Assembly (NCBI GenBank): GCA_913055635.1
Contig: CAJXLK010000004.1
Coordinates: forward strand, 1-64,000
Length of the DNA stretch: 64,000 nt
Source of the DNA: an uncultured Bacteroidota bacterium
GTDB lineage: Bacteria; Bacteroidota; Bacteroidia; Bacteroidales; UBA12077
Direction of reading: 5' to 3'
Below, one piece after another: positions 1 through 64,000 of the stretch. Under the pieces are notes generated by a model. The model had not been told where the DNA came from and ran no database searches. It saw only the letters and a program-made list of their open reading frames with translations. The position numbers were made by a program, and so were the translations under genes. Each line of letters starts with the position of its first letter. Positions within the stretch are counted from its first letter, which is position 1.

Positions 1-1
1 A

Positions 2-40
2 CTTACACAACAAGGACATGGATATACATGCGGGTTCCAT
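2..40 (+). repeat. Short intergenic motif, copy 1 of a recurrent element
   Basis: The stretch contains TTACACAACAAGGACATG followed by CATGCGGGTTCCAT. A near-identical block occurs in reverse orientation at 26336-26373, a more diverged one at 36395-36432, and the ACAACAAGGACATG half alone at 15421-15434. The window edge prevents seeing whether this copy had a second arm, as the copy at 36395-36453 does. Confidence 0.55.
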
Positions 41-89
41 AATGATTGACCACATAATGTCGGTTTTAAGATTCAGACCATATTGAGTT

Positions 90-193
90 ACAAACTGTTA
101 ATTAAGTTATATCCTTATGAAACGTCCATGACAAAATCATCATTAATATCACAAAAGGAAATGATTATTTTGTCATGGTAAGTTCCATAAGGC
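90..193 (+). repeat. Intergenic dyad-bearing repeat, copy A
   Basis: This 104-base stretch matches the reverse complement of 36241-36344 without gaps, at 93 of 104 positions by eye. Inside it, 126-143 and 161-178 form an 18-bp inverted repeat (arm CCATGACAAAATCATCAT, one mismatch) around a 17-base spacer. The dyad ends 41 bases before the Tricorn gene start. It could be a regulatory hairpin, a protein-binding site or a non-autonomous mobile repeat; the sequence does not decide between them. Confidence 0.8.
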
Positions 194-219
194 CAAAAAA
201 TTAAATAAAAAATAATCTT

Positions 220-3200
220 ATGAAAAAAATCTTTCTTATCACAGCACTTATGATGAGCGGATTGTTGGCATTTGCCCAATCTGCTGAAGAGACTTTGCTT
301 TTACGCTCGCCCTCGGTCAGTACCTCCAATGTATGTTTTGCCTATGCCGGTGACATCTGGACGGCAGACCGGGACGGGGACCATGTACAACGCGTGACCG
401 TCCACAAGGGGGTTGAGAGCAAGCCGATGTTTTCCCCTGATGGGCGTTGGATTGCCTTTTCGGGCACTTACGAGGGCAATACCGACATTTATGTAGTTTC
501 GGCCAATGGGGGTATGCCCCGGCGGCTGACCTATCATCCTTCCCAGGATATTCTACGGGGATGGGATGGCAACAACCACCTGCTGTTTGCCTCGTCCAGG
601 GCTTCGCATAGTGGCAGGTACACCCGGCTTTTCAAGGTTGAACGCGGGGGCAGCCATCCTCAAGCCCTGGCCATTCCGGAGGCTCATCAGGGCAAGGTTT
701 CGCCCAACGGCGAATATACGGCCTACATCAAGAACCCCGACCCCAACGAAGGCCGGAATTTTTACCGGCCCTTCAAGCATTACCGGGGCGGGAATACCCC
801 TGAGATATGGATCTTCAACAATGAAACCCATGAAATCGAAGAGATACCGGCAGCCGGGGCCAACAACACCGATCCGGTTTGGGCCGGGAACCAGCAGATC
901 TTTTTCCTCTCCGACCGTGGCGGGTATACCAATATCTACCGCTACGATCGGCAAACCGGTCAGGTTGAAGCGGTGACCGATTATGAGCAATACCCGGTAA
1001 AAAACTTATACTCCAATGGCCAAACCCTGGCCTTCGAACAAGGCGGCCGGGTTCACCTTTACGATATTTCCTCGGATCAGCTACAGACCCTGCACATCAA
1101 AATCGATGCGGATCTGCCCCATAAACGATTCCACTATGAAGCCGGGAAGGAATACATTCGCGAGTTCACCCTCTCGCCTTCTGGCGTGAGAGCGCTGATG
1201 GGGGTTAGAGGAGACATATTCACCATTCCTACCGAACATGGAGACATTCGAAACCTTACAGAGAGTACCGGGGCGCATGACCGATCCCCGGCCTGGTCGC
1301 CCGATGGCGAAAAGATAGCATGGTTTTCCGACGCCACCGGCGAATATCAGCTGATGATCAACGATCAAAAGGGCCAGGGCGAGCCCACCACCATTGCCCT
1401 GGAAAACCCTTCCTTTTATCACGGTCCCTGGTGGTCGCCCGACAGCAAGAAGCTGGTTTTTTACGACAAGCATCTTAACCTGTATTACCTGAATCTGGAG
1501 GATCAGGAGCCGGTAAAGATCGACCGTGACATCTATGCCAATCCCAAACCTAAGTTCACCCCGGACTGGTCGCCCGACAGCCGATGGATCACCTATACCC
1601 GGCGGCTGGACAACCAGCTGGGTGCCGTCTTCGTCTACAACGTTGAAACAGGCAAAAAGCATCAAATCACCGACGGGATGAGCGAAGCCACCTACCCTAC
1701 CTTCGGACGGGAAGGCCAACACCTGTTCTTTGCGGCCAGTACCGACTACGGCTTAAATGCCTCCTGGCTGGACATGAGCAATTACCCGCATCGGGTCACC
1801 AGCAGCCTCTATGCCGCAGTGCTTCAAAAAGAAAAGGAATCGCCCTTTGCCCCCGAAAGTGATGAGGAAAGCACCGGCGAAAAAGACCAGACAAAGCCCG
1901 AAGAAAAACCATCGGAAGACAACAAAGACAACGGAGCCCCAAAGGTTGAAATAGACTTCGACCAACTGGACCAGCGGATTGTCTCACTGCCGGTACCCCC
2001 GCGCACCTATTCTAAACTGGAAGCGGCCGTACCCGGGAAGCTCCTGTACCGGGAGGATGTCCCCGATAAACCGGGCTATACCCTGCATGCTTTTGATATG
2101 GAAAAAGAACAAGAAGAAGAATACCTGGCCGGCATCCTTGATTATCAAGTCAGCGCCAATGGTAAAAAAATGATCTATGCGACCCTTGACGGATCCTATG
2201 CCATCACCGAGGCCACGGCCAAGCCTGAACCAGGCAAAGGGAGTCTGGACCTCTCCACACTGAAGGTGCCAGTTGACCCGGCCAAAGAATGGAAACAAAT
2301 GTTTGAGGAGCTCTGGCGCATCGAACGCGATTACTTTTATGTGGAAAATATGCACGGGGCCGACTGGAAAGCTGTTCGCGATAAGTACAAAAAGTTCCTC
2401 CCCCATGTGGGCCACCGCGAAGACCTGAATTATCTTTTTGCCGAGATGATGGGAGAATTGGTGATCGGCCACAACTATGTCGGAGGCGGCGATTTACCCC
2501 GTGAAGAAAGTGTGGAAACCGGATTGCTCGGGGCGGACTACGAAGTGGCCAACAACCGCTACCGCATCCAGAAAATTTACTCCGGTTTGAACTGGAATCC
2601 CTCTTTCAAAGCCCCGCTTACCCAACCAGGGGTAGATGTCGAACAGGGCGACTATATCCTGGAAGTGGACGGCGAACCCCTTACGGCCGAGCGCAATATA
2701 TTCAGCCTGTTCCAAAACACCGTGGGCAAGCAGGTTCAACTCACCGTCAACAATCAACCCGAAATGGAAGGGGCCCGCCAGGTGACGGTGATGCCCATTG
2801 AAAGTGAACGGAACCTGAGAAACATGAACTGGGTGGAAAAAAATCGCCAAAAAGTCAACGAAATGACCAACGGCAGGGTGGCTTATGTATATATGCCCAA
2901 TACCGGACAGGGCGGTTACACTTTCTTTAACCGTTACTATTTCTCGCAGTTGGATAAAGAAGCCGTCATCATCGATGAACGATTCAACGGTGGGGGCTCG
3001 GCAGCGGATTACGTGATCAACCTGTTGGATCGCCAAATCATGAATTACTGGGCTTCGCGCGACGGGAAGGTGTCGACAACCCCTGGAGCTGGCATCTTTG
3101 GCCCCAAAGCAATGATTATCAATGAATATGCCGCTTCAGGCGGCGACCTGATGCCTTATCTCTTTAAACAAAAAGAGATGGGCCCACTGGTGGGTCAAAC

Positions 3201-3477
3201 CACCCTGGGCATCCTGGTAGGCATCTACGGTTATCCCACCCTGATGGACGGGGGCTATGTCACCGCTCCGCGCGTTGGCATATTCTCCAAAGATAAAGAA
3301 TGGATCATTGAAAACGAAGGGGTTCACCCGGATGTGGAAGTTGAAATGACCCCCAAAAAGGTCATCAATGGCCACGACCCCCAGTTGGAAAAAGCCGTGG
3401 AAGTGATCATGAAACAACTTGACAAGCCCCCCAAAAAGGAAGTCACTGAACCAGACCCACCGATCAGGGCCCAATAG
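220..3477 (+). CDS. Tricorn-type secreted serine protease
   Basis: This is a 1085-residue protein with a cleavable signal peptide (MKKIFLITALMMSGLLAFAQ), so it acts outside the cytoplasm. Known family architecture is visible. Residues about 30-540 carry repeated WD40/PD40-like blades with SPDG/SPDS signatures (such as AWSPDGEKIAW). A charged linker around 545-575 follows. Then comes a C1 helical region (KQMFEELWRIERDYFY), a PDZ-like segment about 770-860, and an S41-type catalytic domain with the nucleophile in NEYAASGGD (S973). Tricorn proteases degrade oligopeptides, and family length is about 1050-1100 residues, so this copy looks intact. The ATG at 220 is followed directly by the signal peptide and no better start exists. 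A terminator lies at 3611-3639. The gene stands alone, so regulation may depend on the dyad repeat just upstream. Confidence 0.93.
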   Translation: MKKIFLITALMMSGLLAFAQSAEETLLLRSPSVSTSNVCFAYAGDIWTADRDGDHVQRVTVHKGVESKPMFSPDGRWIAFSGTYEGNTDIYVVSANGGMPRRLTYHPSQDILRGWDGNNHLLFASSRASHSGRYTRLFKVERGGSHPQALAIPEAHQGKVSPNGEYTAYIKNPDPNEGRNFYRPFKHYRGGNTPEIWIFNNETHEIEEIPAAGANNTDPVWAGNQQIFFLSDRGGYTNIYRYDRQTGQVEAVTDYEQYPVKNLYSNGQTLAFEQGGRVHLYDISSDQLQTLHIKIDADLPHKRFHYEAGKEYIREFTLSPSGVRALMGVRGDIFTIPTEHGDIRNLTESTGAHDRSPAWSPDGEKIAWFSDATGEYQLMINDQKGQGEPTTIALENPSFYHGPWWSPDSKKLVFYDKHLNLYYLNLEDQEPVKIDRDIYANPKPKFTPDWSPDSRWITYTRRLDNQLGAVFVYNVETGKKHQITDGMSEATYPTFGREGQHLFFAASTDYGLNASWLDMSNYPHRVTSSLYAAVLQKEKESPFAPESDEESTGEKDQTKPEEKPSEDNKDNGAPKVEIDFDQLDQRIVSLPVPPRTYSKLEAAVPGKLLYREDVPDKPGYTLHAFDMEKEQEEEYLAGILDYQVSANGKKMIYATLDGSYAITEATAKPEPGKGSLDLSTLKVPVDPAKEWKQMFEELWRIERDYFYVENMHGADWKAVRDKYKKFLPHVGHREDLNYLFAEMMGELVIGHNYVGGGDLPREESVETGLLGADYEVANNRYRIQKIYSGLNWNPSFKAPLTQPGVDVEQGDYILEVDGEPLTAERNIFSLFQNTVGKQVQLTVNNQPEMEGARQVTVMPIESERNLRNMNWVEKNRQKVNEMTNGRVAYVYMPNTGQGGYTFFNRYYFSQLDKEAVIIDERFNGGGSAADYVINLLDRQIMNYWASRDGKVSTTPGAGIFGPKAMIINEYAASGGDLMPYLFKQKEMGPLVGQTTLGILVGIYGYPTLMDGGYVTAPRVGIFSKDKEWIIENEGVHPDVEVEMTPKKVINGHDPQLEKAVEVIMKQLDKPPKKEVTEPDPPIRAQ

Positions 3478-3610
3478 GGAGGCTACTGAACCGAATCTAC
3501 TTAACCTTACCCCTGGCTCGTCGCTTGTGGGAACCTGGCTTATAATAGATCGGTTTGCCAATATAGCTGATAGCTTCTATGGTAAAAAAAACCATGGCGC
3601 ACCAACAAAA

Positions 3611-3639
3611 AACCCCGGTATGCATCACCGGGGTTTTTT
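3611..3639. terminator. Bidirectional intrinsic terminator
   Basis: A perfect 9-bp stem (AACCCCGGT at 3611-3619, ACCGGGGTT at 3627-3635) is flanked by A and T runs on its two sides. It can therefore terminate on both strands. On the plus strand it follows the Tricorn gene by about 134 bases. On the minus strand it lies 12 bases beyond the small open reading frame at 3648-3773. Confidence 0.8.
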
Positions 3640-3647
3640 GCATGAGG

Positions 3648-3773
3648 TCAGGATTCGGCCTTTTTCTTCTTCCCAGACAACAGGGGCTTTCGAACAGGAT
3701 TCAGGTTTTTGATCACCTTCCAGCCTTTTCCCGACTTCCTCGATTCCGGAGTGGAAGATTCTTTGGTTTTCAT
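3648..3773 (-). CDS. Possible small basic protein, 41 aa
   Basis: The minus strand holds a 41-codon reading frame starting MKTKESSTPESRKSGKGW and ending in a lysine-rich tail (SGKKKKAES). The product would be strongly basic and soluble with no signal peptide. Support for it being a gene comes from an ATG start, a typical Bacteroidota start context without a clear ribosome site, and a strong terminator only 12 bases after its stop. I do not recognise a family. It could instead be fortuitous sequence between the Tricorn gene and the barrel gene, so the call is tentative. Confidence 0.4.
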   Translation of the reverse strand: MKTKESSTPESRKSGKGWKVIKNLNPVRKPLLSGKKKKAES

Positions 3774-3849
3774 TTGTTGGATGATTAATAGGTACATACT
3801 GGTTTAAAGGAATCAGTGAAAGCACCTGGGAACGGACGATGGCCCTTCA

Positions 3850-4560
3850 CTATTCACCGAAAAAGTAGTGGAAGGAAAGGCTGCCTCCCCGGTTCCTCAT
3901 TTTGAAATCATCGCGGAAACCGCTGTTGCCTTCGTAATTCGGGGTAAGGTTGCCAAAACCGTTGGAATAGGAGGTAGAAACCATGAAAGGTCCGCGGCGG
4001 AAACCTATGCCCAGGTTCAATCCATAATCCAGGCCACTGAAAGCCCCTTGATCTTCATCCACATCTCCATCGCCTACTTTCTTGAAGAAGGGTTTGAACT
4101 TGTAATCATCTTTTTCAGTCACCTTGGTATCTGCCAGTTTATAGGAGTAATCCCACTTATTGCTGCCTCCTATACCAGCCGAAATGTAAGGCCCGGCAAA
4201 AATCTGAAAATCCTGGATTTTGTAAGCCACATGCACCGGAACTTCAATGTAATCAAAATAGGTGCGGTCAAAGCCCTCCAAAGCCCTTTCTCCTTCCAGC
4301 TCCTTCTTCAGGTCATAGCTGAAGCCTTTTCTTGAGTAAATCAAGGCGGGCTGAAGACTGAATGCATCACTCAAACTGTAATCGCCTATCACCCCCACAT
4401 GATAAGCCAAAAGCAACCTGGTATCACTTTCCATAGAACGCTCTTTGTAGTTCTGATGGATGTTGTTGACATTCATCCCTCCCTTTACCCCAATTTGAAA
4501 CTGGGCGAATCCGGGCAGGGTAAACAGGGTCAACAGCAAAACAACAACATAAGTTTTCAT
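3850..4560 (-). CDS. Outer-membrane beta-barrel protein (PorT-like)
   Basis: This 236-residue secreted protein begins MKTYVVVLLLTLFTLPGFAQ, a signal peptide that fixes the start at 4560. A longer in-frame extension to 4650 would bury the signal sequence and is rejected. The mature protein opens with FQIGVKGGMNVNN, the usual first strand of small Bacteroidota outer-membrane barrels. It alternates amphipathic strands with charged loops and ends with an aromatic-rich final strand (GGSLSFHYFFGE). The family holds many proteins of unknown function, and nothing nearby suggests a specific role. It is transcribed away from the adjacent sensor kinase gene across a long shared gap. Confidence 0.85.
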   Translation of the reverse strand: MKTYVVVLLLTLFTLPGFAQFQIGVKGGMNVNNIHQNYKERSMESDTRLLLAYHVGVIGDYSLSDAFSLQPALIYSRKGFSYDLKKELEGERALEGFDRTYFDYIEVPVHVAYKIQDFQIFAGPYISAGIGGSNKWDYSYKLADTKVTEKDDYKFKPFFKKVGDGDVDEDQGAFSGLDYGLNLGIGFRRGPFMVSTSYSNGFGNLTPNYEGNSGFRDDFKMRNRGGSLSFHYFFGE

Positions 4561-5236
4561 TTTTGGATGGGTTTTTGATGAATAATCTATGGTCACTTTA
4601 AGATAAAAATGATTTTTGAACACTTCTTTGATGATCAATCCCTTGAACATCGGCCTCTATTTTGGAATGGGACTGCCTTTGCCCTCCCCTGCCCGGATTT
4701 TAACGAGTCCATCCAATACAGCGGAGGCGATTCCCGGCAGGATCGCCATGCCTTTGAATCAGTTGGCTGTTATTTCCGTTTGCGATGAAAAATGAACCCT
4801 TGATTTAGACCAATTCACCCCCAAATGGTCACCCATAAATTTTTTCCGGGCCTCAATTTTGAATCAGACAGGGCGGGGACAGGTCTCTTGCCCGTTCATC
4901 CGGTTTTTTCATTCTGAATAACAGGGGCTCTTTTTAAAGCCTCATCATCAAGGAGGCTTAATCTGAGAAGCCTGCCTGGTCATTTGCCCGTTTACCTTTA
5001 TGGGGATACCATCCGGGTTAGGTACTGTATCTTAAGCATCTCGCTATTACCCGCGGATCAGAGGTCTTACAAAAAGGGTTCTTTTTTTTGCTCTTATCCT
5101 GATTTTCAGGGTACAATTTTTAGGCAACCCTGGAGTTTTTATTGTAAATTGAGTGACGAAAAGCCTGGTTAACAGTCATAAGTCTAGCGGCAACACCTTA
5201 ATGCGGCCCTCGGCTTGTGGCAGACAAGTGCAAGCC
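4561..5236. other. Intergenic region between barrel gene and sensor kinase
   Basis: These 676 bases separate divergent genes and must hold their promoters. A 7-bp hairpin (AAGCCTC at 4937-4943, GAGGCTT at 4953-4959, 9-base loop) is visible but lacks a T tract. No convincing TAnnTTTG box, RNA gene or coding sequence was found. Confidence 0.5.
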
Positions 5237-6244
5237 ATGGAAAAAATCAAGATCTTCCAGGGAGAACGGGAACTGCTGAGGGGCATTATTGAGACGGCAC
5301 CAGTGGGCATCATTGTTTTGGACAAGCATAGGCGCATCCGTATTCTCAACCGCATGGCTGCTCAGATGCTCGGCATTTCAGGGCAAGTCAGCAAAACCTC
5401 TCTGAGGCAGCATTTGATAAAGGGCAGTGTCCTGAGCGAGTGTCTTTCAGAGGGGCTCTTGCGAAAGGGCGAAGCGATCTATCTGGAGGGGCTTCGATAT
5501 AAGGAATATTACCTGTCGGTGAGCGGGCGGCCTTTAATGAACAGCTATCTATTAACCATGACCAACATCACGACCCTTAAACAAATGGAAGCCCAATCCA
5601 TGCGCTCGATGATACAGGGCCAGGAGACCGAACGCAAAAGGCTCTCGCAGGAGATCCACGATGGGCTGGCCCCCCTGCTTTCGACCATCAAAATCAGCCT
5701 GGAGGCGATCGATCTGAAACTGGAGCGCCATCCCGAACAGGCCCCTTTGGCTGAAAAACTGAAAGCCATCCACGAGTTGATCACCACCCTGGCTGAAGAC
5801 ATGCGGGGCATATCCCATGCCCTGATGCCAAAAGTACTGGAAGACTTTGGCATCGCCCCTGCACTGGAAAGCTTATGCAGCCGGCTGAACAACAATGAAA
5901 AAGTCGAGATTCATTATTACAATGCAGGATTTGATCAACGCCTGGAAAAATCAGTGGAATGGAACCTTTATCGCATTGCCCAGGAATTGATTCATAACGC
6001 CCTGAAACATGCCCAGGCCAATCAAATCACCATTCAGCTCATCCGCCACAGCAATACGGTGATGCTCATGGTCGAAGACAATGGTTGTGGTTTCGATTGG
6101 CCCATGATCCAGGCCACCACCCCCGGCATCGGTTTGAAAAACATTCAAACCCGGGCTAAAATGATTGGGGCTTCCTTTTATATCGATACCAGCCAGGGTA
6201 AAGGGGTGACGGCTACCTGTGAACTTCCGCTAAATCAAGAATAA
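5237..6244 (+). CDS. PAS sensor histidine kinase, NarL/DesK type
   Basis: This 335-residue protein has no membrane segment, so it is probably cytosolic. An N-terminal PAS domain (about 10-115, containing APVGIIVLDKHRRIRILN) precedes a HisKA_3 dimerisation region with RLSQEIHDGLAPLLS, where H141 is the expected phosphorylation site. A HATPase_c domain follows (ELIHNALKHA as N box, VEDNGCGFD and GIGLKNIQTRA as G boxes). I chose ATG 5237 because the PAS domain begins right after it. A GTG at 5153 would add 28 uncharacteristic residues. The stop is one base before the response regulator start at 6246, so the two are an evident translationally linked pair. The stimulus is unknown. Confidence 0.9.
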   Translation: MEKIKIFQGERELLRGIIETAPVGIIVLDKHRRIRILNRMAAQMLGISGQVSKTSLRQHLIKGSVLSECLSEGLLRKGEAIYLEGLRYKEYYLSVSGRPLMNSYLLTMTNITTLKQMEAQSMRSMIQGQETERKRLSQEIHDGLAPLLSTIKISLEAIDLKLERHPEQAPLAEKLKAIHELITTLAEDMRGISHALMPKVLEDFGIAPALESLCSRLNNNEKVEIHYYNAGFDQRLEKSVEWNLYRIAQELIHNALKHAQANQITIQLIRHSNTVMLMVEDNGCGFDWPMIQATTPGIGLKNIQTRAKMIGASFYIDTSQGKGVTATCELPLNQE

Positions 6245-6245
6245 A

Positions 6246-6959
6246 GTGAAACAACAAAAGCAAAAAAAGACCCGGGAAAGTCCTCAGACGGAGAAAATCC
6301 ACATTCTGATCGCCGACGACCACAAAATGTTCCGCGAAGGACTCAAAGAAATCCTTGGAAAGGAACCCAATCTGGCCATTGTGGGCGAAGCCGGGGACGG
6401 GCGGGAAGTAATTGGCCAGATGGGTCAACACCCCGTTGATGTGGTATTGATGGACATTGACATGCCAGGAGTGAACGGCATAGAAACCACCCGTCATATC
6501 GTGCAGAAACACCCTCATACCCGCGTGCTGGTACTCTCCATGCATTCAGATGCAAAATACATCATCAGCATGCTCGAAGCCGGGGCCAAAGGATATGTGC
6601 TGAAAACCGCCGGTAAAGAAGAAATGATCGCAGCTGTCAATGCAGTGGCCTCGGGCGACAGCTATTTCAGCCATCTGATCTCCACCCGCATCATCGAACA
6701 ACTCCAACACCACAAAGTGGGCTCCGGCATTGCATCTGCTGCAGAACAACCCCCTTTAACCCCCAGAGAATTTGAGGTGTTGAAACTGATCGCCCTGGAA
6801 TATTCCAATCCTGAAATCGCCCAAAAACTTTACATCTCGATCCGTACCGTCGATACCCACCGACGCAATCTTTTAGAAAAGCTCGGGGTCAAAAATACCG
6901 CCGGGCTGGTCAAGTATGCCCTCAAGATGGGTCTGCTCGATGAATCTACGCCCCTTTAA
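6246..6959 (+). CDS. NarL/LuxR-family response regulator
   Basis: This 237-residue protein is the partner of the preceding kinase. The receiver domain (about 18-135) shows the acidic pair in HILIADDHKMF, the phospho-acceptor D70 in VLMDIDMPGVNG, the switch Ser in VLVLSMH and the conserved Lys in KGYVLKTA. The C-terminal LuxR helix-turn-helix (about 170-232) contains LTPREFEVLKLIA and SIRTVDTHRRNLLEKLG, so it binds DNA. The start is a GTG one base after the kinase stop. No ATG occurs before the receiver acidic residues, so a non-ATG start is required. Target genes are not evident; the sigma factor gene downstream is a candidate by proximity only. Confidence 0.92.
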   Translation: MKQQKQKKTRESPQTEKIHILIADDHKMFREGLKEILGKEPNLAIVGEAGDGREVIGQMGQHPVDVVLMDIDMPGVNGIETTRHIVQKHPHTRVLVLSMHSDAKYIISMLEAGAKGYVLKTAGKEEMIAAVNAVASGDSYFSHLISTRIIEQLQHHKVGSGIASAAEQPPLTPREFEVLKLIALEYSNPEIAQKLYISIRTVDTHRRNLLEKLGVKNTAGLVKYALKMGLLDESTPL

Positions 6960-7102
6960 AAAAACACCCCTGCCGCCTGCCTGTCTCATTGCACCCTAGG
7001 TATTTTACCTATATCCCCTGTGCTTTTTTCCCCATACAAAATAAGTCTTTTAAGCGATTTCAAGGCCGGTAAAAAAAAGGTATCTTGGAAAAAACGGTTT
7101 CT

Positions 7103-7813
7103 ATGAAAAACATCCAGATTGCTTCAGAACCAGATCAGGCCACGGCGCTGTTGGACCAGAAGCCAGGGGGTATAAACCATGCTTCAACCGAACGGAACAG
7201 CGATGCCATTTGTGGAAAACAAGTGGCAATAAGCAGAAAACGGGATGAAATGAACAGGGGCAAGGATACAAAAGACAGAGCAATTCAATGTGTAGCTACA
7301 GACCGGCTACCAGGAAACATGGAACAACTGTTTCAGAAACACCACCGCAAAATTTTTTTTCACTGCTTATCCATGGTGAAAAACCGGGAGGATGCCAGGG
7401 ATCTGACACAGGATATTCTCCTGAAAGTCTACAGCCATATGGGCTCTTTCCGTGGCGAGGCCTGTTTTTCCACCTGGCTCTACACCATCACCCGCAACCA
7501 CTGCATTGAATACCATCGAAAGGCAAAAAACAAACGCTTCGTGGACCTTGAACTGGCCAATCATCTATCGGAATCCGAAGCCACCGGCCAGGAGGATAGC
7601 CCCCATGAGGAACTCCTTGAGCACATGCAAGACCAACTGACCCGGCTTTCGGGGGAAGAAAAACAAATTTTGTTGCTTCGATATGAGCAAAATCTCTCCA
7701 TCAAAGAGCTCGAGCAGTACCTTCAGCTTTCACCCAGCGCCGTCAAGATGCGCCTGATGAGGGCCCGCAGAAAAATCAAAGCATCCATGGCCCATGCCCC
7801 TGGCCAGGGATAA
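7103..7813 (+). CDS. ECF-like RNA polymerase sigma factor
   Basis: The protein is 236 residues from ATG 7103 and has a sigma-70 region 2 (MEQLFQKHHRKIFFHCL through DARDLTQDILLKVYSHM and FSTWLYTITRNHCIEYHRK) and a region 4 helix-turn-helix (LLLRYEQNLSIKELEQYL, PSAVKMRLMRARRKI). It should direct RNA polymerase to a specific promoter set. Roughly 70 polar residues precede region 2 if translation starts at 7103, which is long for this class. Starts at 7250 or 7319 would give a standard-length sigma factor. No anti-sigma gene is adjacent, so control may lie elsewhere or in the N-terminal extension. It ends 12 bases from the convergent C69 gene. Confidence 0.87.
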   Translation: MKNIQIASEPDQATALLDQKPGGINHASTERNSDAICGKQVAISRKRDEMNRGKDTKDRAIQCVATDRLPGNMEQLFQKHHRKIFFHCLSMVKNREDARDLTQDILLKVYSHMGSFRGEACFSTWLYTITRNHCIEYHRKAKNKRFVDLELANHLSESEATGQEDSPHEELLEHMQDQLTRLSGEEKQILLLRYEQNLSIKELEQYLQLSPSAVKMRLMRARRKIKASMAHAPGQG

Positions 7814-7825
7814 GCCATCTTTTGC

Positions 7826-9304
7826 TCACTTTACAGGATTTTCTTTGGGAAGCATCTTGCGGATGAAGTTGCGGGTTTTTTCCAGGTACCTGCGGGTAAA
7901 ATCTCCTAATATTTGCATGGCCTTGTCTGGTTGTTCCTGATAGCGCTCCAGTGCTTTTTTCTCAAGGGCATTTTGCTTTTGGAACATTTCTTTTTGCAGG
8001 CTGACTTTAAACGGGCGGATTTTGGGGTAAAGTTCACCGTAGTGATTATCCACAAAGTTGGCAAACCGGGCATACTGGACAAAGGCGTGTTCCGGGGCCG
8101 CCTGGTACATGTTATCGGGCGCGTCAAAATGATTATCCAGGGCTTTGGCCGGGGTGGTTTGTGCAAAATCGCCGGGCAACTCATCCATGCCCAGATACCA
8201 GGGCACATAAGGCTGGATACAGGGGCGCCGGGGTGCCAGCCACATCACTGTTCCAATATCCACCGGCATGTAGGGGCGAAGCTGTGTGACAAAGCCATAT
8301 TGATTGTGGGGGGCACAGATGGAGTTGACTCCGTGGCTGTGGGGATCGCCTTGTTCATACCCCTGGCTGTCATCCCATTGGGTGCCTTCATAGTGGTCGG
8401 ATAAAACTTCCATAAAATCCTGAACATGAACTTTCTTACGCGGCTTTACGGCAAAGGGAAGGGCCGCTTCCATCTCAAAATCCTTGCCACTAATCATTTC
8501 CAGTCCCCGCCATTTTCGGGGAATATTGCCGTCACTGGCCAGTGAACGCGGATGCCCGTAAGCCTGACGGAAATTAAAAGCCCCGTCTTCCTCCGGATCA
8601 TACCATCCCCGCTTGTGGGCATAGCTGATCAGGTCATCCGAGCCCATAAAGACCGCTTCATTGTCCAGGTTCACCCCCCGAATGGTATAATAATTGGGAA
8701 TCACCATGATCTTTTCATCCGGCACCCGCCGGGCAACCCAATGCTTGCCATGAACCGCCGAAAGAACCCAGGCTTCGCTGCTGTCAGCAACCGAGTATGT
8801 ACGTCCCGAGGAAGCATACCCATAAGTCTCGATCAGCCTGCCGGCTACCTGCACCGCTTCCCGCGCCGTGCTTGCCCGCTCAGCCATAAGCCGGCGCAAC
8901 CAGTAACCTATGCCCCCGTCAGTGAGCTGGGGATCATCCTCGCGCGAAGCACAGGCATTCGAAGCAATCACCACCCCATGCTCATTGATATAAGAGTCCG
9001 CAAACTTCATCCCCGGCATTTCTAACCACATATATCCATAAGTGGTTTCCACCTGGGGTATCTCAGCCCCGGTAGCAACAACAATCGTCTCTCCCCCATT
9101 ATGCTGCTTGCGCGGAACACGCATCCAGTTGACCAGATTCTTCCCGTGGTCATCCTCGTTGTGCGCTATGATAACCGATCCATCAGCAGTAGCATCATTA
9201 CCCGCTACCATCGTGAAACAATTGTTGGAACCCTGCTGTCCGTATATCAGCGTGGAAACTGCCAAAAACAACAAGGTCAGTAAAGGTCTGGAATAATGGC
9301 TCAT
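7826..9304 (-). CDS. Secreted C69-family dipeptidase
   Basis: This is a 492-residue peptidase of the C69 (PepD-like) N-terminal-nucleophile family, which hydrolyses dipeptides. The start MSHYSRPLLTLLFLAVSTLIYGQ is a signal peptide, placing the enzyme in the periplasm or outside. Just after the cleavage point is NNCFTMVAGNDATADGS, where C29 is the expected catalytic residue exposed by processing. Further family signatures include IIAHNEDD and EAWVLSAVHGKHWVARRVPD. I place the start at 9304; the in-frame extension to 9370 would put 22 residues before the signal peptide. Length fits the family. It is monocistronic and convergent with the sigma factor gene. Confidence 0.93.
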   Translation of the reverse strand: MSHYSRPLLTLLFLAVSTLIYGQQGSNNCFTMVAGNDATADGSVIIAHNEDDHGKNLVNWMRVPRKQHNGGETIVVATGAEIPQVETTYGYMWLEMPGMKFADSYINEHGVVIASNACASREDDPQLTDGGIGYWLRRLMAERASTAREAVQVAGRLIETYGYASSGRTYSVADSSEAWVLSAVHGKHWVARRVPDEKIMVIPNYYTIRGVNLDNEAVFMGSDDLISYAHKRGWYDPEEDGAFNFRQAYGHPRSLASDGNIPRKWRGLEMISGKDFEMEAALPFAVKPRKKVHVQDFMEVLSDHYEGTQWDDSQGYEQGDPHSHGVNSICAPHNQYGFVTQLRPYMPVDIGTVMWLAPRRPCIQPYVPWYLGMDELPGDFAQTTPAKALDNHFDAPDNMYQAAPEHAFVQYARFANFVDNHYGELYPKIRPFKVSLQKEMFQKQNALEKKALERYQEQPDKAMQILGDFTRRYLEKTRNFIRKMLPKENPVK

Positions 9305-9652
9305 AATTGAAATTTTATTTGAACAACATGTGATTGAAATCCTATTGAAGGATCCGTCCTTGAAAACCAAAGGTAATGTTATTTCACTTCGACCCTCCCA
9401 ACAAAATAAACAAAATTTTCAAGGTTCACTGACCAATGAACCCCTAATAAAAAAAAAATGCACACAACACTTTGCTTTCATGAATGGACTGGCTTCAGAA
9501 GGATAAAATCGTTAATAACCAAGGCAAAAAGCTTTGCTCCTGGTGATAAAACACTCAATACTCAGATCTCAAAAAACAGTTAAACAAAATCACAGCCTTT
9601 GTTGTCTTTGTAGAATGATCTTTATCCAATCGTAACCTTAAAACGAAACCAG
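9305..9652. other. Intergenic region upstream of C69 and aldo/keto reductase genes
   Basis: The divergent C69 and reductase genes share this AT-rich gap, which includes an A10 run near 9450. TTTG-rich sequence near 9598-9611 resembles a Bacteroidota promoter but lacks the TA of the -7 box. No RNA gene or coding sequence was recognised. Confidence 0.5.
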
Positions 9653-10639
9653 ATGAGCGATAATATGCCTAAGCGGCCAATGGGGCCGTCGGATTTGATG
9701 TTAAGCCCCATAGGTCTTGGAACCTGGCAGTTCAGCAAACGCAAGAACCTGGCCGGTAAATACTGGCCTTACCTGGATGACGCAACAAGCTACCAGATCA
9801 TAGCGGCCAGTTACAACAACGGGATCAACTGGTATGACACGGCAGAGTTGTATGGAAACGGGGAATCCGAGCGAACCCTGGCCCGGGGGTTAAAAAAAGC
9901 AGGCGCCGGAGATGAAGATGTAGAGGTCGCCACCAAGTGGAACCCTATCTTCAGGAGGGCAGCATCCATTTCCAAAACCATCGGGCAAAGGAAGCAAGCC
10001 CTGGAGGGATACACCATCTCCCTGCATCAGATACACAATCCCCTGTCTTTCTCTGGCATAGCCGCCGAGATGAAAGCCATGGCCCGGCTTGTTCAGGAGC
10101 AGAAAATCCGGTACGTTGGGGTTAGCAATTTTTCTTCCCGGCAAATGCGCCAGGCCCATAAAGAATTGTCAAAATACGGGATCGACCTGGTATCCAACCA
10201 GGTGCATTATAACCTGTTGAACCGGAAAATAGAATTCAATGGGATACTGGATGCCGCCCGGGAGCTGAACATGGCCATCATTGCCTATTCTCCCCTGGCG
10301 CAGGGCCTTTTAACGGGCAAATACCATGAATCAACGGATTCCATTAAAAGCCAAAAAGGATTCCGAAAAAGGATGGGATCATTCAGGGAAAAAAACCTGG
10401 AGCGAACCCGCCCCCTGGTAGATAAGTTATCTGAAACAGCCGCCCGTCATCAGGTTACACCGGCACAGGTGGCCCTGAACTGGCTGGTCAGCTTCCACGG
10501 ATCTGTGATTTTCGCCATACCCGGGGCATCCAGTGCCAGCCAGGCTGAAAGCAATGCCCGGGCCATGCAATTTAAACTTTCTGATCAGGAAATGCACGAA
10601 ATTGATCAGGAAAGCAGGAAGCTACATTCCGGCAATTGA
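9653..10639 (+). CDS. Aldo/keto reductase
   Basis: This 328-residue cytosolic NAD(P)H-dependent reductase has the TIM-barrel family pattern. GLGTWQFS opens the barrel. NWYDTAELYGNGESE holds the catalytic Asp62 and Tyr67, EVATKWNP the Lys, and SLHQIHNP the His. The C-terminal VIFAIPGASSASQ is the cofactor phosphate-binding region. The KRKNLAGKYWPYLDD insert resembles aryl-alcohol-dehydrogenase-like members. The substrate cannot be assigned. It ends 57 bases before the glycosyltransferase gene, and co-transcription with the thiol-type genes downstream is possible. Confidence 0.9.
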   Translation: MSDNMPKRPMGPSDLMLSPIGLGTWQFSKRKNLAGKYWPYLDDATSYQIIAASYNNGINWYDTAELYGNGESERTLARGLKKAGAGDEDVEVATKWNPIFRRAASISKTIGQRKQALEGYTISLHQIHNPLSFSGIAAEMKAMARLVQEQKIRYVGVSNFSSRQMRQAHKELSKYGIDLVSNQVHYNLLNRKIEFNGILDAARELNMAIIAYSPLAQGLLTGKYHESTDSIKSQKGFRKRMGSFREKNLERTRPLVDKLSETAARHQVTPAQVALNWLVSFHGSVIFAIPGASSASQAESNARAMQFKLSDQEMHEIDQESRKLHSGN

Positions 10640-10696
10640 ATTAATTTTGCCCCGGAGCAACCCCAATAAGATGATAAAACCAACCCGACCATCACC

Positions 10697-11431
10697 ATGA
10701 ACAATTACCTGGTATTCATACCGGCCTATAATGAAGCCTCCACCATAGGTCAGATCATCGGTCAGATCCATCAACTCCGAGAGGATCCCGACATCCTTGT
10801 CATTGATGATGGTTCGGGCGATTCAACCAGGGATATCCTGGAAAAAACAAGCGGTATTTACACCCTGTATCATCAGGCCAACTTGGGATACGGGCAAACC
10901 CTGATCGATGGATTTAACTTTGCTGGTGAAAAGGGGTATGAATATGTAATCACCATAGACAGTGACAAGCAGCACCAGCCTTCGGAAATACCCTTGTTCA
11001 TTGAGCAAAGTAAGCAACTGGGGGTCGACATCCTCTCGGGAAGCAGGTACCTTCATCCCTCGGGTGAAGGCTTGATGAAGGCACCTGCTGACCGGGTCAA
11101 AGTAAACCGAAGGATCACCGCCCGCATCAATCAAATCACCGGTTATCGCTTAACCGATGCCTTTTGCGGGTTCAAGCTCTACCGGGTGAAGGCCCTCAAT
11201 AGACTGAACCTCAACGAGCAAGGGTATGGCATGCCGCTGCAATTCTGGATCCAGGCCTGGAAAAAGGGATTAACCCTACGTGAGCTGCCGGTACAAATGA
11301 TCTATTTTGATCACGATCCCACTGTAAGGGCCTCGCATTCCAATCTATGCCAGAGGTACAAATATTATCTTGATGTGATTGAAAAAGAAAAAATGACGTA
11401 TGAGACTACTGATATTAGCCGCTCATCCTGA
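10697..11431 (+). CDS. Family 2 glycosyltransferase (dolichyl-phosphate-mannose-synthase-like)
   Basis: The protein is 244 residues with the GT-A nucleotide-sugar fold. YLVFIPAYNEASTIG is the entry strand, ILVIDDGSGDST binds the nucleotide, and ITIDSDKQHQPSEI contains the metal-binding DxD-like motif. No membrane anchor is present, so the enzyme is a soluble transferase, perhaps onto a polyprenyl phosphate or another acceptor. The last 32 bases overlap the deacetylase gene starting at 11400, indicating translational coupling. That links it to the deacetylase and BshC-like genes, although a family 2 enzyme is not the usual BshA (family 4). Confidence 0.88.
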   Translation: MNNYLVFIPAYNEASTIGQIIGQIHQLREDPDILVIDDGSGDSTRDILEKTSGIYTLYHQANLGYGQTLIDGFNFAGEKGYEYVITIDSDKQHQPSEIPLFIEQSKQLGVDILSGSRYLHPSGEGLMKAPADRVKVNRRITARINQITGYRLTDAFCGFKLYRVKALNRLNLNEQGYGMPLQFWIQAWKKGLTLRELPVQMIYFDHDPTVRASHSNLCQRYKYYLDVIEKEKMTYETTDISRSS

Positions 11432-12077
11432 CGATGCCGAAATATCCATCGGGGGAACCATGCTCACCCACGCCGAAAAAGGCGATGAGGTTTACCTGTT
11501 GAATTTCACCAACGGCGAACCCACCCCTAACGGTACGGTTGAGACCCGGCTCCGGGAAGCCGCTGAAGCCGACCGGATTCTGAAGCTCCAAAAACGAATT
11601 GTTATGGACCTGCCCAACCGCTACCTCCAGGACACCATTGAGAACAGGGAAGCTGTAGCCGAACACATCCGGGACATCCGCCCCGACATCATGCTGGTTC
11701 AAACCCAACTGGATCAGCATCCCGATCACATTGCCGCTTCCCAGCTGGGAACAGCGGCCCGTTTTTATGCCAAACTAACCAAAACCCAAATGAAAGGCGA
11801 ACCCTTTTATCCGCCCAAAATCCTCTATTACTTCACCTCCCACTTCAAAACCGAGCCCGTTCCTTCGTTCGTCCTGCCGGTTACCCAAAACGTGTTTGAT
11901 CGCAAAGTGAAAGCCGTCGAAGCCTATCAATCCCAGTTCCTCCACAAAAACAGGGACATTCCCGAATTTCTCCACATCATGAACAAACGTTACGGGGCAC
12001 GCATCAACAGCCCCTATGGCGAACCGTTTTATACCCCCGAACTATTGGGTATTAAAGGTCTCGAATACATTGTATAA
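11400..12077 (+). CDS. bshB1: PIG-L/BshB1-type N-acetylglucosaminyl deacetylase
   Basis: This 225-residue zinc-dependent deacetylase begins MRLLILAAHPDDAEISIGG, the diagnostic AHPDDAE zinc site (H9, D12), with the third ligand region in LDQHPDHIAA. Members deacetylate GlcNAc-malate to GlcN-malate in bacillithiol synthesis. The length and the neighbouring BshC-like gene favour the BshB1 branch. The start overlaps the glycosyltransferase by 32 bases, and the next gene starts 5 bases after the stop. Other PIG-L enzymes act on different glycans, so the pathway is an inference from context. Confidence 0.82.
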   Translation: MRLLILAAHPDDAEISIGGTMLTHAEKGDEVYLLNFTNGEPTPNGTVETRLREAAEADRILKLQKRIVMDLPNRYLQDTIENREAVAEHIRDIRPDIMLVQTQLDQHPDHIAASQLGTAARFYAKLTKTQMKGEPFYPPKILYYFTSHFKTEPVPSFVLPVTQNVFDRKVKAVEAYQSQFLHKNRDIPEFLHIMNKRYGARINSPYGEPFYTPELLGIKGLEYIV

Positions 12078-12082
12078 TCGTT

Positions 12083-13561
12083 ATGGAGCAGATGACCCAG
12101 AGCCTTCAGGCCAACCGGCAATGGCTGAAAACCCTTTTTTCCCGTTACCATGAAATAGGCCATATCAGAGAAAATTTCGACCGGCTGCTGGAAAATCACT
12201 ATGGGATATCGAACGAAAGGCCTGTTGCCACGGGCCATCAACCGGTAATTTACCATCCCGGATTGCTGTTTAAAAATCATTTTACCGGGCAGGCGGCCCG
12301 TCAGATGGGCACAACCCCGGCCATCAACCTGGTGGTCGATACCGACCTGGCCCATGTCAATGTGCCCGTTCCCGCTTACAGCCATGGAGAACCGGTTAAA
12401 ACCTTCGCCCGCATTGCCAATGAAAAGGAACTGACTTTTTCCGCCTTTCATCCTTCCCATGAACAAGTGCAGGCCTTTTTCACCTTTATCCGCGAGCACA
12501 TCACCTCCCTCGCGCAAGATCGCATCACAGAAGCCTTTGATCAATACAAAGCAGCTTTTGATCAGGCCTACCGGGATGGAAGCAGCTTCGTGGATGCCCT
12601 GGTCATCCTGCGCAACCGCTTTGATGCCTGGCTGGGTTATCCTATAAGGGATGTGAAAGTCTCCGGCCTGGCCCGCTCCTTCCCTTACTGGCAATACATC
12701 GCCTTCATCCTTCAACATATTGAGGCTTATCGAACGGCATACAACCAGGCCATCGAAGAAAACCGGCGCAAGGATTACCAGCCCGTCAGGTTCATGCATC
12801 AATACCAGGGCTGGATTGAGCTGCCTTTCTGGCTGGAAGACAACGGCCAACGCCATAGCGTATATTTTAAAAAGCAGCCGGGCCAATTTCGCTTTTGGGC
12901 GCCCGAGGCTCAACGGGAAATCACCCTTTCGCTCAACGGGACAACTCCCGAGCAGGTGGCCGAACAGTTGCAGGAACATCTGATCTTATATCCCAAAGCC
13001 ACCACCCTGACCCAGCTCATCCGCCTGTTCCTGTGCGATGTTTTTGTCCATGGCAGTGGCGCAGCAGAATACGAGCAAGTCAACAACCGTTTCCTGCAGC
13101 TGTTTTTCTCCATGGACCGTGCCCCGGCTTTCTATACGGCAACCGGCGATCTTTATCTGCCTTTTTCAGATGATATGCCCGATTTAAAAGACGTTAAAGC
13201 CGACCACCACCGCAAAAGCAAATGGCTCCGCGAGGCCCACCGGAATCCGGAAGGCCAGCTGGACAACCGACTGGCTGAGCAATACAAGAAAAAAAAGAAA
13301 GCCATTGCCCAAAAAATGTCGCAGGAAAACCAGCCCGAGCGGCGCAAAGATTATCACCATCAATTGCAGGAAGTTGACCGGCAGATCAAAGAAGAGTTAA
13401 AGCCTCAGATTGAACAGGTTAAACAGGAACTGGCCCATTATGAAAGCCTTTTGGAAAAGCAGGATGTTTACTTTGAACGCCGCTATCCTTATTTCCTTTA
13501 CCCGGCAGAGGAACTCACGCAGGAAAATTTCCGAGAGCACCTCCGGGTGAAACGCCATTAG
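12083..13561 (+). CDS. Remote BshC-like protein (putative thiol-ligase fold)
   Basis: This 492-residue protein resembles BshC, the cysteine-adding enzyme of bacillithiol synthesis, only in outline. VATGHQPVIYHPGLLFKN parallels the TGHQxxLFTGPL region of BshC. PKATTLTQLIRLFLCDVFV followed by GSGAAEYEQVN parallels the later RPVxQDxxLP and GGxxExxYWxQ segments. A long charged coiled coil (about 395-455) sits near the C terminus, as in that family. The EDHDFEE-type motif expected of classical BshC is not visible; its region reads VVDTDLAHVNVPVP. It may be a divergent BshC or a related enzyme acting on a different sugar product. Position directly after the deacetylase supports a shared pathway. 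Confidence 0.55.
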   Translation: MEQMTQSLQANRQWLKTLFSRYHEIGHIRENFDRLLENHYGISNERPVATGHQPVIYHPGLLFKNHFTGQAARQMGTTPAINLVVDTDLAHVNVPVPAYSHGEPVKTFARIANEKELTFSAFHPSHEQVQAFFTFIREHITSLAQDRITEAFDQYKAAFDQAYRDGSSFVDALVILRNRFDAWLGYPIRDVKVSGLARSFPYWQYIAFILQHIEAYRTAYNQAIEENRRKDYQPVRFMHQYQGWIELPFWLEDNGQRHSVYFKKQPGQFRFWAPEAQREITLSLNGTTPEQVAEQLQEHLILYPKATTLTQLIRLFLCDVFVHGSGAAEYEQVNNRFLQLFFSMDRAPAFYTATGDLYLPFSDDMPDLKDVKADHHRKSKWLREAHRNPEGQLDNRLAEQYKKKKKAIAQKMSQENQPERRKDYHHQLQEVDRQIKEELKPQIEQVKQELAHYESLLEKQDVYFERRYPYFLYPAEELTQENFREHLRVKRH

Positions 13562-13678
13562 ATCAAATGACAAATATCCAAACCAGGCATGAATGGGCCT
13601 AAAGGCAGAAACTCAAACACAGAGCCTGTCTTCAGGCCCAACGGGAAAGCCTATCTGAGCGCCAGCCTGGGGCCTTGT

Positions 13679-15019
13679 CTATGCAAAACTTTCCCGGTCA
13701 AAGCTCAGGTTTTGGTGGGCCATGGCCATCAAGCTTCGGGCACTTACCCCATAAGGGCAGGCCGACTCGCAATAACCGGGACAGCTCATACAAAGCTCGG
13801 CCTTTTTGCCCGGCAAATCAGCATAGAGCTTCATGGCCTGTTTTTCATCCTTTTTATTCTGGTAATAATAATTGTAGCGCAAAATGGTGTTGACGGGAAG
13901 ATGATAGGGACAGGCCCTCTCGCAGGCATTACAGCCTATGCGGCAATTCAGAAAGCCAAAATGCTCCTGATGGTCCTTCAACAAGCGGGCCTGGCTGCTT
14001 TTTAGACTCCGCCCGGACAATGCCAGATAACGCTTGACATCCTCCAGGCTTCGGATATCAAGACACACGGTATGGGCCCTGGGGTCCTGGAGCACATAGA
14101 TGATGGCAGCATTGATCAGCTCTTCATCGGTGGTATACCCATACTTTTTAAAAAACGCCCGCGCTTTCTGTGCCCGTTCTTTATATCGATTCAGGTAGGC
14201 ATAATAGTCCTCGCCGGGATCTTCGCCCTGCTCCTCATAACGGGCAACCGCCTTCTCCAGCAATTTGTAAATTTGAACCGGGCTACTTTTCATGATCGCC
14301 GTGCCAATGTTTTTCTTTTCGCATGCCTTAAATACTTTTTCGGCCAAATCGGCATTGTAAAAATTATAGGTCATCAGAAAAACATCAAATTGATCGGTAT
14401 CAGCAGCGGTCAGCAAAACCTGGTCCAAAGATTCGTCCGGTAGCTTATACCAGGCGCTTCCGTGGCAGGAAACCCCGGTTGAGCGGACAAGGCCTTCGGC
14501 TTTGAGCTGATCCATACCGGCATGAAAAGCCGCATCCTCAACCACCTTGGAATTATCGGCCCCGTGAATCATCACACAATCTGCGTAATCGGTTTGCAAC
14601 CGGTCCAATGCCTCGCGGGTTTGACGGATCACATCATCTTTGCTCTTGAAGCCTTCCCCTCCTTCAGCGGGTAAAAGCTTGGTATTGACAAATAGCTTAC
14701 TGCGGTCGTAATCCTTCAATACCTTCCCGACCATACGTTCGTTATTGCCTTTGCCATAGGCATAACCCGTATCTATAAAATTAACCCCGCTGTCGAGCAT
14801 GGCTTTCAGCACGGTTTCGTTTTTCGGTGCCCCGGAAGCCACGTCGGATACCCGGAAACCAGTGCGCCCCAATATCTTATGATTTACAACGCCCCGGTTA
14901 TCCAAACTATTTCGCGGAACAGCCCCTGCAAAGCTGCTGCTGCCTAATGCAGAAGTCCCCAGCACGGCAAGGGACAAATTCTTGAGAAAATCTCTGCGAT
15001 TGTGCGATTGGGGTGCCAT
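13679..15019 (-). CDS. Tat-exported aldo/keto reductase with 4Fe-4S domain
   Basis: The protein is 446 residues. The N terminus NRRDFLKNLSLAVLGTSALG is a twin-arginine signal, predicting export of a folded cofactor-bearing enzyme. A predicted aldo/keto reductase barrel follows (ILGRTGFRVSDVASG, FIDTGYAYGKGNNE, CVMIHGADN). The C terminus has two cysteine clusters, CRIGCNACERACPYHLP and CMSCPGYCESACPYGV, typical of ferredoxin-type domains. Such fusions are known from Bacteroidota genomes as putative oxidoreductases of uncharacterised substrate. The Fe-S part may pass electrons to or from an NADPH-bound barrel. It is convergent with the BshC-like gene and has no operon partner. Confidence 0.9.
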   Translation of the reverse strand: MAPQSHNRRDFLKNLSLAVLGTSALGSSSFAGAVPRNSLDNRGVVNHKILGRTGFRVSDVASGAPKNETVLKAMLDSGVNFIDTGYAYGKGNNERMVGKVLKDYDRSKLFVNTKLLPAEGGEGFKSKDDVIRQTREALDRLQTDYADCVMIHGADNSKVVEDAAFHAGMDQLKAEGLVRSTGVSCHGSAWYKLPDESLDQVLLTAADTDQFDVFLMTYNFYNADLAEKVFKACEKKNIGTAIMKSSPVQIYKLLEKAVARYEEQGEDPGEDYYAYLNRYKERAQKARAFFKKYGYTTDEELINAAIIYVLQDPRAHTVCLDIRSLEDVKRYLALSGRSLKSSQARLLKDHQEHFGFLNCRIGCNACERACPYHLPVNTILRYNYYYQNKKDEKQAMKLYADLPGKKAELCMSCPGYCESACPYGVSARSLMAMAHQNLSFDRESFA

Positions 15020-15458
15020 ATCTGTTAAGTTTAAAGATGGATTGTTAATCAGCTATTTTAATAGGTTATCCTCCTGTCTAATGAACCGTTTGAAAAAAAA
15101 GACATTCGCCTGATGGATCGTCTAGCTTAAAGGGGTATCTCCCAATCGTATGCTTTTTGGAAGGGGTATCCTTTTAATTGAGTGATGAAGCCTCCTGTTC
15201 AATCGGTTATTACAAGAAGGCATCCACAAAAAAGACCTGCCGCGTTACCAAAAAATAGGTCGTACTTCGGGTGGATTTATTACATCCCCCCTAAAAAATC
15301 TTTTAGAAAACAGATTATATTCATCTACCGAGCATTATTAAAAAAGATGAAGGCATGGAATAATCAAACCGGGCAAATAAATTTGAGAAAATTGGATGAA
15401 ACCTGCATCCAGTAACCTTCACAACAAGGACATGATTATTCCAATGCTCCCGGGCAGG
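15020..15458. other. Intergenic region upstream of the ferredoxin-type reductase
   Basis: This AT-rich gap lies between two minus-strand genes. It contains CTTCACAACAAGGACATG (15417-15434), which matches the first part of the repeat at the left edge of the window. Several short reading frames occur but none has a recognisable product. Confidence 0.5.
15417..15434 (+). repeat. Partial copy of the ACAACAAGGACATG motif
   Basis: The sequence CTTCACAACAAGGACATG differs from 3-20 only by one A/C change and a one-base length difference at its left end. Unlike the other copies it is not followed by the GGGTTCCAT half. Chance is not excluded for an 18-mer. Confidence 0.3.
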
Positions 15459-17990
15459 TTATTCTTTTTCGCTCTCGGCCTGGGCAGGCTTATTTTCTCC
15501 GTAGGGTATCCAAATGTCAAGGGTGGTTCCGTTTTGGCCATTGATTTTCAAATCGCCGTTCATCAGCCGCACACGCTCTTCTATGCCCATAATCCCCAGG
15601 GAATTATTTTTATTCTGATCGTTTTTTTCAAGGCCGATCCCGTTGTCCTGAATGCGGAAATGCACCTGTTGAGACCGCTGTTCCAATAAAAGGTCGACCC
15701 GGGAAGCCTCGGCATGTTTATAAACATTGGTCAGGGCTTCCTGTAAAATCCGGTATAAATGAATGGCCATGTTTTTGCTGAATTCGACATCATCTTCCGG
15801 CATTTCAAGGTGGCAGTATATGTTGCTGCGTTTTTCAAAATGATTGGTGTACCATTCAATGGCGGCAACCAGTCCCATGTCGTCGATCAAGCGTGGTCTG
15901 AGTTCAGTGGAGAGTTTTTTGATCTGGGTAATGGTATCTTCGGTGATCTGGTTGATCTCCTCTGTCTTGGCTGAAAGTTTAGGTTGTTGACCCTGAACCT
16001 GTTTTTTCAGCATGGACAGGCCCATGCGGATGGCCGTTAAATTTTGTCCAAGTTCGTCATGGATTTCGCGGGCAATGTAACTGCGTTCTTTTTCCAAAAG
16101 GTTTTGCTGATAGGCCGAAAGCACCCGCAGGCGGTTTCTGGAATCTTCCAGCAACCGCTGATTTTCCACATAAGGGGTGATATCAGATAATATGGCGTAA
16201 TAACCCTCAACCCGGCCCTGTTGATCAAATTGGGGGATCAGGGTCCCGTCCATATGCGCCTCAAGGTCACTGGGATAATGAAAATGCTCGTGGTAATTGA
16301 CCTGTTCTCCATTGAAAACACGCCTGATATAAGGTAGGGATTGTTCATAACTTTTTTGTCCGATCACCTGGGCCAGGTGGTGGCCGACAATCTGCTGTTC
16401 TTGCAGACCAAACCAGTTGAGGTAGGTTTGATTGACATAGCGGTAGATCTCATCGCGGTCGACATAGGAAACGAATTGAGGCAGGCTGTTGACAATCTTT
16501 TTGAACTTGTTTTCGCTTTCGCGGAGGGCTTCTTCTGCCTTTCTGCGGTCGGTGATGTCGTGAATGATCGAATAAAGGTATTTGGTCTGGTCAATCTCCA
16601 GGGTGGTGGAATGGACCTCTACATCGCGGATTTCTCCGCTGGCCAGCTCATGGTTAAAATAAAACAGGTTTTTGTTGTTGTAATAGGCCTGCTGCATTTC
16701 ATGCTTGACCTGTTCATCAGGCAACTGGTTGATCTGCTGGATGTATTTCGATTCCAGGTCCTGATACCCGTAATAGGCTTTGGCGCTTTTGTTGGCTGAT
16801 TTGATCCGGCCGGTTTCCGGATTAATGATGAGCTTAACGGCATTGTTCTCGTCAAAAAACATGCGGAACTTGCGCTCGCTTTGTTTGAGCAACTCCTCGG
16901 TTTTGCGGCGTTCGGTGATGTCTTCCCCCACTTCCAGGATCCCCTTAATGGAACCATGATCCATCAACGGATAAGCACGCAGCAGATAAAGGCGGTCATA
17001 AAACCAAACTTCCGAATGCTCCTCCTGGCCAGAGTTTAAGGCCCTTATTGAGGGACAGTTTCTACAGGGCTCATGAAATTGGTGATAAACTTCATAACAG
17101 GGTTTGCCCACCATCTGCTGCTCTCTCATTCCGGAGATTTCCTGGACCGCCCGATTGGTCCATTGGATCTTCATATCCGGGTCAAGAAAAATGAGCTTTT
17201 CTTGCATGGCATGCAATATCAGCGACTTTTGCTCTTCGGACCGGGCCAGGCGCTTTTCACTTTCTTTGCGTTTGGTAATGTCAATACAGGAACCAATATA
17301 ACCCAAAAACCGCTTGTGATGGTCGTACATCGGGGCACCTTTGTCATAGATCCAGCGGTATTGGCCACTATGGTGCATCAGTCGGTATTCGAGCTCAAAA
17401 GAGGTGCGTTTGCCCACGGCTGCCAGGTACCGATCAACCACCCCAGCCTTATCATCCGGATGCAACCCATCGGTCCAGCCCATGCCCTTTTCCTGTTCGA
17501 TGCCCCTTCCCCTGAAAACCAGCCAATTCTCATTAAAATAGGAAACCCGCCCATCAACATCGCTCATCCAAATAAGAATGGGTGAATAATGGGCCAGTTT
17601 GCGAAATTTTTCCTCGTTGGCAGCGGCCCTAGCTTCTGCTTTGCGGCGCTGAACAATCTCCTGTTTTAACCAGCTGTTGGCCTGCTCAAGGTCATGTACT
17701 GCCGAATATAAAGTCTGTAAAATGGGCCGGATCCGAATGATCGCCACAAGCATCAGCAGTGAAATAACCAGGGCAATGGCTTCCGAGGTCATATTTATCG
17801 AGGCCGGATTGCCTGTCTGAATAAGCTCATAATAAGAAACGATCCGGCGAAGGGCCATCAGGGTGATGGCCCCGGCCAAAGCAATCCAGACCCAGAAGTG
17901 GCGGGTGGTTTTAATCAGGCGCAGGGCCAGAAATGCGCTGAACAGCTGTGCCAGGATGGAAGAGAGCAATATGAGATGAGCAGAAATCAT
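15459..17990 (-). CDS. Membrane PAS sensor histidine kinase, NarL type
   Basis: This 843-residue kinase starts with three predicted membrane helices (about 4-22, 33-47 and 67-88) in a short integral-membrane sensor region. A coiled linker leads into about four PAS domains. One contains a cysteine cluster, CYEVYHQFHEPCRNCPS, that could sense redox or bind metal. The HisKA_3 region has SYIAREIHDELGQNL with H644 as the expected phospho-site. The ATPase domain ends the protein (ILQEALTNVYKHA, IQDNGIGLE, SLGIMGIEERV). The partner would be a LuxR-type regulator; none is adjacent, making this an orphan kinase here. Confidence 0.9.
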   Translation of the reverse strand: MISAHLILLSSILAQLFSAFLALRLIKTTRHFWVWIALAGAITLMALRRIVSYYELIQTGNPASINMTSEAIALVISLLMLVAIIRIRPILQTLYSAVHDLEQANSWLKQEIVQRRKAEARAAANEEKFRKLAHYSPILIWMSDVDGRVSYFNENWLVFRGRGIEQEKGMGWTDGLHPDDKAGVVDRYLAAVGKRTSFELEYRLMHHSGQYRWIYDKGAPMYDHHKRFLGYIGSCIDITKRKESEKRLARSEEQKSLILHAMQEKLIFLDPDMKIQWTNRAVQEISGMREQQMVGKPCYEVYHQFHEPCRNCPSIRALNSGQEEHSEVWFYDRLYLLRAYPLMDHGSIKGILEVGEDITERRKTEELLKQSERKFRMFFDENNAVKLIINPETGRIKSANKSAKAYYGYQDLESKYIQQINQLPDEQVKHEMQQAYYNNKNLFYFNHELASGEIRDVEVHSTTLEIDQTKYLYSIIHDITDRRKAEEALRESENKFKKIVNSLPQFVSYVDRDEIYRYVNQTYLNWFGLQEQQIVGHHLAQVIGQKSYEQSLPYIRRVFNGEQVNYHEHFHYPSDLEAHMDGTLIPQFDQQGRVEGYYAILSDITPYVENQRLLEDSRNRLRVLSAYQQNLLEKERSYIAREIHDELGQNLTAIRMGLSMLKKQVQGQQPKLSAKTEEINQITEDTITQIKKLSTELRPRLIDDMGLVAAIEWYTNHFEKRSNIYCHLEMPEDDVEFSKNMAIHLYRILQEALTNVYKHAEASRVDLLLEQRSQQVHFRIQDNGIGLEKNDQNKNNSLGIMGIEERVRLMNGDLKINGQNGTTLDIWIPYGENKPAQAESEKE

Positions 17991-18238
17991 GGTAAGCTTA
18001 ATTTGGATAAGGCATCAACGAATTTACTTCATCCCGCATTATTCCATGCAAAAAAACTCAATACCGGCAAACAATTCCCTCTAAGCAAAACTATGTATTT
18101 TTATTTGAAACAGGTAAGATCACACGATCATTCAACTGGTAAAAACCCCTGAGGATTCGTTCCTTTTTAAAGCCCCAGGATCCGTGAAAGTACATTTCAG
18201 CCCTCCCTGCTTTAGCTCAGGAGCCATCATTCATTATT

Positions 18239-21200
18239 CTACCTGCTGTTTTCCAGGTACTTATTCATGATGGACAAAAGGGCCTGCACATCGATGGGTT
18301 TGCTGATATAATCATCGCAACCCGCCTGAAGGCATTTTTCCTTATCTTCTTGCATGGCATAAGCCGTTTGGGCAATAATGGGGATCTTGTAGCCATCCTC
18401 CCGTATGTCCTTAGTAATCTGCCGCCCACTGCGGTCGGGCAATTGAATATCCATCAGAATCATTTCCACATCCGGGGTTTGCATGAACTTGTCAAAAGCC
18501 TCCCGGCCTTGCTGGGCCCGCAGAAGAGAAGCCCCGGTTTCTCCGATGATTTCTTCGAGATACTCCAAACTGACCGGATCATCTTCAACAATTAAAATCT
18601 TGTGCCCGGACCAGTCAAAAGTGGGGTTTTCCCGGTGCGCTCTTTCCTCACCAGCCTGCTGTTCTTCCATCCTTTCATAGGGCAGGGTAAAATAAAAAAC
18701 ACTGCCTTTGCCTTCTTCCGACTCCACCGAAATGTGGCCATTTAAAAGATGAACCAGATTTTTAGAGATGGACAACCCCAGGCCGGTTCCTTCGTGGCGG
18801 GCGGAAGTGGGCGATTCCTCTGCCTGGCGGAAACGGTCAAAAATGTCTTTCAGCTTATCTTCCGGTATACCCTGACCGGTATCGCTGACAAAAAACTGCA
18901 AGGCGTTATCGGAGCTTTTTTCATATCCAAAGCGAATGGTACCCTGTGAAGTAAATTTCAATGCATTGCTGATCAGATTGGTTAGAATTTGCCGGATGCG
19001 AAGCCGGTCAGAATGGATATAGCTTTCGGCCCTTGAAAGTCCGAGGGCCAGGTCAAGATGCACCTGTTGATCGCCTTCCTGTTCGAGTTGAGCCGAATAA
19101 CTATTGTAGAGCTCACTGAGCAGGTCATTCAGGTAAAAACCACCCTTCTCAATTTTTAATTGGTTGGCTTCAATCTTGGAAATGTCAATGATGTCATTGA
19201 TGATTTTGAGCAACTGGCGGGACTGATCATCAATCAGTTTAAGGAATCCCTGCTGTTTTTCCTGGCTGATTTGACGTTCTTTGAGCAATTGGGTAAAACC
19301 AATGATGCCATTCATCGGGGTTCGGATCTCATGGCTCATATTGGCCAAAAACGCAGATTTCAGGCGATCGCTTTCTTCAGCCTTCTTTTTGGCCTCGAGC
19401 AGGTTCTGCTTATACTGGCTTTCCTGAAACTTGGAATGAAGCAGGGGGGCCAGGTAATCACACAAATGGGTGATCAGTTCTCGGTCCCGCTCATGATATC
19501 CCCCGGGCTTGTTGGCCAGGGTCAATCCGCCAACGAGCTGGCCGTTCAGAACCACCGGACAGGCCAGGGCGGCAGTGATCCGGATATGGCCTTTCGGGGG
19601 ATGTAGGTTGCCGTTTTGATAGCGGGCCCGCTTTTCCTTAAAGACCCTGCCCCATACCCCGGCCCAGGAATCCCGGTAAAAAATAAGGGATTTGTCGGGC
19701 ACTTGACATTGATCCCATACATCACGGGTCAGGGACTGGGATACCAAATCACCGTTGTCATCGATATAGCCAAAGAAACCATAAGGGCTGTCAAAGACTT
19801 CCCTGAAAATATCCAGCACATCGTTGTAAAAGCGCTCCGAATCGCTCTTAATGAACGTATTGGAGATGCGGTTTTTGATATCCATTTCCTGCTCTGCCCG
19901 TTTTCTGTGGGTTATATCCCGGGCAATTTTTAAAATGGCCTGCGTCTCACCATAACTGATTACCCGGGCATTGATCTCAACAGGAATAACCTCTCCCTGA
20001 GCCGAAACGTGTTCAGTTTCAAAAGAAGCATATCCGGCTTGTTTGATCGATGAAAGGCGTTCGTCAAATTTCTCGGCATACGATGAGCTGGTAAAATCCC
20101 GGGGCTGTAACCCCCTGATATTTTGACAACTATACTCCAACCTTTGGCAGGCAATGTCATTGGCGTCAAGGACCCGCCCGGCCATATCGACAATGAAAAT
20201 GGCATCGGTGGCATTGTTGTAAAGGCTTCGGAACCGCTCCTCACTACGTTTCAGGGCCCTTTCTGCCTTCTTGCGCTCGGTGATATCGGTCAAAAAACTC
20301 AGGTACTGACTTGAGGAGAGGCTGGTAGCGTTAACCAGCACATTTTTACGTTGACCCTGGCGAGCAATGATGGTGGTTTCCCGATTGATAAGGCTTCCGG
20401 CCTCCAACAAATCTTCAAATCGAAATGCGTGGTCCGAATGTCCGCCCCCTTCCTGTATATCTCCTATGGCAAGCTGGGTGAGTTGATCATTCCCATACCC
20501 GGTTAACCTTAAGGCAGCTGAATTGGCATAGGTGATGCGCCCATCCTGATCAGTGAGTATCACCGCTGCCGGCGAAGATTCAATGTAATTGCGGAAGCGC
20601 TGCTCATTCATGCGCAATTGTTCCACCGTCTCCTGGAGCCGGCTGTTGGCTTCATTCAACTCATCATTGAGTGTGACGTATTCTTCATTTTGGGTCTGAA
20701 TTTCTTCATTTTTTTCTTTCAACTCCCGCTGATGATCAATCTGTTCAGATATGTCATGGACAATGGCAATGATGCGTTTGCCCTGGCGGGTATCAATCGC
20801 ATTCAGGGTGATCTCGGTATCAATGAGGCCTCCGTCTTTGGTTTTGTGCTTCCAGTAAAATTGTTGAGGTTGACCGGCCAGGGCCTTTTTAATGTATTTT
20901 GTCCCGGCGGTTTTAGAAGCCTCCCCATCCGGCTGCCTGCCAGGCGAGAGATCCTCTCCGGGATTCTTCCCGATCAATTCCTCCCTGGAATAACCAAACA
21001 TCCGGGCCGCCTGCCGGTTGCAATCCAATATGGTACGGTCCATAAATAAAAAACCATCCCCCGAATTTTCAAATATGGCGCGGTACTTTTCTTCGCTTTC
21101 CCTGATCTGCTGCTGCTGCTTTTTTTGTTCAGTTATATCCCTGCCAATGGCCGCCGCACCTATCACCTGTTGGCGGTCATCATAAATGGGGGATACTGAA

Positions 21201-22042
21201 AGCGATATATTCATCTGCTGACCATCTTTACCAACACGGACGGTCTCCAGGCGCCGAATGGTGTGACCCTGTAAAACATAATCCAGGTTGTGACCAATTT
21301 CTCCGGATGGATCGCTCGGATCAAGGAAGGCAGGATGATGGCCGATGACCTCTTCGGCCCGGTAACCATATATTTTTTCGGCACCGGGATTCCAGGAATA
21401 AATCTTTCCCTGGGCGTCAACCCCAATGATGGCATCGTCTGAAGAATTGACGATGGCCCCCAGCCTGCTGCTGATCTGCTCCTTCTCTTTGCGGTCGGTG
21501 ATGTCGGTGATGGCCGATCGGATGCTCTGATGAACCGTTTCACTTGATTCCTCCTCTACCAGGGTGCTGTCAAGGCTTACAAATATACGCTCACCCCCAT
21601 TGCTGATCAAAGCCAACTCACAGGATTGAGACTCCCCTGTTTTTAAAATATGGCGCAAATGAAAGTAAAAGGTATCCTGATAATCCGGATGAACAAACCG
21701 GGTAAAAGTGTGCCGGGTCAAATCCTGAGAATCCAAACCAATCAGGTTGCCCCCTTTTTTGTTGACCGTGGAAATCCGGTAATCGCTCTGAATGATAAAA
21801 TAAGCCACCGGGGCATTGTCAAAAAGGTCGGAATACCGGTTGCGGGAAATCTCCAACTCATTGTGAATCCTTTTCAACTCTTCGTTTTGCTGCTCCAACT
21901 CAATCTGATGGATGCTCAACTCCTCGACCAGAGACTCCAGGTCTTTATGGTAAAGGGCCGGATCCTGAACACCCTTTTGACGCAGCATTCGCTCGGCCTT
22001 TTTCCTGAGCTGTGAACTCCTGGTATTGTCATCTTCCGCCAT
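18239..22042 (-). CDS. Multi-PAS/GAF hybrid sensor histidine kinase with receiver
   Basis: This 1267-residue cytosolic kinase begins with a coiled coil (SLVEELSIHQIELEQQNEELK). Several PAS domains follow, recognisable by repeated ITDITDRK-type ends. A GAF-like domain (about 690-860: SPYGFFGYIDDNGDLVSQS, ALACPVVLNGQLVGGLTLANKPGGY) comes next. HisKA carries FLANMSHEIRTPMNGIIGF with H904, followed by HATPase_c (ISNALKFTSQG, VSDTGQGIPEDKL, GTGLGLSISKNLV). A C-terminal receiver contains KILIVEDDPVSLEYL and MILMDIQLPD. It starts 30 bases after the CheB-CheR-PAS gene, so the two are surely co-transcribed and probably work together. No membrane helix means the signals are cytosolic or relayed. Confidence 0.93.
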   Translation of the reverse strand: MAEDDNTRSSQLRKKAERMLRQKGVQDPALYHKDLESLVEELSIHQIELEQQNEELKRIHNELEISRNRYSDLFDNAPVAYFIIQSDYRISTVNKKGGNLIGLDSQDLTRHTFTRFVHPDYQDTFYFHLRHILKTGESQSCELALISNGGERIFVSLDSTLVEEESSETVHQSIRSAITDITDRKEKEQISSRLGAIVNSSDDAIIGVDAQGKIYSWNPGAEKIYGYRAEEVIGHHPAFLDPSDPSGEIGHNLDYVLQGHTIRRLETVRVGKDGQQMNISLSVSPIYDDRQQVIGAAAIGRDITEQKKQQQQIRESEEKYRAIFENSGDGFLFMDRTILDCNRQAARMFGYSREELIGKNPGEDLSPGRQPDGEASKTAGTKYIKKALAGQPQQFYWKHKTKDGGLIDTEITLNAIDTRQGKRIIAIVHDISEQIDHQRELKEKNEEIQTQNEEYVTLNDELNEANSRLQETVEQLRMNEQRFRNYIESSPAAVILTDQDGRITYANSAALRLTGYGNDQLTQLAIGDIQEGGGHSDHAFRFEDLLEAGSLINRETTIIARQGQRKNVLVNATSLSSSQYLSFLTDITERKKAERALKRSEERFRSLYNNATDAIFIVDMAGRVLDANDIACQRLEYSCQNIRGLQPRDFTSSSYAEKFDERLSSIKQAGYASFETEHVSAQGEVIPVEINARVISYGETQAILKIARDITHRKRAEQEMDIKNRISNTFIKSDSERFYNDVLDIFREVFDSPYGFFGYIDDNGDLVSQSLTRDVWDQCQVPDKSLIFYRDSWAGVWGRVFKEKRARYQNGNLHPPKGHIRITAALACPVVLNGQLVGGLTLANKPGGYHERDRELITHLCDYLAPLLHSKFQESQYKQNLLEAKKKAEESDRLKSAFLANMSHEIRTPMNGIIGFTQLLKERQISQEKQQGFLKLIDDQSRQLLKIINDIIDISKIEANQLKIEKGGFYLNDLLSELYNSYSAQLEQEGDQQVHLDLALGLSRAESYIHSDRLRIRQILTNLISNALKFTSQGTIRFGYEKSSDNALQFFVSDTGQGIPEDKLKDIFDRFRQAEESPTSARHEGTGLGLSISKNLVHLLNGHISVESEEGKGSVFYFTLPYERMEEQQAGEERAHRENPTFDWSGHKILIVEDDPVSLEYLEEIIGETGASLLRAQQGREAFDKFMQTPDVEMILMDIQLPDRSGRQITKDIREDGYKIPIIAQTAYAMQEDKEKCLQAGCDDYISKPIDVQALLSIMNKYLENSR

Positions 22043-22072
22043 ATTTACCCCTTCTATTGTACCTGAGACAAT

Positions 22073-25000
22073 TCAATGCTTTGATCTTTTATTCAACCCC
22101 TCCTGCCCGTCAACCTGGACATGATCCTGGCCATTGAGTGTTTCGATGGTATAAACGGCAAATTCAAAATGGTTTTGCCCGTCATAAACCGGGTGTACCC
22201 CTACCTTTAAATTTTTCCCCAAATGCGGTTCATAGTAAATGGCATTGGCTTTTTGCTTGCGCGAGAGCGCCCTGCAGGTTACACAGTGATCGGGCGGGGC
22301 ATCAGTGCCATGGACCAGCTGATAGAGTTTTTTATCCGTAAGCTGATTGGGTTCTGCCCCCACAATGGTCAGGAAAGGTTGGTTGTATTGTAATATGTTG
22401 TAATCGTGATCGATCAGCACCAGCCCCTCTGAAATGGCATTGAGCGAATGTTGCCACATCTTTTGATAGCGCTCGTTATGAATCTTTTCCGTTACATCGC
22501 GAATCAGACCGACAAAAGCGGTTGTTTCCCCTTGCTGATCTGTTAGCTTGAATACGCTGGTTTCCCCGTAAAATATGCTTCCATCTTTCTTTTTGTAGGG
22601 AATTAACTTAATAAAGCCTTTTTGATCGGCATATTGATCGATGTACTTTCCCATTTCCCGGTAATAGCTTTCATCGGCATAAAGGCAGCTGGTCTGTTCT
22701 CCTTTCATTTCCTCCAGTTTATATCCCACAAGTTTTTCCATGGCCGGATTGGCATCGACAATTTCGCGATTGGGCGTGGCCACCAGGATGGCATCGCGGT
22801 TGCGTTCAAACAGGCTGCGGTATTTTTGCTCGCTCTGCTGAATGGCTTCTTCAGCTTTTTTACGTTCGGTAACATCCTCGAGGGTAAAGATCACCCCCCG
22901 GGCTTCTCCGTTCTGATCGAGCATGGGGGCCCCATTGATTGAAAGCAGGCGTTTGGCTTGGTCCTGCACTTTTATATAATGCTGATACTGATAAACCGGC
23001 TTTTTTGTGCGCATCACCTGACTAAAAGGCAACTGATCACTGGCAATGGGCTGGCCCTTCAAGTCAGTAATCTCCCACTTGACATCATCATAGCTGCGCT
23101 TATTGATTTGTTGCTGGGTGATCCCCAACACTTCCTCGGCTTTTTTATTGGCAAAGGTGATTTGGCCCTGGCGGTCGACCATGGTACTGGCCACCGGATT
23201 TTGTTCCAGGATTTGATAGATCAGCTCATAGGTTTTATTTTTTTCAGCCTCCATTTCTTTCTCGGCGGTGATGTTCATGACAATACCCGTGAGGCGTACC
23301 GGTTTGCCCTGATCATCCCACTCAACAATCCCTCCTTTGTCTTTAAACCAGATATAACCCCCTTCTTTGTGGCGTAAGCGGTAGGTTATCTCATAAACAG
23401 GGGTTTTCCCCTCCAGGTGATTGCGCATGGCCTGCATCACCGGCTCATAATCGTCGGGATGAAGCAGGCTGGTCCAGCCCTGATAACCGGGGGATATCTC
23501 GGAAGGCTGATATCCAAGGATGGTGGCTTTCTGATCTCCAAAACGCACCGTATTGCGGGGATAGTCCCATTCCCACCAGGCCAGCTCTCCCATCCTCATG
23601 GCCTGCTCCAGGCGGTTATTGAGCTGCTGGACTTTTTGCTGGGAAGTTTTCAGATCCGAAATATCAATAAAGGTAATGATGATCCCATCCACGGCATTTT
23701 CCTGGGTTCGGTAGGGTACCATGCGCAAGAGGTACCAGTTCTTCTTCTTATCCTGCACCTCTACCTCCCTGGCCTGAAGGGTATCCATGACATGGCGGGC
23801 TTCTTCGACAAAGTTGCTGTAGATGTGCTCCAGGGAAATATGATCGATGGGACGGCCAATATCGGATTCGCGTATGTTGGTGATGCGCTCGGCCACTTCG
23901 GTGACTTTACGAATATTCATTTTCGAATCGATAAAAAGCGTCCCAATGTGGGTATTGCGCAGCAGGTTGTTCATATCATTGTTGAGCTGGGTAAGCTCTT
24001 CAATCTTCTGCTGGTGTTCGGCATTAACGGTATAAAGCTCTTCATTGACGCTTTGCAGCTCCTCATTGGTGCTCTGCAACTCTTCGTTCGAGGCGATCAG
24101 CTCTTCATTGGAGGATTGAAGTTCTTCGTTGGAAGTTTCCAGCTCCTCAACGGTAGCCTGAAGGTTCTCCTTGGTATACTGCAGTTCCCGCTCCAGTTCA
24201 TTGATGCGCTCCTGGTACTGGGTGTTCACATCCACTTTCTCTACCTCGTCGCCCTCGGCCACAGAACTTTGCTTTTGATCCTCCGGTTTAAAACTGATCA
24301 GAAAATAGATCTCTTTGGTTTTGGGATCGTCAAGTCTTCTTCCCGAGAGGGTCACGGGCTGGTCCGAATGGCCTGGCACACGGATGTGCTCATAGGCAAT
24401 TTCCTGGCCCTCCTTTTTGGCCCGCCGCAGGATGCTGCTGACCATGGTGGCCAGCTCATCGGGCAGCATCTTGAGGATGTTCAGGCTCACCTGGCCCACC
24501 GGCAATTTGATGAATTGATTGACCCCATGGAGGGTATGAACCAGGTTGTAGTTTTCATCGACGATCACCGAAGGCGGCACAAACTGGCTTAACAATTCAT
24601 CAAAGATGCTGTCAAGCTTGGGCATTTGGGGACGTGAATGTCCTGAGTAGCTGCCCACCTGCTTGAGCTCATGTTGTTTTTTCTGCATATCAGGCAGGCG
24701 GAAAGGCTCATTGACCGGGGGCTTATAGCCGGGCCGCTGCTTGTAGATCTTCGAGCGGGTATCGATCAGGGTGAACCCTTGCGACAATTCCCCTACCGAC
24801 TCACTGCTGCCCAAAAACAAATAAGCATCCTTGTTGAGGGCAAAATACAGCATGGAGAGGATCTTCTGCTGCACTTCATTGTTCAGGTAAATCAGCATGT
24901 TGCGGCATACAATCAGGTCCATCTTGGAAAAAGGCGGATCCTTTAAAACATTGTGGGGAGCAAAGATCACCATGCGCCGAATGTTCTCATTGACCTGGTA

Positions 25001-26236
25001 ACCGTCTTCCTTCTTGGTGAAATACTTACCCAGGTATTCTGAGGGCACATCCGAGATAATGCTTTGGGGATAGATGCCCACCCCGGCAAATTCAATCGAG
25101 TCGCGGTCGATGTCGGTGGCAAAAAGCTTAACTTCCCGGTTGATGTTGTGGTTTTCCATGTACTCCCGCAACAAAATGGCCACCGAATAGGCCTCTTCCC
25201 CGGTCGAACATCCAATGCTCCATACCCGCAAGGGATCCCTCTTACTGGGATTCTTCAACAATTGAGGGACAACCTCTTCGCGGAGCTTGTCAAAGACCTC
25301 CGGATCCCGAAAAAAGCGGGTTACCCCTATTAAAAGTTCCCGGTAAAGGATATTGACCTCCCGTTGATTGGAGGAAATAAAATCCACATAATCGGCGATG
25401 TTGTCATACCGGTTGATGCTGATGCGCTTCTCCAGCCTACGGATGATGGTGCTCTCCTTGTAATTGGAAAAATCAACCCCGGTCTGATCCCGTATGATCA
25501 TGATGATCTTCGAGAGGTAATCCTCATCCTTGGTGATCTGATTTTCGATCTTCTGAGTCTTTTGGATGAACGGATGCTTGATGTAATTGATCAGGGCCTC
25601 GGGCATATCTGCCGGGGTAAGGATATAATCGACCATGCCGGTAGAAATAGAACTGCGGGGCATGCCGTCAAACTTGGCCGACTGGTCATCCTGGACGATC
25701 GCCATTCCACCATGTTCCTTGATGGCCCGAATGCCCAGGGTACCATCGCTGCCCGTACCGGAGAGTACAACCCCAATGGCATTTTTGCCCTGGTCCTTGG
25801 CCAATGAACGCATGAAAATGTCGATGGGCAGGTTCACCATCCGTGAGGGCTCCTGGTCGGTGAGAAAAAGCTTTCCCCGGAAAATCGTCATGTTTTTGCG
25901 CGGCGGAATCAGATACAGGTGATTGGCCTCTACCGCCATGCCATCTTCCACCCGATGAATCGACATCTTGGTATAGCGGGCCAGCAGCTCGCCCATCAAA
26001 CTCTTGTAGTCCGGAGAAAGATGCTGTACGATGACAAAGGCCACCCCCGGATCATCCGGGGTGTTCCTGAAAAATTCCTGCAGAGCCTCCAATCCCCCCG
26101 CTGAAGCGCCTATACCCACCACCGAAAACTCCAGTTGGCTCTCCAACGAATCAGCAATGGGATTGGTCTGCGAATAACCAGACTCCCCAGAAGCATGATT
26201 CGACGAAAGATCCTGTCCATCCTCGTTTGACATCAT
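22073..26236 (-). CDS. CheB-CheR-PAS fusion protein
   Basis: This 1387-residue protein joins several modules. A CheB methylesterase domain (about 36-225) has GIGASAGGLE with S45, VQHLSPDYKS and VLSGTGSDGT as catalytic elements. A CheR methyltransferase domain (about 230-500) includes SIGCSTGEEAYSVA and the region LIVCRNMLIYL. A heptad coiled coil rich in EELQSTNEE units spans about 690-765. At least four PAS domains follow, the last with CVTCRA. It lacks kinase and receiver domains, which are supplied by the hybrid kinase 30 bases downstream. Such fusions occur outside classical chemotaxis in general signalling; no receptor, CheA or CheW is present in this window. The signal is unknown. Confidence 0.93.
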   Translation of the reverse strand: MMSNEDGQDLSSNHASGESGYSQTNPIADSLESQLEFSVVGIGASAGGLEALQEFFRNTPDDPGVAFVIVQHLSPDYKSLMGELLARYTKMSIHRVEDGMAVEANHLYLIPPRKNMTIFRGKLFLTDQEPSRMVNLPIDIFMRSLAKDQGKNAIGVVLSGTGSDGTLGIRAIKEHGGMAIVQDDQSAKFDGMPRSSISTGMVDYILTPADMPEALINYIKHPFIQKTQKIENQITKDEDYLSKIIMIIRDQTGVDFSNYKESTIIRRLEKRISINRYDNIADYVDFISSNQREVNILYRELLIGVTRFFRDPEVFDKLREEVVPQLLKNPSKRDPLRVWSIGCSTGEEAYSVAILLREYMENHNINREVKLFATDIDRDSIEFAGVGIYPQSIISDVPSEYLGKYFTKKEDGYQVNENIRRMVIFAPHNVLKDPPFSKMDLIVCRNMLIYLNNEVQQKILSMLYFALNKDAYLFLGSSESVGELSQGFTLIDTRSKIYKQRPGYKPPVNEPFRLPDMQKKQHELKQVGSYSGHSRPQMPKLDSIFDELLSQFVPPSVIVDENYNLVHTLHGVNQFIKLPVGQVSLNILKMLPDELATMVSSILRRAKKEGQEIAYEHIRVPGHSDQPVTLSGRRLDDPKTKEIYFLISFKPEDQKQSSVAEGDEVEKVDVNTQYQERINELERELQYTKENLQATVEELETSNEELQSSNEELIASNEELQSTNEELQSVNEELYTVNAEHQQKIEELTQLNNDMNNLLRNTHIGTLFIDSKMNIRKVTEVAERITNIRESDIGRPIDHISLEHIYSNFVEEARHVMDTLQAREVEVQDKKKNWYLLRMVPYRTQENAVDGIIITFIDISDLKTSQQKVQQLNNRLEQAMRMGELAWWEWDYPRNTVRFGDQKATILGYQPSEISPGYQGWTSLLHPDDYEPVMQAMRNHLEGKTPVYEITYRLRHKEGGYIWFKDKGGIVEWDDQGKPVRLTGIVMNITAEKEMEAEKNKTYELIYQILEQNPVASTMVDRQGQITFANKKAEEVLGITQQQINKRSYDDVKWEITDLKGQPIASDQLPFSQVMRTKKPVYQYQHYIKVQDQAKRLLSINGAPMLDQNGEARGVIFTLEDVTERKKAEEAIQQSEQKYRSLFERNRDAILVATPNREIVDANPAMEKLVGYKLEEMKGEQTSCLYADESYYREMGKYIDQYADQKGFIKLIPYKKKDGSIFYGETSVFKLTDQQGETTAFVGLIRDVTEKIHNERYQKMWQHSLNAISEGLVLIDHDYNILQYNQPFLTIVGAEPNQLTDKKLYQLVHGTDAPPDHCVTCRALSRKQKANAIYYEPHLGKNLKVGVHPVYDGQNHFEFAVYTIETLNGQDHVQVDGQEGLNKRSKH

Positions 26237-26850
26237 AACCTCATCCTAAATTGATTTCAACAGCATAAAGACTTATTGAATGCTATCCATCCACATCGCA
26301 TTGTGCCACAATCCCTTCTTATCAGCTCTCTCGCCATAGAACCCACATGCTTTATGCATGTCCTTGTCGTGTAAAACCACGCAGATTGTTTTCATGGTAA
26401 AAATGACAAAATAGAAGTAATATTAATTATAAGCACGATATCTCACAATAGATGCTTCTCTCAAAATTGCGTAGGAATTAATGAAGTCATTACGTGTAAA
26501 CCCATCTTCAGGAAAATCCCGGACCTATTCCTTGCAGGAAAGACTGTGTTAAGGATGTTTTAATCGCTATTGTTACCCCAATCCATTGTCATGGTTTCAT
26601 AAAATGGATACTCCGATACAGGGATTCACTCCAATAGGCTGATCAGTCTATAAATCATTAGGACCTGGTTTGCAGACAAGCTCACTTTAAAGATTAGTAC
26701 ATGCGGGGTTTGGACGAAAAATACCGGGCTGCCGGAGGGAAATCTTGTCAAAATCCTTATATTTACCACCCTTTAAGGCCCAAACGATGCAGGTAAACTT
26801 TTTGTTCAGATTTTTGTCCTAAACCCTAAAAATTAAACAAACACCCAACC
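26237..26850. other. Intergenic region between CheB-CheR-PAS gene and Mrp operon
   Basis: This 614-base divergent gap must hold two promoters. It contains a copy of the recurrent GAACCC-CATG-ACAAGGACATG element at 26336-26373, in minus orientation toward the CheB-CheR gene. No terminator, RNA gene or convincing -7 box was recognised near the Mrp operon start. Confidence 0.5.
26336..26373 (-). repeat. Recurrent intergenic motif, copy 2
   Basis: On the minus strand this reads TTACACGACAAGGACATG, then CATGTGGGTTCTAT. This matches the left-edge copy (2-40) with few changes and similar spacing. In both cases the block lies upstream of, and oriented toward, a gene start (here the CheB-CheR-PAS gene about 100 bases away). 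Confidence 0.5.
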
Positions 26851-29142
26851 TTGGAGTGGACCCTACTCATATTGTTTATTGCAGCGGGAATATCCCTGAT
26901 GATCCCTTCGCGGCTAAAAAATCTCAAGGGATGGATCTTATCGTTGTTTCCATTTGGGGTGTTTGTCTATTTGCTCACCTTCATTCCAGTCATTGATGAG
27001 CAATGGCTGATAGAGCGTTCCCGTCCATGGATGGCGGATCTGGGGTTGAACCTTCATTTCATGCTGGACGGGTTAAGCTTAACCTTTGCCCTTTTGATCA
27101 CGGGTATAGGAACCTTTATCCTGATATACGCCCATGAATACATGCGGTATTATTCGCATACCAAACGTTTTTATGTTTATCTGCTGGTATTCATGGGTTC
27201 GATGCTGGGATTGGTTTTATCGGCGAATTTAATCCTGTTGTTCATTTTCTGGGAATTGACCGGGATCAGTTCTTTCCTTTTGATCGGATTCAAGCATCAC
27301 CAGGAAAATGTGCGAACATCAGCCATTCAGGCCTTGCTGGTCACCACCTTTGGGGGGTTGATGATGCTGGCGGGTTTTGTTCTGCTGGGTTTGGCATCGG
27401 GCACTTATAGCCTGCCGGAATTAATTATCGGCGATATAAAAATTACCCAGCACGGATGGTATCTTCCCATACTTATTTTGATCCTGGGCGGGGCATTCAG
27501 CAAATCGGCCCAATTTCCTTTTCATTTCTGGTTACCGGGGGCCATGCAGGCGCCCTCACCGGTGAGCGCTTTTCTGCACTCGGCCACCATGGTCAAAGCC
27601 GGCATCTACCTTTTGGCGCGCCTTAATCCTGTTTTGGCGGGCACTGCTGAATGGCAAACCATCATTCCGCTGGTGGGGGGATCCACCATGCTCATTGGGG
27701 CCTACCTGGCTTTGACCCAGAAAGACCTGAAGGCCATCCTGGCCTATACCACCATCAGTGCCCTGGGGATGCTGATGCTGCTCATCGGCATCGATACCGA
27801 GCTGGCCATCAAAGGGGCCCTGATTTATCTGATCGTTCATGCCCTGTATAAAGGAACCCTGTTTATGATTGCCGGCTCGGTCGAGAAACAAACCGGTACG
27901 CGTGACATCGACCTGCTGGGCAATCTGGCATACAAAATGCCCATCACCACCGCCGTTGCCCTGCTTGCCCTGCTCTCTATGGCCGGCTTGCCTCCAATGC
28001 TGGGATATGTCGGTAAAGAAATCATTTACGAGGCCAAAATTCAGGCCCCCCATATCGCCGGTTTTGTAACCTTCTTTGGGGTGGTCTCGAACATCTTCAT
28101 GGTTTGGGTCTCCATTTTTATTGCCTACCGGGTTTTCTTCCGCCGCCAATACCATGGGTTTAAAACACCGAAGGAAACCTCTCACCATTTTTGGATCGGC
28201 CCCGGCATACTCGCCCTGGTCGGGCTTATTTTGGGATTATTCCCCCACCAGCTGGGCGAATACCTTATACAACCCGCCATGAACGTTATCCGGGCCGAAA
28301 GCCTGAAAGTGGACCTGAAGCTATGGCACGGATTTAACCAGGTTTTCATGCTCAGCCTGCTAACGGTTATCGGGGGAGTGGTCCTTTTCATGCTGCGTAA
28401 ACAGATCATCCCCTTCTTCCGAAAAGTCAACAAAAAATTCTTCGATGTACGCTTCAGCGACCTTTTCACCCGGTTCCTCGATGGCATCATGCTTTTTGCC
28501 CGTCATAACACCCGCATCATGCAACATGGTTATCAAAGAATATACCTGATGGTGCTGTTCCTCTCGGTCGCCTTTCTCGGCTGGTATCAGCTGATCGACA
28601 CCCGGTTCTGGACCATCGGGCTGTCGGTTGGCCATCTACCCCCTTACGTAACCCTGATCGGGGCCATCATTGTCATAGCCACCCTGTTCACCCTTTTTTC
28701 CCGCTCCCGGATGGCAGCCATTATATCCATGGGGGTGGTGGGCTATGGAATCGCCATCATTTACCTTATCTACAGTGCCATTGACCTGGCCATCACCCAG
28801 CTCCTGGTCGAAACCCTCACGGTAGCCATCTTCGTGCTGGTGATCTTCAAATTGCCCCGCTTCGCCAAATTGTCTTCCCGGGCTTCCAAAATCCGCGATG
28901 GCATCATCGCCCTGCTGGTGGGTGGTTTCATGACCGGAATGGCCCTAAAAGCAAGAAACCTGGAGCTTCAACATCCCATATCCGATTACTTCCTCAATCA
29001 TGGACTGAGCGAAGGTTTCGGCAGCAACATCGTCAATGTCATCCTGGTCGATTTCCGGGCCCTGGACACCCTGGGCGAGGTCACCGTACTTCTGATTGCC
29101 ACCCTGGGGGTCGTCGCACTTTTAAAAATTGATAAGTCATGA
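26851..29142 (+). CDS. mrpA: Mrp-type cation/proton antiporter subunit A
   Basis: This 763-residue multi-helix inner-membrane protein is the largest subunit of the seven-part Mrp Na+(K+)/H+ antiporter and is related to NuoL. The proton-translocating core is clear (about 45-400: [53 protein letters not shown]). The C-terminal DUF4040/MbhE-like region follows (about 590-760: [30 protein letters not shown]). The reading frame starts with TTG at 26851; the next ATG lies about 18 codons in and would clip the first helix, so the TTG is favoured. Its stop overlaps mrpB by four bases. The complex extrudes sodium and supports pH homeostasis. Confidence 0.93.
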
Positions 29143-29564
29143 ATTCAACCATCCTCAAAATGGCCGTTGGGGTGCTCAAACCCCTTTTCCTGCTGGTTTC
29201 CCTGTGGCTGCTGCTGCGCGGGCATAATGAACCCGGCGGGGGATTCATCGGGGGGTTGATCGCCGGTAGTGCCCTTATATTGAGGCCACTGGCTTATGAC
29301 CTGGAACGGCTCAGTGAAAAAAACAAACGCCAGTCCCGCATTGTTCTGCGGGCAGGTATGATCCTGATCTTTAGCAGTGCTTTGCTGGGCCTTGTCAGCC
29401 ATAACACCCTTCTGAAAGGGCTTTGGCTGAAAGTGAACCTGATGGGAACACAAACCTTAAAAGTGGGCACTCCCCTTTTGTTCGACATGGGGATCTATTT
29501 GACCGTGATCGGTTTTATCTATTTTGTTTTCATATCAATGATGGAGGAATGGCAATGGAAATAA
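29139..29564 (+). CDS. mrpB: Mrp antiporter subunit B
   Basis: This 141-residue membrane protein has four predicted helices and the MnhB signature [20 protein letters not shown]. Overlap of ATGA type with mrpA and a ten-base overlap with mrpC show tight translational coupling. Length is normal for MrpB. It is an obligate structural subunit of the antiporter; it has no function assignable on its own. Confidence 0.93.
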
Positions 29565-29905
29565 TGTTATCCATAATCACTGGTGTACTCTATACGGCAG
29601 GTGTTTATTTGCTCTTGCGGCGCAGCTTGGTCAAACTCATCCTGGGCATCATCTTTCTGAGCAACGCCACCAATCTGCTGATATTCATATCGGCAGGCAT
29701 GACCGAGGGCAAGCCTGCATTTGTGGCCAAAGAGGGAGCTGAGCAAACCGGGCAGATGGCCGATCCCCTGCCCCAGGCACTGGTGTTGACCGCCATCGTG
29801 ATTGGTTTTGGCATCGTGGCTTTTACACTGGCTTTGAACTATAAATATCACAAACAAACCGGCACCTACGATCTGGACCAGGTTAAAGAAACCGATAAAG
29901 TATGA
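29555..29905 (+). CDS. mrpC: Mrp antiporter subunit C
   Basis: This 116-residue NuoK-like membrane subunit has three helices ([54 protein letters not shown]). A GGAGG site at 29543-29547 places the ATG at 29555 seven bases away. The ATG at 29549 is too close to it. The gene overlaps the end of mrpB by ten bases and its own stop overlaps the mrpD start by ATGA. Confidence 0.93.
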
Positions 29906-31392
29906 TCACAGCCCTGCCCATATTGATCCCCCTGATGGTGGTCATCCTCCTGCTGATGGTGGGCCGTAAAGTATACTGGCTCAAGCTGATCGGTATCAGT
30001 GGTGCCTTTCTGCTATTTTTGGCCAGCCTTTTGATCTTTTATACCGTTCGCCAAGAGGGGATCCTGGTAAGCCAGGCTGGTGGATGGCCGGCTCCCTATG
30101 GCATTACCCTGGTGATTGACCTTTTGAGCGCGCTGATGCTGCTTATCTCTTCCTTTACTGCTTTCCTGGTGGGTGTTTATGCCCTGAAAGGCATCGATGA
30201 AAAGCGACATCGCTTCCGGTTCTTTCTTTTTTTCCACACCCTGATGATGGGAGTTGGAGGCGCTTTTATTGCCGGAGATATCTTCAACATGTATGTCTGG
30301 TTTGAAGTGATGGTCATGTCGTCCTTTGTGCTGATCACCCTTGGAAGTGAAAAGCAACAACTGGAAGGAGGCATTAAATATGTAACCATGAACCTGATGG
30401 GCTCATTCCTTTTCCTGGCTGGTATTGGTCTGATATACGGCAAAACAGGCACCCTGAACCTGGCTGACCTTTCGATGACCGTACGCGAAAGCGACCAGAC
30501 CTTCCTGATGAACTCCTCGTTCATCCTTTTCTTTATGGGATTTGGCATCAAGGCGGCCATCTTTCCTTTCTTTTTCTGGTTGCCCTCCTCCTATCACACC
30601 CCGCCGGTAACCATCACCGCTCTTTTTGCCGCCCTTTTAACCAAGGTGGGAGTTTACGGGATGATCCGCTTTTTTACCCTATACATCACCGATATCAACC
30701 CTTTCTGGCAAAACCTGCTGCTGGTCCTGGCAGCCCTGACCATGGTGATTGGCGTACTTACAGCAGCCTCCCAGTATGACATCCGCCGCATCCTCTCGTT
30801 CCATATCATCAGCCAAATCGGTTACATGATCATGGGCCTGGGTTTTTATTCAGCCTTTGCCCTGGCGGCTGCCCTGTTTTTTATGATGCACAACATACTG
30901 GCCAAAACCGGCGCATTCCTGGTCGGTGGCCTGATCCAGGAAAAAACAGGTTCGTTCCAGCTTAAAAGCATAGGCGGCCTTTTTAAAGAACATCCCTGGC
31001 TGGGGCTGTTCTTCTTCCTCCCTGCCATGGCCCTGGCGGGGGTGCCACCCCTTTCAGGCTTCTTTGGCAAATTTTTCCTGATCAAAGGCGGATTTGAAGG
31101 CCAGCATTTCCTGACTACAGCCATCGCCATTTGGGTGAGCATTGTAACCATGTTCTCGATGATCAAAATATGGAATGAAGCTTACTGGAAGCCTGCCCCC
31201 AAAGATCTTCACCAACCGGCCTCCCATCCGCTACGGCTGAAACGAACCATGATCGTACCGGTAGCCGTTTTAGGCTTCTCCACCCTTTTGTTCGGGCTCT
31301 CGGCCGGATGGTTCATGGAGGTCCTACAGGAAGCTGCCCAGGTACTCAAACAACCGGAACTATACATTGAAGCTGTTCTTAAACCGGTGTAA
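29902..31392 (+). CDS. mrpD: Mrp antiporter subunit D
   Basis: This 496-residue polytopic protein belongs to the NuoM/NuoN-like antiporter family, with about fourteen helices. Family signatures include DIFNMYVWFEVMVMSSFVL, FGIKAAIFPFFFWLP, and the discontinuous-helix region around ASQYDIRRILSFHIISQIG. Together with MrpA it forms the predicted ion-translocating core. It overlaps mrpC and ends three bases before mrpE. Confidence 0.94.
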   Translation: MITALPILIPLMVVILLLMVGRKVYWLKLIGISGAFLLFLASLLIFYTVRQEGILVSQAGGWPAPYGITLVIDLLSALMLLISSFTAFLVGVYALKGIDEKRHRFRFFLFFHTLMMGVGGAFIAGDIFNMYVWFEVMVMSSFVLITLGSEKQQLEGGIKYVTMNLMGSFLFLAGIGLIYGKTGTLNLADLSMTVRESDQTFLMNSSFILFFMGFGIKAAIFPFFFWLPSSYHTPPVTITALFAALLTKVGVYGMIRFFTLYITDINPFWQNLLLVLAALTMVIGVLTAASQYDIRRILSFHIISQIGYMIMGLGFYSAFALAAALFFMMHNILAKTGAFLVGGLIQEKTGSFQLKSIGGLFKEHPWLGLFFFLPAMALAGVPPLSGFFGKFFLIKGGFEGQHFLTTAIAIWVSIVTMFSMIKIWNEAYWKPAPKDLHQPASHPLRLKRTMIVPVAVLGFSTLLFGLSAGWFMEVLQEAAQVLKQPELYIEAVLKPV

Positions 31393-31395
31393 AAA

Positions 31396-31731
31396 ATGAT
31401 CCGAATAATAATAAAAATAGCACGAATCATTGAGTTTGTCTTTTTCTACATCGCCAAAGTCCTTCAGGCCAATGTAGAGCTGGCCTGGCATATTATTGCA
31501 CCGCGGCTGAAAATGACCCCGGGCATCATCAAGATTCCCGTGCACCTGAGCCATAACCAGGCCATTTTGCTGCTGGTCAATCTGATCAGCATGACACCCG
31601 GTACCCTGAGCATGGACCTGACTGAAGACAAGCAATATATTTACGTGCACTGTCTCTTTCTTGCGGATCAGGAAAAAACCATCCGCGAAATCAAGCATCT
31701 GGAATCCAAAATTTCGAAATTATTCAACTAA
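31396..31731 (+). CDS. mrpE: Mrp antiporter subunit E, short form
   Basis: The 111-residue product matches the C-terminal two-thirds of MrpE (a membrane segment IIEFVFFYIAKVLQANVELAW, then MTPGTLSMDL). It lacks the first roughly 50 residues and helices of the usual 150-170-residue form. The start lies three bases after the mrpD stop, so no hidden N-terminal coding sequence remains upstream. The short form may be lineage-typical rather than a truncation. Confidence 0.85.
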   Translation: MIRIIIKIARIIEFVFFYIAKVLQANVELAWHIIAPRLKMTPGIIKIPVHLSHNQAILLLVNLISMTPGTLSMDLTEDKQYIYVHCLFLADQEKTIREIKHLESKISKLFN

Positions 31732-31738
31732 CCACGGC

Positions 31739-32002
31739 ATGATACAACTGGGAGCTCAAATCGCACTGTATATCCTGATCGCCTCGTTTATATTAATTCT
31801 GATCAGGCTTTTCCGCGGGCCTTCTCTGCCGGACCGCATCGTGGCACTCGATTTGCTGGCTTTTGTCTCCCTGGCCATTGCTTTGTTGATGATGATCATC
31901 ACCGGGAAAGAAGTCTACCTGGATATTGTCATCGTCATGTCGCTGGTTGTTTTTATCGCTACGGTCACCATTTCCAAATACCTGACCAAAGGAGGGAGCT
32001 GA
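31739..32002 (+). CDS. mrpF: Mrp antiporter subunit F
   Basis: This 87-residue subunit with three helices carries the family sequence RGPSLPDRIVALDLLA and KEVYLDIVIVMSLVVFIATVTISKY. The ATG at 31739 follows the mrpE stop by seven bases; longer upstream starts would overlap mrpE coding sequence without a homologous extension. Its last codons are the left part of the 70-base duplication described separately. Confidence 0.92.
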   Translation: MIQLGAQIALYILIASFILILIRLFRGPSLPDRIVALDLLAFVSLAIALLMMIITGKEVYLDIVIVMSLVVFIATVTISKYLTKGGS

Positions 32003-32100
32003 TATGACGGAATGGTTGGCATTTATAGCTGCGCTCGCCATTTCTAAATGCTTAATGAAAAAAGGCAACTGATATGACTGAATGGTTAGCTTTTACAGCC
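31971..32100 (+). repeat. Diverged 70-bp tandem duplication across the mrpF/mrpG junction
   Basis: Bases 31971-32030 and 32041-32100 align with a constant 70-base offset at about 45 of 60 positions. Each unit holds an mrpF-type C terminus (ISKYLTKGGS versus ISKCLMKKGN), a stop, and an mrpG-type start (MTEWLAF). The second unit supplies the real mrpG start. The first carries a decayed duplicate start. Confidence 0.8.
32004..32072 (+). pseudogene. Vestigial 22-codon mrpG/mrpF chimera
   Basis: The reading frame begins MTEWLAFIAALA like mrpG and ends ISKCLMKKGN like mrpF, then stops one base before the true mrpG start. It is best explained as debris of the tandem duplication. Translation is possible because an AGGAGGGAGC-type site precedes it, and it could serve to couple mrpF and mrpG translation. 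Confidence 0.6.
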
Positions 32101-32397
32101 CTTATTCTTGGAGCCCTGTTTGTCCTGGTCTCAGCCATTGGCATCCTTCGCCTGCCCGACCTGTTCATGCGCATGCACGCAACCACTAAAACCAATTCCC
32201 TGGGCATCGCCCTGATTCTGATCGGGGTAATCCTGGTCTTTCCCCAGTGGAACATCTTTTTCAAAGGATTGCTGGTAATCGTCTTTACCTTTTTAACCAC
32301 CCCGCTGGGATCCCATATGATTTCCAAAACCGGACATATGCTGAACATCAGCACCTGGAACCGCTATGTGCGCGATGATATGGCCAATGACCGTTAA
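32074..32397 (+). CDS. mrpG: Mrp antiporter subunit G
   Basis: This 107-residue subunit with three helices contains the MnhG signature AIGILRLPDLFMRMHATTKTNSLGI. It completes the seven-gene mrpABCDEFG set in standard order. The ATG at 32074 follows the vestigial frame by one base. No terminator with a T tract is visible after the stop; a GC hairpin at about 32455 lacks one. Confidence 0.93.
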   Translation: MTEWLAFTALILGALFVLVSAIGILRLPDLFMRMHATTKTNSLGIALILIGVILVFPQWNIFFKGLLVIVFTFLTTPLGSHMISKTGHMLNISTWNRYVRDDMANDR

Positions 32398-32530
32398 TGG
32401 AAGCTTTCATTATCCTGAGAGCCATGCATTGTAAGAGAAAATCATTTTTCCGGCCCTGTCCGGGCCCTGCCCTTGGCTTACCACCAGAGCACGCCCTCAA
32501 AGGCATTTGCTTCAATTTAATCTAAATAAT

Positions 32531-32562
32531 TTTTTGAAATGAGAATATTCTCATTATCTTTG
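32531..32562 (+). promoter_or_regulatory. Promoter with embedded 18-bp palindromic operator
   Basis: A TTTTTG -33-like box (32531-32536) and a TATCTTTG -7 box (32555-32562) fit the Bacteroidota promoter consensus with an 18-base spacer. The spacer is a perfect palindrome, AATGAGAATATTCTCATT (32538-32555), reminiscent of Fur-family boxes. A dimeric regulator bound here would block transcription of the DUF134-to-DUF169 operon. The regulator could be the DUF134 protein itself or a metal-dependent repressor. Confidence 0.7.
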
Positions 32563-32592
32563 CCGCCATAATTTAAAAGCCTACGCATTACC

Positions 32593-32997
32593 ATGCCCCG
32601 ACAAAGAAACAGACGAAGGATGCTGGAGCCGCCCCATTTTAAAGGTTACAAGCCTTACGGGGCGCCTTCCCCCCAGGAACCCCCGGTGGAACTCTTATAT
32701 GAAGAGTACGAGGCATTCAAATGGGCCGATTATTATAAATATAGCCACCACGAGGCTTGCCGCCATATGGGCATCTCGCGGTCGACTTTTGCGAGGATAT
32801 ACGCCAGCGCCCGCCGCAAAATGGCCCAGGCCCTGGTCGAAACCCGCTCCATCATTACTGCCCCCGGGGATGTAACCTTCGATGAAAACTGGTACCTGTG
32901 CAACGATTGCAACACCCGTTTCACCCAGCAACAAAAACATAAAAAACGATTTTGTCCGTCTTGTCAATCCAACGATTTAAAACCCATCACAAAATAA
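32593..32997 (+). CDS. DUF134/UPF0251 DNA-binding protein
   Basis: This 134-residue protein belongs to the UPF0251 family. The start MPRQRNRRRMLEPPHFKGYKP is characteristic. A helix-turn-helix (YKYSHHEACRHMGISRSTFARIY) is followed by a C-terminal zinc-ribbon or rubredoxin-like pair, CNDC and CPSC. These proteins are often found beside Nbp35-type ATPases, as here. It probably regulates its own operon from the palindrome upstream; this is inference. The next gene starts six bases after its stop. Confidence 0.88.
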   Translation: MPRQRNRRRMLEPPHFKGYKPYGAPSPQEPPVELLYEEYEAFKWADYYKYSHHEACRHMGISRSTFARIYASARRKMAQALVETRSIITAPGDVTFDENWYLCNDCNTRFTQQQKHKKRFCPSCQSNDLKPITK

Positions 32998-33003
32998 CGA
33001 ACC

Positions 33004-33834
33004 ATGAGCAAAAAAAATACAGCACTCGAACAAGTGGATCTTCCCGGTGTACAAAACATCATTTTAGTGGCCTCTGGCAAGGGAGGCGTGGGCAAATCCA
33101 CGGTAGCCACCAACCTGGCCGTATCCTATGCACGGGAAGGTTTCCGCACGGGATTGCTCGACGCCGATCTCTATGGCCCCTCCATCCCGATTTTGTTTGG
33201 AATTGAAAACCAACAACCCGAGGTCAAACAAGAGGGCGAGCAGGACATCATGATCCCCATAGAAAAATACGGGGTTCACATCATGTCGATCGGTTTTCTC
33301 ATGAAAAGCCAGGATCCGGTGATATGGCGCGGCCCGATGGCTTCCAATGCCCTGAGCCAGCTGCTGACCTCCACCGAGTGGGGCGATCTGGATTACCTGA
33401 TCATTGATATGCCCCCGGGGACCGGCGACATCAGCATTACACTGGCCCAAAAACTGAAAGGCGCCATGGGCCTGGTGGTGATCACCCCCCAAAAACTGGC
33501 TGTGGCCGACGGGCTGAAAGCCACCAATATGTTCCTCAACGAAAAACTCAACATCCCTGTTTTGGGCGTGGTCGAAAACATGTCCTACTTCGTTCCCAAA
33601 CAACATCCCGACGAAAAATATTACGTCTTTGGCAGCGGAGGTGGACAAAAACTGGCCGAGCAGACCCAAACCCCGCTACTGGGGCAAATCCCGCTGGTTC
33701 AGGATGTCAGCGAGAGCAGCGATCATGGCAGAAACATCTTTTTGGAAAACAACGAGTTAATGATCAACGCTTTCCAGGAATTGGGCTATGCCCTTCGTCA
33801 GCAAACCCAAATGGTCGAATCCAAAAAACAGTAA
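33004..33834 (+). CDS. Mrp/Nbp35-type Fe-S scaffold ATPase
   Basis: This 276-residue P-loop ATPase of the ParA/MinD superfamily has a deviant Walker A KGGVGKST (K31), LLDADLYGPSIPILFG, and DMPPGTGDISITLAQKL. Relatives carry Fe-S clusters to apoproteins. The copy lacks the N-terminal DUF59 domain. It also lacks the CxxC pair usual after ENMSYF (here FVPKQHPDEKYYVFG), so cluster binding on this protein is doubtful. Some Bacteroidota homologues share that lack. The neighbouring zinc-ribbon regulator and P-loop protein suggest a common Fe-S or metal function. Confidence 0.9.
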   Translation: MSKKNTALEQVDLPGVQNIILVASGKGGVGKSTVATNLAVSYAREGFRTGLLDADLYGPSIPILFGIENQQPEVKQEGEQDIMIPIEKYGVHIMSIGFLMKSQDPVIWRGPMASNALSQLLTSTEWGDLDYLIIDMPPGTGDISITLAQKLKGAMGLVVITPQKLAVADGLKATNMFLNEKLNIPVLGVVENMSYFVPKQHPDEKYYVFGSGGGQKLAEQTQTPLLGQIPLVQDVSESSDHGRNIFLENNELMINAFQELGYALRQQTQMVESKKQ

Positions 33835-33840
33835 ATTTTT

Positions 33841-34596
33841 ATGCAGGCATTGAGGATCCCCTATGAGTGGGCACAAACATTGTTCCCCTCGGGCCTGTCA
33901 TACCCCGGATCAATTGTGATCAGCGGCAGGGGCGGATCAGGCAAACCTTTGGTACAACTGGCATTCGTAGCACAGTGGATCAAAAATGGCGGCAAGGCCA
34001 TCGGCATTCCCCTGCAATATCCCGATGCTTCATTTCTGAAAAATTCCATCTACAAGCTTTATAACCTGGATCTGGATCAATATAAGGAACAAAACCGCTA
34101 CATCCGATTTGAACCGGAAATGGAGGGACTTGAAAAGATCGGCCAGGATGAATACCGGGCCAACCTCCTAATTCCGGAGGTCTGGGATCAGGTCATTGAA
34201 CAGGCCCGTCAGGAACTGGACACGCCCCGGGATAATTTGCTGGTCTATGGTTCGGCCTTGAATCTGCTGCTGTTTGCCCCCAAATACCAGGATACGGTGG
34301 TGGATAAAATGAGCCGAATGCTGCGCAATACCGATGGGGCCACCTACATGTTCACCGTCAGCAACAATGTACTGGCCCAAAAAATCGAATATTGGGAAGA
34401 AGCCGCTGATCACCTGCTGTTCACCCGTATGAATGAAAACAAAGAGCTGTTCATTTATGCCACCAAGATCGACAACCAACAGGTGCGCACTTCACAGCCA
34501 CAAATCCCCATCCAGGCCCAAACCCTGGATGAAATCCGGCAAATTGCTGAAAAAAACCGAAAATCGCTGATTCCTAAACTTAAAAAGCTCCAGTAA
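33841..34596 (+). CDS. RecA/KaiC-like P-loop protein with atypical Walker A
   Basis: The 251-residue protein has an N-terminal ISGRGGSGKPLVQLAF motif. It is a Walker-A-like loop in which the residue after K35 is Pro instead of Ser or Thr, so ordinary Mg-ATP coordination may be altered. Later strands LLVYGSALNLLLFAPK and GATYMFTVSNNVLAQKI fit a RecA-type core. The exact family is not recognised. It sits 6 bases after the ATPase and 1 base before the DUF169 gene, so it belongs to the same operon and probably the same pathway. Confidence 0.75.
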   Translation: MQALRIPYEWAQTLFPSGLSYPGSIVISGRGGSGKPLVQLAFVAQWIKNGGKAIGIPLQYPDASFLKNSIYKLYNLDLDQYKEQNRYIRFEPEMEGLEKIGQDEYRANLLIPEVWDQVIEQARQELDTPRDNLLVYGSALNLLLFAPKYQDTVVDKMSRMLRNTDGATYMFTVSNNVLAQKIEYWEEAADHLLFTRMNENKELFIYATKIDNQQVRTSQPQIPIQAQTLDEIRQIAEKNRKSLIPKLKKLQ

Positions 34597-34597
34597 T

Positions 34598-35203
34598 ATG
34601 ACCGAGCAACTGCAGGAATGGCTGGGTCCCAAATGCACGGGCATCAAGATCAATGGTCAGAACTACCACTTTCTGAACCAACCCCAACGTCAGGTGAAGT
34701 TCTGTGAGGCGGTTCATTATTCGTTCAAACTGCCCCTGCAAATCACCAATCAAACACTGGGATGCCCGGGTGCCCGGCGCAGCTTTGGCTTTGACCAACC
34801 GGGCGCGGAACTGACCGCCATGATATCGGAAAATACCGGGATCCCCTTTGATTATGTAGAGGATGCACTGGATAAAATTCCAGTCATGGATCCTGCCGTT
34901 GAAAACATCGTTCTGGGCATACCGCAAGATCTGGAGGAGGAGATCAACCCGGACCTGTACATCAGCTATACCCACCCCGACAATGTCATGCGCCTGATTC
35001 ACCATTTGGCCCGGTACGAAATCAAACCCCTGATATCCCCCTATTCAATTCATTCGATCTGTGGCAACGTTTTCGCCAAAGCCTACCATCAACAGGAAGT
35101 AACTGTTTCGTTTGGGTGTCCTGAGTCCAGGAATTATGGTGGAGTCGCCCCCGACCAGGTCATCGTTGGCATCCCCGGGGCCCTGGCCAAAAGATTTATT
35201 TAA
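34598..35203 (+). CDS. DUF169 family protein
   Basis: This 201-residue cytosolic protein shows the DUF169 cysteine pattern: VKFCEAVHYSFK, TLGCPGARRSFGF, SICGNVFAKAY and VSFGCPESRNYGG. The spaced cysteines could bind a cluster or metal, in keeping with the Fe-S-type neighbours. The biochemical role is unknown. It ends the operon; the stop is immediately followed by a long GC hairpin and a terminator. Confidence 0.85.
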   Translation: MTEQLQEWLGPKCTGIKINGQNYHFLNQPQRQVKFCEAVHYSFKLPLQITNQTLGCPGARRSFGFDQPGAELTAMISENTGIPFDYVEDALDKIPVMDPAVENIVLGIPQDLEEEINPDLYISYTHPDNVMRLIHHLARYEIKPLISPYSIHSICGNVFAKAYHQQEVTVSFGCPESRNYGGVAPDQVIVGIPGALAKRFI

Positions 35204-35321
35204 CCCCCACCCCCGCTTAGCGGACCCCCCCGCTAAGCGGGGGTGGGGGCAAAACAGAACCCCGCTAAGCGGGGGTGAATTTTTTTATGACCCCGCTAAG
35301 CGGGGGTCCGCTAAGCGGGGT
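35204..35321. repeat. Cluster of five GC palindromes (CCGCTWAGCGG)
   Basis: Five copies of CCGCT(A/T)AGCGG lie at 35213, 35230, 35262, 35293 and 35308. The first two form a perfect 20-bp inverted repeat (35204-35223 with 35230-35249, 6-base spacer). The block contrasts with the surrounding base composition. Similar but single palindromes lie at 58363-58379 and 56166-56186. Such 3'-end palindromic clusters may protect transcripts or terminate them, or may be a mobile repeat. Confidence 0.85.
35259..35286 (+). terminator. Intrinsic terminator of the DUF134-DUF169 operon
   Basis: The hairpin CCCCGC-TAA-GCGGGG (35260-35274) is followed after a few bases by seven T residues (35280-35286). It is 57 bases after the DUF169 stop and is formed from the third palindrome of the cluster. 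Confidence 0.75.
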
Positions 35322-35345
35322 CCCCCACCGGGGTTGCCGCCAAAA

Positions 35346-36056
35346 TCAATAATTGCGGTTGTAGTATCTGAGAAAACGGACCAAATCTTCTTCCTGGCGC
35401 AGGCGGATGTTCTGGTCCTTGATGTAATCCTTCAATTCCGGCTCCAAATCACCAAAATAATTTAAAAAACGGCTCCGCCAGAATGATTTGATGGGATGGG
35501 GCATCTTATCATTTTCCAGCTCAATCAGATAGGTAGGATCCTCGGCTTCAAACCGCGGGGGTTCGGCTTCGTCATACCCGGTTTCTGCCTGCTCGGCCTG
35601 GTAAAATTCCCGGGTATACAACTTATACAAGGAACATTTGCCCTTGACCAGGCGGGCTAAAAAGCCCTTTGCCTGTTCATCCGCTTCATTGCGAAAGGTG
35701 GTATAGACAAAATCTTCCCCCCGATAGGCCACACTGTCGATGTCCGACTCATTGGAAATGACCATGGGCCGCCCATTTCGAACAAATTCAAAATTATCGG
35801 AATAGGCATTGTACCGCAATTCGGCCTTCAGGGGTTTCGATTGGCCCTTGAAAAAGATTTTACTGGGTACATACTGATCGCTCAAATAAGGCGATCCTTC
35901 AACGCTTTCCGGCAGGGGACTGCCATCATGCATGTTCTCAATTTGCATTTCCCGAACATGGATGTTCATGTTTTTGAAAGAGGGTTCATCGCCACCCTGG
36001 CTAAAGCCACTCATGGCAATGAACATCAAAGAAGAGATCAGGGTTATTGTTTTCAT
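35346..36056 (-). CDS. Secreted protein of unknown function
   Basis: This 236-residue protein has a signal peptide, MKTITLISSLMFIAMSGFSQ. The mature part begins with a segment resembling conserved Bacteroidota secreted proteins (SPYLSDQYVPSKIFFKGQSK, LRYNAYSDNFEF). It ends with a basic, aromatic helix (RQEEDLVRFLRYYNRNY). I cannot assign a function. It is monocistronic, convergent with the DUF169 operon, and carries repeat copy B about 200 bases upstream. Confidence 0.8.
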   Translation of the reverse strand: MKTITLISSLMFIAMSGFSQGGDEPSFKNMNIHVREMQIENMHDGSPLPESVEGSPYLSDQYVPSKIFFKGQSKPLKAELRYNAYSDNFEFVRNGRPMVISNESDIDSVAYRGEDFVYTTFRNEADEQAKGFLARLVKGKCSLYKLYTREFYQAEQAETGYDEAEPPRFEAEDPTYLIELENDKMPHPIKSFWRSRFLNYFGDLEPELKDYIKDQNIRLRQEEDLVRFLRYYNRNY

Positions 36057-36240
36057 AGCAATTCAATTCATTGTAGGTAAATCAGTTTGATTACCTTCTA
36101 AATTATGATATTTTTTTGAATTTCCAGCATCAATCAGCCCCCTTCCTGTCCAATCAATCATAAAATTCTAAAAATAAAGGCAGAATTTCATAAAGGCTAC
36201 AACCACCTTTTCACAAGATTATGTTTTGTCTATTTAATTG

Positions 36241-36344
36241 GCCTTGTGTAACTTACCATGACAAAATAATCATCTTCTTTTGTGATATTAATGATTATTT
36301 TGTCATGGACGTTTCATTCGTATAAAATTTAATCAACAGTTTGT
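36241..36344 (-). repeat. Intergenic dyad-bearing repeat, copy B
   Basis: On the minus strand this matches 90-193 at 93 of 104 positions without gaps. It contains a perfect 18-bp inverted repeat (arm CCATGACAAAATAATCAT, 36256-36273 and 36291-36308, 17-base spacer). In both copies the element is oriented toward the downstream gene start. Confidence 0.8.
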
Positions 36345-36394
36345 ATTTCAGTATAATAATAGTATGTAATTCGTTGGTCTCGGTAACCTTTGCC

Positions 36395-36453
36395 ATGGAA
36401 CCCTCATGTTTTATTCATTACCTTTTGTGCTAGTCGGTGCATGAGGGTTTCAT
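36395..36453. repeat. Hairpin element with GGAACCC arms, copy 3
   Basis: ATGGAACCCTCATG (36395-36408) pairs with CATGAGGGTTTCAT (36440-36453) with one G-T wobble across a 31-base loop. The left arm and following bases match the recurrent motif at 2-40 (reverse complement) and 26336-26373. Confidence 0.55.
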
Positions 36454-36620
36454 ATAATTATACGGCCGGCATCTTCTGTAAGAACCTTATAAACTGGACC
36501 ATATAGCCGTTTAAGCTTCAACCACCCATTTTTCGCTTTCCCTTGTAATAAATGAAAAAATCCAGTGTCCTAAAGACAAATTCAAATATATGGATGTATA
36601 AATTCAAAACAGAATAGACC

Positions 36621-37064
36621 ATGAAAACACTTAAAATCATTAGCACAGCAGCCTTAATCGCATTGATGTTTGTAACCACGCAATCCCAGGCCCAAAGGGG
36701 CAACCGGGCAAACCGCACCCCCGGTCTTTACAATTGCTACCAGGACATCCCCAATTTAACCGAGCAACAACAGCAACAAATTCAGGAACTGAGGACGGCC
36801 CACCTCAATAAAATGCAGGAGCTTAGACAGGAGAGGCGATCCACTGCCAACTGGGATGAGAAAGGTAATATCCGCGGGCAGATGCTGGAAAGAAGAAATG
36901 CGCATCGCGACACCGTTCGCTCTTTGCTCAATGAGGAACAAAAAGCCTGGTTCGATGAAAACTACCAAAACTACCGGATGAACAGAACCGGCAGGAGCGG
37001 TCGAAACCAGGGAAGAGGCCGAGGCAAAGGATATAATGGCGGCCGTGGTGGGGGCAACAAATAA
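36621..37064 (+). CDS. Spy/CpxP-like periplasmic protein
   Basis: The 147-residue protein has a signal peptide (MKTLKIISTAALIALMFVTTQSQAQ). Its helical core has LTEQQQQQIQELRTAHLNKMQELRQE and LLNEEQKAWFDENYQNY, typical of Spy/CpxP (LTxxQ) proteins. The tail is Gly/Arg-rich (RGRGKGYNGGRGGGNK). Relatives act as periplasmic chaperones or metal or envelope-stress sensors. The Gly/Arg tail is unusual for the family. It is convergent with the glycosylase gene, 25 bases apart. Confidence 0.82.
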   Translation: MKTLKIISTAALIALMFVTTQSQAQRGNRANRTPGLYNCYQDIPNLTEQQQQQIQELRTAHLNKMQELRQERRSTANWDEKGNIRGQMLERRNAHRDTVRSLLNEEQKAWFDENYQNYRMNRTGRSGRNQGRGRGKGYNGGRGGGNK

Positions 37065-37089
37065 ACGAAGAGCAGGCTGGCTCCAATAA

Positions 37090-37776
37090 TCATCCTTTAA
37101 GCACTGCCAGATAATCCTTTAAGTAGGCCTCCTTTTGACGGGCTTTATATTGAACGATGTACCGTGGATGGTCGAGCACGGTCATCGAACCAAACAAGGA
37201 TGCTTTTTGGTTGATGCGCTCCAAATACCGGGCATTCTTCTTACCCAGCACGTAAACGTGTTCGGTTTCCACCCCGAAAGCCATCTGTTTTTTTAAACTC
37301 GAGATAAGAAACGGCTCCAGGGCCTGATACAGCTTTTCATCATCATAATAATTGCAGTTCACCCGGTTGCCTTTATTGTTCAGCCTTAGAAAGCCCAGCG
37401 GGCTGATGGAATTGATGTAATAATCGCGGTAAAATTGCCGGGGGCCGCCATATTCAGCGATCATCTCATAGATAAAGACCGACGAAGGTTCATGGGTATT
37501 GGCCGAGGGCATCTGTATGCCGCACACCTCCGAAAGCCGCTTTGTATCGGTGAAGGGAATGCCGGTGGTCCCCGCTCCGAAACGTCCGGGATTGATGCCA
37601 AGAATCATCTTCCGTTTTCGCTGATCATCGTAATATTTTGTGTAGAACTGCCTGGTGATTTCCAAAATTTCGGGATTTTCATCAAACGGGTTCATTACTT
37701 GAATGCCTTCGGGCAAATCACCCGGATGGCCGAGATTGCGGTTAAACTCAATGACACGGTCGGCGAATGTGGACAT
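37090..37776 (-). CDS. SMUG2-like uracil-DNA glycosylase (DUF4918)
   Basis: This 228-residue DNA-repair enzyme belongs to the uracil-DNA glycosylase superfamily. Motif 1 is MILGINPGRFGAGTTGIPF and motif 2 contains DHPRYIVQY, consistent with the SMUG2 branch found in Bacteroidota. It should remove uracil or related damaged bases from DNA. It is intact for length. The start at 37776 (MSTFADRVIEFNRNLGHP) is supported by family-like N-terminal sequence. Confidence 0.85.
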   Translation of the reverse strand: MSTFADRVIEFNRNLGHPGDLPEGIQVMNPFDENPEILEITRQFYTKYYDDQRKRKMILGINPGRFGAGTTGIPFTDTKRLSEVCGIQMPSANTHEPSSVFIYEMIAEYGGPRQFYRDYYINSISPLGFLRLNNKGNRVNCNYYDDEKLYQALEPFLISSLKKQMAFGVETEHVYVLGKKNARYLERINQKASLFGSMTVLDHPRYIVQYKARQKEAYLKDYLAVLKG

Positions 37777-37911
37777 AATCTTTCTTTTAGTTGTTCAATT
37801 TAATGGATTTTGCCTAATTTTATATCACACGAATCCCTTTAAATCATCCCTGGTTTTAAACATCGCAAAAAGCAGCATGTTTATAAAAAAGAACCAACAA
37901 ACCTTGTTAAA

Positions 37912-38373
37912 ATGGATAAATTTCTGAAATATTTTGAAACATTAATCATTTGGGGCATCATCCTGCTCATGGCCATCATTCTGGTCCTGGCGTTTTTAGA
38001 CATTCTATATGTAATCCAGCGGGAAATCACCTCCTCTCCGACACTGGTGATTGATGCCAACGGCCTGATGGGATTGTTCAGCCTTTTCCTGGTTCTTTTG
38101 ATTGGACTGGAGTTGCTGCAAACCGTCAAAACCTATCTAAGGGAAGACATTGTCCATGTTGAATTTGTCGTGCTGGTGGCCATCATTGCCATTTCGCGGA
38201 AAGCGATTGTATGGGATTTCGACAAGTATTCCACCGAAGAACTGATCAGTCTGGCGATCATGATACTGGCCCTGGGCGGGACCTATTTCCTGGTAAAAAA
38301 GTCAGGGGGGTGCAAAATCGGCGGCAAAAAGTGTGAAGAGGAGGACGACCAGGGACAGTCGAATGAAGAATAA
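37912..38373 (+). CDS. PsiE-family membrane protein
   Basis: This 153-residue protein has four predicted helices. The pattern resembles PsiE, a small membrane protein family linked in other bacteria to phosphate starvation (LEVLIIWGIILL-type first helix, FLVLLIGLELLQTVKTYL, VEFVVLVAIIAISRKAIVWDF). The C terminus is cytosolic, charged and contains CKIGGKKCEEEDD. No Pho box is identified and its role here is open. Confidence 0.78.
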   Translation: MDKFLKYFETLIIWGIILLMAIILVLAFLDILYVIQREITSSPTLVIDANGLMGLFSLFLVLLIGLELLQTVKTYLREDIVHVEFVVLVAIIAISRKAIVWDFDKYSTEELISLAIMILALGGTYFLVKKSGGCKIGGKKCEEEDDQGQSNEE

Positions 38374-38396
38374 ATATGTGCTCTAACAGATGAAGG

Positions 38397-38460
38397 GATC
38401 TGAAGATAAAACAGTCGGAAGATAGAGCGATCTGAAGACAGAGCGAGTTGAAGATAGCTT
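38397..38460 (+). repeat. Degenerate short tandem repeat
   Basis: About four imperfect units of 15-17 bases built on CTGAAGATAGAGCGA run through this stretch after the PsiE gene. Their origin is unclear, and they may be a slippage product. Confidence 0.5.
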
Positions 38461-38570
38461 TAGCTGAGTCTTTGTCGGTACTCCCATCCAAATGTTCTAC
38501 AACAGCAAAAATATGCGTTGCTTTCTCAACATATCCGTTATTTTAGGTATTTCAAACCAATGGTACTTTT

Positions 38571-39284
38571 ATGAAACAATATTACTTCACCGATGGTCAG
38601 CGTCGATACGGGCCGTTTACCTATGAAGCCCTCCAGGAGCAAAACATCACCCATCAGACCCTGGTATGGTATCCCGGGCTGGATAACTGGACTCCGGCGG
38701 GGGAAACGGAAGAGCTACAATCCCTTTTTGCAGTTAAACCTCCGCCCCTGGATAATTTAGGGGATACCCCAGGACAGGAGGCATCGGACAGGGAGGAGAG
38801 CGAATCCGGGGATTCGGGGCCCGGGCAACAACCTTCGCGGCAAGGCGGGGCAAAGGATCAAAAGGCTCCATCTCACGAGCCGGGGCCCGGACAGGCCCCT
38901 CAGCGCGCCGCGGCTCAAAGTCAAACCACCGGGAGACAGGGACTCCAGGGGTCAGCCAGTCAGGGGCAGCAAGCCGGTTTTGGCGGGAACCGCACGGCAG
39001 GTAGCTCCTTCCAACAGACCCCGGGCGGACCCCCAACCCCTCCCAAAAGCTGGCTGGTCGAATCCATCCTGGTGACCCTCTTTTGCTGCCTGCCTTTTGG
39101 CATTGCCGGCATTGTCAATGCCTCCAAAGTAGAATCCCGATTCCATGCCGGAGACGCCCCCGGAGCTGAGCGGGCCTCTTCCCAGGCCAAAAAATGGACC
39201 CAAACCGGTTTCTGGATCGGATTGATCGCAGGTATCATCTATGTACTGGCCATTGCCATCGGCGGAGGTTCCTCCTATTATTAG
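38571..39284 (+). CDS. DUF4339 (GYF_2) plus CD225/dispanin-type membrane protein
   Basis: The protein is 237 residues. An N-terminal GYF_2/DUF4339 domain (about 1-52, MKQYYFTDGQRRYGPFTYE and WYPGLDNWTPAGE) is followed by a long low-complexity linker rich in Gly, Gln and Pro (about 55-155). The C-terminal CD225/dispanin region has two helices (VESILVTLFCCLPFGIAGIV and FWIGLIAGIIYVLAIAI). The domain combination is common in bacteria but of unknown function, perhaps a membrane-anchored protein-interaction module. The next gene overlaps or follows immediately. Confidence 0.82.
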   Translation: MKQYYFTDGQRRYGPFTYEALQEQNITHQTLVWYPGLDNWTPAGETEELQSLFAVKPPPLDNLGDTPGQEASDREESESGDSGPGQQPSRQGGAKDQKAPSHEPGPGQAPQRAAAQSQTTGRQGLQGSASQGQQAGFGGNRTAGSSFQQTPGGPPTPPKSWLVESILVTLFCCLPFGIAGIVNASKVESRFHAGDAPGAERASSQAKKWTQTGFWIGLIAGIIYVLAIAIGGGSSYY

Positions 39285-39300
39285 AAAAAACGGCAAACGC

Positions 39301-39654
39301 ATGCTGGTGATGCTCCTGGTGGCAGGGGGCATCATCATTTACGGGATGTTTGACCCCGCTCAAACGACTTTTTTTCCCCCCTGCCCTTTTCGGGAGCTGA
39401 CCGGCCTTAAATGTCCGGGATGCGGCTCCCAAAGGGCCATTCATCACCTGCTGAACCTGAACATCCAGGCCGCTCTCTCACACAATGTCGCTATGGTCCT
39501 GTCCATTCCCTATATCATCTTCGGAGCATTCCTGGATTGGAAAAAACCTATATCTAAAACATGGCGAAAATGGCGCCAAAGACTTTATGGCGAAAAGGCC
39601 ATATACATGGTGCTGTTCTTAATCCTCTCTTTCTGGGTGATTCGAAACATTTAA
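39301..39654 (+). CDS. DUF2752 membrane protein
   Basis: The protein is 117 residues from ATG 39301 and belongs to the DUF2752 family. The conserved core is CPFRELTGLKCPGCGSQRAIHH, with a CPGCG motif between the membrane helices. A start at 39241 would overlap the dispanin gene by 44 bases and is less likely. The function is unknown. The pairing with a dispanin-type gene is recurrent in Bacteroidota and suggests linked roles. Confidence 0.78.
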   Translation: MLVMLLVAGGIIIYGMFDPAQTTFFPPCPFRELTGLKCPGCGSQRAIHHLLNLNIQAALSHNVAMVLSIPYIIFGAFLDWKKPISKTWRKWRQRLYGEKAIYMVLFLILSFWVIRNI

Positions 39655-40119
39655 ACAACTTCATCCCTTACCAAACAGCTTATAAGAAAACCATTCCCGG
39701 AAGTCAGCCCACCGAGAGCCCGTCAGCAAATAATTGGACTGTATTTATATAAGACAGTGGACCTTGATTTATCAATGGACACTGGACAATGAGCAATGGA
39801 CACCCCCTTCAGCATTGGCTGATTGGACGGGGAAGCTTCCTCAAAATCAACCTCCACTTAGCGTTTAACCAAAGATTCTTGTTTAACAAATAAATTGCCG
39901 CAATTCAAGAAATCAACCCCGTCTTTCATCAAAAAACATCTTTGCCCGTAACTTCATACAATACCACCTCGTATTTATCTAATTGGGGTTGTTCGGCAGG
40001 TCACACCCTATATAATTTTTCGCAAAAGGCTGGAATGGCTTCACTCAAAAAATCATTGTAAGCCCATTGAGTTGAAACATTATTTTTATTTTTGAAAAGT
40101 ACGTTAAACAAAACCTTCC
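39655..40119. other. Intergenic region upstream of the tubulin-actin-motor cluster
   Basis: The 465 bases include degenerate ATGGACA-type repeats (about 39774-39803, ATGGACACTGGACAATGAGC). The cluster promoter lies near the right end. No RNA gene was recognised. Confidence 0.5.
40066..40094 (+). promoter_or_regulatory. Candidate promoter of the tubulin-actin-motor cluster
   Basis: A TATTTTTG box (40087-40094) fits the Bacteroidota -7 consensus TAnnTTTG. ATTG at 40066-40069 is a possible -33 element 17 bases upstream, slightly short. The ATG of the first gene is 26 bases after the -7 box. Confidence 0.45.
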
Positions 40120-41436
40120 ATGAAAAAATTAGCGCTGCTTATCATACCCTGGATCATCGTTATCGGCGCCTGCAAAAGATCGGGGAATCAGAACAAGGAG
40201 ACAGTGCCCGGGGCTGCTCCAAAAAAGGAAGAATTAAAAGCAGAACCTGCCACATCACCAGGAATTAACCGCCCCAATGTCAACCTTTACCTGGAGAATT
40301 CAGGCAGTATCTTTGGGTATATTAACCCCCAATCTTCGCAATATAAGCAAGCCATCAACGATCTTTATTTTTACCTCACTTCCAGGTGTGATACCATTAC
40401 CACATATACCATAAATGATGAAATCATCAACGAGGGGATCAACAACGACGGGTTCATAACCGGCCTTTCCAGGGCATCTCTGGAACAGGGGGAGCCTGGC
40501 AACAGCGACATTTTAGAGATGTTCACCCGCTCGCTCGAGGCGGTCAACCGCCATTCGGTTTCGATTCTTATTTCAGACGGCATATATGACATTAAAGATT
40601 ACACCATTGACAACCTTCAGACCAAGCAATCTCAGATCACCTACCGGGTTTTTATGCCCAACATAAAGGATCAAAATCTTCAAACCATTGTGGCCAAGAT
40701 GAGTTCTGAGTTCAACGGCACCTATTTTCCCTGTTGTGGATATGACCCGGTTCACATCCAGCAAAAAAGGCCTTACTATATCTGGATTTTCGGCAATGAG
40801 GCGACCATTCAGAAGACCCGAATCATCAGCCGCATCAATGAATTAGATGGGTTCCGCCACATTCATGAATACAGCCGCAACATTGGAGCCCCCAAATACT
40901 CGGTCATTCCTTATAATCAAAAGGGCTCTTATCAGAATGATTTTGACCTGAGTGAACTGGAGGCGCCCTTTTGCAATGCGGTTTCGGATGCCCAACCCGC
41001 CCATGGGGGAGCGTCCAAAGGAGAATTTCATTTCTCAGTAGCATTGGATCTTTCCGGTTTTCCCATTGACAAGGATTATTACCAAAACCTGGATAATTAT
41101 GAATGCACGGGGGGATACCAAATAGAAGAAATCGTCAGTGGCCAGGAACTGGAGGGTATTCCCAACGGGCGGCTTTATCCTTTTGAGCGGGGGGAAGTCA
41201 CCCATCTGGTGACCTTCTCCAAGAGCGGGAATCCCTGGCGGGAAGTTCATCTGCGCCTGAAAGAAAATATGCCCCAATGGATCCAGGCCACCCACAGCGA
41301 CCAGGACCATCACATTGAGGGCGATACCAGCCACACCATCGGGTTCAGATACCTGATGCAGGGCATTGACCAGGCATATAACCGGGCTACTGAAAGCGAT
41401 TATCTGTTCGACGTGACCATCGACATCAATCAATAA
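40120..41436 (+). CDS. vWA-like lipoprotein, first gene of the cluster
   Basis: The 438-residue protein has a lipoprotein signal ending VIGAC (C18), so it is envelope-anchored. The fold resembles a von Willebrand A domain. NVNLYLENSGSIFGY (about 53-67) sits where the DxSxS metal site would be, with Glu59 in place of the first Asp. SILISDGIYDIK (148-159) matches the fourth-strand motif. A second half (about 250-438) has beta-rich sequence without recognised motifs. It may bind a ligand or partner outside the inner membrane. The next gene starts 10 bases after the stop and all eight genes point the same way. Confidence 0.7.
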   Translation: MKKLALLIIPWIIVIGACKRSGNQNKETVPGAAPKKEELKAEPATSPGINRPNVNLYLENSGSIFGYINPQSSQYKQAINDLYFYLTSRCDTITTYTINDEIINEGINNDGFITGLSRASLEQGEPGNSDILEMFTRSLEAVNRHSVSILISDGIYDIKDYTIDNLQTKQSQITYRVFMPNIKDQNLQTIVAKMSSEFNGTYFPCCGYDPVHIQQKRPYYIWIFGNEATIQKTRIISRINELDGFRHIHEYSRNIGAPKYSVIPYNQKGSYQNDFDLSELEAPFCNAVSDAQPAHGGASKGEFHFSVALDLSGFPIDKDYYQNLDNYECTGGYQIEEIVSGQELEGIPNGRLYPFERGEVTHLVTFSKSGNPWREVHLRLKENMPQWIQATHSDQDHHIEGDTSHTIGFRYLMQGIDQAYNRATESDYLFDVTIDINQ

Positions 41437-41446
41437 AACTTTAGAT

Positions 41447-41851
41447 ATGAACAATTTTGGCGCCATGCTTTACGAATGGATCGTCTATGATCCGGTCTAT
41501 TCAGGACATATGTTCACCAACGGGCATTATGCAGGGCCTGCACTGGCAGTGATTCTCATCCCGCTGCTAGCCGCTGTGGTTTTCTACTACATCTGGAACC
41601 CCTTATACGGAGACTGGCAGCAATGGCTGCTAAGCATAGCGGGGGGGATGGTTGTAAGCGGCATAGTGGTGTACTCCCTGTTAAGTAACTACCTGGCCAA
41701 ATTCCTGGTTAATTCCAAGGAATACCCCAATGCAGGTGGTTACCAGTGGGAATTCACCCTGTGGTCCCTTTTGCTGGCCCTGATAGCGGGCATCATCTGG
41801 AGCTTCATCGTAAAATGGAAAAGCAGTAAAAACAAATATCAACCCCTCTAA
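41447..41851 (+). CDS. Small three-helix inner-membrane protein
   Basis: The 134-residue protein has predicted helices at about 30-50 (ALAVILIPLLAAVVFYYIW), 62-85 (LLSIAGGMVVSGIVVYSLL) and 105-125 (LWSLLLALIAGIIWSFIV). The N terminus is tyrosine-rich and the tail is lysine-rich, consistent with a cytosolic C terminus. I do not recognise a family. It could couple the envelope lipoprotein to the cytosolic tubulin-like and actin-like proteins. It starts 10 bases after the lipoprotein gene and ends 15 bases before the tubulin-like gene. Confidence 0.75.
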   Translation: MNNFGAMLYEWIVYDPVYSGHMFTNGHYAGPALAVILIPLLAAVVFYYIWNPLYGDWQQWLLSIAGGMVVSGIVVYSLLSNYLAKFLVNSKEYPNAGGYQWEFTLWSLLLALIAGIIWSFIVKWKSSKNKYQPL

Positions 41852-41866
41852 ACAACTCCTCAGCTT

Positions 41867-43363
41867 ATGGCCAAACTATATATCTTCTCAATCGGAGGAA
41901 CGGGTTCCCGGGTGCTCAAATCCCTGGCAATGATGCTGGCCTCCGGTGCCCATCAGGGTTCAGCTTTTGACACCATCGTACCCATCATCCTCGACCCCGA
42001 TGTCTCCAACGGCGATTTGGAAAGAACCCAGGATATACTGATGAAGTATCAGTTTCTTCAGAACTACGCCCAGCGAGACGGGGATGAAGACGACAATTTT
42101 TTTGGGCTCAAAATCAGAACCCTCGATCAGCTCTCGAATGACATGAACACCTCGGTGAGCAACCATTTCCGTTTTCAGTTTGGTCAGAAAACCGATGGTT
42201 CGTTCATGGATTATATCCACTACAATGGACTGAACCAGAACAACCAGGGGCTGATTGACCTTTTGTTCTCCAAAAAGACCCTAAATTCGAACATGGAAGT
42301 GGGCTTCAAAGGCAATCCCAACATGGGCAGCATCGTGCTGAATCAGTTTGCCGAATCGAAGGAGTTCGACATGTTTTACAGCACCTTTTCCCGCGGCGAT
42401 GCGGTATTCATCATCAGCTCGATTTTCGGTGGAACAGGAGCTGCGGGATTCCCCCTGCTGATGAAAAACCTCCGGGATGAGCAGGCCGACAATCCTTTTG
42501 CCAGCAACAATCCTGAGGTCAGTCAATCGGTGATCGGTGCGGTTAGCTTGCTGCCCTACTTTAAGGTCAACCCGGACGAAAACAGCCAAATCAACTCCAC
42601 CACGTTCCTGCAAAAGACCAAAGCGGCCTTGTCATACTATTCGGGGAACGTCACGGGCAAAAACGGGGTGGACTATTTTTATTACCTGGGCGATCAGGAA
42701 AGCGAAAACTCTTACGCCAATGAAGAGGGGGGTAAGAACCAACGCAACGATGCCCATTTCCTGGAGCTCTCGGCAGCCCTGAGCATCATTGATTTCATGC
42801 ACATTTATTCAAACGCCTCTAAACCAGAGGTGACTCAGGTCAAGGAATTCGGCATTGCCAGTGAAGGGGGCTCGTCCCTTCACTTTGATGACCTGGGGCC
42901 CGAGACTTTTCGGCGAGTGGTCCCGAACCTTTCCCGCCTGTTTTTGATGAACCTGTATATGGAACATGGCTTTGGTGCCCGAAAAACCCGGAAAGTTCAA
43001 TGGCAGCAGCCCCAAAACGGGGGAATATCGCTCAAAAAACTGGACGGCCAGTATCGCGATGCCCTTTACGGTTTCCTGGCCCACCTGCGGCAATGGCTAA
43101 AAGAGATGAAGGACAACAACGTGGCTTTTGCCCCCTTTCATATGGAACGAAATTTTTCCAACGCCCTGCAATTCATTGTCAACCATCCCCCGGAGAAAAA
43201 GGGTGTGGGTCAGCCCCCGGAATCCCTCAAATTGCTGGATGAATACAACATCAAGCATTTTCCCCCCATCAAAAAGGGCTATCAATCAGCCGAGACCAAA
43301 CTGCTGAAGCTATTTGAAAGCTCCACCAAAGAACTGATCAGGAACCACATTAAATTAAGCTAA
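41867..43363 (+). CDS. Tubulin/FtsZ-superfamily GTPase-like protein
   Basis: The 498-residue cytosolic protein has the tubulin-type N-terminal loop LYIFSIGGTGSRVLKSLAMM and a strand followed by Asp (VPIILDPDV). The diagnostic glycine-rich T4 loop is IISSIFGGTGAAGFP (G188-G191). This pattern matches the Pfam Tubulin_2-type bacterial families rather than FtsZ itself. A later FtsZ-like T7 catalytic loop is not obvious, so GTP hydrolysis or polymerisation is uncertain. It lies 2 bases before the actin-like gene, which suggests stoichiometric co-production. Filament formation or membrane remodelling is an inference. Confidence 0.82.
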   Translation: MAKLYIFSIGGTGSRVLKSLAMMLASGAHQGSAFDTIVPIILDPDVSNGDLERTQDILMKYQFLQNYAQRDGDEDDNFFGLKIRTLDQLSNDMNTSVSNHFRFQFGQKTDGSFMDYIHYNGLNQNNQGLIDLLFSKKTLNSNMEVGFKGNPNMGSIVLNQFAESKEFDMFYSTFSRGDAVFIISSIFGGTGAAGFPLLMKNLRDEQADNPFASNNPEVSQSVIGAVSLLPYFKVNPDENSQINSTTFLQKTKAALSYYSGNVTGKNGVDYFYYLGDQESENSYANEEGGKNQRNDAHFLELSAALSIIDFMHIYSNASKPEVTQVKEFGIASEGGSSLHFDDLGPETFRRVVPNLSRLFLMNLYMEHGFGARKTRKVQWQQPQNGGISLKKLDGQYRDALYGFLAHLRQWLKEMKDNNVAFAPFHMERNFSNALQFIVNHPPEKKGVGQPPESLKLLDEYNIKHFPPIKKGYQSAETKLLKLFESSTKELIRNHIKLS

Positions 43364-43365
43364 TC

Positions 43366-46300
43366 ATGGGCAAAGTATTCAGGATACACGAAGGATCAAA
43401 CCAGCCCCAGGACTGGTTCAACAGCCAGATGATCACGGCCAATCAGCTTCAAAATATCTCGACCGATCCCAAATCAGAAGGCAAAAACCTACCCACCTCC
43501 ATTCCAAGCCCTTTTGCAAGGCTTGAGCTGGTAAACAGTGCCTTTGAAACGGTGAACAATTCCCGCAATGAAAACGGAAATCCCCTGCTCGACGGAAACA
43601 CCGACTACCACAAACTGGTCTCCGATACTTTTGACATTGGCCAGATCTTCTTCAACTATCAAAAACTGGCCGATCACATTCAGATCCTGGCCTGGGACCC
43701 GTCGGAAGACCTGGAAAATTTGAAGAAATCTTCCAATCCCCAACATCAGCATATTGGCAAAACCCTTGATCTGTTTCTGCGCCAGGACGAGACCACGCTT
43801 AATTTCCAGAACCTAAACCGCATTTTCATCCTGGTTTATGACGGACAGGTGATCGGCGGGACCTCTCCCCTGACCGTTTTTGCCCCGGCCCCTGATGCCA
43901 GCCAGTTCCAGGGCAAACTGATGATGGGCCACGACCAGCTGCTGGATGAAAAAGGCCTGCCCCTGTATGAACGCGACCGCGAATACATCAAGTTCTGGTT
44001 TACCCTGGCCAGCCAACCCGGTTTTGCTGATAATTTCCGTAAAGTGGCCGATTACCTTCAAAAAACCAAAGACCTGATTCAAAATCACTACCCCGATTTA
44101 TTTTTTGAAATCAACCAAATCCAACCTGATGATCTGGAAAGCAATTATCAGAACATACCGGTCAATGACAGTCCAACCGATATTGTAGAGGTCAACAACA
44201 GCTTTCCGGTCAAGTGCCAGAGCATAGAAGACAAAAAGACACGGATTTCGAAGGAAAGCGATTTCACCATTGCATCGACCAAACCGGCCCCTTACTCCTA
44301 TCAGCCCCTTTTTTTGCCCACCGAGCGGTTTGAATACCCATGGCAATATACCGAAGACACCTGGCATCCGCAGACGGTGGTTGAGCAAGATCCGGGAACC
44401 CCCATTGAAGAAAGAATCCTTCCGGCCGATGGCACTCAGTATCCCTGGCTCACCGGCGAAGATTTCCTGGAGGAGAACCTGATCAAGTTGCCTTATGTCA
44501 TTGATGACTCCAAATACCTGGCCTTTGGCTCCAGGCAACACCTGCTTCCGTTAACCGACGTCTATTTCAGGTTCTTCAATAGCGATGACATTGACCAACA
44601 CATTCAAATGCAGGATCTGGCCGGAGGAGGCGTCCAGGTACAATTGTCCATTCCCCTGCGCAACGGGGAAACCCTGACCTATAAAAAAATCTACCACGGC
44701 TCGCAGATCCTCGAATACCAGGTCCACCTGGCCATATGCCCATTCATCAGCAATGTGGAGACCACCTACATTGCCGGGCTGATCAATGAAAAATACAACC
44801 TGGATTTCCATGCCTACAACACCCGTGAAAACCTCACCCCGGCCAAACAGAACAATCGGGTGCGCAAGCCCCGCGGCATGAAGAGTCAATACCATCAAGT
44901 CAGCGGGGCCTACGACGCGGTAAAGGTACAAATCAATGAAGGTGAAGCCGAGGGCTATGTCATTCCCAAACTCCAGACATACCGGCAGGGAGATGACAAA
45001 TACCGCTTTGCCGTTGACTTCGGCACCACCAATACCCACATCGAATATTCGGTGGACAGCGATAAAAATGCCCGGGCTTTTGACATCAAAGCCTCGGAAA
45101 AATTCCTGGTCAGCCTCCAGGATAAAGATGCCAGCGAATCCCGTTGGCAGCGGGATGAAAAAATCATCTTCAAGGATATGTTCCCCGAAGTGCTCAATGA
45201 TCAAACCCTGGAGAACTTTCCTACCCGTTGTGCCCTGACCACCAGCAACACCTACGACATCCATCAACAGATGGAGGTCTTCCTCGATGCCAATATCTCG
45301 TTCTATTATGAACGCGAACATATCGCCCATTCGAAAGCCCTGACCAACATCAAATGGAGCGATTATGAGAATCCTGAAAAACGCAAGGCACTGAACCTGT
45401 ATATCAAAAACATCCTGTTGCTGCTTTATTACAAAGTGCTGGCCAACAACGGGAACCTGCACGCCACAGAGGTCCGGTGGTTTTATCCCACCACCATGTC
45501 CAAGGCCAAGCGCAATACCCTGCAGCAAACATGGAAAGAAATGTTCCAGGAAGTCTTTGGCTTTGAACCTCAGAAACATTCGCTGATCAATATCCCGGAA
45601 AGCATCCCGCCCTATTACTATTATCGTTACAACCGAAACGTGTTGGGCCTGACCGTGGCCATTGACATCGGCGGGGCTACTTCTGATATATCGGTCTATA
45701 AAGAAAATGAGCCTCAGTTCATCTCATCGGTCAAGTTTGGCGGAGAAGCCCTTTACGGAGACGGATACGGAGGCAGCCCCCAGAACAACGGTTTTTTTAC
45801 CCGTTACAAGGAAAAGGTGGATCCGATCCTGGAGAAGCTCAGCAACGATGACCGCAATACCAGGCAAATACTGGAGAATATCATTCAAAACCAGAACGAG
45901 TCGGTTGAATTTTGCAACTTCCTGTTCTCCCTCTCGAAGAGGAAGGATGTCAACTTCGACTTCCTGAAGGAATTAATGAATGATGCCCAACTGAAACTGA
46001 CCTACTATATCTTTTATTCAGCCCTGGTTTATTATATTGCCAAAACCATGAAAGGAAAGGGGTTTGCCCTTCCCGAATACATTCTCTTCAGCGGTTCGGC
46101 CTCCAAATCCCTGTCGGTTTTGGATCCGGACGAAAATAAAGAAGAAAGTTCCCGCTTTTTCAGCCACATCTTTGCTGAGGTATATGGGCAGGAAGAGATT
46201 CCGGACATGCAAGTGAAGCTGGTTTCGGAACCCAAAAAGATCACCAGCAAAGGAGGACTTCAAAACAACATCGAATCCGAACGCCCGCGCATCCTCAATT

Positions 46301-46668
46301 GGCTTGGAGGTCAAAAGGACTACAACATGCTGATCAGCGACCAGTATGATCAGAGCCTGCCGACTTATGAAGATATCAATGACAACGTGCTGAACGATGT
46401 GCTCAGTTCCATAACAGATTATTATCAAATGAGCGACCGGATTTTCCAGCAGGTCCGGGCCGAAGATACCTTCGGAATCAGCGGCAAAGCTTATGAAATT
46501 TTCCGGGAAGAGCGGGAAAAATCACTTTATAATTTCCTGAAAGAAGGTATACTGGAAAAAAGAAAGGAATTGGAGAAAAAGGACAATCCCATTGAGAACA
46601 CCCTTTTCTTTTATCCCTTAATTGGGGTCTTAAATCGAATCTCTTATTCAACGGTAACCAAATCCTAA
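43366..46668 (+). CDS. Giant protein with C-terminal actin/Hsp70-like ATPase fold
   Basis: The 1100-residue cytosolic protein has an N-terminal half (about 1-540) that matches no family I know. The C-terminal half is an actin/Hsp70-superfamily ATPase. Phosphate-1 loop FAVDFGTTNTHIEY begins at F548. Phosphate-2 loop VAIDIGGATSDISVY includes D767, with G769-G770. The adenosine motif YILFSGSASKSLSVL is near G910. It probably binds and hydrolyses ATP and may polymerise or act as a chaperone-like switch. It is directly downstream of the tubulin-like gene. The extended N terminus may interact with the membrane partners. Confidence 0.85.
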   Translation: MGKVFRIHEGSNQPQDWFNSQMITANQLQNISTDPKSEGKNLPTSIPSPFARLELVNSAFETVNNSRNENGNPLLDGNTDYHKLVSDTFDIGQIFFNYQKLADHIQILAWDPSEDLENLKKSSNPQHQHIGKTLDLFLRQDETTLNFQNLNRIFILVYDGQVIGGTSPLTVFAPAPDASQFQGKLMMGHDQLLDEKGLPLYERDREYIKFWFTLASQPGFADNFRKVADYLQKTKDLIQNHYPDLFFEINQIQPDDLESNYQNIPVNDSPTDIVEVNNSFPVKCQSIEDKKTRISKESDFTIASTKPAPYSYQPLFLPTERFEYPWQYTEDTWHPQTVVEQDPGTPIEERILPADGTQYPWLTGEDFLEENLIKLPYVIDDSKYLAFGSRQHLLPLTDVYFRFFNSDDIDQHIQMQDLAGGGVQVQLSIPLRNGETLTYKKIYHGSQILEYQVHLAICPFISNVETTYIAGLINEKYNLDFHAYNTRENLTPAKQNNRVRKPRGMKSQYHQVSGAYDAVKVQINEGEAEGYVIPKLQTYRQGDDKYRFAVDFGTTNTHIEYSVDSDKNARAFDIKASEKFLVSLQDKDASESRWQRDEKIIFKDMFPEVLNDQTLENFPTRCALTTSNTYDIHQQMEVFLDANISFYYEREHIAHSKALTNIKWSDYENPEKRKALNLYIKNILLLLYYKVLANNGNLHATEVRWFYPTTMSKAKRNTLQQTWKEMFQEVFGFEPQKHSLINIPESIPPYYYYRYNRNVLGLTVAIDIGGATSDISVYKENEPQFISSVKFGGEALYGDGYGGSPQNNGFFTRYKEKVDPILEKLSNDDRNTRQILENIIQNQNESVEFCNFLFSLSKRKDVNFDFLKELMNDAQLKLTYYIFYSALVYYIAKTMKGKGFALPEYILFSGSASKSLSVLDPDENKEESSRFFSHIFAEVYGQEEIPDMQVKLVSEPKKITSKGGLQNNIESERPRILNWLGGQKDYNMLISDQYDQSLPTYEDINDNVLNDVLSSITDYYQMSDRIFQQVRAEDTFGISGKAYEIFREEREKSLYNFLKEGILEKRKELEKKDNPIENTLFFYPLIGVLNRISYSTVTKS

Positions 46669-46678
46669 ATCATTTGCT

Positions 46679-47923
46679 ATGAACCGGGTCATTATACTTT
46701 TTTTGTCAGGAATTTTTGTAATTACCCTCACAGGGGGCCATGCAAATGGCCAGGATACAAATAAAAGAAACACCTCGAACAGTTACATTATAGCCTGCAT
46801 GGTGGATGCATACATGCACGATTATTTTGAATATTTTAAAAATACCAGTAAAAACAATCTAACCCAGGAACAAAAGATTGCATTATCCCGGGAGCAACTT
46901 AGCTTTCAGAAAAAATTCATTTTGGGCAGGTCAAAGGGAAAACTTAAAAAGATGAGGCAATTCATCCAGGATAGTAAGTGGTCAAACAGAAGTGTTCTCA
47001 GCATCATTGATACCCTGGAAAATCATTTGAACAACAGCAGCGTTCCTGCTTCGAGAAAATTATCCTATCATTTTTCAGCGATTCAAAATCCGGATAATTG
47101 GAAGCAAGTAAGGGGTAAGATGATGGCTTTGATGCAACAAAAAGCCCCTGCTTCAACCCCACCCACAGCAGAGGAACAACAGAGAAAAACAGGTCCGGCT
47201 GTTGGAAGCCGACCCCAGACATCGGGCAACAGCAATAACCTGGCGACCTTCCTGCTAATTTTAATTTTGCTGGGTTTGGCGGCCATCATCATACTTTTTC
47301 AAAAGTCCAACCGAAAAATCCGGGAGATGGACGAACGTCTGGAATCGGTTCGTGACAGGTACAATCAGTTCAATCAGGCGCGCCAGACACAAAAGCTGGA
47401 AGAAAGGCTCAGCGAGATTTCCCGTCAAATGAATGATCAGATTCAACAGGTAATCAACAAAATGGACCAAATGGAAAAAGAAAACCAAAAGAAGCCGTCT
47501 CAGGGCCAGCAAACCCCACCACCCTCGTCCGAGCAGCCGGTTAATAAGGAAGCACCCAAAAAGCCGGTTGATAAAGAAGCACCCCAAAAGCCGAAAAAAG
47601 AAAAAAACAAAATCGCCGAAAAATTCTTTGATGCCCCGCACAACAATGTTTTTGAATATGAAGAGCATAAAAGTGAACGCATCTATTACAGATTAAGGGT
47701 TAATGAGAAAAAGGGCGAAGGCGAATTTGATTTTTATCCGGGGGATAAATCGGCCAAAAATGTGGCCCTGGAGCAGCTTGACGATTACATCAAGCCAGCC
47801 TGCGAGATAGAAAACATCAACATGAACCATCCCCAGGATATCATCCCTAAGTCGCCGGGCAAGGTAGAAAAGAAGGACGGCCAGTGGGAGATTACCCAAA
47901 AGGCCAAGGTAAGGTTTTCATAA
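46679..47923 (+). CDS. Single-pass membrane coiled-coil protein of the cluster
   Basis: The 414-residue protein has a predicted signal peptide (MNRVIILFLSGIFVITLTGG) and a helical periplasmic domain (about 30-150). A membrane helix follows at 187-208 (LATFLLILILLGLAAIIILF), then a cytosolic coiled coil (about 212-265). A Pro/Lys-rich linker with repeated KEAPxKPxxK units leads to a folded C-terminal domain (about 315-414). The layout suits a scaffold that connects the periplasm to cytosolic filament or motor proteins. No family is recognised. The start ATG is 10 bases after the actin-like gene. Confidence 0.75.
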   Translation: MNRVIILFLSGIFVITLTGGHANGQDTNKRNTSNSYIIACMVDAYMHDYFEYFKNTSKNNLTQEQKIALSREQLSFQKKFILGRSKGKLKKMRQFIQDSKWSNRSVLSIIDTLENHLNNSSVPASRKLSYHFSAIQNPDNWKQVRGKMMALMQQKAPASTPPTAEEQQRKTGPAVGSRPQTSGNSNNLATFLLILILLGLAAIIILFQKSNRKIREMDERLESVRDRYNQFNQARQTQKLEERLSEISRQMNDQIQQVINKMDQMEKENQKKPSQGQQTPPPSSEQPVNKEAPKKPVDKEAPQKPKKEKNKIAEKFFDAPHNNVFEYEEHKSERIYYRLRVNEKKGEGEFDFYPGDKSAKNVALEQLDDYIKPACEIENINMNHPQDIIPKSPGKVEKKDGQWEITQKAKVRFS

Positions 47924-48019
47924 AAGCAAAGCAAGCCAAAGGAACAGGCAGGTGCTGGTTTTTACACTGTGGTCGTTTGGCAGGAACCTTTTCAAAGGAG
48001 CATTACAAAACGGAAAATT

Positions 48020-49747
48020 ATGACCAAATCACTCAAGGACATCATAAAAGAGAAGCCTTATCTGGTAGGGATCGCAATCATATTGATCTTTTTCATCATT
48101 GTTCTGATCGCTCAAAATCCGGGGATGGATTTCATCCATCAGATAGAAATATTTATGATTGCCGCCATCATTTTCTATCAGGCTATTTTTTCCTTCAATT
48201 TGGGCCGTGAAATCGAAGATCTGAAGCAGGTTTTTAAAGATCCCCCACAGACCCAGCAACTTGAGCTGAACAAAAACCCCCAGGAAATCCCTGACATACC
48301 TGCTTTTCTGGAAGGCAAATACCGCAACGAGATCTACGAGACGCTGAACGGGTATAAAGTCACTCTGCTGACCACCCCGCGCAATCCAACTTCCCGGCGT
48401 ATCTCCGATGCCATCAACAGTTATTTGATGAAAAATTACGGGGCCTCTACCAATTTCTCCATTGTCAAGGACATCATCGACCGGGAGATCAACAACAAAG
48501 ACGAAGGCATCAACAACTCCATCTCCATGCCCCTTTACCTGGGTCTGGCCGCTACCATGCTGGGGATTATATTTGGCCTGTTCTCAATCGACCTCTCCAA
48601 ATTGGGTGAATCGGCAGGTACTTTGGGCGACACCCATTTCATCCAGAACATCTCTTCGCTGATCACCGGGGTCAAAATCGCCATCATCGCCTCACTGTTC
48701 GGCATTGTATTTACCACCATCCTCTCGGTTTTCTGGTATAAGCCGGCCAAAAACAAGGTGGAAGAAGACAAAAATGAATTCATCTCTTACCTTCAGGCTG
48801 AACTTCTGCCTGAACTGCAAAAAAACGATGATCAAAGCATTGCTGCCTTAAACCGCAGCCTGGATGAATTTTCCAGAAGAGCTGTGGGATTGAACCAGTC
48901 GATCAACAACAGCGTGGAGCAACTCACCGAGAACATCCAAAAGGAACATCAGCTGGTTGAACAAATCAACAAGATGGATCTCCAGCAGGTCTCCAAATAC
49001 AACCTGCAGGTGGCCGATAAGCTGAATCCCACCCTTCAGCAGATCAACCAACTGTCGGAAAAGCTCACCAGCTTGAATCAATCCATTGAGACCATGGAAC
49101 GCCTCTCCCAGCAACTTTCCTACTTCGTGAGCAGGACCGATCAAATGGAAGAGATTTATAATGAGATCAATCGCAACTTAAATGAATCGCGAACCGTGAT
49201 CAACTTCCTGGACACCCACCTGGAAGAGATTAAAAATTCGGGAGACGAAGCCAATAAGGCGGTCAGCTATGCGCATGCCAGCTTCAAAGAGGCCATTGAC
49301 GAGCTCAAGAACAAAATCGATGAATCGTTTCAGCAGATCAACAACAATGCCACCACGGTGGATTCTCATCTAAGGGAAAAATTCAGCGAGGTCAATCAAA
49401 ACCTCCACACCATCGCCAACGATTACATTCAGAATTTTGAGCGTCAGTTTTCCGATTCGGTTCCCCGGCTGGAGAACCTCAACCGCCTGGGCGAGCTGGT
49501 CAATATGGGGGGAGAGATCACTGAGCATGTGCGCCATACCAGCACTCAAGAGATGCAGCAGATCAAGGGGGAACTTCGCAACATCAACCAGGCCCTCCAA
49601 AACAATCACCAGCCGACTGCAAACGATAACAACCAGCCAGGTGACAGAGGCAACCAACGGCGAAAGGTTCAGTTCATCCTGCAGGTGGCAGCCTATGGAA
49701 GCTTAATTGCCGCTGCAGCAACTTATGTAATTTATATGTTGAACTAA
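48020..49747 (+). CDS. MotA/TolQ/ZorA-like channel protein with coiled-coil tail
   Basis: The protein is 575 residues from ATG 48020; an upstream GTG at 47969 would add 17 residues without membrane sequence. Helices 1-2 lie at about 12-60. Helices 3-4 lie at about 168-242 with the MotA/ExbB-type pattern (SISMPLYLGLAATMLGIIFG and ITGVKIAIIASLFGIVFTT). A long coiled coil (about 275-540) follows. Unusually, the protein ends in another hydrophobic segment (QVAAYGSLIAAAATYVIYM). Such proteins form the pentameric stator of ion-driven motors. The tail recalls ZorA of Zorya defence. The MotB-like partner is the next gene. Confidence 0.82.
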   Translation: MTKSLKDIIKEKPYLVGIAIILIFFIIVLIAQNPGMDFIHQIEIFMIAAIIFYQAIFSFNLGREIEDLKQVFKDPPQTQQLELNKNPQEIPDIPAFLEGKYRNEIYETLNGYKVTLLTTPRNPTSRRISDAINSYLMKNYGASTNFSIVKDIIDREINNKDEGINNSISMPLYLGLAATMLGIIFGLFSIDLSKLGESAGTLGDTHFIQNISSLITGVKIAIIASLFGIVFTTILSVFWYKPAKNKVEEDKNEFISYLQAELLPELQKNDDQSIAALNRSLDEFSRRAVGLNQSINNSVEQLTENIQKEHQLVEQINKMDLQQVSKYNLQVADKLNPTLQQINQLSEKLTSLNQSIETMERLSQQLSYFVSRTDQMEEIYNEINRNLNESRTVINFLDTHLEEIKNSGDEANKAVSYAHASFKEAIDELKNKIDESFQQINNNATTVDSHLREKFSEVNQNLHTIANDYIQNFERQFSDSVPRLENLNRLGELVNMGGEITEHVRHTSTQEMQQIKGELRNINQALQNNHQPTANDNNQPGDRGNQRRKVQFILQVAAYGSLIAAAATYVIYMLN

Positions 49748-49765
49748 ACCCGTAAAAGGGCATCT

Positions 49766-50410
49766 ATGAAGTCAAAAAATCTGTTTTGGGTTAGCTATTC
49801 GGACATGATGACCAGTATGTTCTTCATTATGCTGGTTTTGTTTATCCTGGCCGTGGGCTATCTATACCTTCAAAAACGGGCCACCGAAGAACAAATACGC
49901 GAGATCAAGAACATTCAAACGGCTTTGCGCAATATACAGGATGAAGACTTCACTTTCAACCCGGAAAGCTATCGGTATTACCTGGATGCAGACATCAATT
50001 TCCCGAGCAATTCAGCCGATATCACCGACCTGGAACCCCATACCCGGGAAAGGTTAATTAACCTGGGCAACACCCTCTACAACTCGCTGGACAGCCTCAT
50101 CCATAAGAAAGAAAACATCAACTACCTGATGATCATCGAAGGCAACACCCAACGCTCGGATCAAAACTGGGAGCAAATTCCCAATGTAGGTTATAAACTG
50201 AGTTATCGCCGGGCACTGGCCCTTTTCAACTTTTGGAAAAACAAAGGCATCAATTTTTACAAGCTGGCCCCGCAATGTGAAGTACTGATCGCCGGGAGCG
50301 GTTATTTCGGGCAGTCCAGGGTGGAAGAGGAATGGAAAAACCGGCGGTTTACCATTCAAATCACCTCCAAGGTGGGCAAATATTTAAGCAACCAGACAAG
50401 CGCCAATTGA
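49766..50410 (+). CDS. MotB/ZorB-like OmpA-domain motor partner
   Basis: The 214-residue protein starts MKSKNLFWVSYSDMMTSM. D13 in a WxSxSDMMTSMFF context matches the proton-carrying Asp of MotB, ExbD and ZorB. One helix (about 14-36) precedes a linker and an OmpA-type peptidoglycan-binding domain (about 85-205; YLMIIEGNTQRSDQNW, SYRRALALFNFWKNKGIN, NRRFTIQI). AAAGGG lies five bases before the start. With the MotA-like gene just upstream it should make an envelope-anchored rotary or force-generating unit. Confidence 0.88.
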   Translation: MKSKNLFWVSYSDMMTSMFFIMLVLFILAVGYLYLQKRATEEQIREIKNIQTALRNIQDEDFTFNPESYRYYLDADINFPSNSADITDLEPHTRERLINLGNTLYNSLDSLIHKKENINYLMIIEGNTQRSDQNWEQIPNVGYKLSYRRALALFNFWKNKGINFYKLAPQCEVLIAGSGYFGQSRVEEEWKNRRFTIQITSKVGKYLSNQTSAN

Positions 50411-50486
50411 AGTGGCCGGATAAAAGGGATAGGAATAAATCACAGATATCGCATAAAGGAAAAAATAAGACCAACTCCGTTCAATC

Positions 50487-51317
50487 ATGGGGCGAAATAA
50501 GATTTTTTTGGCAATCATCGGGCTATCCGCGCTGATGCTCCTGAACCAGTGTTCAGGTTGCTCCAGGTCAGGGCGGGAAGAGCTGGCCGACCAGCAATCG
50601 GATCAGCAGCAGGCGGGCCAGCAACAGTCTGGCCACAGGCAACGCTCCGGTCAGGGGCAGTCCGTCCAGCCACAGATTGAGCAGGAGCCCGGCCGGGATA
50701 TGAATCAACAGCCGCAGGAAGAAATATCGGTTCCTGGCCCACCCCCGGGCAAAAAGAAGGGTGAAGCAAATGACCTGTCGAGCCTTTACAAGGAGTGCAA
50801 AAAGGCGGTGTTTCTAATTTATACCTCCGGAGGTCAGCAAACTTTCCAGGGATCGGGGTTCTTCATCAATGATAGAGGGGTGGCGGTTTCCAATTATCAT
50901 GTTTTTGAGGATACCCAGCAGGGAAAAGAGAGAATTTATCTGGACAGTGACCGGGCCTATAAGATTGAGCGGGTCCTGCGCAAGAACGAGCAATACGACT
51001 ACATCGTCTTTCGGGTGAACGTACCGGGGTCAACCCCCTACCTGGAGATTGCCGGGAGTTCTCCGGCCATTGGCGCAGAGGTCTTCACCATTGGCAATCC
51101 CAAGGGGCTGGAGCAAACCCTTTCTACGGGCATCATATCGGGCTACCGGAAAGAGAACAGGCTGCTGCAAACGACCACGGAAATTACCCACGGAAGCAGC
51201 GGCGGGCCTCTTATGAACATGCAGGGTCAGGTCGTGGGGATCACGACAATGGGCATGGGCGAGGCCAACCTGAATTTCGCCGTTAACATCAACCTGCTTG
51301 AGCTGTCTTTTCAATAA
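50487..51317 (+). CDS. Trypsin-fold serine protease lipoprotein
   Basis: The 276-residue protein has a lipoprotein signal (LLNQC, C22) followed by a Gln/Gly-rich linker (about 35-85). A chymotrypsin-fold domain (about 90-270) has the full triad: VSNYHVFE (H138), EQYDYIVFRV (D171) and THGSSGGPL (S238). PDZ domains are absent, unlike DegP-type proteases. As last gene of the cluster it may cleave an envelope substrate when the machine is activated. An alternative is a constitutive quality-control protease. The 76-base gap upstream is the second largest in the cluster, so its expression could be partly separate. Confidence 0.85.
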   Translation: MGRNKIFLAIIGLSALMLLNQCSGCSRSGREELADQQSDQQQAGQQQSGHRQRSGQGQSVQPQIEQEPGRDMNQQPQEEISVPGPPPGKKKGEANDLSSLYKECKKAVFLIYTSGGQQTFQGSGFFINDRGVAVSNYHVFEDTQQGKERIYLDSDRAYKIERVLRKNEQYDYIVFRVNVPGSTPYLEIAGSSPAIGAEVFTIGNPKGLEQTLSTGIISGYRKENRLLQTTTEITHGSSGGPLMNMQGQVVGITTMGMGEANLNFAVNINLLELSFQ

Positions 51318-51647
51318 CCCCCTCCCCCGGAACATCCGTTAAGCCGGGATAACAATTCCACCAAAACAGCCCTCTTTTGTTCATGGATTAAAATATAGGA
51401 TTGTTCAAGGAGCGGGGCCTCCATGTTGCTGACCTCGATACCGAAGAAAGGCGAGATTTTGTTGCACCCCTATTTTTTATACCAGCGCAAACCGATAAAG
51501 TGTTCCGTTCTATTTATCTTTGCTCAGGTCAATCAATAAGGAGTCATATTTGCGGGAAGAAAGACCCATCACTTTTCCAAGCTTGTTAAGAGGCAAGGGG
51601 TTCTCCCGGAAACAATTTATAAACAGAAAGAAAACCCAAAAAAGCTT
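51318..51647. other. Intergenic region with promoter-like box
   Basis: The region separates the protease and AhpD-like genes. A TATCTTTG box at 51515-51522 is a good -7 element for the downstream gene, implying a roughly 120-base leader. A matching -33 box is not clear. No T-tract terminator follows the protease gene. Confidence 0.5.
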
Positions 51648-52208
51648 ATGGCTTATATTCAAACAGTGGGCGAAAAAGAAGCGGAAGGCTTTCTCAAACA
51701 ATTGTACGGAACCATCATTGAAAGCAGGGGAAAAATAGCTGAATTGCATAAAATACAGAGTCTCCATCCCAAGAGCATTGTAAGCCACATGGATCTATAT
51801 ATGACCCTGATGTTCGGCAAATCGCCCCTTACACGTGCACAAAGAGAAATGATTGGGGTCATCGTTTCTTCAGAGAATGGATGCAGATATTGCGTAGCCC
51901 ATCATTCGGCTTCTTTAAGTCATTACTGGAAAAACAAACAGGTCATCAATCAATTTATAGAAGATTATACCAATGTGGGGCTCTCCCATAAAGACCTCTA
52001 TATCTGCCAGTACGCCCTTCACCTGACGCGCTACCCCAGGGATGAATATCAAAAGGAGTGGGTTGAAAAGCTGAAGGAAGCAGGTCTCTCAGACCGGGAA
52101 ATTCTGGATGTGAACATGGTAACTTCTTATTTCAACTTCGTCAACCGCATTGCCGCAGGTCTTGGGGTTGAACTGGAAGAAGACCAGGGAGAAGGCTACA
52201 AATACTAA
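51648..52208 (+). CDS. AhpD/carboxymuconolactone-decarboxylase-like peroxidase-related protein
   Basis: The 186-residue protein has the AhpD-like redox motif NGCRYCVAHHSASL (C79, C82, H85), which gives a thiol-dependent peroxidase-type site. Further family sequence is SPLTRAQREMIGVIVS. It is cytosolic and all-alpha. The substrate is unknown, though relatives reduce hydroperoxides or transfer electrons to lipoyl systems. It has its own promoter-like element and may respond to oxidative stress. Confidence 0.86.
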   Translation: MAYIQTVGEKEAEGFLKQLYGTIIESRGKIAELHKIQSLHPKSIVSHMDLYMTLMFGKSPLTRAQREMIGVIVSSENGCRYCVAHHSASLSHYWKNKQVINQFIEDYTNVGLSHKDLYICQYALHLTRYPRDEYQKEWVEKLKEAGLSDREILDVNMVTSYFNFVNRIAAGLGVELEEDQGEGYKY

Positions 52209-52501
52209 ACTTCCGTAGGCAAGTACAATCAAATAAGTGGTGAGATTACAAATTGGACCAGCGGCTGCGAATAACTGCTTAAAAAGCAAGCCCTGTTAAA
52301 TGATGGCAACCGCAGGAACTTCGAATCAGTTCCAATACTGGAACACTCTCGTGTAATAACCATAATTTCCATTTAGTGAAATTAGGTGTAAAAGACCACC
52401 CCTCCATAACTTCGAGACTCCGCTATACTTTACAGACTTTATGGTTATACCTCAAGTAAAATCTTAAAATCCATCCTGTTGCCATCTAACCGGGGTGTTA
52501 A

Positions 52502-53901
52502 TCAGTCTTTCTCACCCAAAAAACGGTTGACCATAGAAAGCAAATCGAAGGCGTCAATAGGTTTAGCGATGTAATCATCGGCACCGGCCTTTAAAAACTT
52601 GTCATGGTCTTCGCCCATGGCATAGGCCGTTTGGGCAATAACGGGGCCTTTCCAGGCCTTTTCCCGCATCATACGCATAACTTCCATGCCGCTGACGTCA
52701 GGCAGGCGAATATCCATCAGGATCAGGTCTATGGGGGCTTTCTCTTCAATAATCCGAAGCGCCTCTTGCCCCTGTTCAGCAGTCAGGATCTGAACATGAG
52801 CTGTAGTTAAGACCTCGGCCAGATAATCCTGGCTGACCGGATCGTCTTCCACTACCAAAATGACTTTATCATCCCAATGATAGTCTGCCCTTGTAGCTTG
52901 CTGAAGGGCCGCCGGCGGGGCATTGCTTTTGGCATATAAAGGAAGGGTAAAAGTAAAGCGGGTTCCCCCGCCTTTCTGACTTTCCAGCTGGATCTGGCCC
53001 CCCAACAATTCCACCAGATTTTTGCTGATGGCCAAACCCAGACCGGTGCCCTGGTAATTTCGGCTTTCGGAATCCTCTTCCTGCCAGAAGGAATCAAAGA
53101 CGCTTTTCTGATGATCTGCTGATATGCCGATACCACTATCTTGCACATAAAAAGTAAACTGGCGATCCTGGGGGCTGTAATATCCAAACTCAATATTACC
53201 CTGTTCGGTAAATTTGACGGCATTGCTCAGCAAGTTATCAAGGATCTGCTTCAATCGGTGCGGATCAGTGGTGATAAAGCTTTTTTCCCAGGGGAGACTC
53301 TTTTCCATCTTCAAATCTACCCCAGCTTTCCCCGCTGTCTGTAATTCAAGGTAATGGGTCTCGAAAAGGGTATAAAGCAGCTCATTCAGATTAAAATGCT
53401 CAGGGTATAACTTAAGCTGATTGGCTTCAATTTTTGAAATATCGACGATATCGTTGATAATATTCAGCAAATCTCTGGTGCGGGAATGGATGATGTGCAA
53501 AAACTTTTTCTGTTTCAACATCCGATATATTAGCGATCATGGCACTTTGGCTCGCCTCATGAGGTTTTAACTTTTCACGGGCCTCTTTCCTGGATGTGAT
53601 ATCAGAGGTAAAACCTTCAATGACAAAATCTTCCTGACTAGGAGAATGGCTACCCGGGCATCCATAGACAACCAAACCACGGTGCCTTACCCTGGCCATT
53701 GTGGTTATATCGCGTTAATACAACTCAACGATCAGAAGAAATCCCGAGACAGGGGCCTTGTGGTTCTGGTTCATCCTTTACATAACCGAATTGTTCACCC
53801 CATGCTGACCGGGGGCGAAGTTGTTTCCTGAATTTTTGGTTATCAGCAACAAGCTGATCATACGTGGGGCTATCCATAGGGGGCACCTGCTGCTGATTCA
53901 T
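52502..53901 (-). pseudogene. Degraded hybrid sensor histidine kinase
   Basis: The reading starts at 53901 with ATG overlapping the stop of the REC-PAS kinase gene (MNQQQVPPMDSPTYDQL) and runs into a stop after about 60 codons. Another frame carries a PAS end (IEGFTSDITSRKEA) and breaks at AMIANIS. There the SHEIRTP phospho-histidine box should follow but is missing. The third frame from 53521 keeps the end of HisKA, HATPase_c (LSNAVKFTEQG, GTGLGLAISKNLVELL) and a receiver (VILVVEDDPVSQDYL, LILMDIRLPD). At least two frame breaks and loss of the H box make it non-functional as a kinase. Confidence 0.8.
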
Positions 53902-55754
53902 AGATCTTTATTGTCACCGGCGGGTGGCAGGGTGAAATAAAAAACCGAGCCTTTACCTGGCTGGCTTTGCACCCGGAGTTCCTCTCCATGTTGTTCCATC
54001 AACTCTTTGGAAAGAAGCAGGCCCATACCGGCGCCCGCTTCTGCGCTGTAGCCTTTTGTCGATTCATTAACCTTACCATTAAAGAGTACTTCTTGCTGGG
54101 CCTTGTTCATTCCCCGGCCATTATCAGAGACGCTGATCACCATCTTGCCTTCCGCTAACCGTGCATCTATACTTATCCGGCCTTTCTGGGGGGTATATTT
54201 GAGGGCGTTGGAAATTAAATTGCGCAGAACTGTACGGATCATCCGCTGATCACCCTCCACCCGCAAATCGTGGGGTATATTATTGCGCACATCCATTTGC
54301 TGCTTCCAGGCCTTAATGTGATAAAGCCCGATCGAATCATCCACCACACGAGACAAATGAAACGGGACGGGCCGGAAGTGATCGTAGTCTCCCCTGATCT
54401 TGGACCATTCCAGCAGGTTTTCCAGCAGGTCATAGACGCGTTTGGTGGCTTCATAGATCTGTTCATAGAAAAGCTCAAGCTTTTGGCTGCTATAATTTTG
54501 ATGGTTGCGCATGAGCAGCTCCGAAAAGCCAAAGACTTCTGAAATGGGATTTCGCAGGTCGTGGCCGATGATCGAAAACAATTGGTCTTTTAAGGTATTC
54601 CATTGTTCGAGCTTCTGCTCAAAGCTTTTGCGTTGGGTTACGTCCTGGACAAGGGCAATGACCCCTATGATATTGCCTTTCTCGTCATAATGGGGGCTAT
54701 ATAGGCTGGAAGACCAGCCGGAATAACCGCTTTGATGGACTTCAAAGGGTATATCCGGGGTCCTTATCTGCTCCCCATTCAAAGCCCTTTGCATCAATTG
54801 ATCGATCCCGTATCGCTTAAGAAAAGGGAACACATCAAAAGCATAATGCCCCAGCACCTCTTGGGCAGACTTGCCGGTGAGTTTTTCCATAAAAGGATTC
54901 CACTCCTGGTAACGCAACTGACGGTCATATACAGCCAACCCCTGTCCCATATTGTTGATCACTTCCCGCATAAATATTTCAGAACGTTGGGTGGCCTGTT
55001 CTGCCCGCAAGCGGGCATTGATCTCCCTTACAATGCCCTGGATCAACTGATTCTTCCAATCCAAAACGCGGGCCCTGATTTCCACATGGAGGGTGCTCCC
55101 TGAACGGGTCAGCAAAACACCCTCAAACCTGTGAGAACCCTTCCTGGAAAAGACCTCAAGCCACTGATCGGCCTGACGAGGAAGATTTTCCGGATGCAAC
55201 CCATGAACATAACGCCCGAGCATCTGCGAGCGGGAATATCCCAACAAACGCGTAGCCCGCCGGTTGACGTCCCGGATCTGACCATGGCCATCATAAATGA
55301 AGATGGCCTCATGGGATTCCTCAAACAAACTGCGGTACATCTTTTCCCTGGAGGCCAACTCTTGCTGCAGGCGTTGTTGCTGCTGCCTGAGCTGCCACTC
55401 TTTCAAAGCCTGACGGATGGTTACTGGCAGGGCCTCAATGCCTTCAGGGGCCTTCACTACATAATCCTGCGCCCCCTCTTTCAGGGCTTCCACTGCAAGG
55501 GCTTCATCACCATAAGCACTCATCAGAACAATGGGGCAATCCCCGGCTACTTGCTTCAACATCTGCTTGCCTTCCCCATCGGGCAAACGGTTGTCGGTCA
55601 AAATTACATCCGGCTTTTCCTTCCGCAGGATCTCTATGGCTTGGTTTAAAGTGCCAGCCGTCTGAAGATCAAATTCCTGCTCTGAACCTTCAAACGCACT
55701 TTTAATGGTAGTCAGGTGCAAAGCTTCATCTTCCACAATCAACACTCGTTTCAT
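53898..55754 (-). CDS. Receiver-PAS-histidine kinase
   Basis: The protein is 618 residues from ATG 55754 (MKRVLIVEDEALHLTTI); an earlier in-frame TTG adds three residues. The N-terminal receiver has VILTDNRLPDGEG and VLMSAYGDEAL. Two PAS domains follow (about 135-250 and 260-375, EAIFIYDGHGQIRDVNRRA and GLAVYDRQLRYQEWNPF). HisKA then has LFSIIGHDLRNPISEVFGF with H398, and the HATPase domain has LISNALKYTPQKG, VSDNGRGMN and GAGMGLLLSKEL. As the receiver is N-terminal, it may be driven by another kinase. It overlaps the kinase pseudogene by ATGA. Confidence 0.92.
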   Translation of the reverse strand: MKRVLIVEDEALHLTTIKSAFEGSEQEFDLQTAGTLNQAIEILRKEKPDVILTDNRLPDGEGKQMLKQVAGDCPIVLMSAYGDEALAVEALKEGAQDYVVKAPEGIEALPVTIRQALKEWQLRQQQQRLQQELASREKMYRSLFEESHEAIFIYDGHGQIRDVNRRATRLLGYSRSQMLGRYVHGLHPENLPRQADQWLEVFSRKGSHRFEGVLLTRSGSTLHVEIRARVLDWKNQLIQGIVREINARLRAEQATQRSEIFMREVINNMGQGLAVYDRQLRYQEWNPFMEKLTGKSAQEVLGHYAFDVFPFLKRYGIDQLMQRALNGEQIRTPDIPFEVHQSGYSGWSSSLYSPHYDEKGNIIGVIALVQDVTQRKSFEQKLEQWNTLKDQLFSIIGHDLRNPISEVFGFSELLMRNHQNYSSQKLELFYEQIYEATKRVYDLLENLLEWSKIRGDYDHFRPVPFHLSRVVDDSIGLYHIKAWKQQMDVRNNIPHDLRVEGDQRMIRTVLRNLISNALKYTPQKGRISIDARLAEGKMVISVSDNGRGMNKAQQEVLFNGKVNESTKGYSAEAGAGMGLLLSKELMEQHGEELRVQSQPGKGSVFYFTLPPAGDNKDL

Positions 55755-56221
55755 AAAATCCAATTTTTATGCTTCTATGCCTCTTTTAGCAGGTCAAAAT
55801 AGGATTGCCAGCCAATCTAAGATACGCATAGAAAAAGATGGATCATTGGGGGTTTTTACCTGATTTGAGGGGGTGGGTAAAATCACCCAAATTGCCCAAA
55901 CAAGGCCCTTTATAAGCTTTTAAACATATGGAAATAAGCGAAAACGCGGGGCTGTAAAAGCACGGGCCATTGGGTTCAAAACATTGAAATTCAACAATAA
56001 AAAAAAAGATATGATTCGGAAGCCGGGCGTGGCCACACGGAAGTAAATCATTTTTAACAACTCAAAAACAGAAGATTATGAGGTGTTAGGTATTTATACC
56101 TATCTCAAAGCATTAACCTCCGTACAATTACTCTTTGCGAGCCGGGTCAATCTGTAATAAAAGGACCTCCCGCCTGAAGCGGGAGGATGATCATCTGGGC
56201 GGAAGGGGTTCAGATTTGGGG
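55755..56221. other. Intergenic region between kinase and C11 peptidase
   Basis: This 467-base gap lies between two minus-strand genes, upstream of the REC-PAS kinase start. It holds the GC hairpin at 56166-56186 downstream of the peptidase gene. The rest is AT-rich with no recognised gene. Confidence 0.5.
56166..56186 (-). terminator. Likely terminator of the C11 peptidase gene
   Basis: The stem CCTCCCGC/GCGGGAGG (56166-56173 and 56179-56186) has a five-base loop. On the minus strand it is followed by TCCTTTTATT, a moderate T tract. The stem begins 36 bases after the peptidase stop. Confidence 0.6.
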
Positions 56222-57931
56222 TTACTTCACCGAGATGACTCCAGAAGGAGAAAAATGGCGGGGCTGAGTCGACAAGATGTCCATCCAGGGTCTGGATTTT
56301 ACCGCAAGCGATTTCTGAGCAGCCAGTGCTATATTGATGTCGGTATAATGGTGGCCGGGTTCCACGTTTAAGATATCTGAAGTAGTCCAGTTACCATCCT
56401 GGTCTTTATCCCAGAAGCCAAAGCCATCTCCCCCATCAATGGTTCCATTGCCATTGACATCATCGTGGCCGGCAAAGAGAAAATCCTGAGGTTGTTGCAA
56501 GCCAGTAATAATGACCCCATATGTACCATCAGCTTCCACCCCAACGCTACCTAAAATATTCAGTTCATCGTTCTCCTGATAACAGACCAGCACGCTGGTA
56601 TTTTCAGACAAATTATGACCAGGCCAGGTGACGGTGCCATATATGCGGGCTTCATCATCTGCTCCTCCACCTCCACCATTGCCGGCATTTTCAATAAAGG
56701 CCGCCACGAAATTATGCCAGTTGGTTTTGGCAAACTGAAGTTTTTGATAGGCTTCTTTTCTAAAATTTTCCTCATTATTGGGAAAATGGATGGAGAGGCC
56801 CCCGAAGGGAACATCCAAAGAGTTGCTTTTGGTAAAGGATATGGCAGCATTCAGGGCAGACAGAAGCTCATCGGCTGCGTTGTTAATCAGATTGATCTGG
56901 CCGAGGTCATCGCGCTGCATAATTTCCTTGACAAATTCACGCAAATCAGTAAGGGAGGGGAAATTATCCGATATATAATGGGTTTTTTCCCAGGATTCAT
57001 AGACTTCATCCCAATTGTCACCTACCTCAGAGACCAGGCGGTTACCAAATTCTGAGAGTTTAGCTCCAAGGGCATCGATCTGGGAAAGGTCGGTTACGGC
57101 CATATGGGTATGAAAGCGCTGGGCTTCCACCCCTTCATCATAGACACACTGGGCGATGCGTTTAGACAGGTCATAACTATCCATTTTGGGATTATCCACC
57201 AATTCGGCCAGCCAGGTATCAGCCCCCAGAATACCCAAAGCAGGCATGGTGGTTTCACAGGCTACCATATAATCGGCATAGTCTTTTAATTCATAAGCTA
57301 CTTCTACACTGCCCATCAAACAGGCATGAAAAACGATCACATCGAGATGGGGGGCATTGGCCAGGGCCGAACGCATTTTGGGCATACTCATTAAATCGTC
57401 CGATCCGTTGATTTCATCGGGGCAAAGGCCATACCAGGCGGCTCCATGGCTGTTGATAATCAAAGCATATCTTTCAGCCGGGTAGTTTTCGCTACACCAG
57501 GCTATAAAATCGATTAAGGTTTGGGGATCTGACATATCCTTGGTTCCCAGATCTAACGCCACCGGGGAAAGAATTTCATCGGGCAACTGGTTTTCATGCT
57601 GCCCAATTTCATAACAGGCTACGTTTCCACCGGTTTTCAATGACCCCAGCATAATTACTGACTTGACCTGGCGGGTTGAGCCCACCCACTCCATTTCCTG
57701 CAAATCCTTGATGATGTAACTGGTGCCGGCCTGGCCAACATCCAGGTCGTTGTTGCCGTTAAAATAGCCCATGATAGTCCATTTGGCACGGGAAGGTCCA
57801 TTATCTTCTTCCTTTTCACAAGCCGGTAAAAAGAAAAGGGAAGTCAACAGCATAAAGGCGGTTGTGTGCCATAATAAGCGGCGAAAGATGCTCCGCCATG
57901 CAGGGGTAAGATAAAACCGATTTTTTTTCAT
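56222..57931 (-). CDS. Clostripain-family (C11) cysteine peptidase lipoprotein
   Basis: The 569-residue protein has a long signal ending FLPAC (C38), a lipoprotein. The C11 peptidase domain (about 45-400) shows RYALIINSHGAAWYG with H162 and VIVFHACLMGSVEVAYEL with C204 as the catalytic pair. A short Gly-rich linker leads to a C-terminal beta domain (about 425-555) with DVNGNGTIDGGDGFGFWDKD, a calcium-binding-like loop pair. Family members cleave after basic residues and often act on surface or secreted proteins. The C-terminal domain may tether or stabilise the enzyme. Confidence 0.9.
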   Translation of the reverse strand: MKKNRFYLTPAWRSIFRRLLWHTTAFMLLTSLFFLPACEKEEDNGPSRAKWTIMGYFNGNNDLDVGQAGTSYIIKDLQEMEWVGSTRQVKSVIMLGSLKTGGNVACYEIGQHENQLPDEILSPVALDLGTKDMSDPQTLIDFIAWCSENYPAERYALIINSHGAAWYGLCPDEINGSDDLMSMPKMRSALANAPHLDVIVFHACLMGSVEVAYELKDYADYMVACETTMPALGILGADTWLAELVDNPKMDSYDLSKRIAQCVYDEGVEAQRFHTHMAVTDLSQIDALGAKLSEFGNRLVSEVGDNWDEVYESWEKTHYISDNFPSLTDLREFVKEIMQRDDLGQINLINNAADELLSALNAAISFTKSNSLDVPFGGLSIHFPNNEENFRKEAYQKLQFAKTNWHNFVAAFIENAGNGGGGGADDEARIYGTVTWPGHNLSENTSVLVCYQENDELNILGSVGVEADGTYGVIITGLQQPQDFLFAGHDDVNGNGTIDGGDGFGFWDKDQDGNWTTSDILNVEPGHHYTDINIALAAQKSLAVKSRPWMDILSTQPRHFSPSGVISVK

Positions 57932-58473
57932 GATCCATGCAGCTATAGGGTTAGACGTTCAACCAAGGAAGTACTCAAGTGATTTAACCGCATATAAATC
58001 CACTAGCCAACCACCTTCTCTATGTGGCAGGACGAACCACCCCCCTTGGGACAGACACTTCTCCTAATCAATTATTGTCACCCCTGAAGTTGGAGTGGCT
58101 GGTGGTTCACATTAATAAGCCCCTCACCACAGCCTTCATTCATACCAACCGCTGACTTAGCCTCTTCATCTGGCAATTGGCCTGTGGAATGATGGTCTGC
58201 CGCTAAATTAAATTGCAATGGTTCTAACTGTTCGGCACAAATAACAGGGATAATATACAACAGAAAGGCTTCAAAGTATTGTAAAAAAAAGACATTCTGG
58301 CCGAGGTCGATTAAAATAAAAACATTTCACAGACCCCGTTCAACGGAGTTGTTTTCGTTTGACCCCCGCCAGGCGGGGGCAAATTATCCCCTCTGCTTGC
58401 ATGTCCATTCCCTGTATAATTCCTATTTTTATAGGGTGAAAGAAATTCAAAACCCTGATACACTCCGGCAGGT
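57932..58473. other. Intergenic region between peptidase and dikinase-like genes
   Basis: This 542-base divergent gap contains a perfect GC palindrome (CCCCCGCC at 58363-58370, GGCGGGGG at 58372-58379). That palindrome belongs to the same general class as the 35.2 kb cluster. A 60-codon minus-strand frame from a TTG at 58260 was considered and not accepted. Nothing else is recognised. Confidence 0.5.
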
Positions 58474-60942
58474 ATGTACATACTTAAACCGCAGGATCTC
58501 CGGCCCAATGAGCATATCCAAAAGACGGGCCATAAAGGCAACGGGCTGCTGCTTTTGCAGGCGGCAGGCCTGAATGTTCCGCCCTGGTTCTGCGTTTCTG
58601 CCGATTTATATAAGCATTTTTTAGAGGAGATGCTTGCCGGGCAGCCCGATGTAGATATTGACAGTGAGACCGGGATACAAAAGGCAAGGCAGGCCATCAG
58701 GGCTTTTCGTTTTCCCGAAGCCTTTTTAAAAAATATGGAGGCTGCTGTGCAAGCGTTGTCTTGGGAACAGGATGTTTTTGCCGTTAGATCTTCGGCCCTG
58801 CTGGAAGATACAAAGGGCCAAAGCTTTGCCGGTCAATATTATACAGGGCTTTCGGTAAAACGCCACCAGCTGACCGACGCCATCAGGCAATGCTGGCTTT
58901 CAGCATGGTCGCCCCATGTGATCCGACAAATTAAGGCCAGCGGCCGCTCTCCGCGGAACAACTCCATGGCGGTGATCGTCCAGCAACAAATCCATCCGGA
59001 TTATGCAGGGGTTTTATTCACCCAACGGCCAACCAGTGAAAAAGAAAGGATCATAGAATATACCCGCGGATCAGGCGATAAATTGGTTTCCGGTGAAGCC
59101 ACCCCCACCCCCCTGATCTACAACCAAAACAAACAAACCTTCACCTCCCCCGGACGAAACCAGGAAAGCAAAACCTGCTCCATCCCAGATATAATGTACC
59201 AGCTTGTCGAGAAAGCCCGGATCATTGACCAGCAAATTGCCCCGTTTCAGGACGTCGAATGGGCCGCCCAACATGGCTCCCTTTATTTTTTACAGACCCG
59301 GCCCATCACTGCTCCACCCCCTCCGGCCAATGAAAGAAACCCATCTGCTTATGTCTGGACTTCCTGGTTTTTCGATCAGCGTTTTCCCAATCCCATTACA
59401 CCGCTTAATTCCACGGTCGTTTGCCCCCACATCTTTCAAAAAGCCCTGAAGGATCCCCTGAAATACCTTGGGGTAAATCATCTTGCTGAAGGTCAAATCG
59501 TCCGGTTTATACGCGGGCGGATCTATACCAACCTGGAGGTATTTAAAATTTTTTTCAAATGGATTCCCTCCAAACTCATCCCACCGGATTTCAAAGCCAT
59601 CTTCCCGCATCATTATTCCCGGGCAGAGCGGAAAACCCGTTATCCCCGTTTCAATCTGCCTTTGGTTAAAGGGATGTTTCATTTACTGAAAGAAGGCGAC
59701 TGGCTGGTATTTCACAACCTTTACCGTTGGAAGGGCATGCTCAGGGGCCATTATTTTCAGCGCCTAACCCCTTCGGCCATTGGATCAATGCATGCTGGTG
59801 AAATCGTCAAACAGCTGGAAAAGGAGGAATACGTTAGCGAAAGGTTTCTGAGCATCCACCGGTGGAGCATGGGTTGGGCGGAGCTACTGTACCATTTTTA
59901 TAAACATGTCCTGAGGCTTCTATACCCGGGGAAGGCTGCAGCAAAATTATCCGGGTTTGATGCGGGTTTAAGGACCATCACCCAAACCATCAATTGTGAG
60001 ATTGAACAGATGGCCTATCATTTCTACGCATCGGGAGCCATAGTCGATGACCATCCTCAAACAGAGCTGAGCCCCATGGTTCATTCGGTCCTGGATGATT
60101 TTTTTGCCAGTCACGGGCATCGGGCCTATACACTGGATATTGGTGAACCCCGCTGGGAAGAGGACCCGGTTGTATTTTTCAACACCCTGGTGCGACCGGA
60201 AATCAGAAAATTCAGGCATTGGGGAAAGCCAGCGGACCAAGGGGTAAAAAAGGAGAGCCGGAAAAAAGATCCTTTGGCGCGACTGGTAGAAACATTCATT
60301 GAAATGAGGGAATCCCAGCGGTACCATTGGGAGATCAACCTTTACAACATCAGGCTCCTATATGCATGTCTCGGGGAAAAGCTTCAAGAACAAGGTGTTC
60401 TCGAACAGGGGCAGGATATTTTTTTCCTTTACAAGGAGGAAGTCATGCGTTGTTTGGAGGGCGGGGCAGGATCGGGGCTCAACCTGCAAGTGGATCAACG
60501 AAGGGCTCAGCACCGGATAAATGCCGGTTATGAGCCGGCTGCTTTCCTGGAAGGCGACAAGCCCATACCAAACAGGGGCGGGCCGGGCAGCCGGGGTGAT
60601 ATCATCAGTGGACGGGGCCTTAGTCCGGGCAGGGCAAAGGGGATGGCCCGGGTAGTCACCTCGGTCAACGATCTGAACCAGATCACTCCCGGAGAGATCC
60701 TGGTGGCCCGATCTACCGACCCGAGCTGGTCGGCAGCCTTTGATATCGCATCCGGGCTGATCATGGAACGGGGCGGTTACCTCTCGCACGGGGCCATCCT
60801 GGCCAGAGAATACAACCTTCCAGCCATAAGCCAGGTAAAGGATGCCCTCCAACATATACATACCGGCGACCGCATCATACTGAATGCCGGGACCGGCGAA
60901 ATCCGCATAGAAAAACCTGCTTCCCGGGAAGAAGGCGGGTGA
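58474..60942 (+). CDS. Rifampin-phosphotransferase-like PEP-synthase-family enzyme
   Basis: The 822-residue protein has an N-terminal ATP-grasp (PPDK_N) domain (about 15-290; DVFAVRSSALLEDTKGQSFAGQY, MAVIVQQQIHPDYAGVLFT). The middle region (about 300-700) is helical. The C-terminal swivelling phosphohistidine domain (about 710-815) contains GRGLSPGRAKGMARVV and YLSHGAILAREY with H772. It lacks the TIM barrel of PEP synthase. The order matches rifampin phosphotransferase, in which the middle domain binds the acceptor and ATP gives AMP, phosphate and a phosphorylated product. Whether rifamycins are the natural substrate here is unknown. Confidence 0.85.
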   Translation: MYILKPQDLRPNEHIQKTGHKGNGLLLLQAAGLNVPPWFCVSADLYKHFLEEMLAGQPDVDIDSETGIQKARQAIRAFRFPEAFLKNMEAAVQALSWEQDVFAVRSSALLEDTKGQSFAGQYYTGLSVKRHQLTDAIRQCWLSAWSPHVIRQIKASGRSPRNNSMAVIVQQQIHPDYAGVLFTQRPTSEKERIIEYTRGSGDKLVSGEATPTPLIYNQNKQTFTSPGRNQESKTCSIPDIMYQLVEKARIIDQQIAPFQDVEWAAQHGSLYFLQTRPITAPPPPANERNPSAYVWTSWFFDQRFPNPITPLNSTVVCPHIFQKALKDPLKYLGVNHLAEGQIVRFIRGRIYTNLEVFKIFFKWIPSKLIPPDFKAIFPHHYSRAERKTRYPRFNLPLVKGMFHLLKEGDWLVFHNLYRWKGMLRGHYFQRLTPSAIGSMHAGEIVKQLEKEEYVSERFLSIHRWSMGWAELLYHFYKHVLRLLYPGKAAAKLSGFDAGLRTITQTINCEIEQMAYHFYASGAIVDDHPQTELSPMVHSVLDDFFASHGHRAYTLDIGEPRWEEDPVVFFNTLVRPEIRKFRHWGKPADQGVKKESRKKDPLARLVETFIEMRESQRYHWEINLYNIRLLYACLGEKLQEQGVLEQGQDIFFLYKEEVMRCLEGGAGSGLNLQVDQRRAQHRINAGYEPAAFLEGDKPIPNRGGPGSRGDIISGRGLSPGRAKGMARVVTSVNDLNQITPGEILVARSTDPSWSAAFDIASGLIMERGGYLSHGAILAREYNLPAISQVKDALQHIHTGDRIILNAGTGEIRIEKPASREEGG

Positions 60943-60969
60943 AAATCAATACACCCACTAACCCGTGGG

Positions 60970-63909
60970 CTATCGTTGAGACCCGCCTTTTATCAGCAAT
61001 TGCTGCATCTTTTCCTTAAGGGAAGTAACATCAATGGGTTTGGAGATATAATCATCACATCCAGCCTCCATGCTTTTGCGGGCATCCTGGCTCATGGCAT
61101 AGGCAGTTTGAGCAATAATGGGCACATCGGGACGAAAATCGGATGAACGGATTTTCCGGGTAAGCTCCAAGCCATTGACATCGGGCAGTTTAATGTCCAT
61201 CAGGATGAGATCAATGCCGGGATTTTCCCGGAGTCTTTGATGGCCTTCCCAACCGGTCTCACAGGCAATTACCTCATATCCATCGGGTTCGAGCAACTCG
61301 CGGATGTATTGAAGGCTGGTGGTATCATCCTCAATCACAAGGATCGTTTTCCCTTGACCATCCTGATAATGGTTGATTTCACCGGGGTTGGCAGTGGCCT
61401 TTTCCGGGTTTTTCTTCTTGTAAGGCAGGGTAAAATAAAAGACAGAACCTTTCCCTTCTTCCGACTCCAGCCACATATCACCCCCCAGGAGTTCGGCCAG
61501 ATTTTTGGAGATGGTCAAACCCAGCCCGGTCCCTTCATAGATACGGCCCCGGCTGTCCTCAGCCTGCCTAAAGCGTTCAAAAATGTTGGCCTGCTGGTGG
61601 GAGGGAATACCAGAGCCGGTATCTTTGACATAGAAAAGTAAGGTTTGGTTGGATTGAAGGGCATAGCCAAAATTCACCCATCCCTGGTCGGTGAACTTGA
61701 GGGCATTGCTCAGGAGATTGTCCAGGATCTGCCGCAGCCGATAATGATCAGAGTTTACCAGACTTTGCTCCCGGTCAAGGCCTTTATCCACCACGATTTG
61801 CAAATAAGGTTTTCCATAAACCGAGCGTTCATTGCGGAAGACATTGTAGAGTTCATCCATCAAATCATTGAGATAGAACGATTCAAACTGCAGGGCAATC
61901 TGATTGGCTTCAATCTTAGAGACATCCACAATATCGTTGATAATCTGGAGCAAGTGCCGGGTTCGCGAATGAATGATCCCCAAAAATTGGCGTTGTTTTT
62001 CCCGGGGATAATCCCGTTCCTGAAGCATTTGGGAAAATCCCATAATGCCGTTCATGGGGGTTCGGATCTCATGGCTCATATTGGCCAAAAAAGTGCTCTT
62101 AAGGCGATCGCTCTCCTCAGCCTTTTGCTTGGCCCGTTCCATTTCTTCCTTTTGTTCTTCCAGACGCCGGTTGATATCCCTTAATTCTTCGTTGGAAGCC
62201 CGCAATTCCTCTTCGGTGGCCTCCAGCTCCTGGTTGGTCTCTCGCAGATCACTGGTGGTAGCCTGGAGTTCCTCGCTGTAAGACAATATCTTTTCTTCAT
62301 ATTGCTTTTGATCGGTAATGTCCTGCACCATCCCAATTGATTTATAGATTTCACCGTGGTGATCTCTGAAATGATCGGCCTTTTCATGGACATGCCGCAC
62401 CTGGCCGGTGTCTTTTTTGATGATGCGATGCTCCGTTTCATAACCTTCCTCTCCCGCCTGGACTGAATTGCGGAAAGCCTGGGCAACATTCGAACGCTCG
62501 TCGGGATGAACCCGTTCAAGAAAAGCTTCGAAGGTGGCTTCAAACTCCTGAGGCTGAAGGCCAAAAATCCGATACACTTCATCCGACCAATTTAAGGTAT
62601 TGGTTTTCAGATCCATTTCCCAGCTACCCAAACGGGCTATTCTTTGAGAGCGCGTCAACAGGTCTTTATGGCGTCTCAATTCGCGTTCGGCTTCCTCCCG
62701 CTGGGTGATGTCGCGGACAAACTCGACCACCCCGCGAACTTCTTGTGAATCCGAATCCAGTATGGGGTAGCTATAGAGCTCCAGCCACCGGACCGGCGAA
62801 TCGGGATCGGGATAACCCGGGACAACCTCCGATTCAGTCTTTTTACTTTTCATCGCCCGCAACGAAGGACATGGATCACAGGGTTGACCGGCATTGTGGT
62901 AAGCGGAATAACACTTCTTCCCTACCAAAGGGGTTTTTTTTGAATACCATTGCTCCATCACGGGATTCACATAACGAATGGTCAAATCAGTGGCCAGGAC
63001 ACTGATGCCATCCTGAATGCTTTGAAAGACAGCATCCATAAAGGCTTTGGACTCCCTGATCTGTCTGTTCATGCGGTATTGCTCTGTCACATCCCGGAAA
63101 ACCGCTACCACTCCATGAACATTTCCCTGTTCATCCATAATGGGTGCCGCGGAATCAGCGATCTGACAGGTCCGACCCTCTTTGGAAATAAGCCTCGTAT
63201 CATTGGCCAGGCCCACCAGCTTACCGGTCTTCAATACCTGGTGAACCGGATTATCAATTTTTTCTTCACTCCGGCTGTTGATGATATGAAAGACCTCGTC
63301 CATAAGTTTTCCCTTCGCCTCCTCAACCTTCCAACCCGTTAACTGCTCTGCGACCCCATTCATCCGCACAACCCGACCCTCGGTATCGGTTGAAATAACC
63401 GCATCCCCGATCGAATGCAGGGTGATTCTCAATTCTTCCTTACTTTGGCGAAGGGCCTCCTCCATTTTATTGCGCGCGGTAACATCCTTAAATACACAGT
63501 AGGTCTGCTGAAAACTTCCATCCGGGTTATACCCGACACACCCTTCAAAAGAAACATCCAGGTAATGGCCCTGTTGATGTCTAATCCTGAATTGTGCATC
63601 ATGAATATACCCTTCCAACTTAAATTGCGGAAAATATTGATCAAACCGCATCTGCCAGTGCTCATGCAACAAACTGCCAAAATAAAGCCCGATGACTTCC
63701 TCCCTTGTATATCCGAGGGTATCCAGCCATGCGGGATTGACATCCAGGATATGCCCATTCACATCCAGGGATTGATAAGGAAGGGGGGCATGGTCATAGA
63801 GGCTCCGGTATTTTTCCTTACTTTCCTTTAATTCTTTTTTCAACTGCGCATTTTCCTGCTCCAGTTCTTCGATGTGTTGTTTTAAATCGGAAGGTTTGTT
63901 GTGCTCCAT
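60970..63909 (-). CDS. Multi-PAS hybrid sensor histidine kinase with receiver
   Basis: The 979-residue cytosolic kinase has an N-terminal coiled coil and four PAS domains. One of these has CYSAYHNAGQPCDPCPSLR, a cysteine-rich loop. A heptad linker follows (ELEATEEELRASNEELRD). HisKA has FLANMSHEIRTPMNGIMGF with H613. HATPase_c has LSNALKFTDQGW, VKDTGSGIPSHQ and GTGLGLTISKNLAELL. A C-terminal receiver has ILVIEDDTTSLQYI and LILMDIKLPDVNG. Its C-terminal two-fifths resembles those of the 18.2 kb kinase and the 52.5 kb pseudogene, indicating a paralogous family. It is convergent with the dikinase-like gene. Confidence 0.93.
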   Translation of the reverse strand: MEHNKPSDLKQHIEELEQENAQLKKELKESKEKYRSLYDHAPLPYQSLDVNGHILDVNPAWLDTLGYTREEVIGLYFGSLLHEHWQMRFDQYFPQFKLEGYIHDAQFRIRHQQGHYLDVSFEGCVGYNPDGSFQQTYCVFKDVTARNKMEEALRQSKEELRITLHSIGDAVISTDTEGRVVRMNGVAEQLTGWKVEEAKGKLMDEVFHIINSRSEEKIDNPVHQVLKTGKLVGLANDTRLISKEGRTCQIADSAAPIMDEQGNVHGVVAVFRDVTEQYRMNRQIRESKAFMDAVFQSIQDGISVLATDLTIRYVNPVMEQWYSKKTPLVGKKCYSAYHNAGQPCDPCPSLRAMKSKKTESEVVPGYPDPDSPVRWLELYSYPILDSDSQEVRGVVEFVRDITQREEAERELRRHKDLLTRSQRIARLGSWEMDLKTNTLNWSDEVYRIFGLQPQEFEATFEAFLERVHPDERSNVAQAFRNSVQAGEEGYETEHRIIKKDTGQVRHVHEKADHFRDHHGEIYKSIGMVQDITDQKQYEEKILSYSEELQATTSDLRETNQELEATEEELRASNEELRDINRRLEEQKEEMERAKQKAEESDRLKSTFLANMSHEIRTPMNGIMGFSQMLQERDYPREKQRQFLGIIHSRTRHLLQIINDIVDVSKIEANQIALQFESFYLNDLMDELYNVFRNERSVYGKPYLQIVVDKGLDREQSLVNSDHYRLRQILDNLLSNALKFTDQGWVNFGYALQSNQTLLFYVKDTGSGIPSHQQANIFERFRQAEDSRGRIYEGTGLGLTISKNLAELLGGDMWLESEEGKGSVFYFTLPYKKKNPEKATANPGEINHYQDGQGKTILVIEDDTTSLQYIRELLEPDGYEVIACETGWEGHQRLRENPGIDLILMDIKLPDVNGLELTRKIRSSDFRPDVPIIAQTAYAMSQDARKSMEAGCDDYISKPIDVTSLKEKMQQLLIKGGSQR

Positions 63910-64000
63910 AATTAGGGGTGTTGTTGGTCAGGTTCTCCTGTGTAAAAACCTTCAGGGCCATCTACAGTAAGGTGACAATAAAAAATAAAAAATATTTTCG

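What the first reader, a model, noticed from the sequence alone, without database searches (positions are those of the whole stretch)
40120..51317. Eight-gene cluster joining tubulin-like, actin-like and ion-motor proteins
Seen: eight co-directional genes, most gaps 2-18 bases (two larger, 76 and about 96). They encode a vWA-like lipoprotein, a three-helix membrane protein, a tubulin-superfamily protein with FGGTGAAG, a giant actin/Hsp70-fold protein, a coiled-coil membrane protein, MotA-like and MotB-like motor proteins, and a trypsin-fold lipoprotein. Known: Zorya defence uses a MotA/MotB-type motor, and tubulin-like families have been linked computationally to vWA proteins. Inferred: an uncharacterised envelope machine, perhaps a defence or membrane-remodelling system, in which cytosolic filaments and a proton- or sodium-driven motor control a protease.
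Basis: partly seen in the sequence, partly recalled or inferred. Interest (0 to 1): 0.93.

Follow-up and report, generated by a model that had tools for sequence, protein, structure and literature searches.

The report
Actin–tubulin–motor envelope conflict system
A block of eight neighbouring bacterial genes, met again in many Bacteroidota, appears to build an envelope machine that joins an actin-like protein, a tubulin-like protein and an ion-driven motor like that of the Zorya anti-phage system to exchangeable secreted proteases and nucleases, most likely for defence against invaders.

Summary
All eight genes are at the stated places. AlphaFold models compared with the PDB support a tubulin/FtsZ fold (Z 16.2) and an actin/MreB fold in about residues 544-973 of the 1100-aa protein (Z 19.6). 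The MotB-like family's best solved match is ZorB (8VVN, E 3.6e-15).

Of 90 loci examined (89 distinct), 76 have the five core genes vWA–TM3–TUB–ACT–CCM, all 76 in this order on one strand; 54 of them add MotA and MotB. At least 565 TUB relatives exist, yet only 13 of 395 phylum genomes match. A same-genus genome has the empty site.

New: the tail is exchangeable. A lipoprotein slot with a common leader carries trypsin (18 loci), retropepsin-like (18) or transglutaminase-like (4) domains. The next gene is a nuclease of one of three unrelated families in 26 of 78 loci, against 1 of 81 just upstream. One locus fuses trypsin and nuclease.

Best reading: a conflict, probably anti-phage, system with a Zorya-like motor and periplasmic effectors. 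Unproven: defence-island enrichment was not shown, no ZorC/D/E was found among the eight proteins, and the window copy has no adjacent nuclease.

The parts
40120..41436 (+). vWA-like lipoprotein (438 aa), probably periplasmic; MIDAS-like E59-N-S61-G-S63 and D153
   Evidence: ORF; motif conservation in 37 members; no Pfam hit in 37 of 37 members; family in 87 of 90 loci
41447..41851 (+). TM3: three-helix inner-membrane protein (134 aa)
   Evidence: helices read by eye; family in 84 of 90 loci
41867..43363 (+). TUB: tubulin/FtsZ-superfamily protein (498 aa), GGTG at 10-13 and FGGTG at 187-191
   Evidence: AlphaFold; PDB; conserved residues over 53 sequences; called in 88 of 90 loci
43366..46668 (+). 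ACT: 1100-aa protein, actin/MreB/Hsp70-fold domain in about 544-973; N-terminal half not assigned to a fold
   Evidence: AlphaFold; PDB; invariant D551, G553, T554, D767, G769, G770, D774, G910 over 50 sequences
46679..47923 (+). CCM: signal sequence, periplasmic part, one transmembrane helix, coiled coil, conserved C-terminal part; least conserved member among close pairs (candidate sensor)
   Evidence: topology by eye; family in 82 of 90 loci; median identity 56% in 46 pairs where TUB is 90% in 58 pairs
48020..49747 (+). MOTA: ZorA/MotA-like motor subunit with about 280 residues of cytosolic coiled coil
   Evidence: PADLOC ZorA 2e-7; MotA_ExbB 0.0028, below cut-off; alignment; family in 65 of 90 loci
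49766..50410 (+). MOTB: ZorB/MotB-like subunit, transmembrane Asp13 and OmpA-like domain
   Evidence: PADLOC ZorB 1.2e-14; PDB 8VVN_B 3.6e-15; Asp13 in 32 of 32 rows that have the position (2 of 34 rows start later); family in 59 of 90 loci
50487..51317 (+). Trypsin-fold lipoprotein, leader CSGCSRSGR, GSSGGP present; the exchangeable peptidase slot
   Evidence: Trypsin_2 1.6e-25; swaps; leader-type lipoprotein in 40 of 90 loci
38571..39284 (+). GYF_2/CD225 membrane protein, inside the segment absent from the same-genus genome; link to the machine not shown
   Evidence: Pfam; empty site
39241..39654 (+). DUF2752 protein, likewise inside the absent segment; link not shown
   Evidence: Pfam; empty site

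Best explanation
An inner-membrane conflict (most likely anti-phage) machine. Supported by sequence or fold: a ZorAB-like motor (MOTA with a long cytosolic coiled coil; MOTB with the membrane Asp and an OmpA-like domain), two proteins of tubulin and actin fold with intact nucleotide-site residues, two further membrane proteins (TM3, CCM), a vWA-like lipoprotein, and a lipoprotein peptidase whose catalytic domain is swapped between loci and which is often followed by a secreted nuclease. Inferred: CCM's variable periplasmic part and MOTB's wall-binding domain sense envelope damage or an incoming invader. Ion flow and the GTP- or ATP-bound state of TUB and ACT act as a switch that assembles or turns the complex. 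This licenses the lipoprotein peptidase, which acts in the periplasm either directly or by releasing the partner nuclease, so that invader DNA is cut while it crosses the envelope, or the infected cell is killed.
For: Core order in 76 of 90 loci, 54 with MotA and MotB; distant L108 has MotA- and MotB-like genes too. Motor closest to Zorya. One slot holds three peptidase folds: 18 trypsin, 18 retropepsin-like (DTGA in 18 of 18), 4 transglutaminase-like (Pfam on 1-3 of each). Nuclease at +1 downstream in 26 of 78 loci (23 co-directional), 2 of 65 at +2, against 1 of 81 at -1 and 0 of 334 at -2 to -6; families SNase, Exo_endo_phos, Endonuclease_NS. SNase background is 26 matches in 61 genomes. 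Trypsin–Endonuclease_NS fusion in L028. At least 22 peptidase-state and 16 nuclease-state changes on the TUB tree. Patchy: 13 of 395; with ACT 0 of 24 other same-genus and same-family genomes. Empty site. Decayed copy L109. TUB 92% identical between Cryomorpha and Halomarinibacterium.
Against: No function was tested. Flanks look mostly housekeeping; of 132 scanned only a few defence-type hits stand in the printed part of the lists (25 of 54 PADLOC and 25 of 108 Pfam families). In Spirosoma and Hymenobacter the locus has shared flanking genes, unlike a mobile island. No PADLOC system fits the set. 50 of 76 loci with the tail visible have none of the three nucleases there, the window included, and the window genome has no SNase. 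Nuclease only with MotAB (26 of 54 against 0 of 22, p 2.5e-5) is not significant once relatedness is allowed for (5 pairs). The 80 named loci are the best matches to the window, not a random sample. No background was measured for Exo_endo_phos.
Confidence: 0.55

Rival explanations
1. Envelope maintenance or membrane remodelling: TUB and ACT form membrane-attached filaments that, with motor force, shape or repair the envelope, and the peptidase and nuclease clean up periplasmic debris. This is the reading Makarova and Koonin gave for FtsZl1-vWA operons.
For: vWA, tubulin-like and OmpA-domain genes were predicted as membrane-remodelling operons in 2010 (PMC2875224, section 6 read, other passages). 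Shared flanks in Spirosoma and Hymenobacter. A kinase-like and response-regulator pair upstream in some loci, e.g. L026, L037.
Against: Rare and patchy, not found in 4 other same-genus genomes, repeated swapping of unrelated nucleases: a housekeeping role predicts neither.
Confidence: 0.2
2. A DNA-handling or scavenging machine: motor-driven uptake of external DNA or other polymers, degraded by periplasmic nucleases and peptidases.
For: Nucleases are the commonest tail genes after the peptidase; L031 carries a metallo-beta-lactamase plus helix-hairpin-helix protein, a combination recalled from ComEC/ComEA.
Against: No pore, pilus or TonB-type receptor family was seen among the 20 proteins scanned; 28 of 54 motor loci lack any of the three nucleases; peptidase swaps are not explained.
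Confidence: 0.12
3. A weapon or toxin-release system used against neighbouring cells.
For: Secreted nucleases and other secreted hydrolase candidates (Peptidase_C92 in L090, HH_signal in L097).
Against: Many effector leaders are basic, unlike the acidic surface-export signal recalled for Bacteroidota lipoproteins, so they probably stay in the periplasm; I recognised no delivery apparatus or immunity gene among the proteins scanned, but made no dedicated search.
Confidence: 0.08

Closest known systems
Zorya anti-phage systems (ZorA/ZorB motor)
   Same: MotA-type subunit with long cytosolic coiled coil, MotB-type subunit with membrane Asp and OmpA-like domain; solved ZorB is the best PDB match (8VVN; named as type I ZorAB in PMC11890865, whose abstract, passages and section 6 part 1 I read); exchangeable nuclease effector.
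   Different: No ZorC, ZorD or ZorE among the hits of the eight proteins; adds tubulin-like, actin-like and vWA-like proteins; effectors are secreted lipoproteins with SNase, Exo_endo_phos or Endonuclease_NS domains.
FtsZl1-vWA predicted operons (Makarova and Koonin 2010, PMC2875224)
   Same: Tubulin-superfamily GTPase, vWA protein, sometimes an OmpA-domain protein, membrane proteins.
   Different: In the passages read no actin-fold partner, MotA-type motor, peptidase or nuclease slot is described; their Additional File 6 was not available to me.
DO-GTPase/tubulin/HSP70/vWA systems and trypsin-NucA systems (Kaur et al. 2020, PMC7159879; passages)
   Same: Tubulin-like and Hsp70-fold partners, vWA proteins, interchangeable peptidases, trypsin with NucA endonuclease, also as a fusion. 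L017 carries a weak DO-GTPase1 match (7.2e-5, below cut-off).
   Different: No double GTPase among the window's eight proteins; the words MotA and ExbB do not occur in that paper's main text.
Kiwa and SNIPE membrane-embedded DNA-targeting defence (PMC12904381, passages)
   Same: Membrane-placed sensing of phage entry with a DNA-directed effector.
   Different: Not compared by sequence here beyond the PADLOC scan, which listed neither for the eight proteins.
Flagellar MotAB, ExbBD, GldLM motors
   Same: Ion-motor type with MotA/TolQ/ExbB-family channel.
   Different: MOTB scores higher against ZorB than flagellar MotB; MOTA's motor-region matches are weak throughout.

Membership tests
Zorya | ZorB-like subunit with conserved membrane Asp and OmpA-like (peptidoglycan-binding) domain | tested here: met
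   Asp13 in 32 of 32 rows with the position; 8VVN_B 3.6e-15; PADLOC ZorB 1.2e-14. Peptidoglycan binding itself not tested; below NCBIfam cut-off (19.7 against 400).
Zorya | ZorA-like subunit with long cytosolic coiled-coil tail | tested here: met
   PADLOC ZorA 2e-7; tail about residues 255-530 by eye. Part of the score is coiled coil, and NCBIfam ZorA models are far below cut-off (27 against 190).
Zorya | Partner effectors ZorC+ZorD, ZorE, or the type III set | tested here: not met
   No such family among the hits at E<=1 for the eight proteins; other window genes were not scanned with PADLOC.
Zorya | Protects against phage | not testable with these tools
   Needs a plaque assay.
Tubulin/FtsZ superfamily | GTPase fold with N-terminal GGxG and glycine-rich T4-type loop | tested here: met
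Tubulin/FtsZ superfamily | T7 catalytic loop (NxDxxD) and polymerisation | tested here: inconclusive
   No such motif seen by eye in alignment A1; polymerisation not testable here; motif recalled.
Tubulin_2 (PF13809) | Match above the curated cut-off | tested here: not met
   Window protein 17.8 bits against 27; 8 of 10 members match at E<=0.01, best 3.2e-9.
Actin/Hsp70/MreB ATPase fold | Two-lobed fold with phosphate-1, phosphate-2 and adenosine motifs | tested here: met
   (Z 19.6, 281 residues, 3.7 A); ATPase activity not tested; motif names recalled.
vWA domain | vWA fold with MIDAS DxSxS | tested here: inconclusive
   ExSxS instead, with conserved Asp; no Pfam hit in 37 members; fold not predicted.
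Kaur et al. DO-GTPase systems | Double GTPase gene beside tubulin/HSP70 | tested here: not met
   None of the eight window proteins matches it; only L017 has a weak match.

The most novel reading that the evidence does not exclude
A categorically new kind of immune machine: actin- and tubulin-family proteins, used as a nucleotide-gated switch, are coupled through an ion-driven Zorya-type motor to protease-triggered periplasmic nucleases, so that invading DNA is destroyed in the envelope before it reaches the cytoplasm, with a fast-changing periplasmic sensor (CCM) deciding what is recognised.
Probability: 0.35. Interest if true: 0.95.

Novelty: new variant of a known kind. Interest (0 to 1): 0.85.

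Why it matters
If the reading holds, both prokaryotic cytoskeletal folds work with an ion motor in one system, a combination I did not find in the papers searched, and Zorya-type logic reaches into the periplasm. The exchanged peptidase and nuclease slots give a clear, testable prediction (active-site mutants) and a way to find further effectors. At least 565 TUB relatives exist in sequenced species (80 looked at), several from named culture-collection strains, so it can be worked on now.

Tried and rejected
Plasmid and phage records: no TUB match in 50,697 phage records; 6 plasmid records match, one a 1.77-Mb Prevotella replicon, the others cyanobacterial. A phage origin was dropped.

Defence island: 132 of 186 candidate flanking proteins were scanned. 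The 54 left out were those beyond the first 150 printed and some that looked like operon tail; eight loci had been skipped before the draw. PADLOC at 1e-10 printed 25 of 54 families: mad2 (3 members) and methylases (2 members each). Pfam at 1e-8 printed 25 of 108 families: HsdM_N 2, HSDR_N 2, GmrSD_N 2, Eco57I 2, IS66 transposase 2, beside purine-synthesis and other housekeeping families. Families hit once may be hidden, and no background rate was measured; I claim neither enrichment nor its absence.

PDB profile searches for TUB, ACT and vWA were weak (best 0.12, 0.03, and a glycoside hydrolase at 0.022 for vWA); the two folds rest on AlphaFold models. The N-terminal half of ACT has no assigned fold: the listed alignments lie in 540-1080, which is not evidence of a new fold.

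The first label 'TRYP' for the 40 lipoprotein-slot members was too wide: the family was joined by its leader, and 18 carry the trypsin motif. The window trypsin's best PADLOC family is RT-Protease_XI (1.2e-20) and CCM's is PD-T4-6 (3.2e-4); I take both as shared domain or low-complexity resemblance.

Same-genus comparison: only G003 was informative. G001's downstream-gene relative (49% identical) sits in another context; G002 and G004 had no match to either flank query.

Odd hosts (Leptospiraceae L032, Gracilibacteria L046, Sulfuricurvum L097, Williamsia L035) are metagenome bins and may be misbinned; they stay in the counts, but I draw nothing from their names. L019 and L044 are the same region, the only near-identical pair; one search counts both (25 of 77 without L044), one search leaves L044 out. 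In one search the +1 hits of L076 (gene split in two) and L091 (115-aa fragment) are incomplete. L085 and L087 lack a called TUB although the scan found it there, so I blame my gene caller; therefore leave them out.

Literature: the searches (listings and abstract starts) showed no description of this combination; passages of PMC12904381 and PMC12505986 have none either. Preprints and most subscription papers are not held, so this is weak evidence of absence.
Full report
What is there. The eight genes exist as described. Of the eight proteins only the trypsin-fold one passes a Pfam cut-off, and none passes an NCBIfam cut-off. PADLOC, which has no cut-offs here, gives ZorB 1.2e-14 for MOTB, ZorA 2e-7 for MOTA and RT-Protease_XI 1.2e-20 for the trypsin.

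Folds. An AlphaFold model of TUB from 53 homologues (mean pLDDT 88.2, pTM 0.92) gives only entries of tubulin, FtsZ, CetZ, TubZ or PhuZ in the 50 Foldseek rows shown (best E 1.8e-4, TM-scores low at 0.23-0.30 of the query); the second aligner gives Z 16.2 to CetZ over 207 residues at 3.1 A. G10, G11, G13 and F187-G191 are invariant in 53 sequences and T12 nearly so. The ACT model (pLDDT 86.9) matches MreB, actin and DnaK (best E 9.1e-8), with Z 19.6 over 281 residues at 3.7 A in model residues 544-970. D551, G553, T554, D767, G769, G770, D774 and G910 are invariant in 50 sequences. Nucleotide binding and filament formation are inferred, not shown. The vWA reading rests on a motif and found no Pfam support in any of 37 members.

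Motor. A profile of 34 MOTB sequences finds 8VVN_B best (E 3.6e-15), then 8QYD_F (3.9e-9), then MotB entries from 3.1e-6. PMC11890865 (abstract, passages, section 6 part 1) lists 8VVN as Shewanella type I ZorAB and names the ion-carrying Asp of ZorB; an Asp at position 13 is present in all 32 rows that cover it, which I take as its equivalent. MOTA has about 280 residues of cytosolic coiled coil by eye. It is far below the NCBIfam ZorA cut-offs (27 bits against 190), and part of its score is coiled coil.

Conservation. All five core genes were called in 76, and in 76 of 76 they lie in the same order on one strand; 54 of the 76 have MotA and MotB, 32 also the lipoprotein. Several contigs end inside the cluster and the gene caller missed some genes, so these are lower bounds. 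Distant forms exist: L108 carries an OmpA-domain MotB-like gene, then vWA, TUB, ACT, CCM and MOTA relatives; a Gloeothece plasmid typed as mobilizable carries vWA, TUB and ACT relatives; L106 and L107 pair TUB with a large protein that the ACT model does not reach, with TerD-like and, in L107, OmpA-domain proteins.

Distribution. With the TUB profile 13 of 395 phylum genomes match at 1e-10, the window's own included; three of them are distant (E 1.5e-28 to 3.8e-36) and one (G448) is a decayed copy. With ACT as a single sequence, 9 of 395 match at 1e-6 and 3 of 59 relatives at 0.001, own included and one only over 38 residues; none of 4 same-genus and none of 20 same-family genomes does, some of these being incomplete. 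In G003, of the same genus, the orthologue of window gene 37912-38373 is followed directly by that of 51648-52208, 243 bases apart, with 75% and 74% identical DNA on the two sides. So about 13 kb, including the GYF/CD225 and DUF2752 genes, was gained or lost here; which of the two is not known. TUB is 92% identical between Cryomorpha (Cryomorphaceae) and Halomarinibacterium (Flavobacteriaceae) and 83% to Hydrotalea (Chitinophagaceae) (families). This suggests horizontal transfer, but I measured no housekeeping gene for comparison.

The exchangeable tail. The 40 lipoproteins grouped with the window trypsin often share a leader like CSGCSRSGR. By motif 18 are trypsins, 18 retropepsin-like (classed by their C-terminal motif; DTGA then found in 18 of 18) and 4 transglutaminase-like. 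Pfam agrees for those scanned: gag-asp_proteas in L096, L047, L035 (9.1e-16 to 2.1e-13), Transglut_core in L027 and L026 (about 3e-11), Trypsin_2 in L102, L028 and the window. Two Spirosoma loci without this lipoprotein have other peptidases downstream: a caspase domain in L100 and an M48 peptidase in L081. The gene directly after the cluster is an SNase, Exo_endo_phos or Endonuclease_NS relative in 26 of 78 loci (23 co-directional); 2 of 65 at +2, 1 of 53 at +3, 1 of 31 at +4, 0 of 25 beyond; upstream 1 of 81 at -1 and 0 of 334 at -2 to -6. The models used were built from clusters in these same loci; Pfam confirms two members of each family. Most start with a signal or lipoprotein-like leader by eye. 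SNase matches number 26 in 61 background genomes and Endonuclease_NS 18 in 61. In L028 trypsin and Endonuclease_NS are fused in one protein, and L031, L059, L090 and L097 show further hydrolase-type tail genes. On a quick TUB tree of 78 rows the peptidase state changes at least 22 times (100 shuffles: mean 35.2, least 31), the nuclease state 16 (24.6, 21) and the motor state 10 (20.6, 18): inherited in part, but often swapped. 'None' counts as a state there and may hide unrecognised domains. Nucleases occur only with MotAB (26 of 54 against 0 of 22), but after pairing by relatedness 5 pairs remain and the test cannot reach significance.

A fast-changing part. In pairs of loci with TUB 75-99% identical, median identity is TUB 90 (58 pairs), ACT 87 (55), MOTB 82 (22), TM3 81 (54), MOTA 74 (24), vWA 73 (49), lipoprotein slot 69 (17) and CCM 56 (46). 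The pairs differ between genes and many are Spirosoma, so only the contrast of CCM with TUB and ACT is firm. In Flavobacterium L036 and L076 TUB is 96% and CCM 40% identical, most different in its N-terminal, periplasmic half. This fits a recognition part, but linkers and coiled coils also change fast.

Reading. Sparse occurrence, swapped secreted effectors, a Zorya-like motor and the parallel with the trypsin-NucA conflict systems of PMC7159879 (passages) make a conflict role the likeliest. Many basic leaders suggest that peptidase and nuclease face the periplasm; the acidic surface-export signal of Bacteroidota lipoproteins is recalled, not from a call. The window copy has no nuclease next door, no SNase in the genome and one Endonuclease_NS match on another contig, so there the peptidase may act alone or on something unlinked. 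The case against stands in the Against line; the defence reading is held at 0.55.

Novelty. The parts were partly foreseen: FtsZl1-vWA-OmpA operons (2010) and tubulin/HSP70/vWA conflict systems (2020). I therefore file it as a new variant, although no description of this combination turned up. A categorically new immune machine is not excluded.

Noticed in passing
L028:17815-19218: Natural fusion of a trypsin-like peptidase (86-214) and a DNA/RNA non-specific endonuclease (250-453) in one lipoprotein of this cluster in Wenyingzhuangia.
   Followed up: partly
L109:5924-11413: Decaying copy of the cluster: TUB called in two pieces (one stop inside), ACT and CCM not found, MOTA, MOTB and the lipoprotein short.
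   Followed up: no
L106:986-13106 and L107:53-8455: Distant tubulin-like operons with a 1166-1301 aa partner and TerD-like proteins, in L107 also an OmpA-domain protein; possibly a sister system.
   Followed up: partly
L110:7881-17788: vWA, TUB and ACT relatives on a cyanobacterial plasmid typed as mobilizable (Gloeothece verrucosa).
   Followed up: partly
L026:5591-7892, L037:5569-7955: A TPR protein with a histidine-kinase-type ATPase domain and a response regulator lie just upstream of the cluster here and, by cluster label, in some other loci.
   Followed up: partly
window:38571-39284: GYF_2 plus CD225 (interferon-induced transmembrane family) protein inside the segment missing from the same-genus genome.
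   Followed up: no
L097:16640-17551: Hedgehog-type N-terminal signalling domain (2.2e-13) in the effector position of a Sulfuricurvum-labelled bin.
   Followed up: no
L055, L063, L071, L078 (cluster c21): A 510-600 aa protein follows MOTA, before MOTB in L055, L063 and L078; the L063 member has no Pfam match at 0.01.
   Followed up: no
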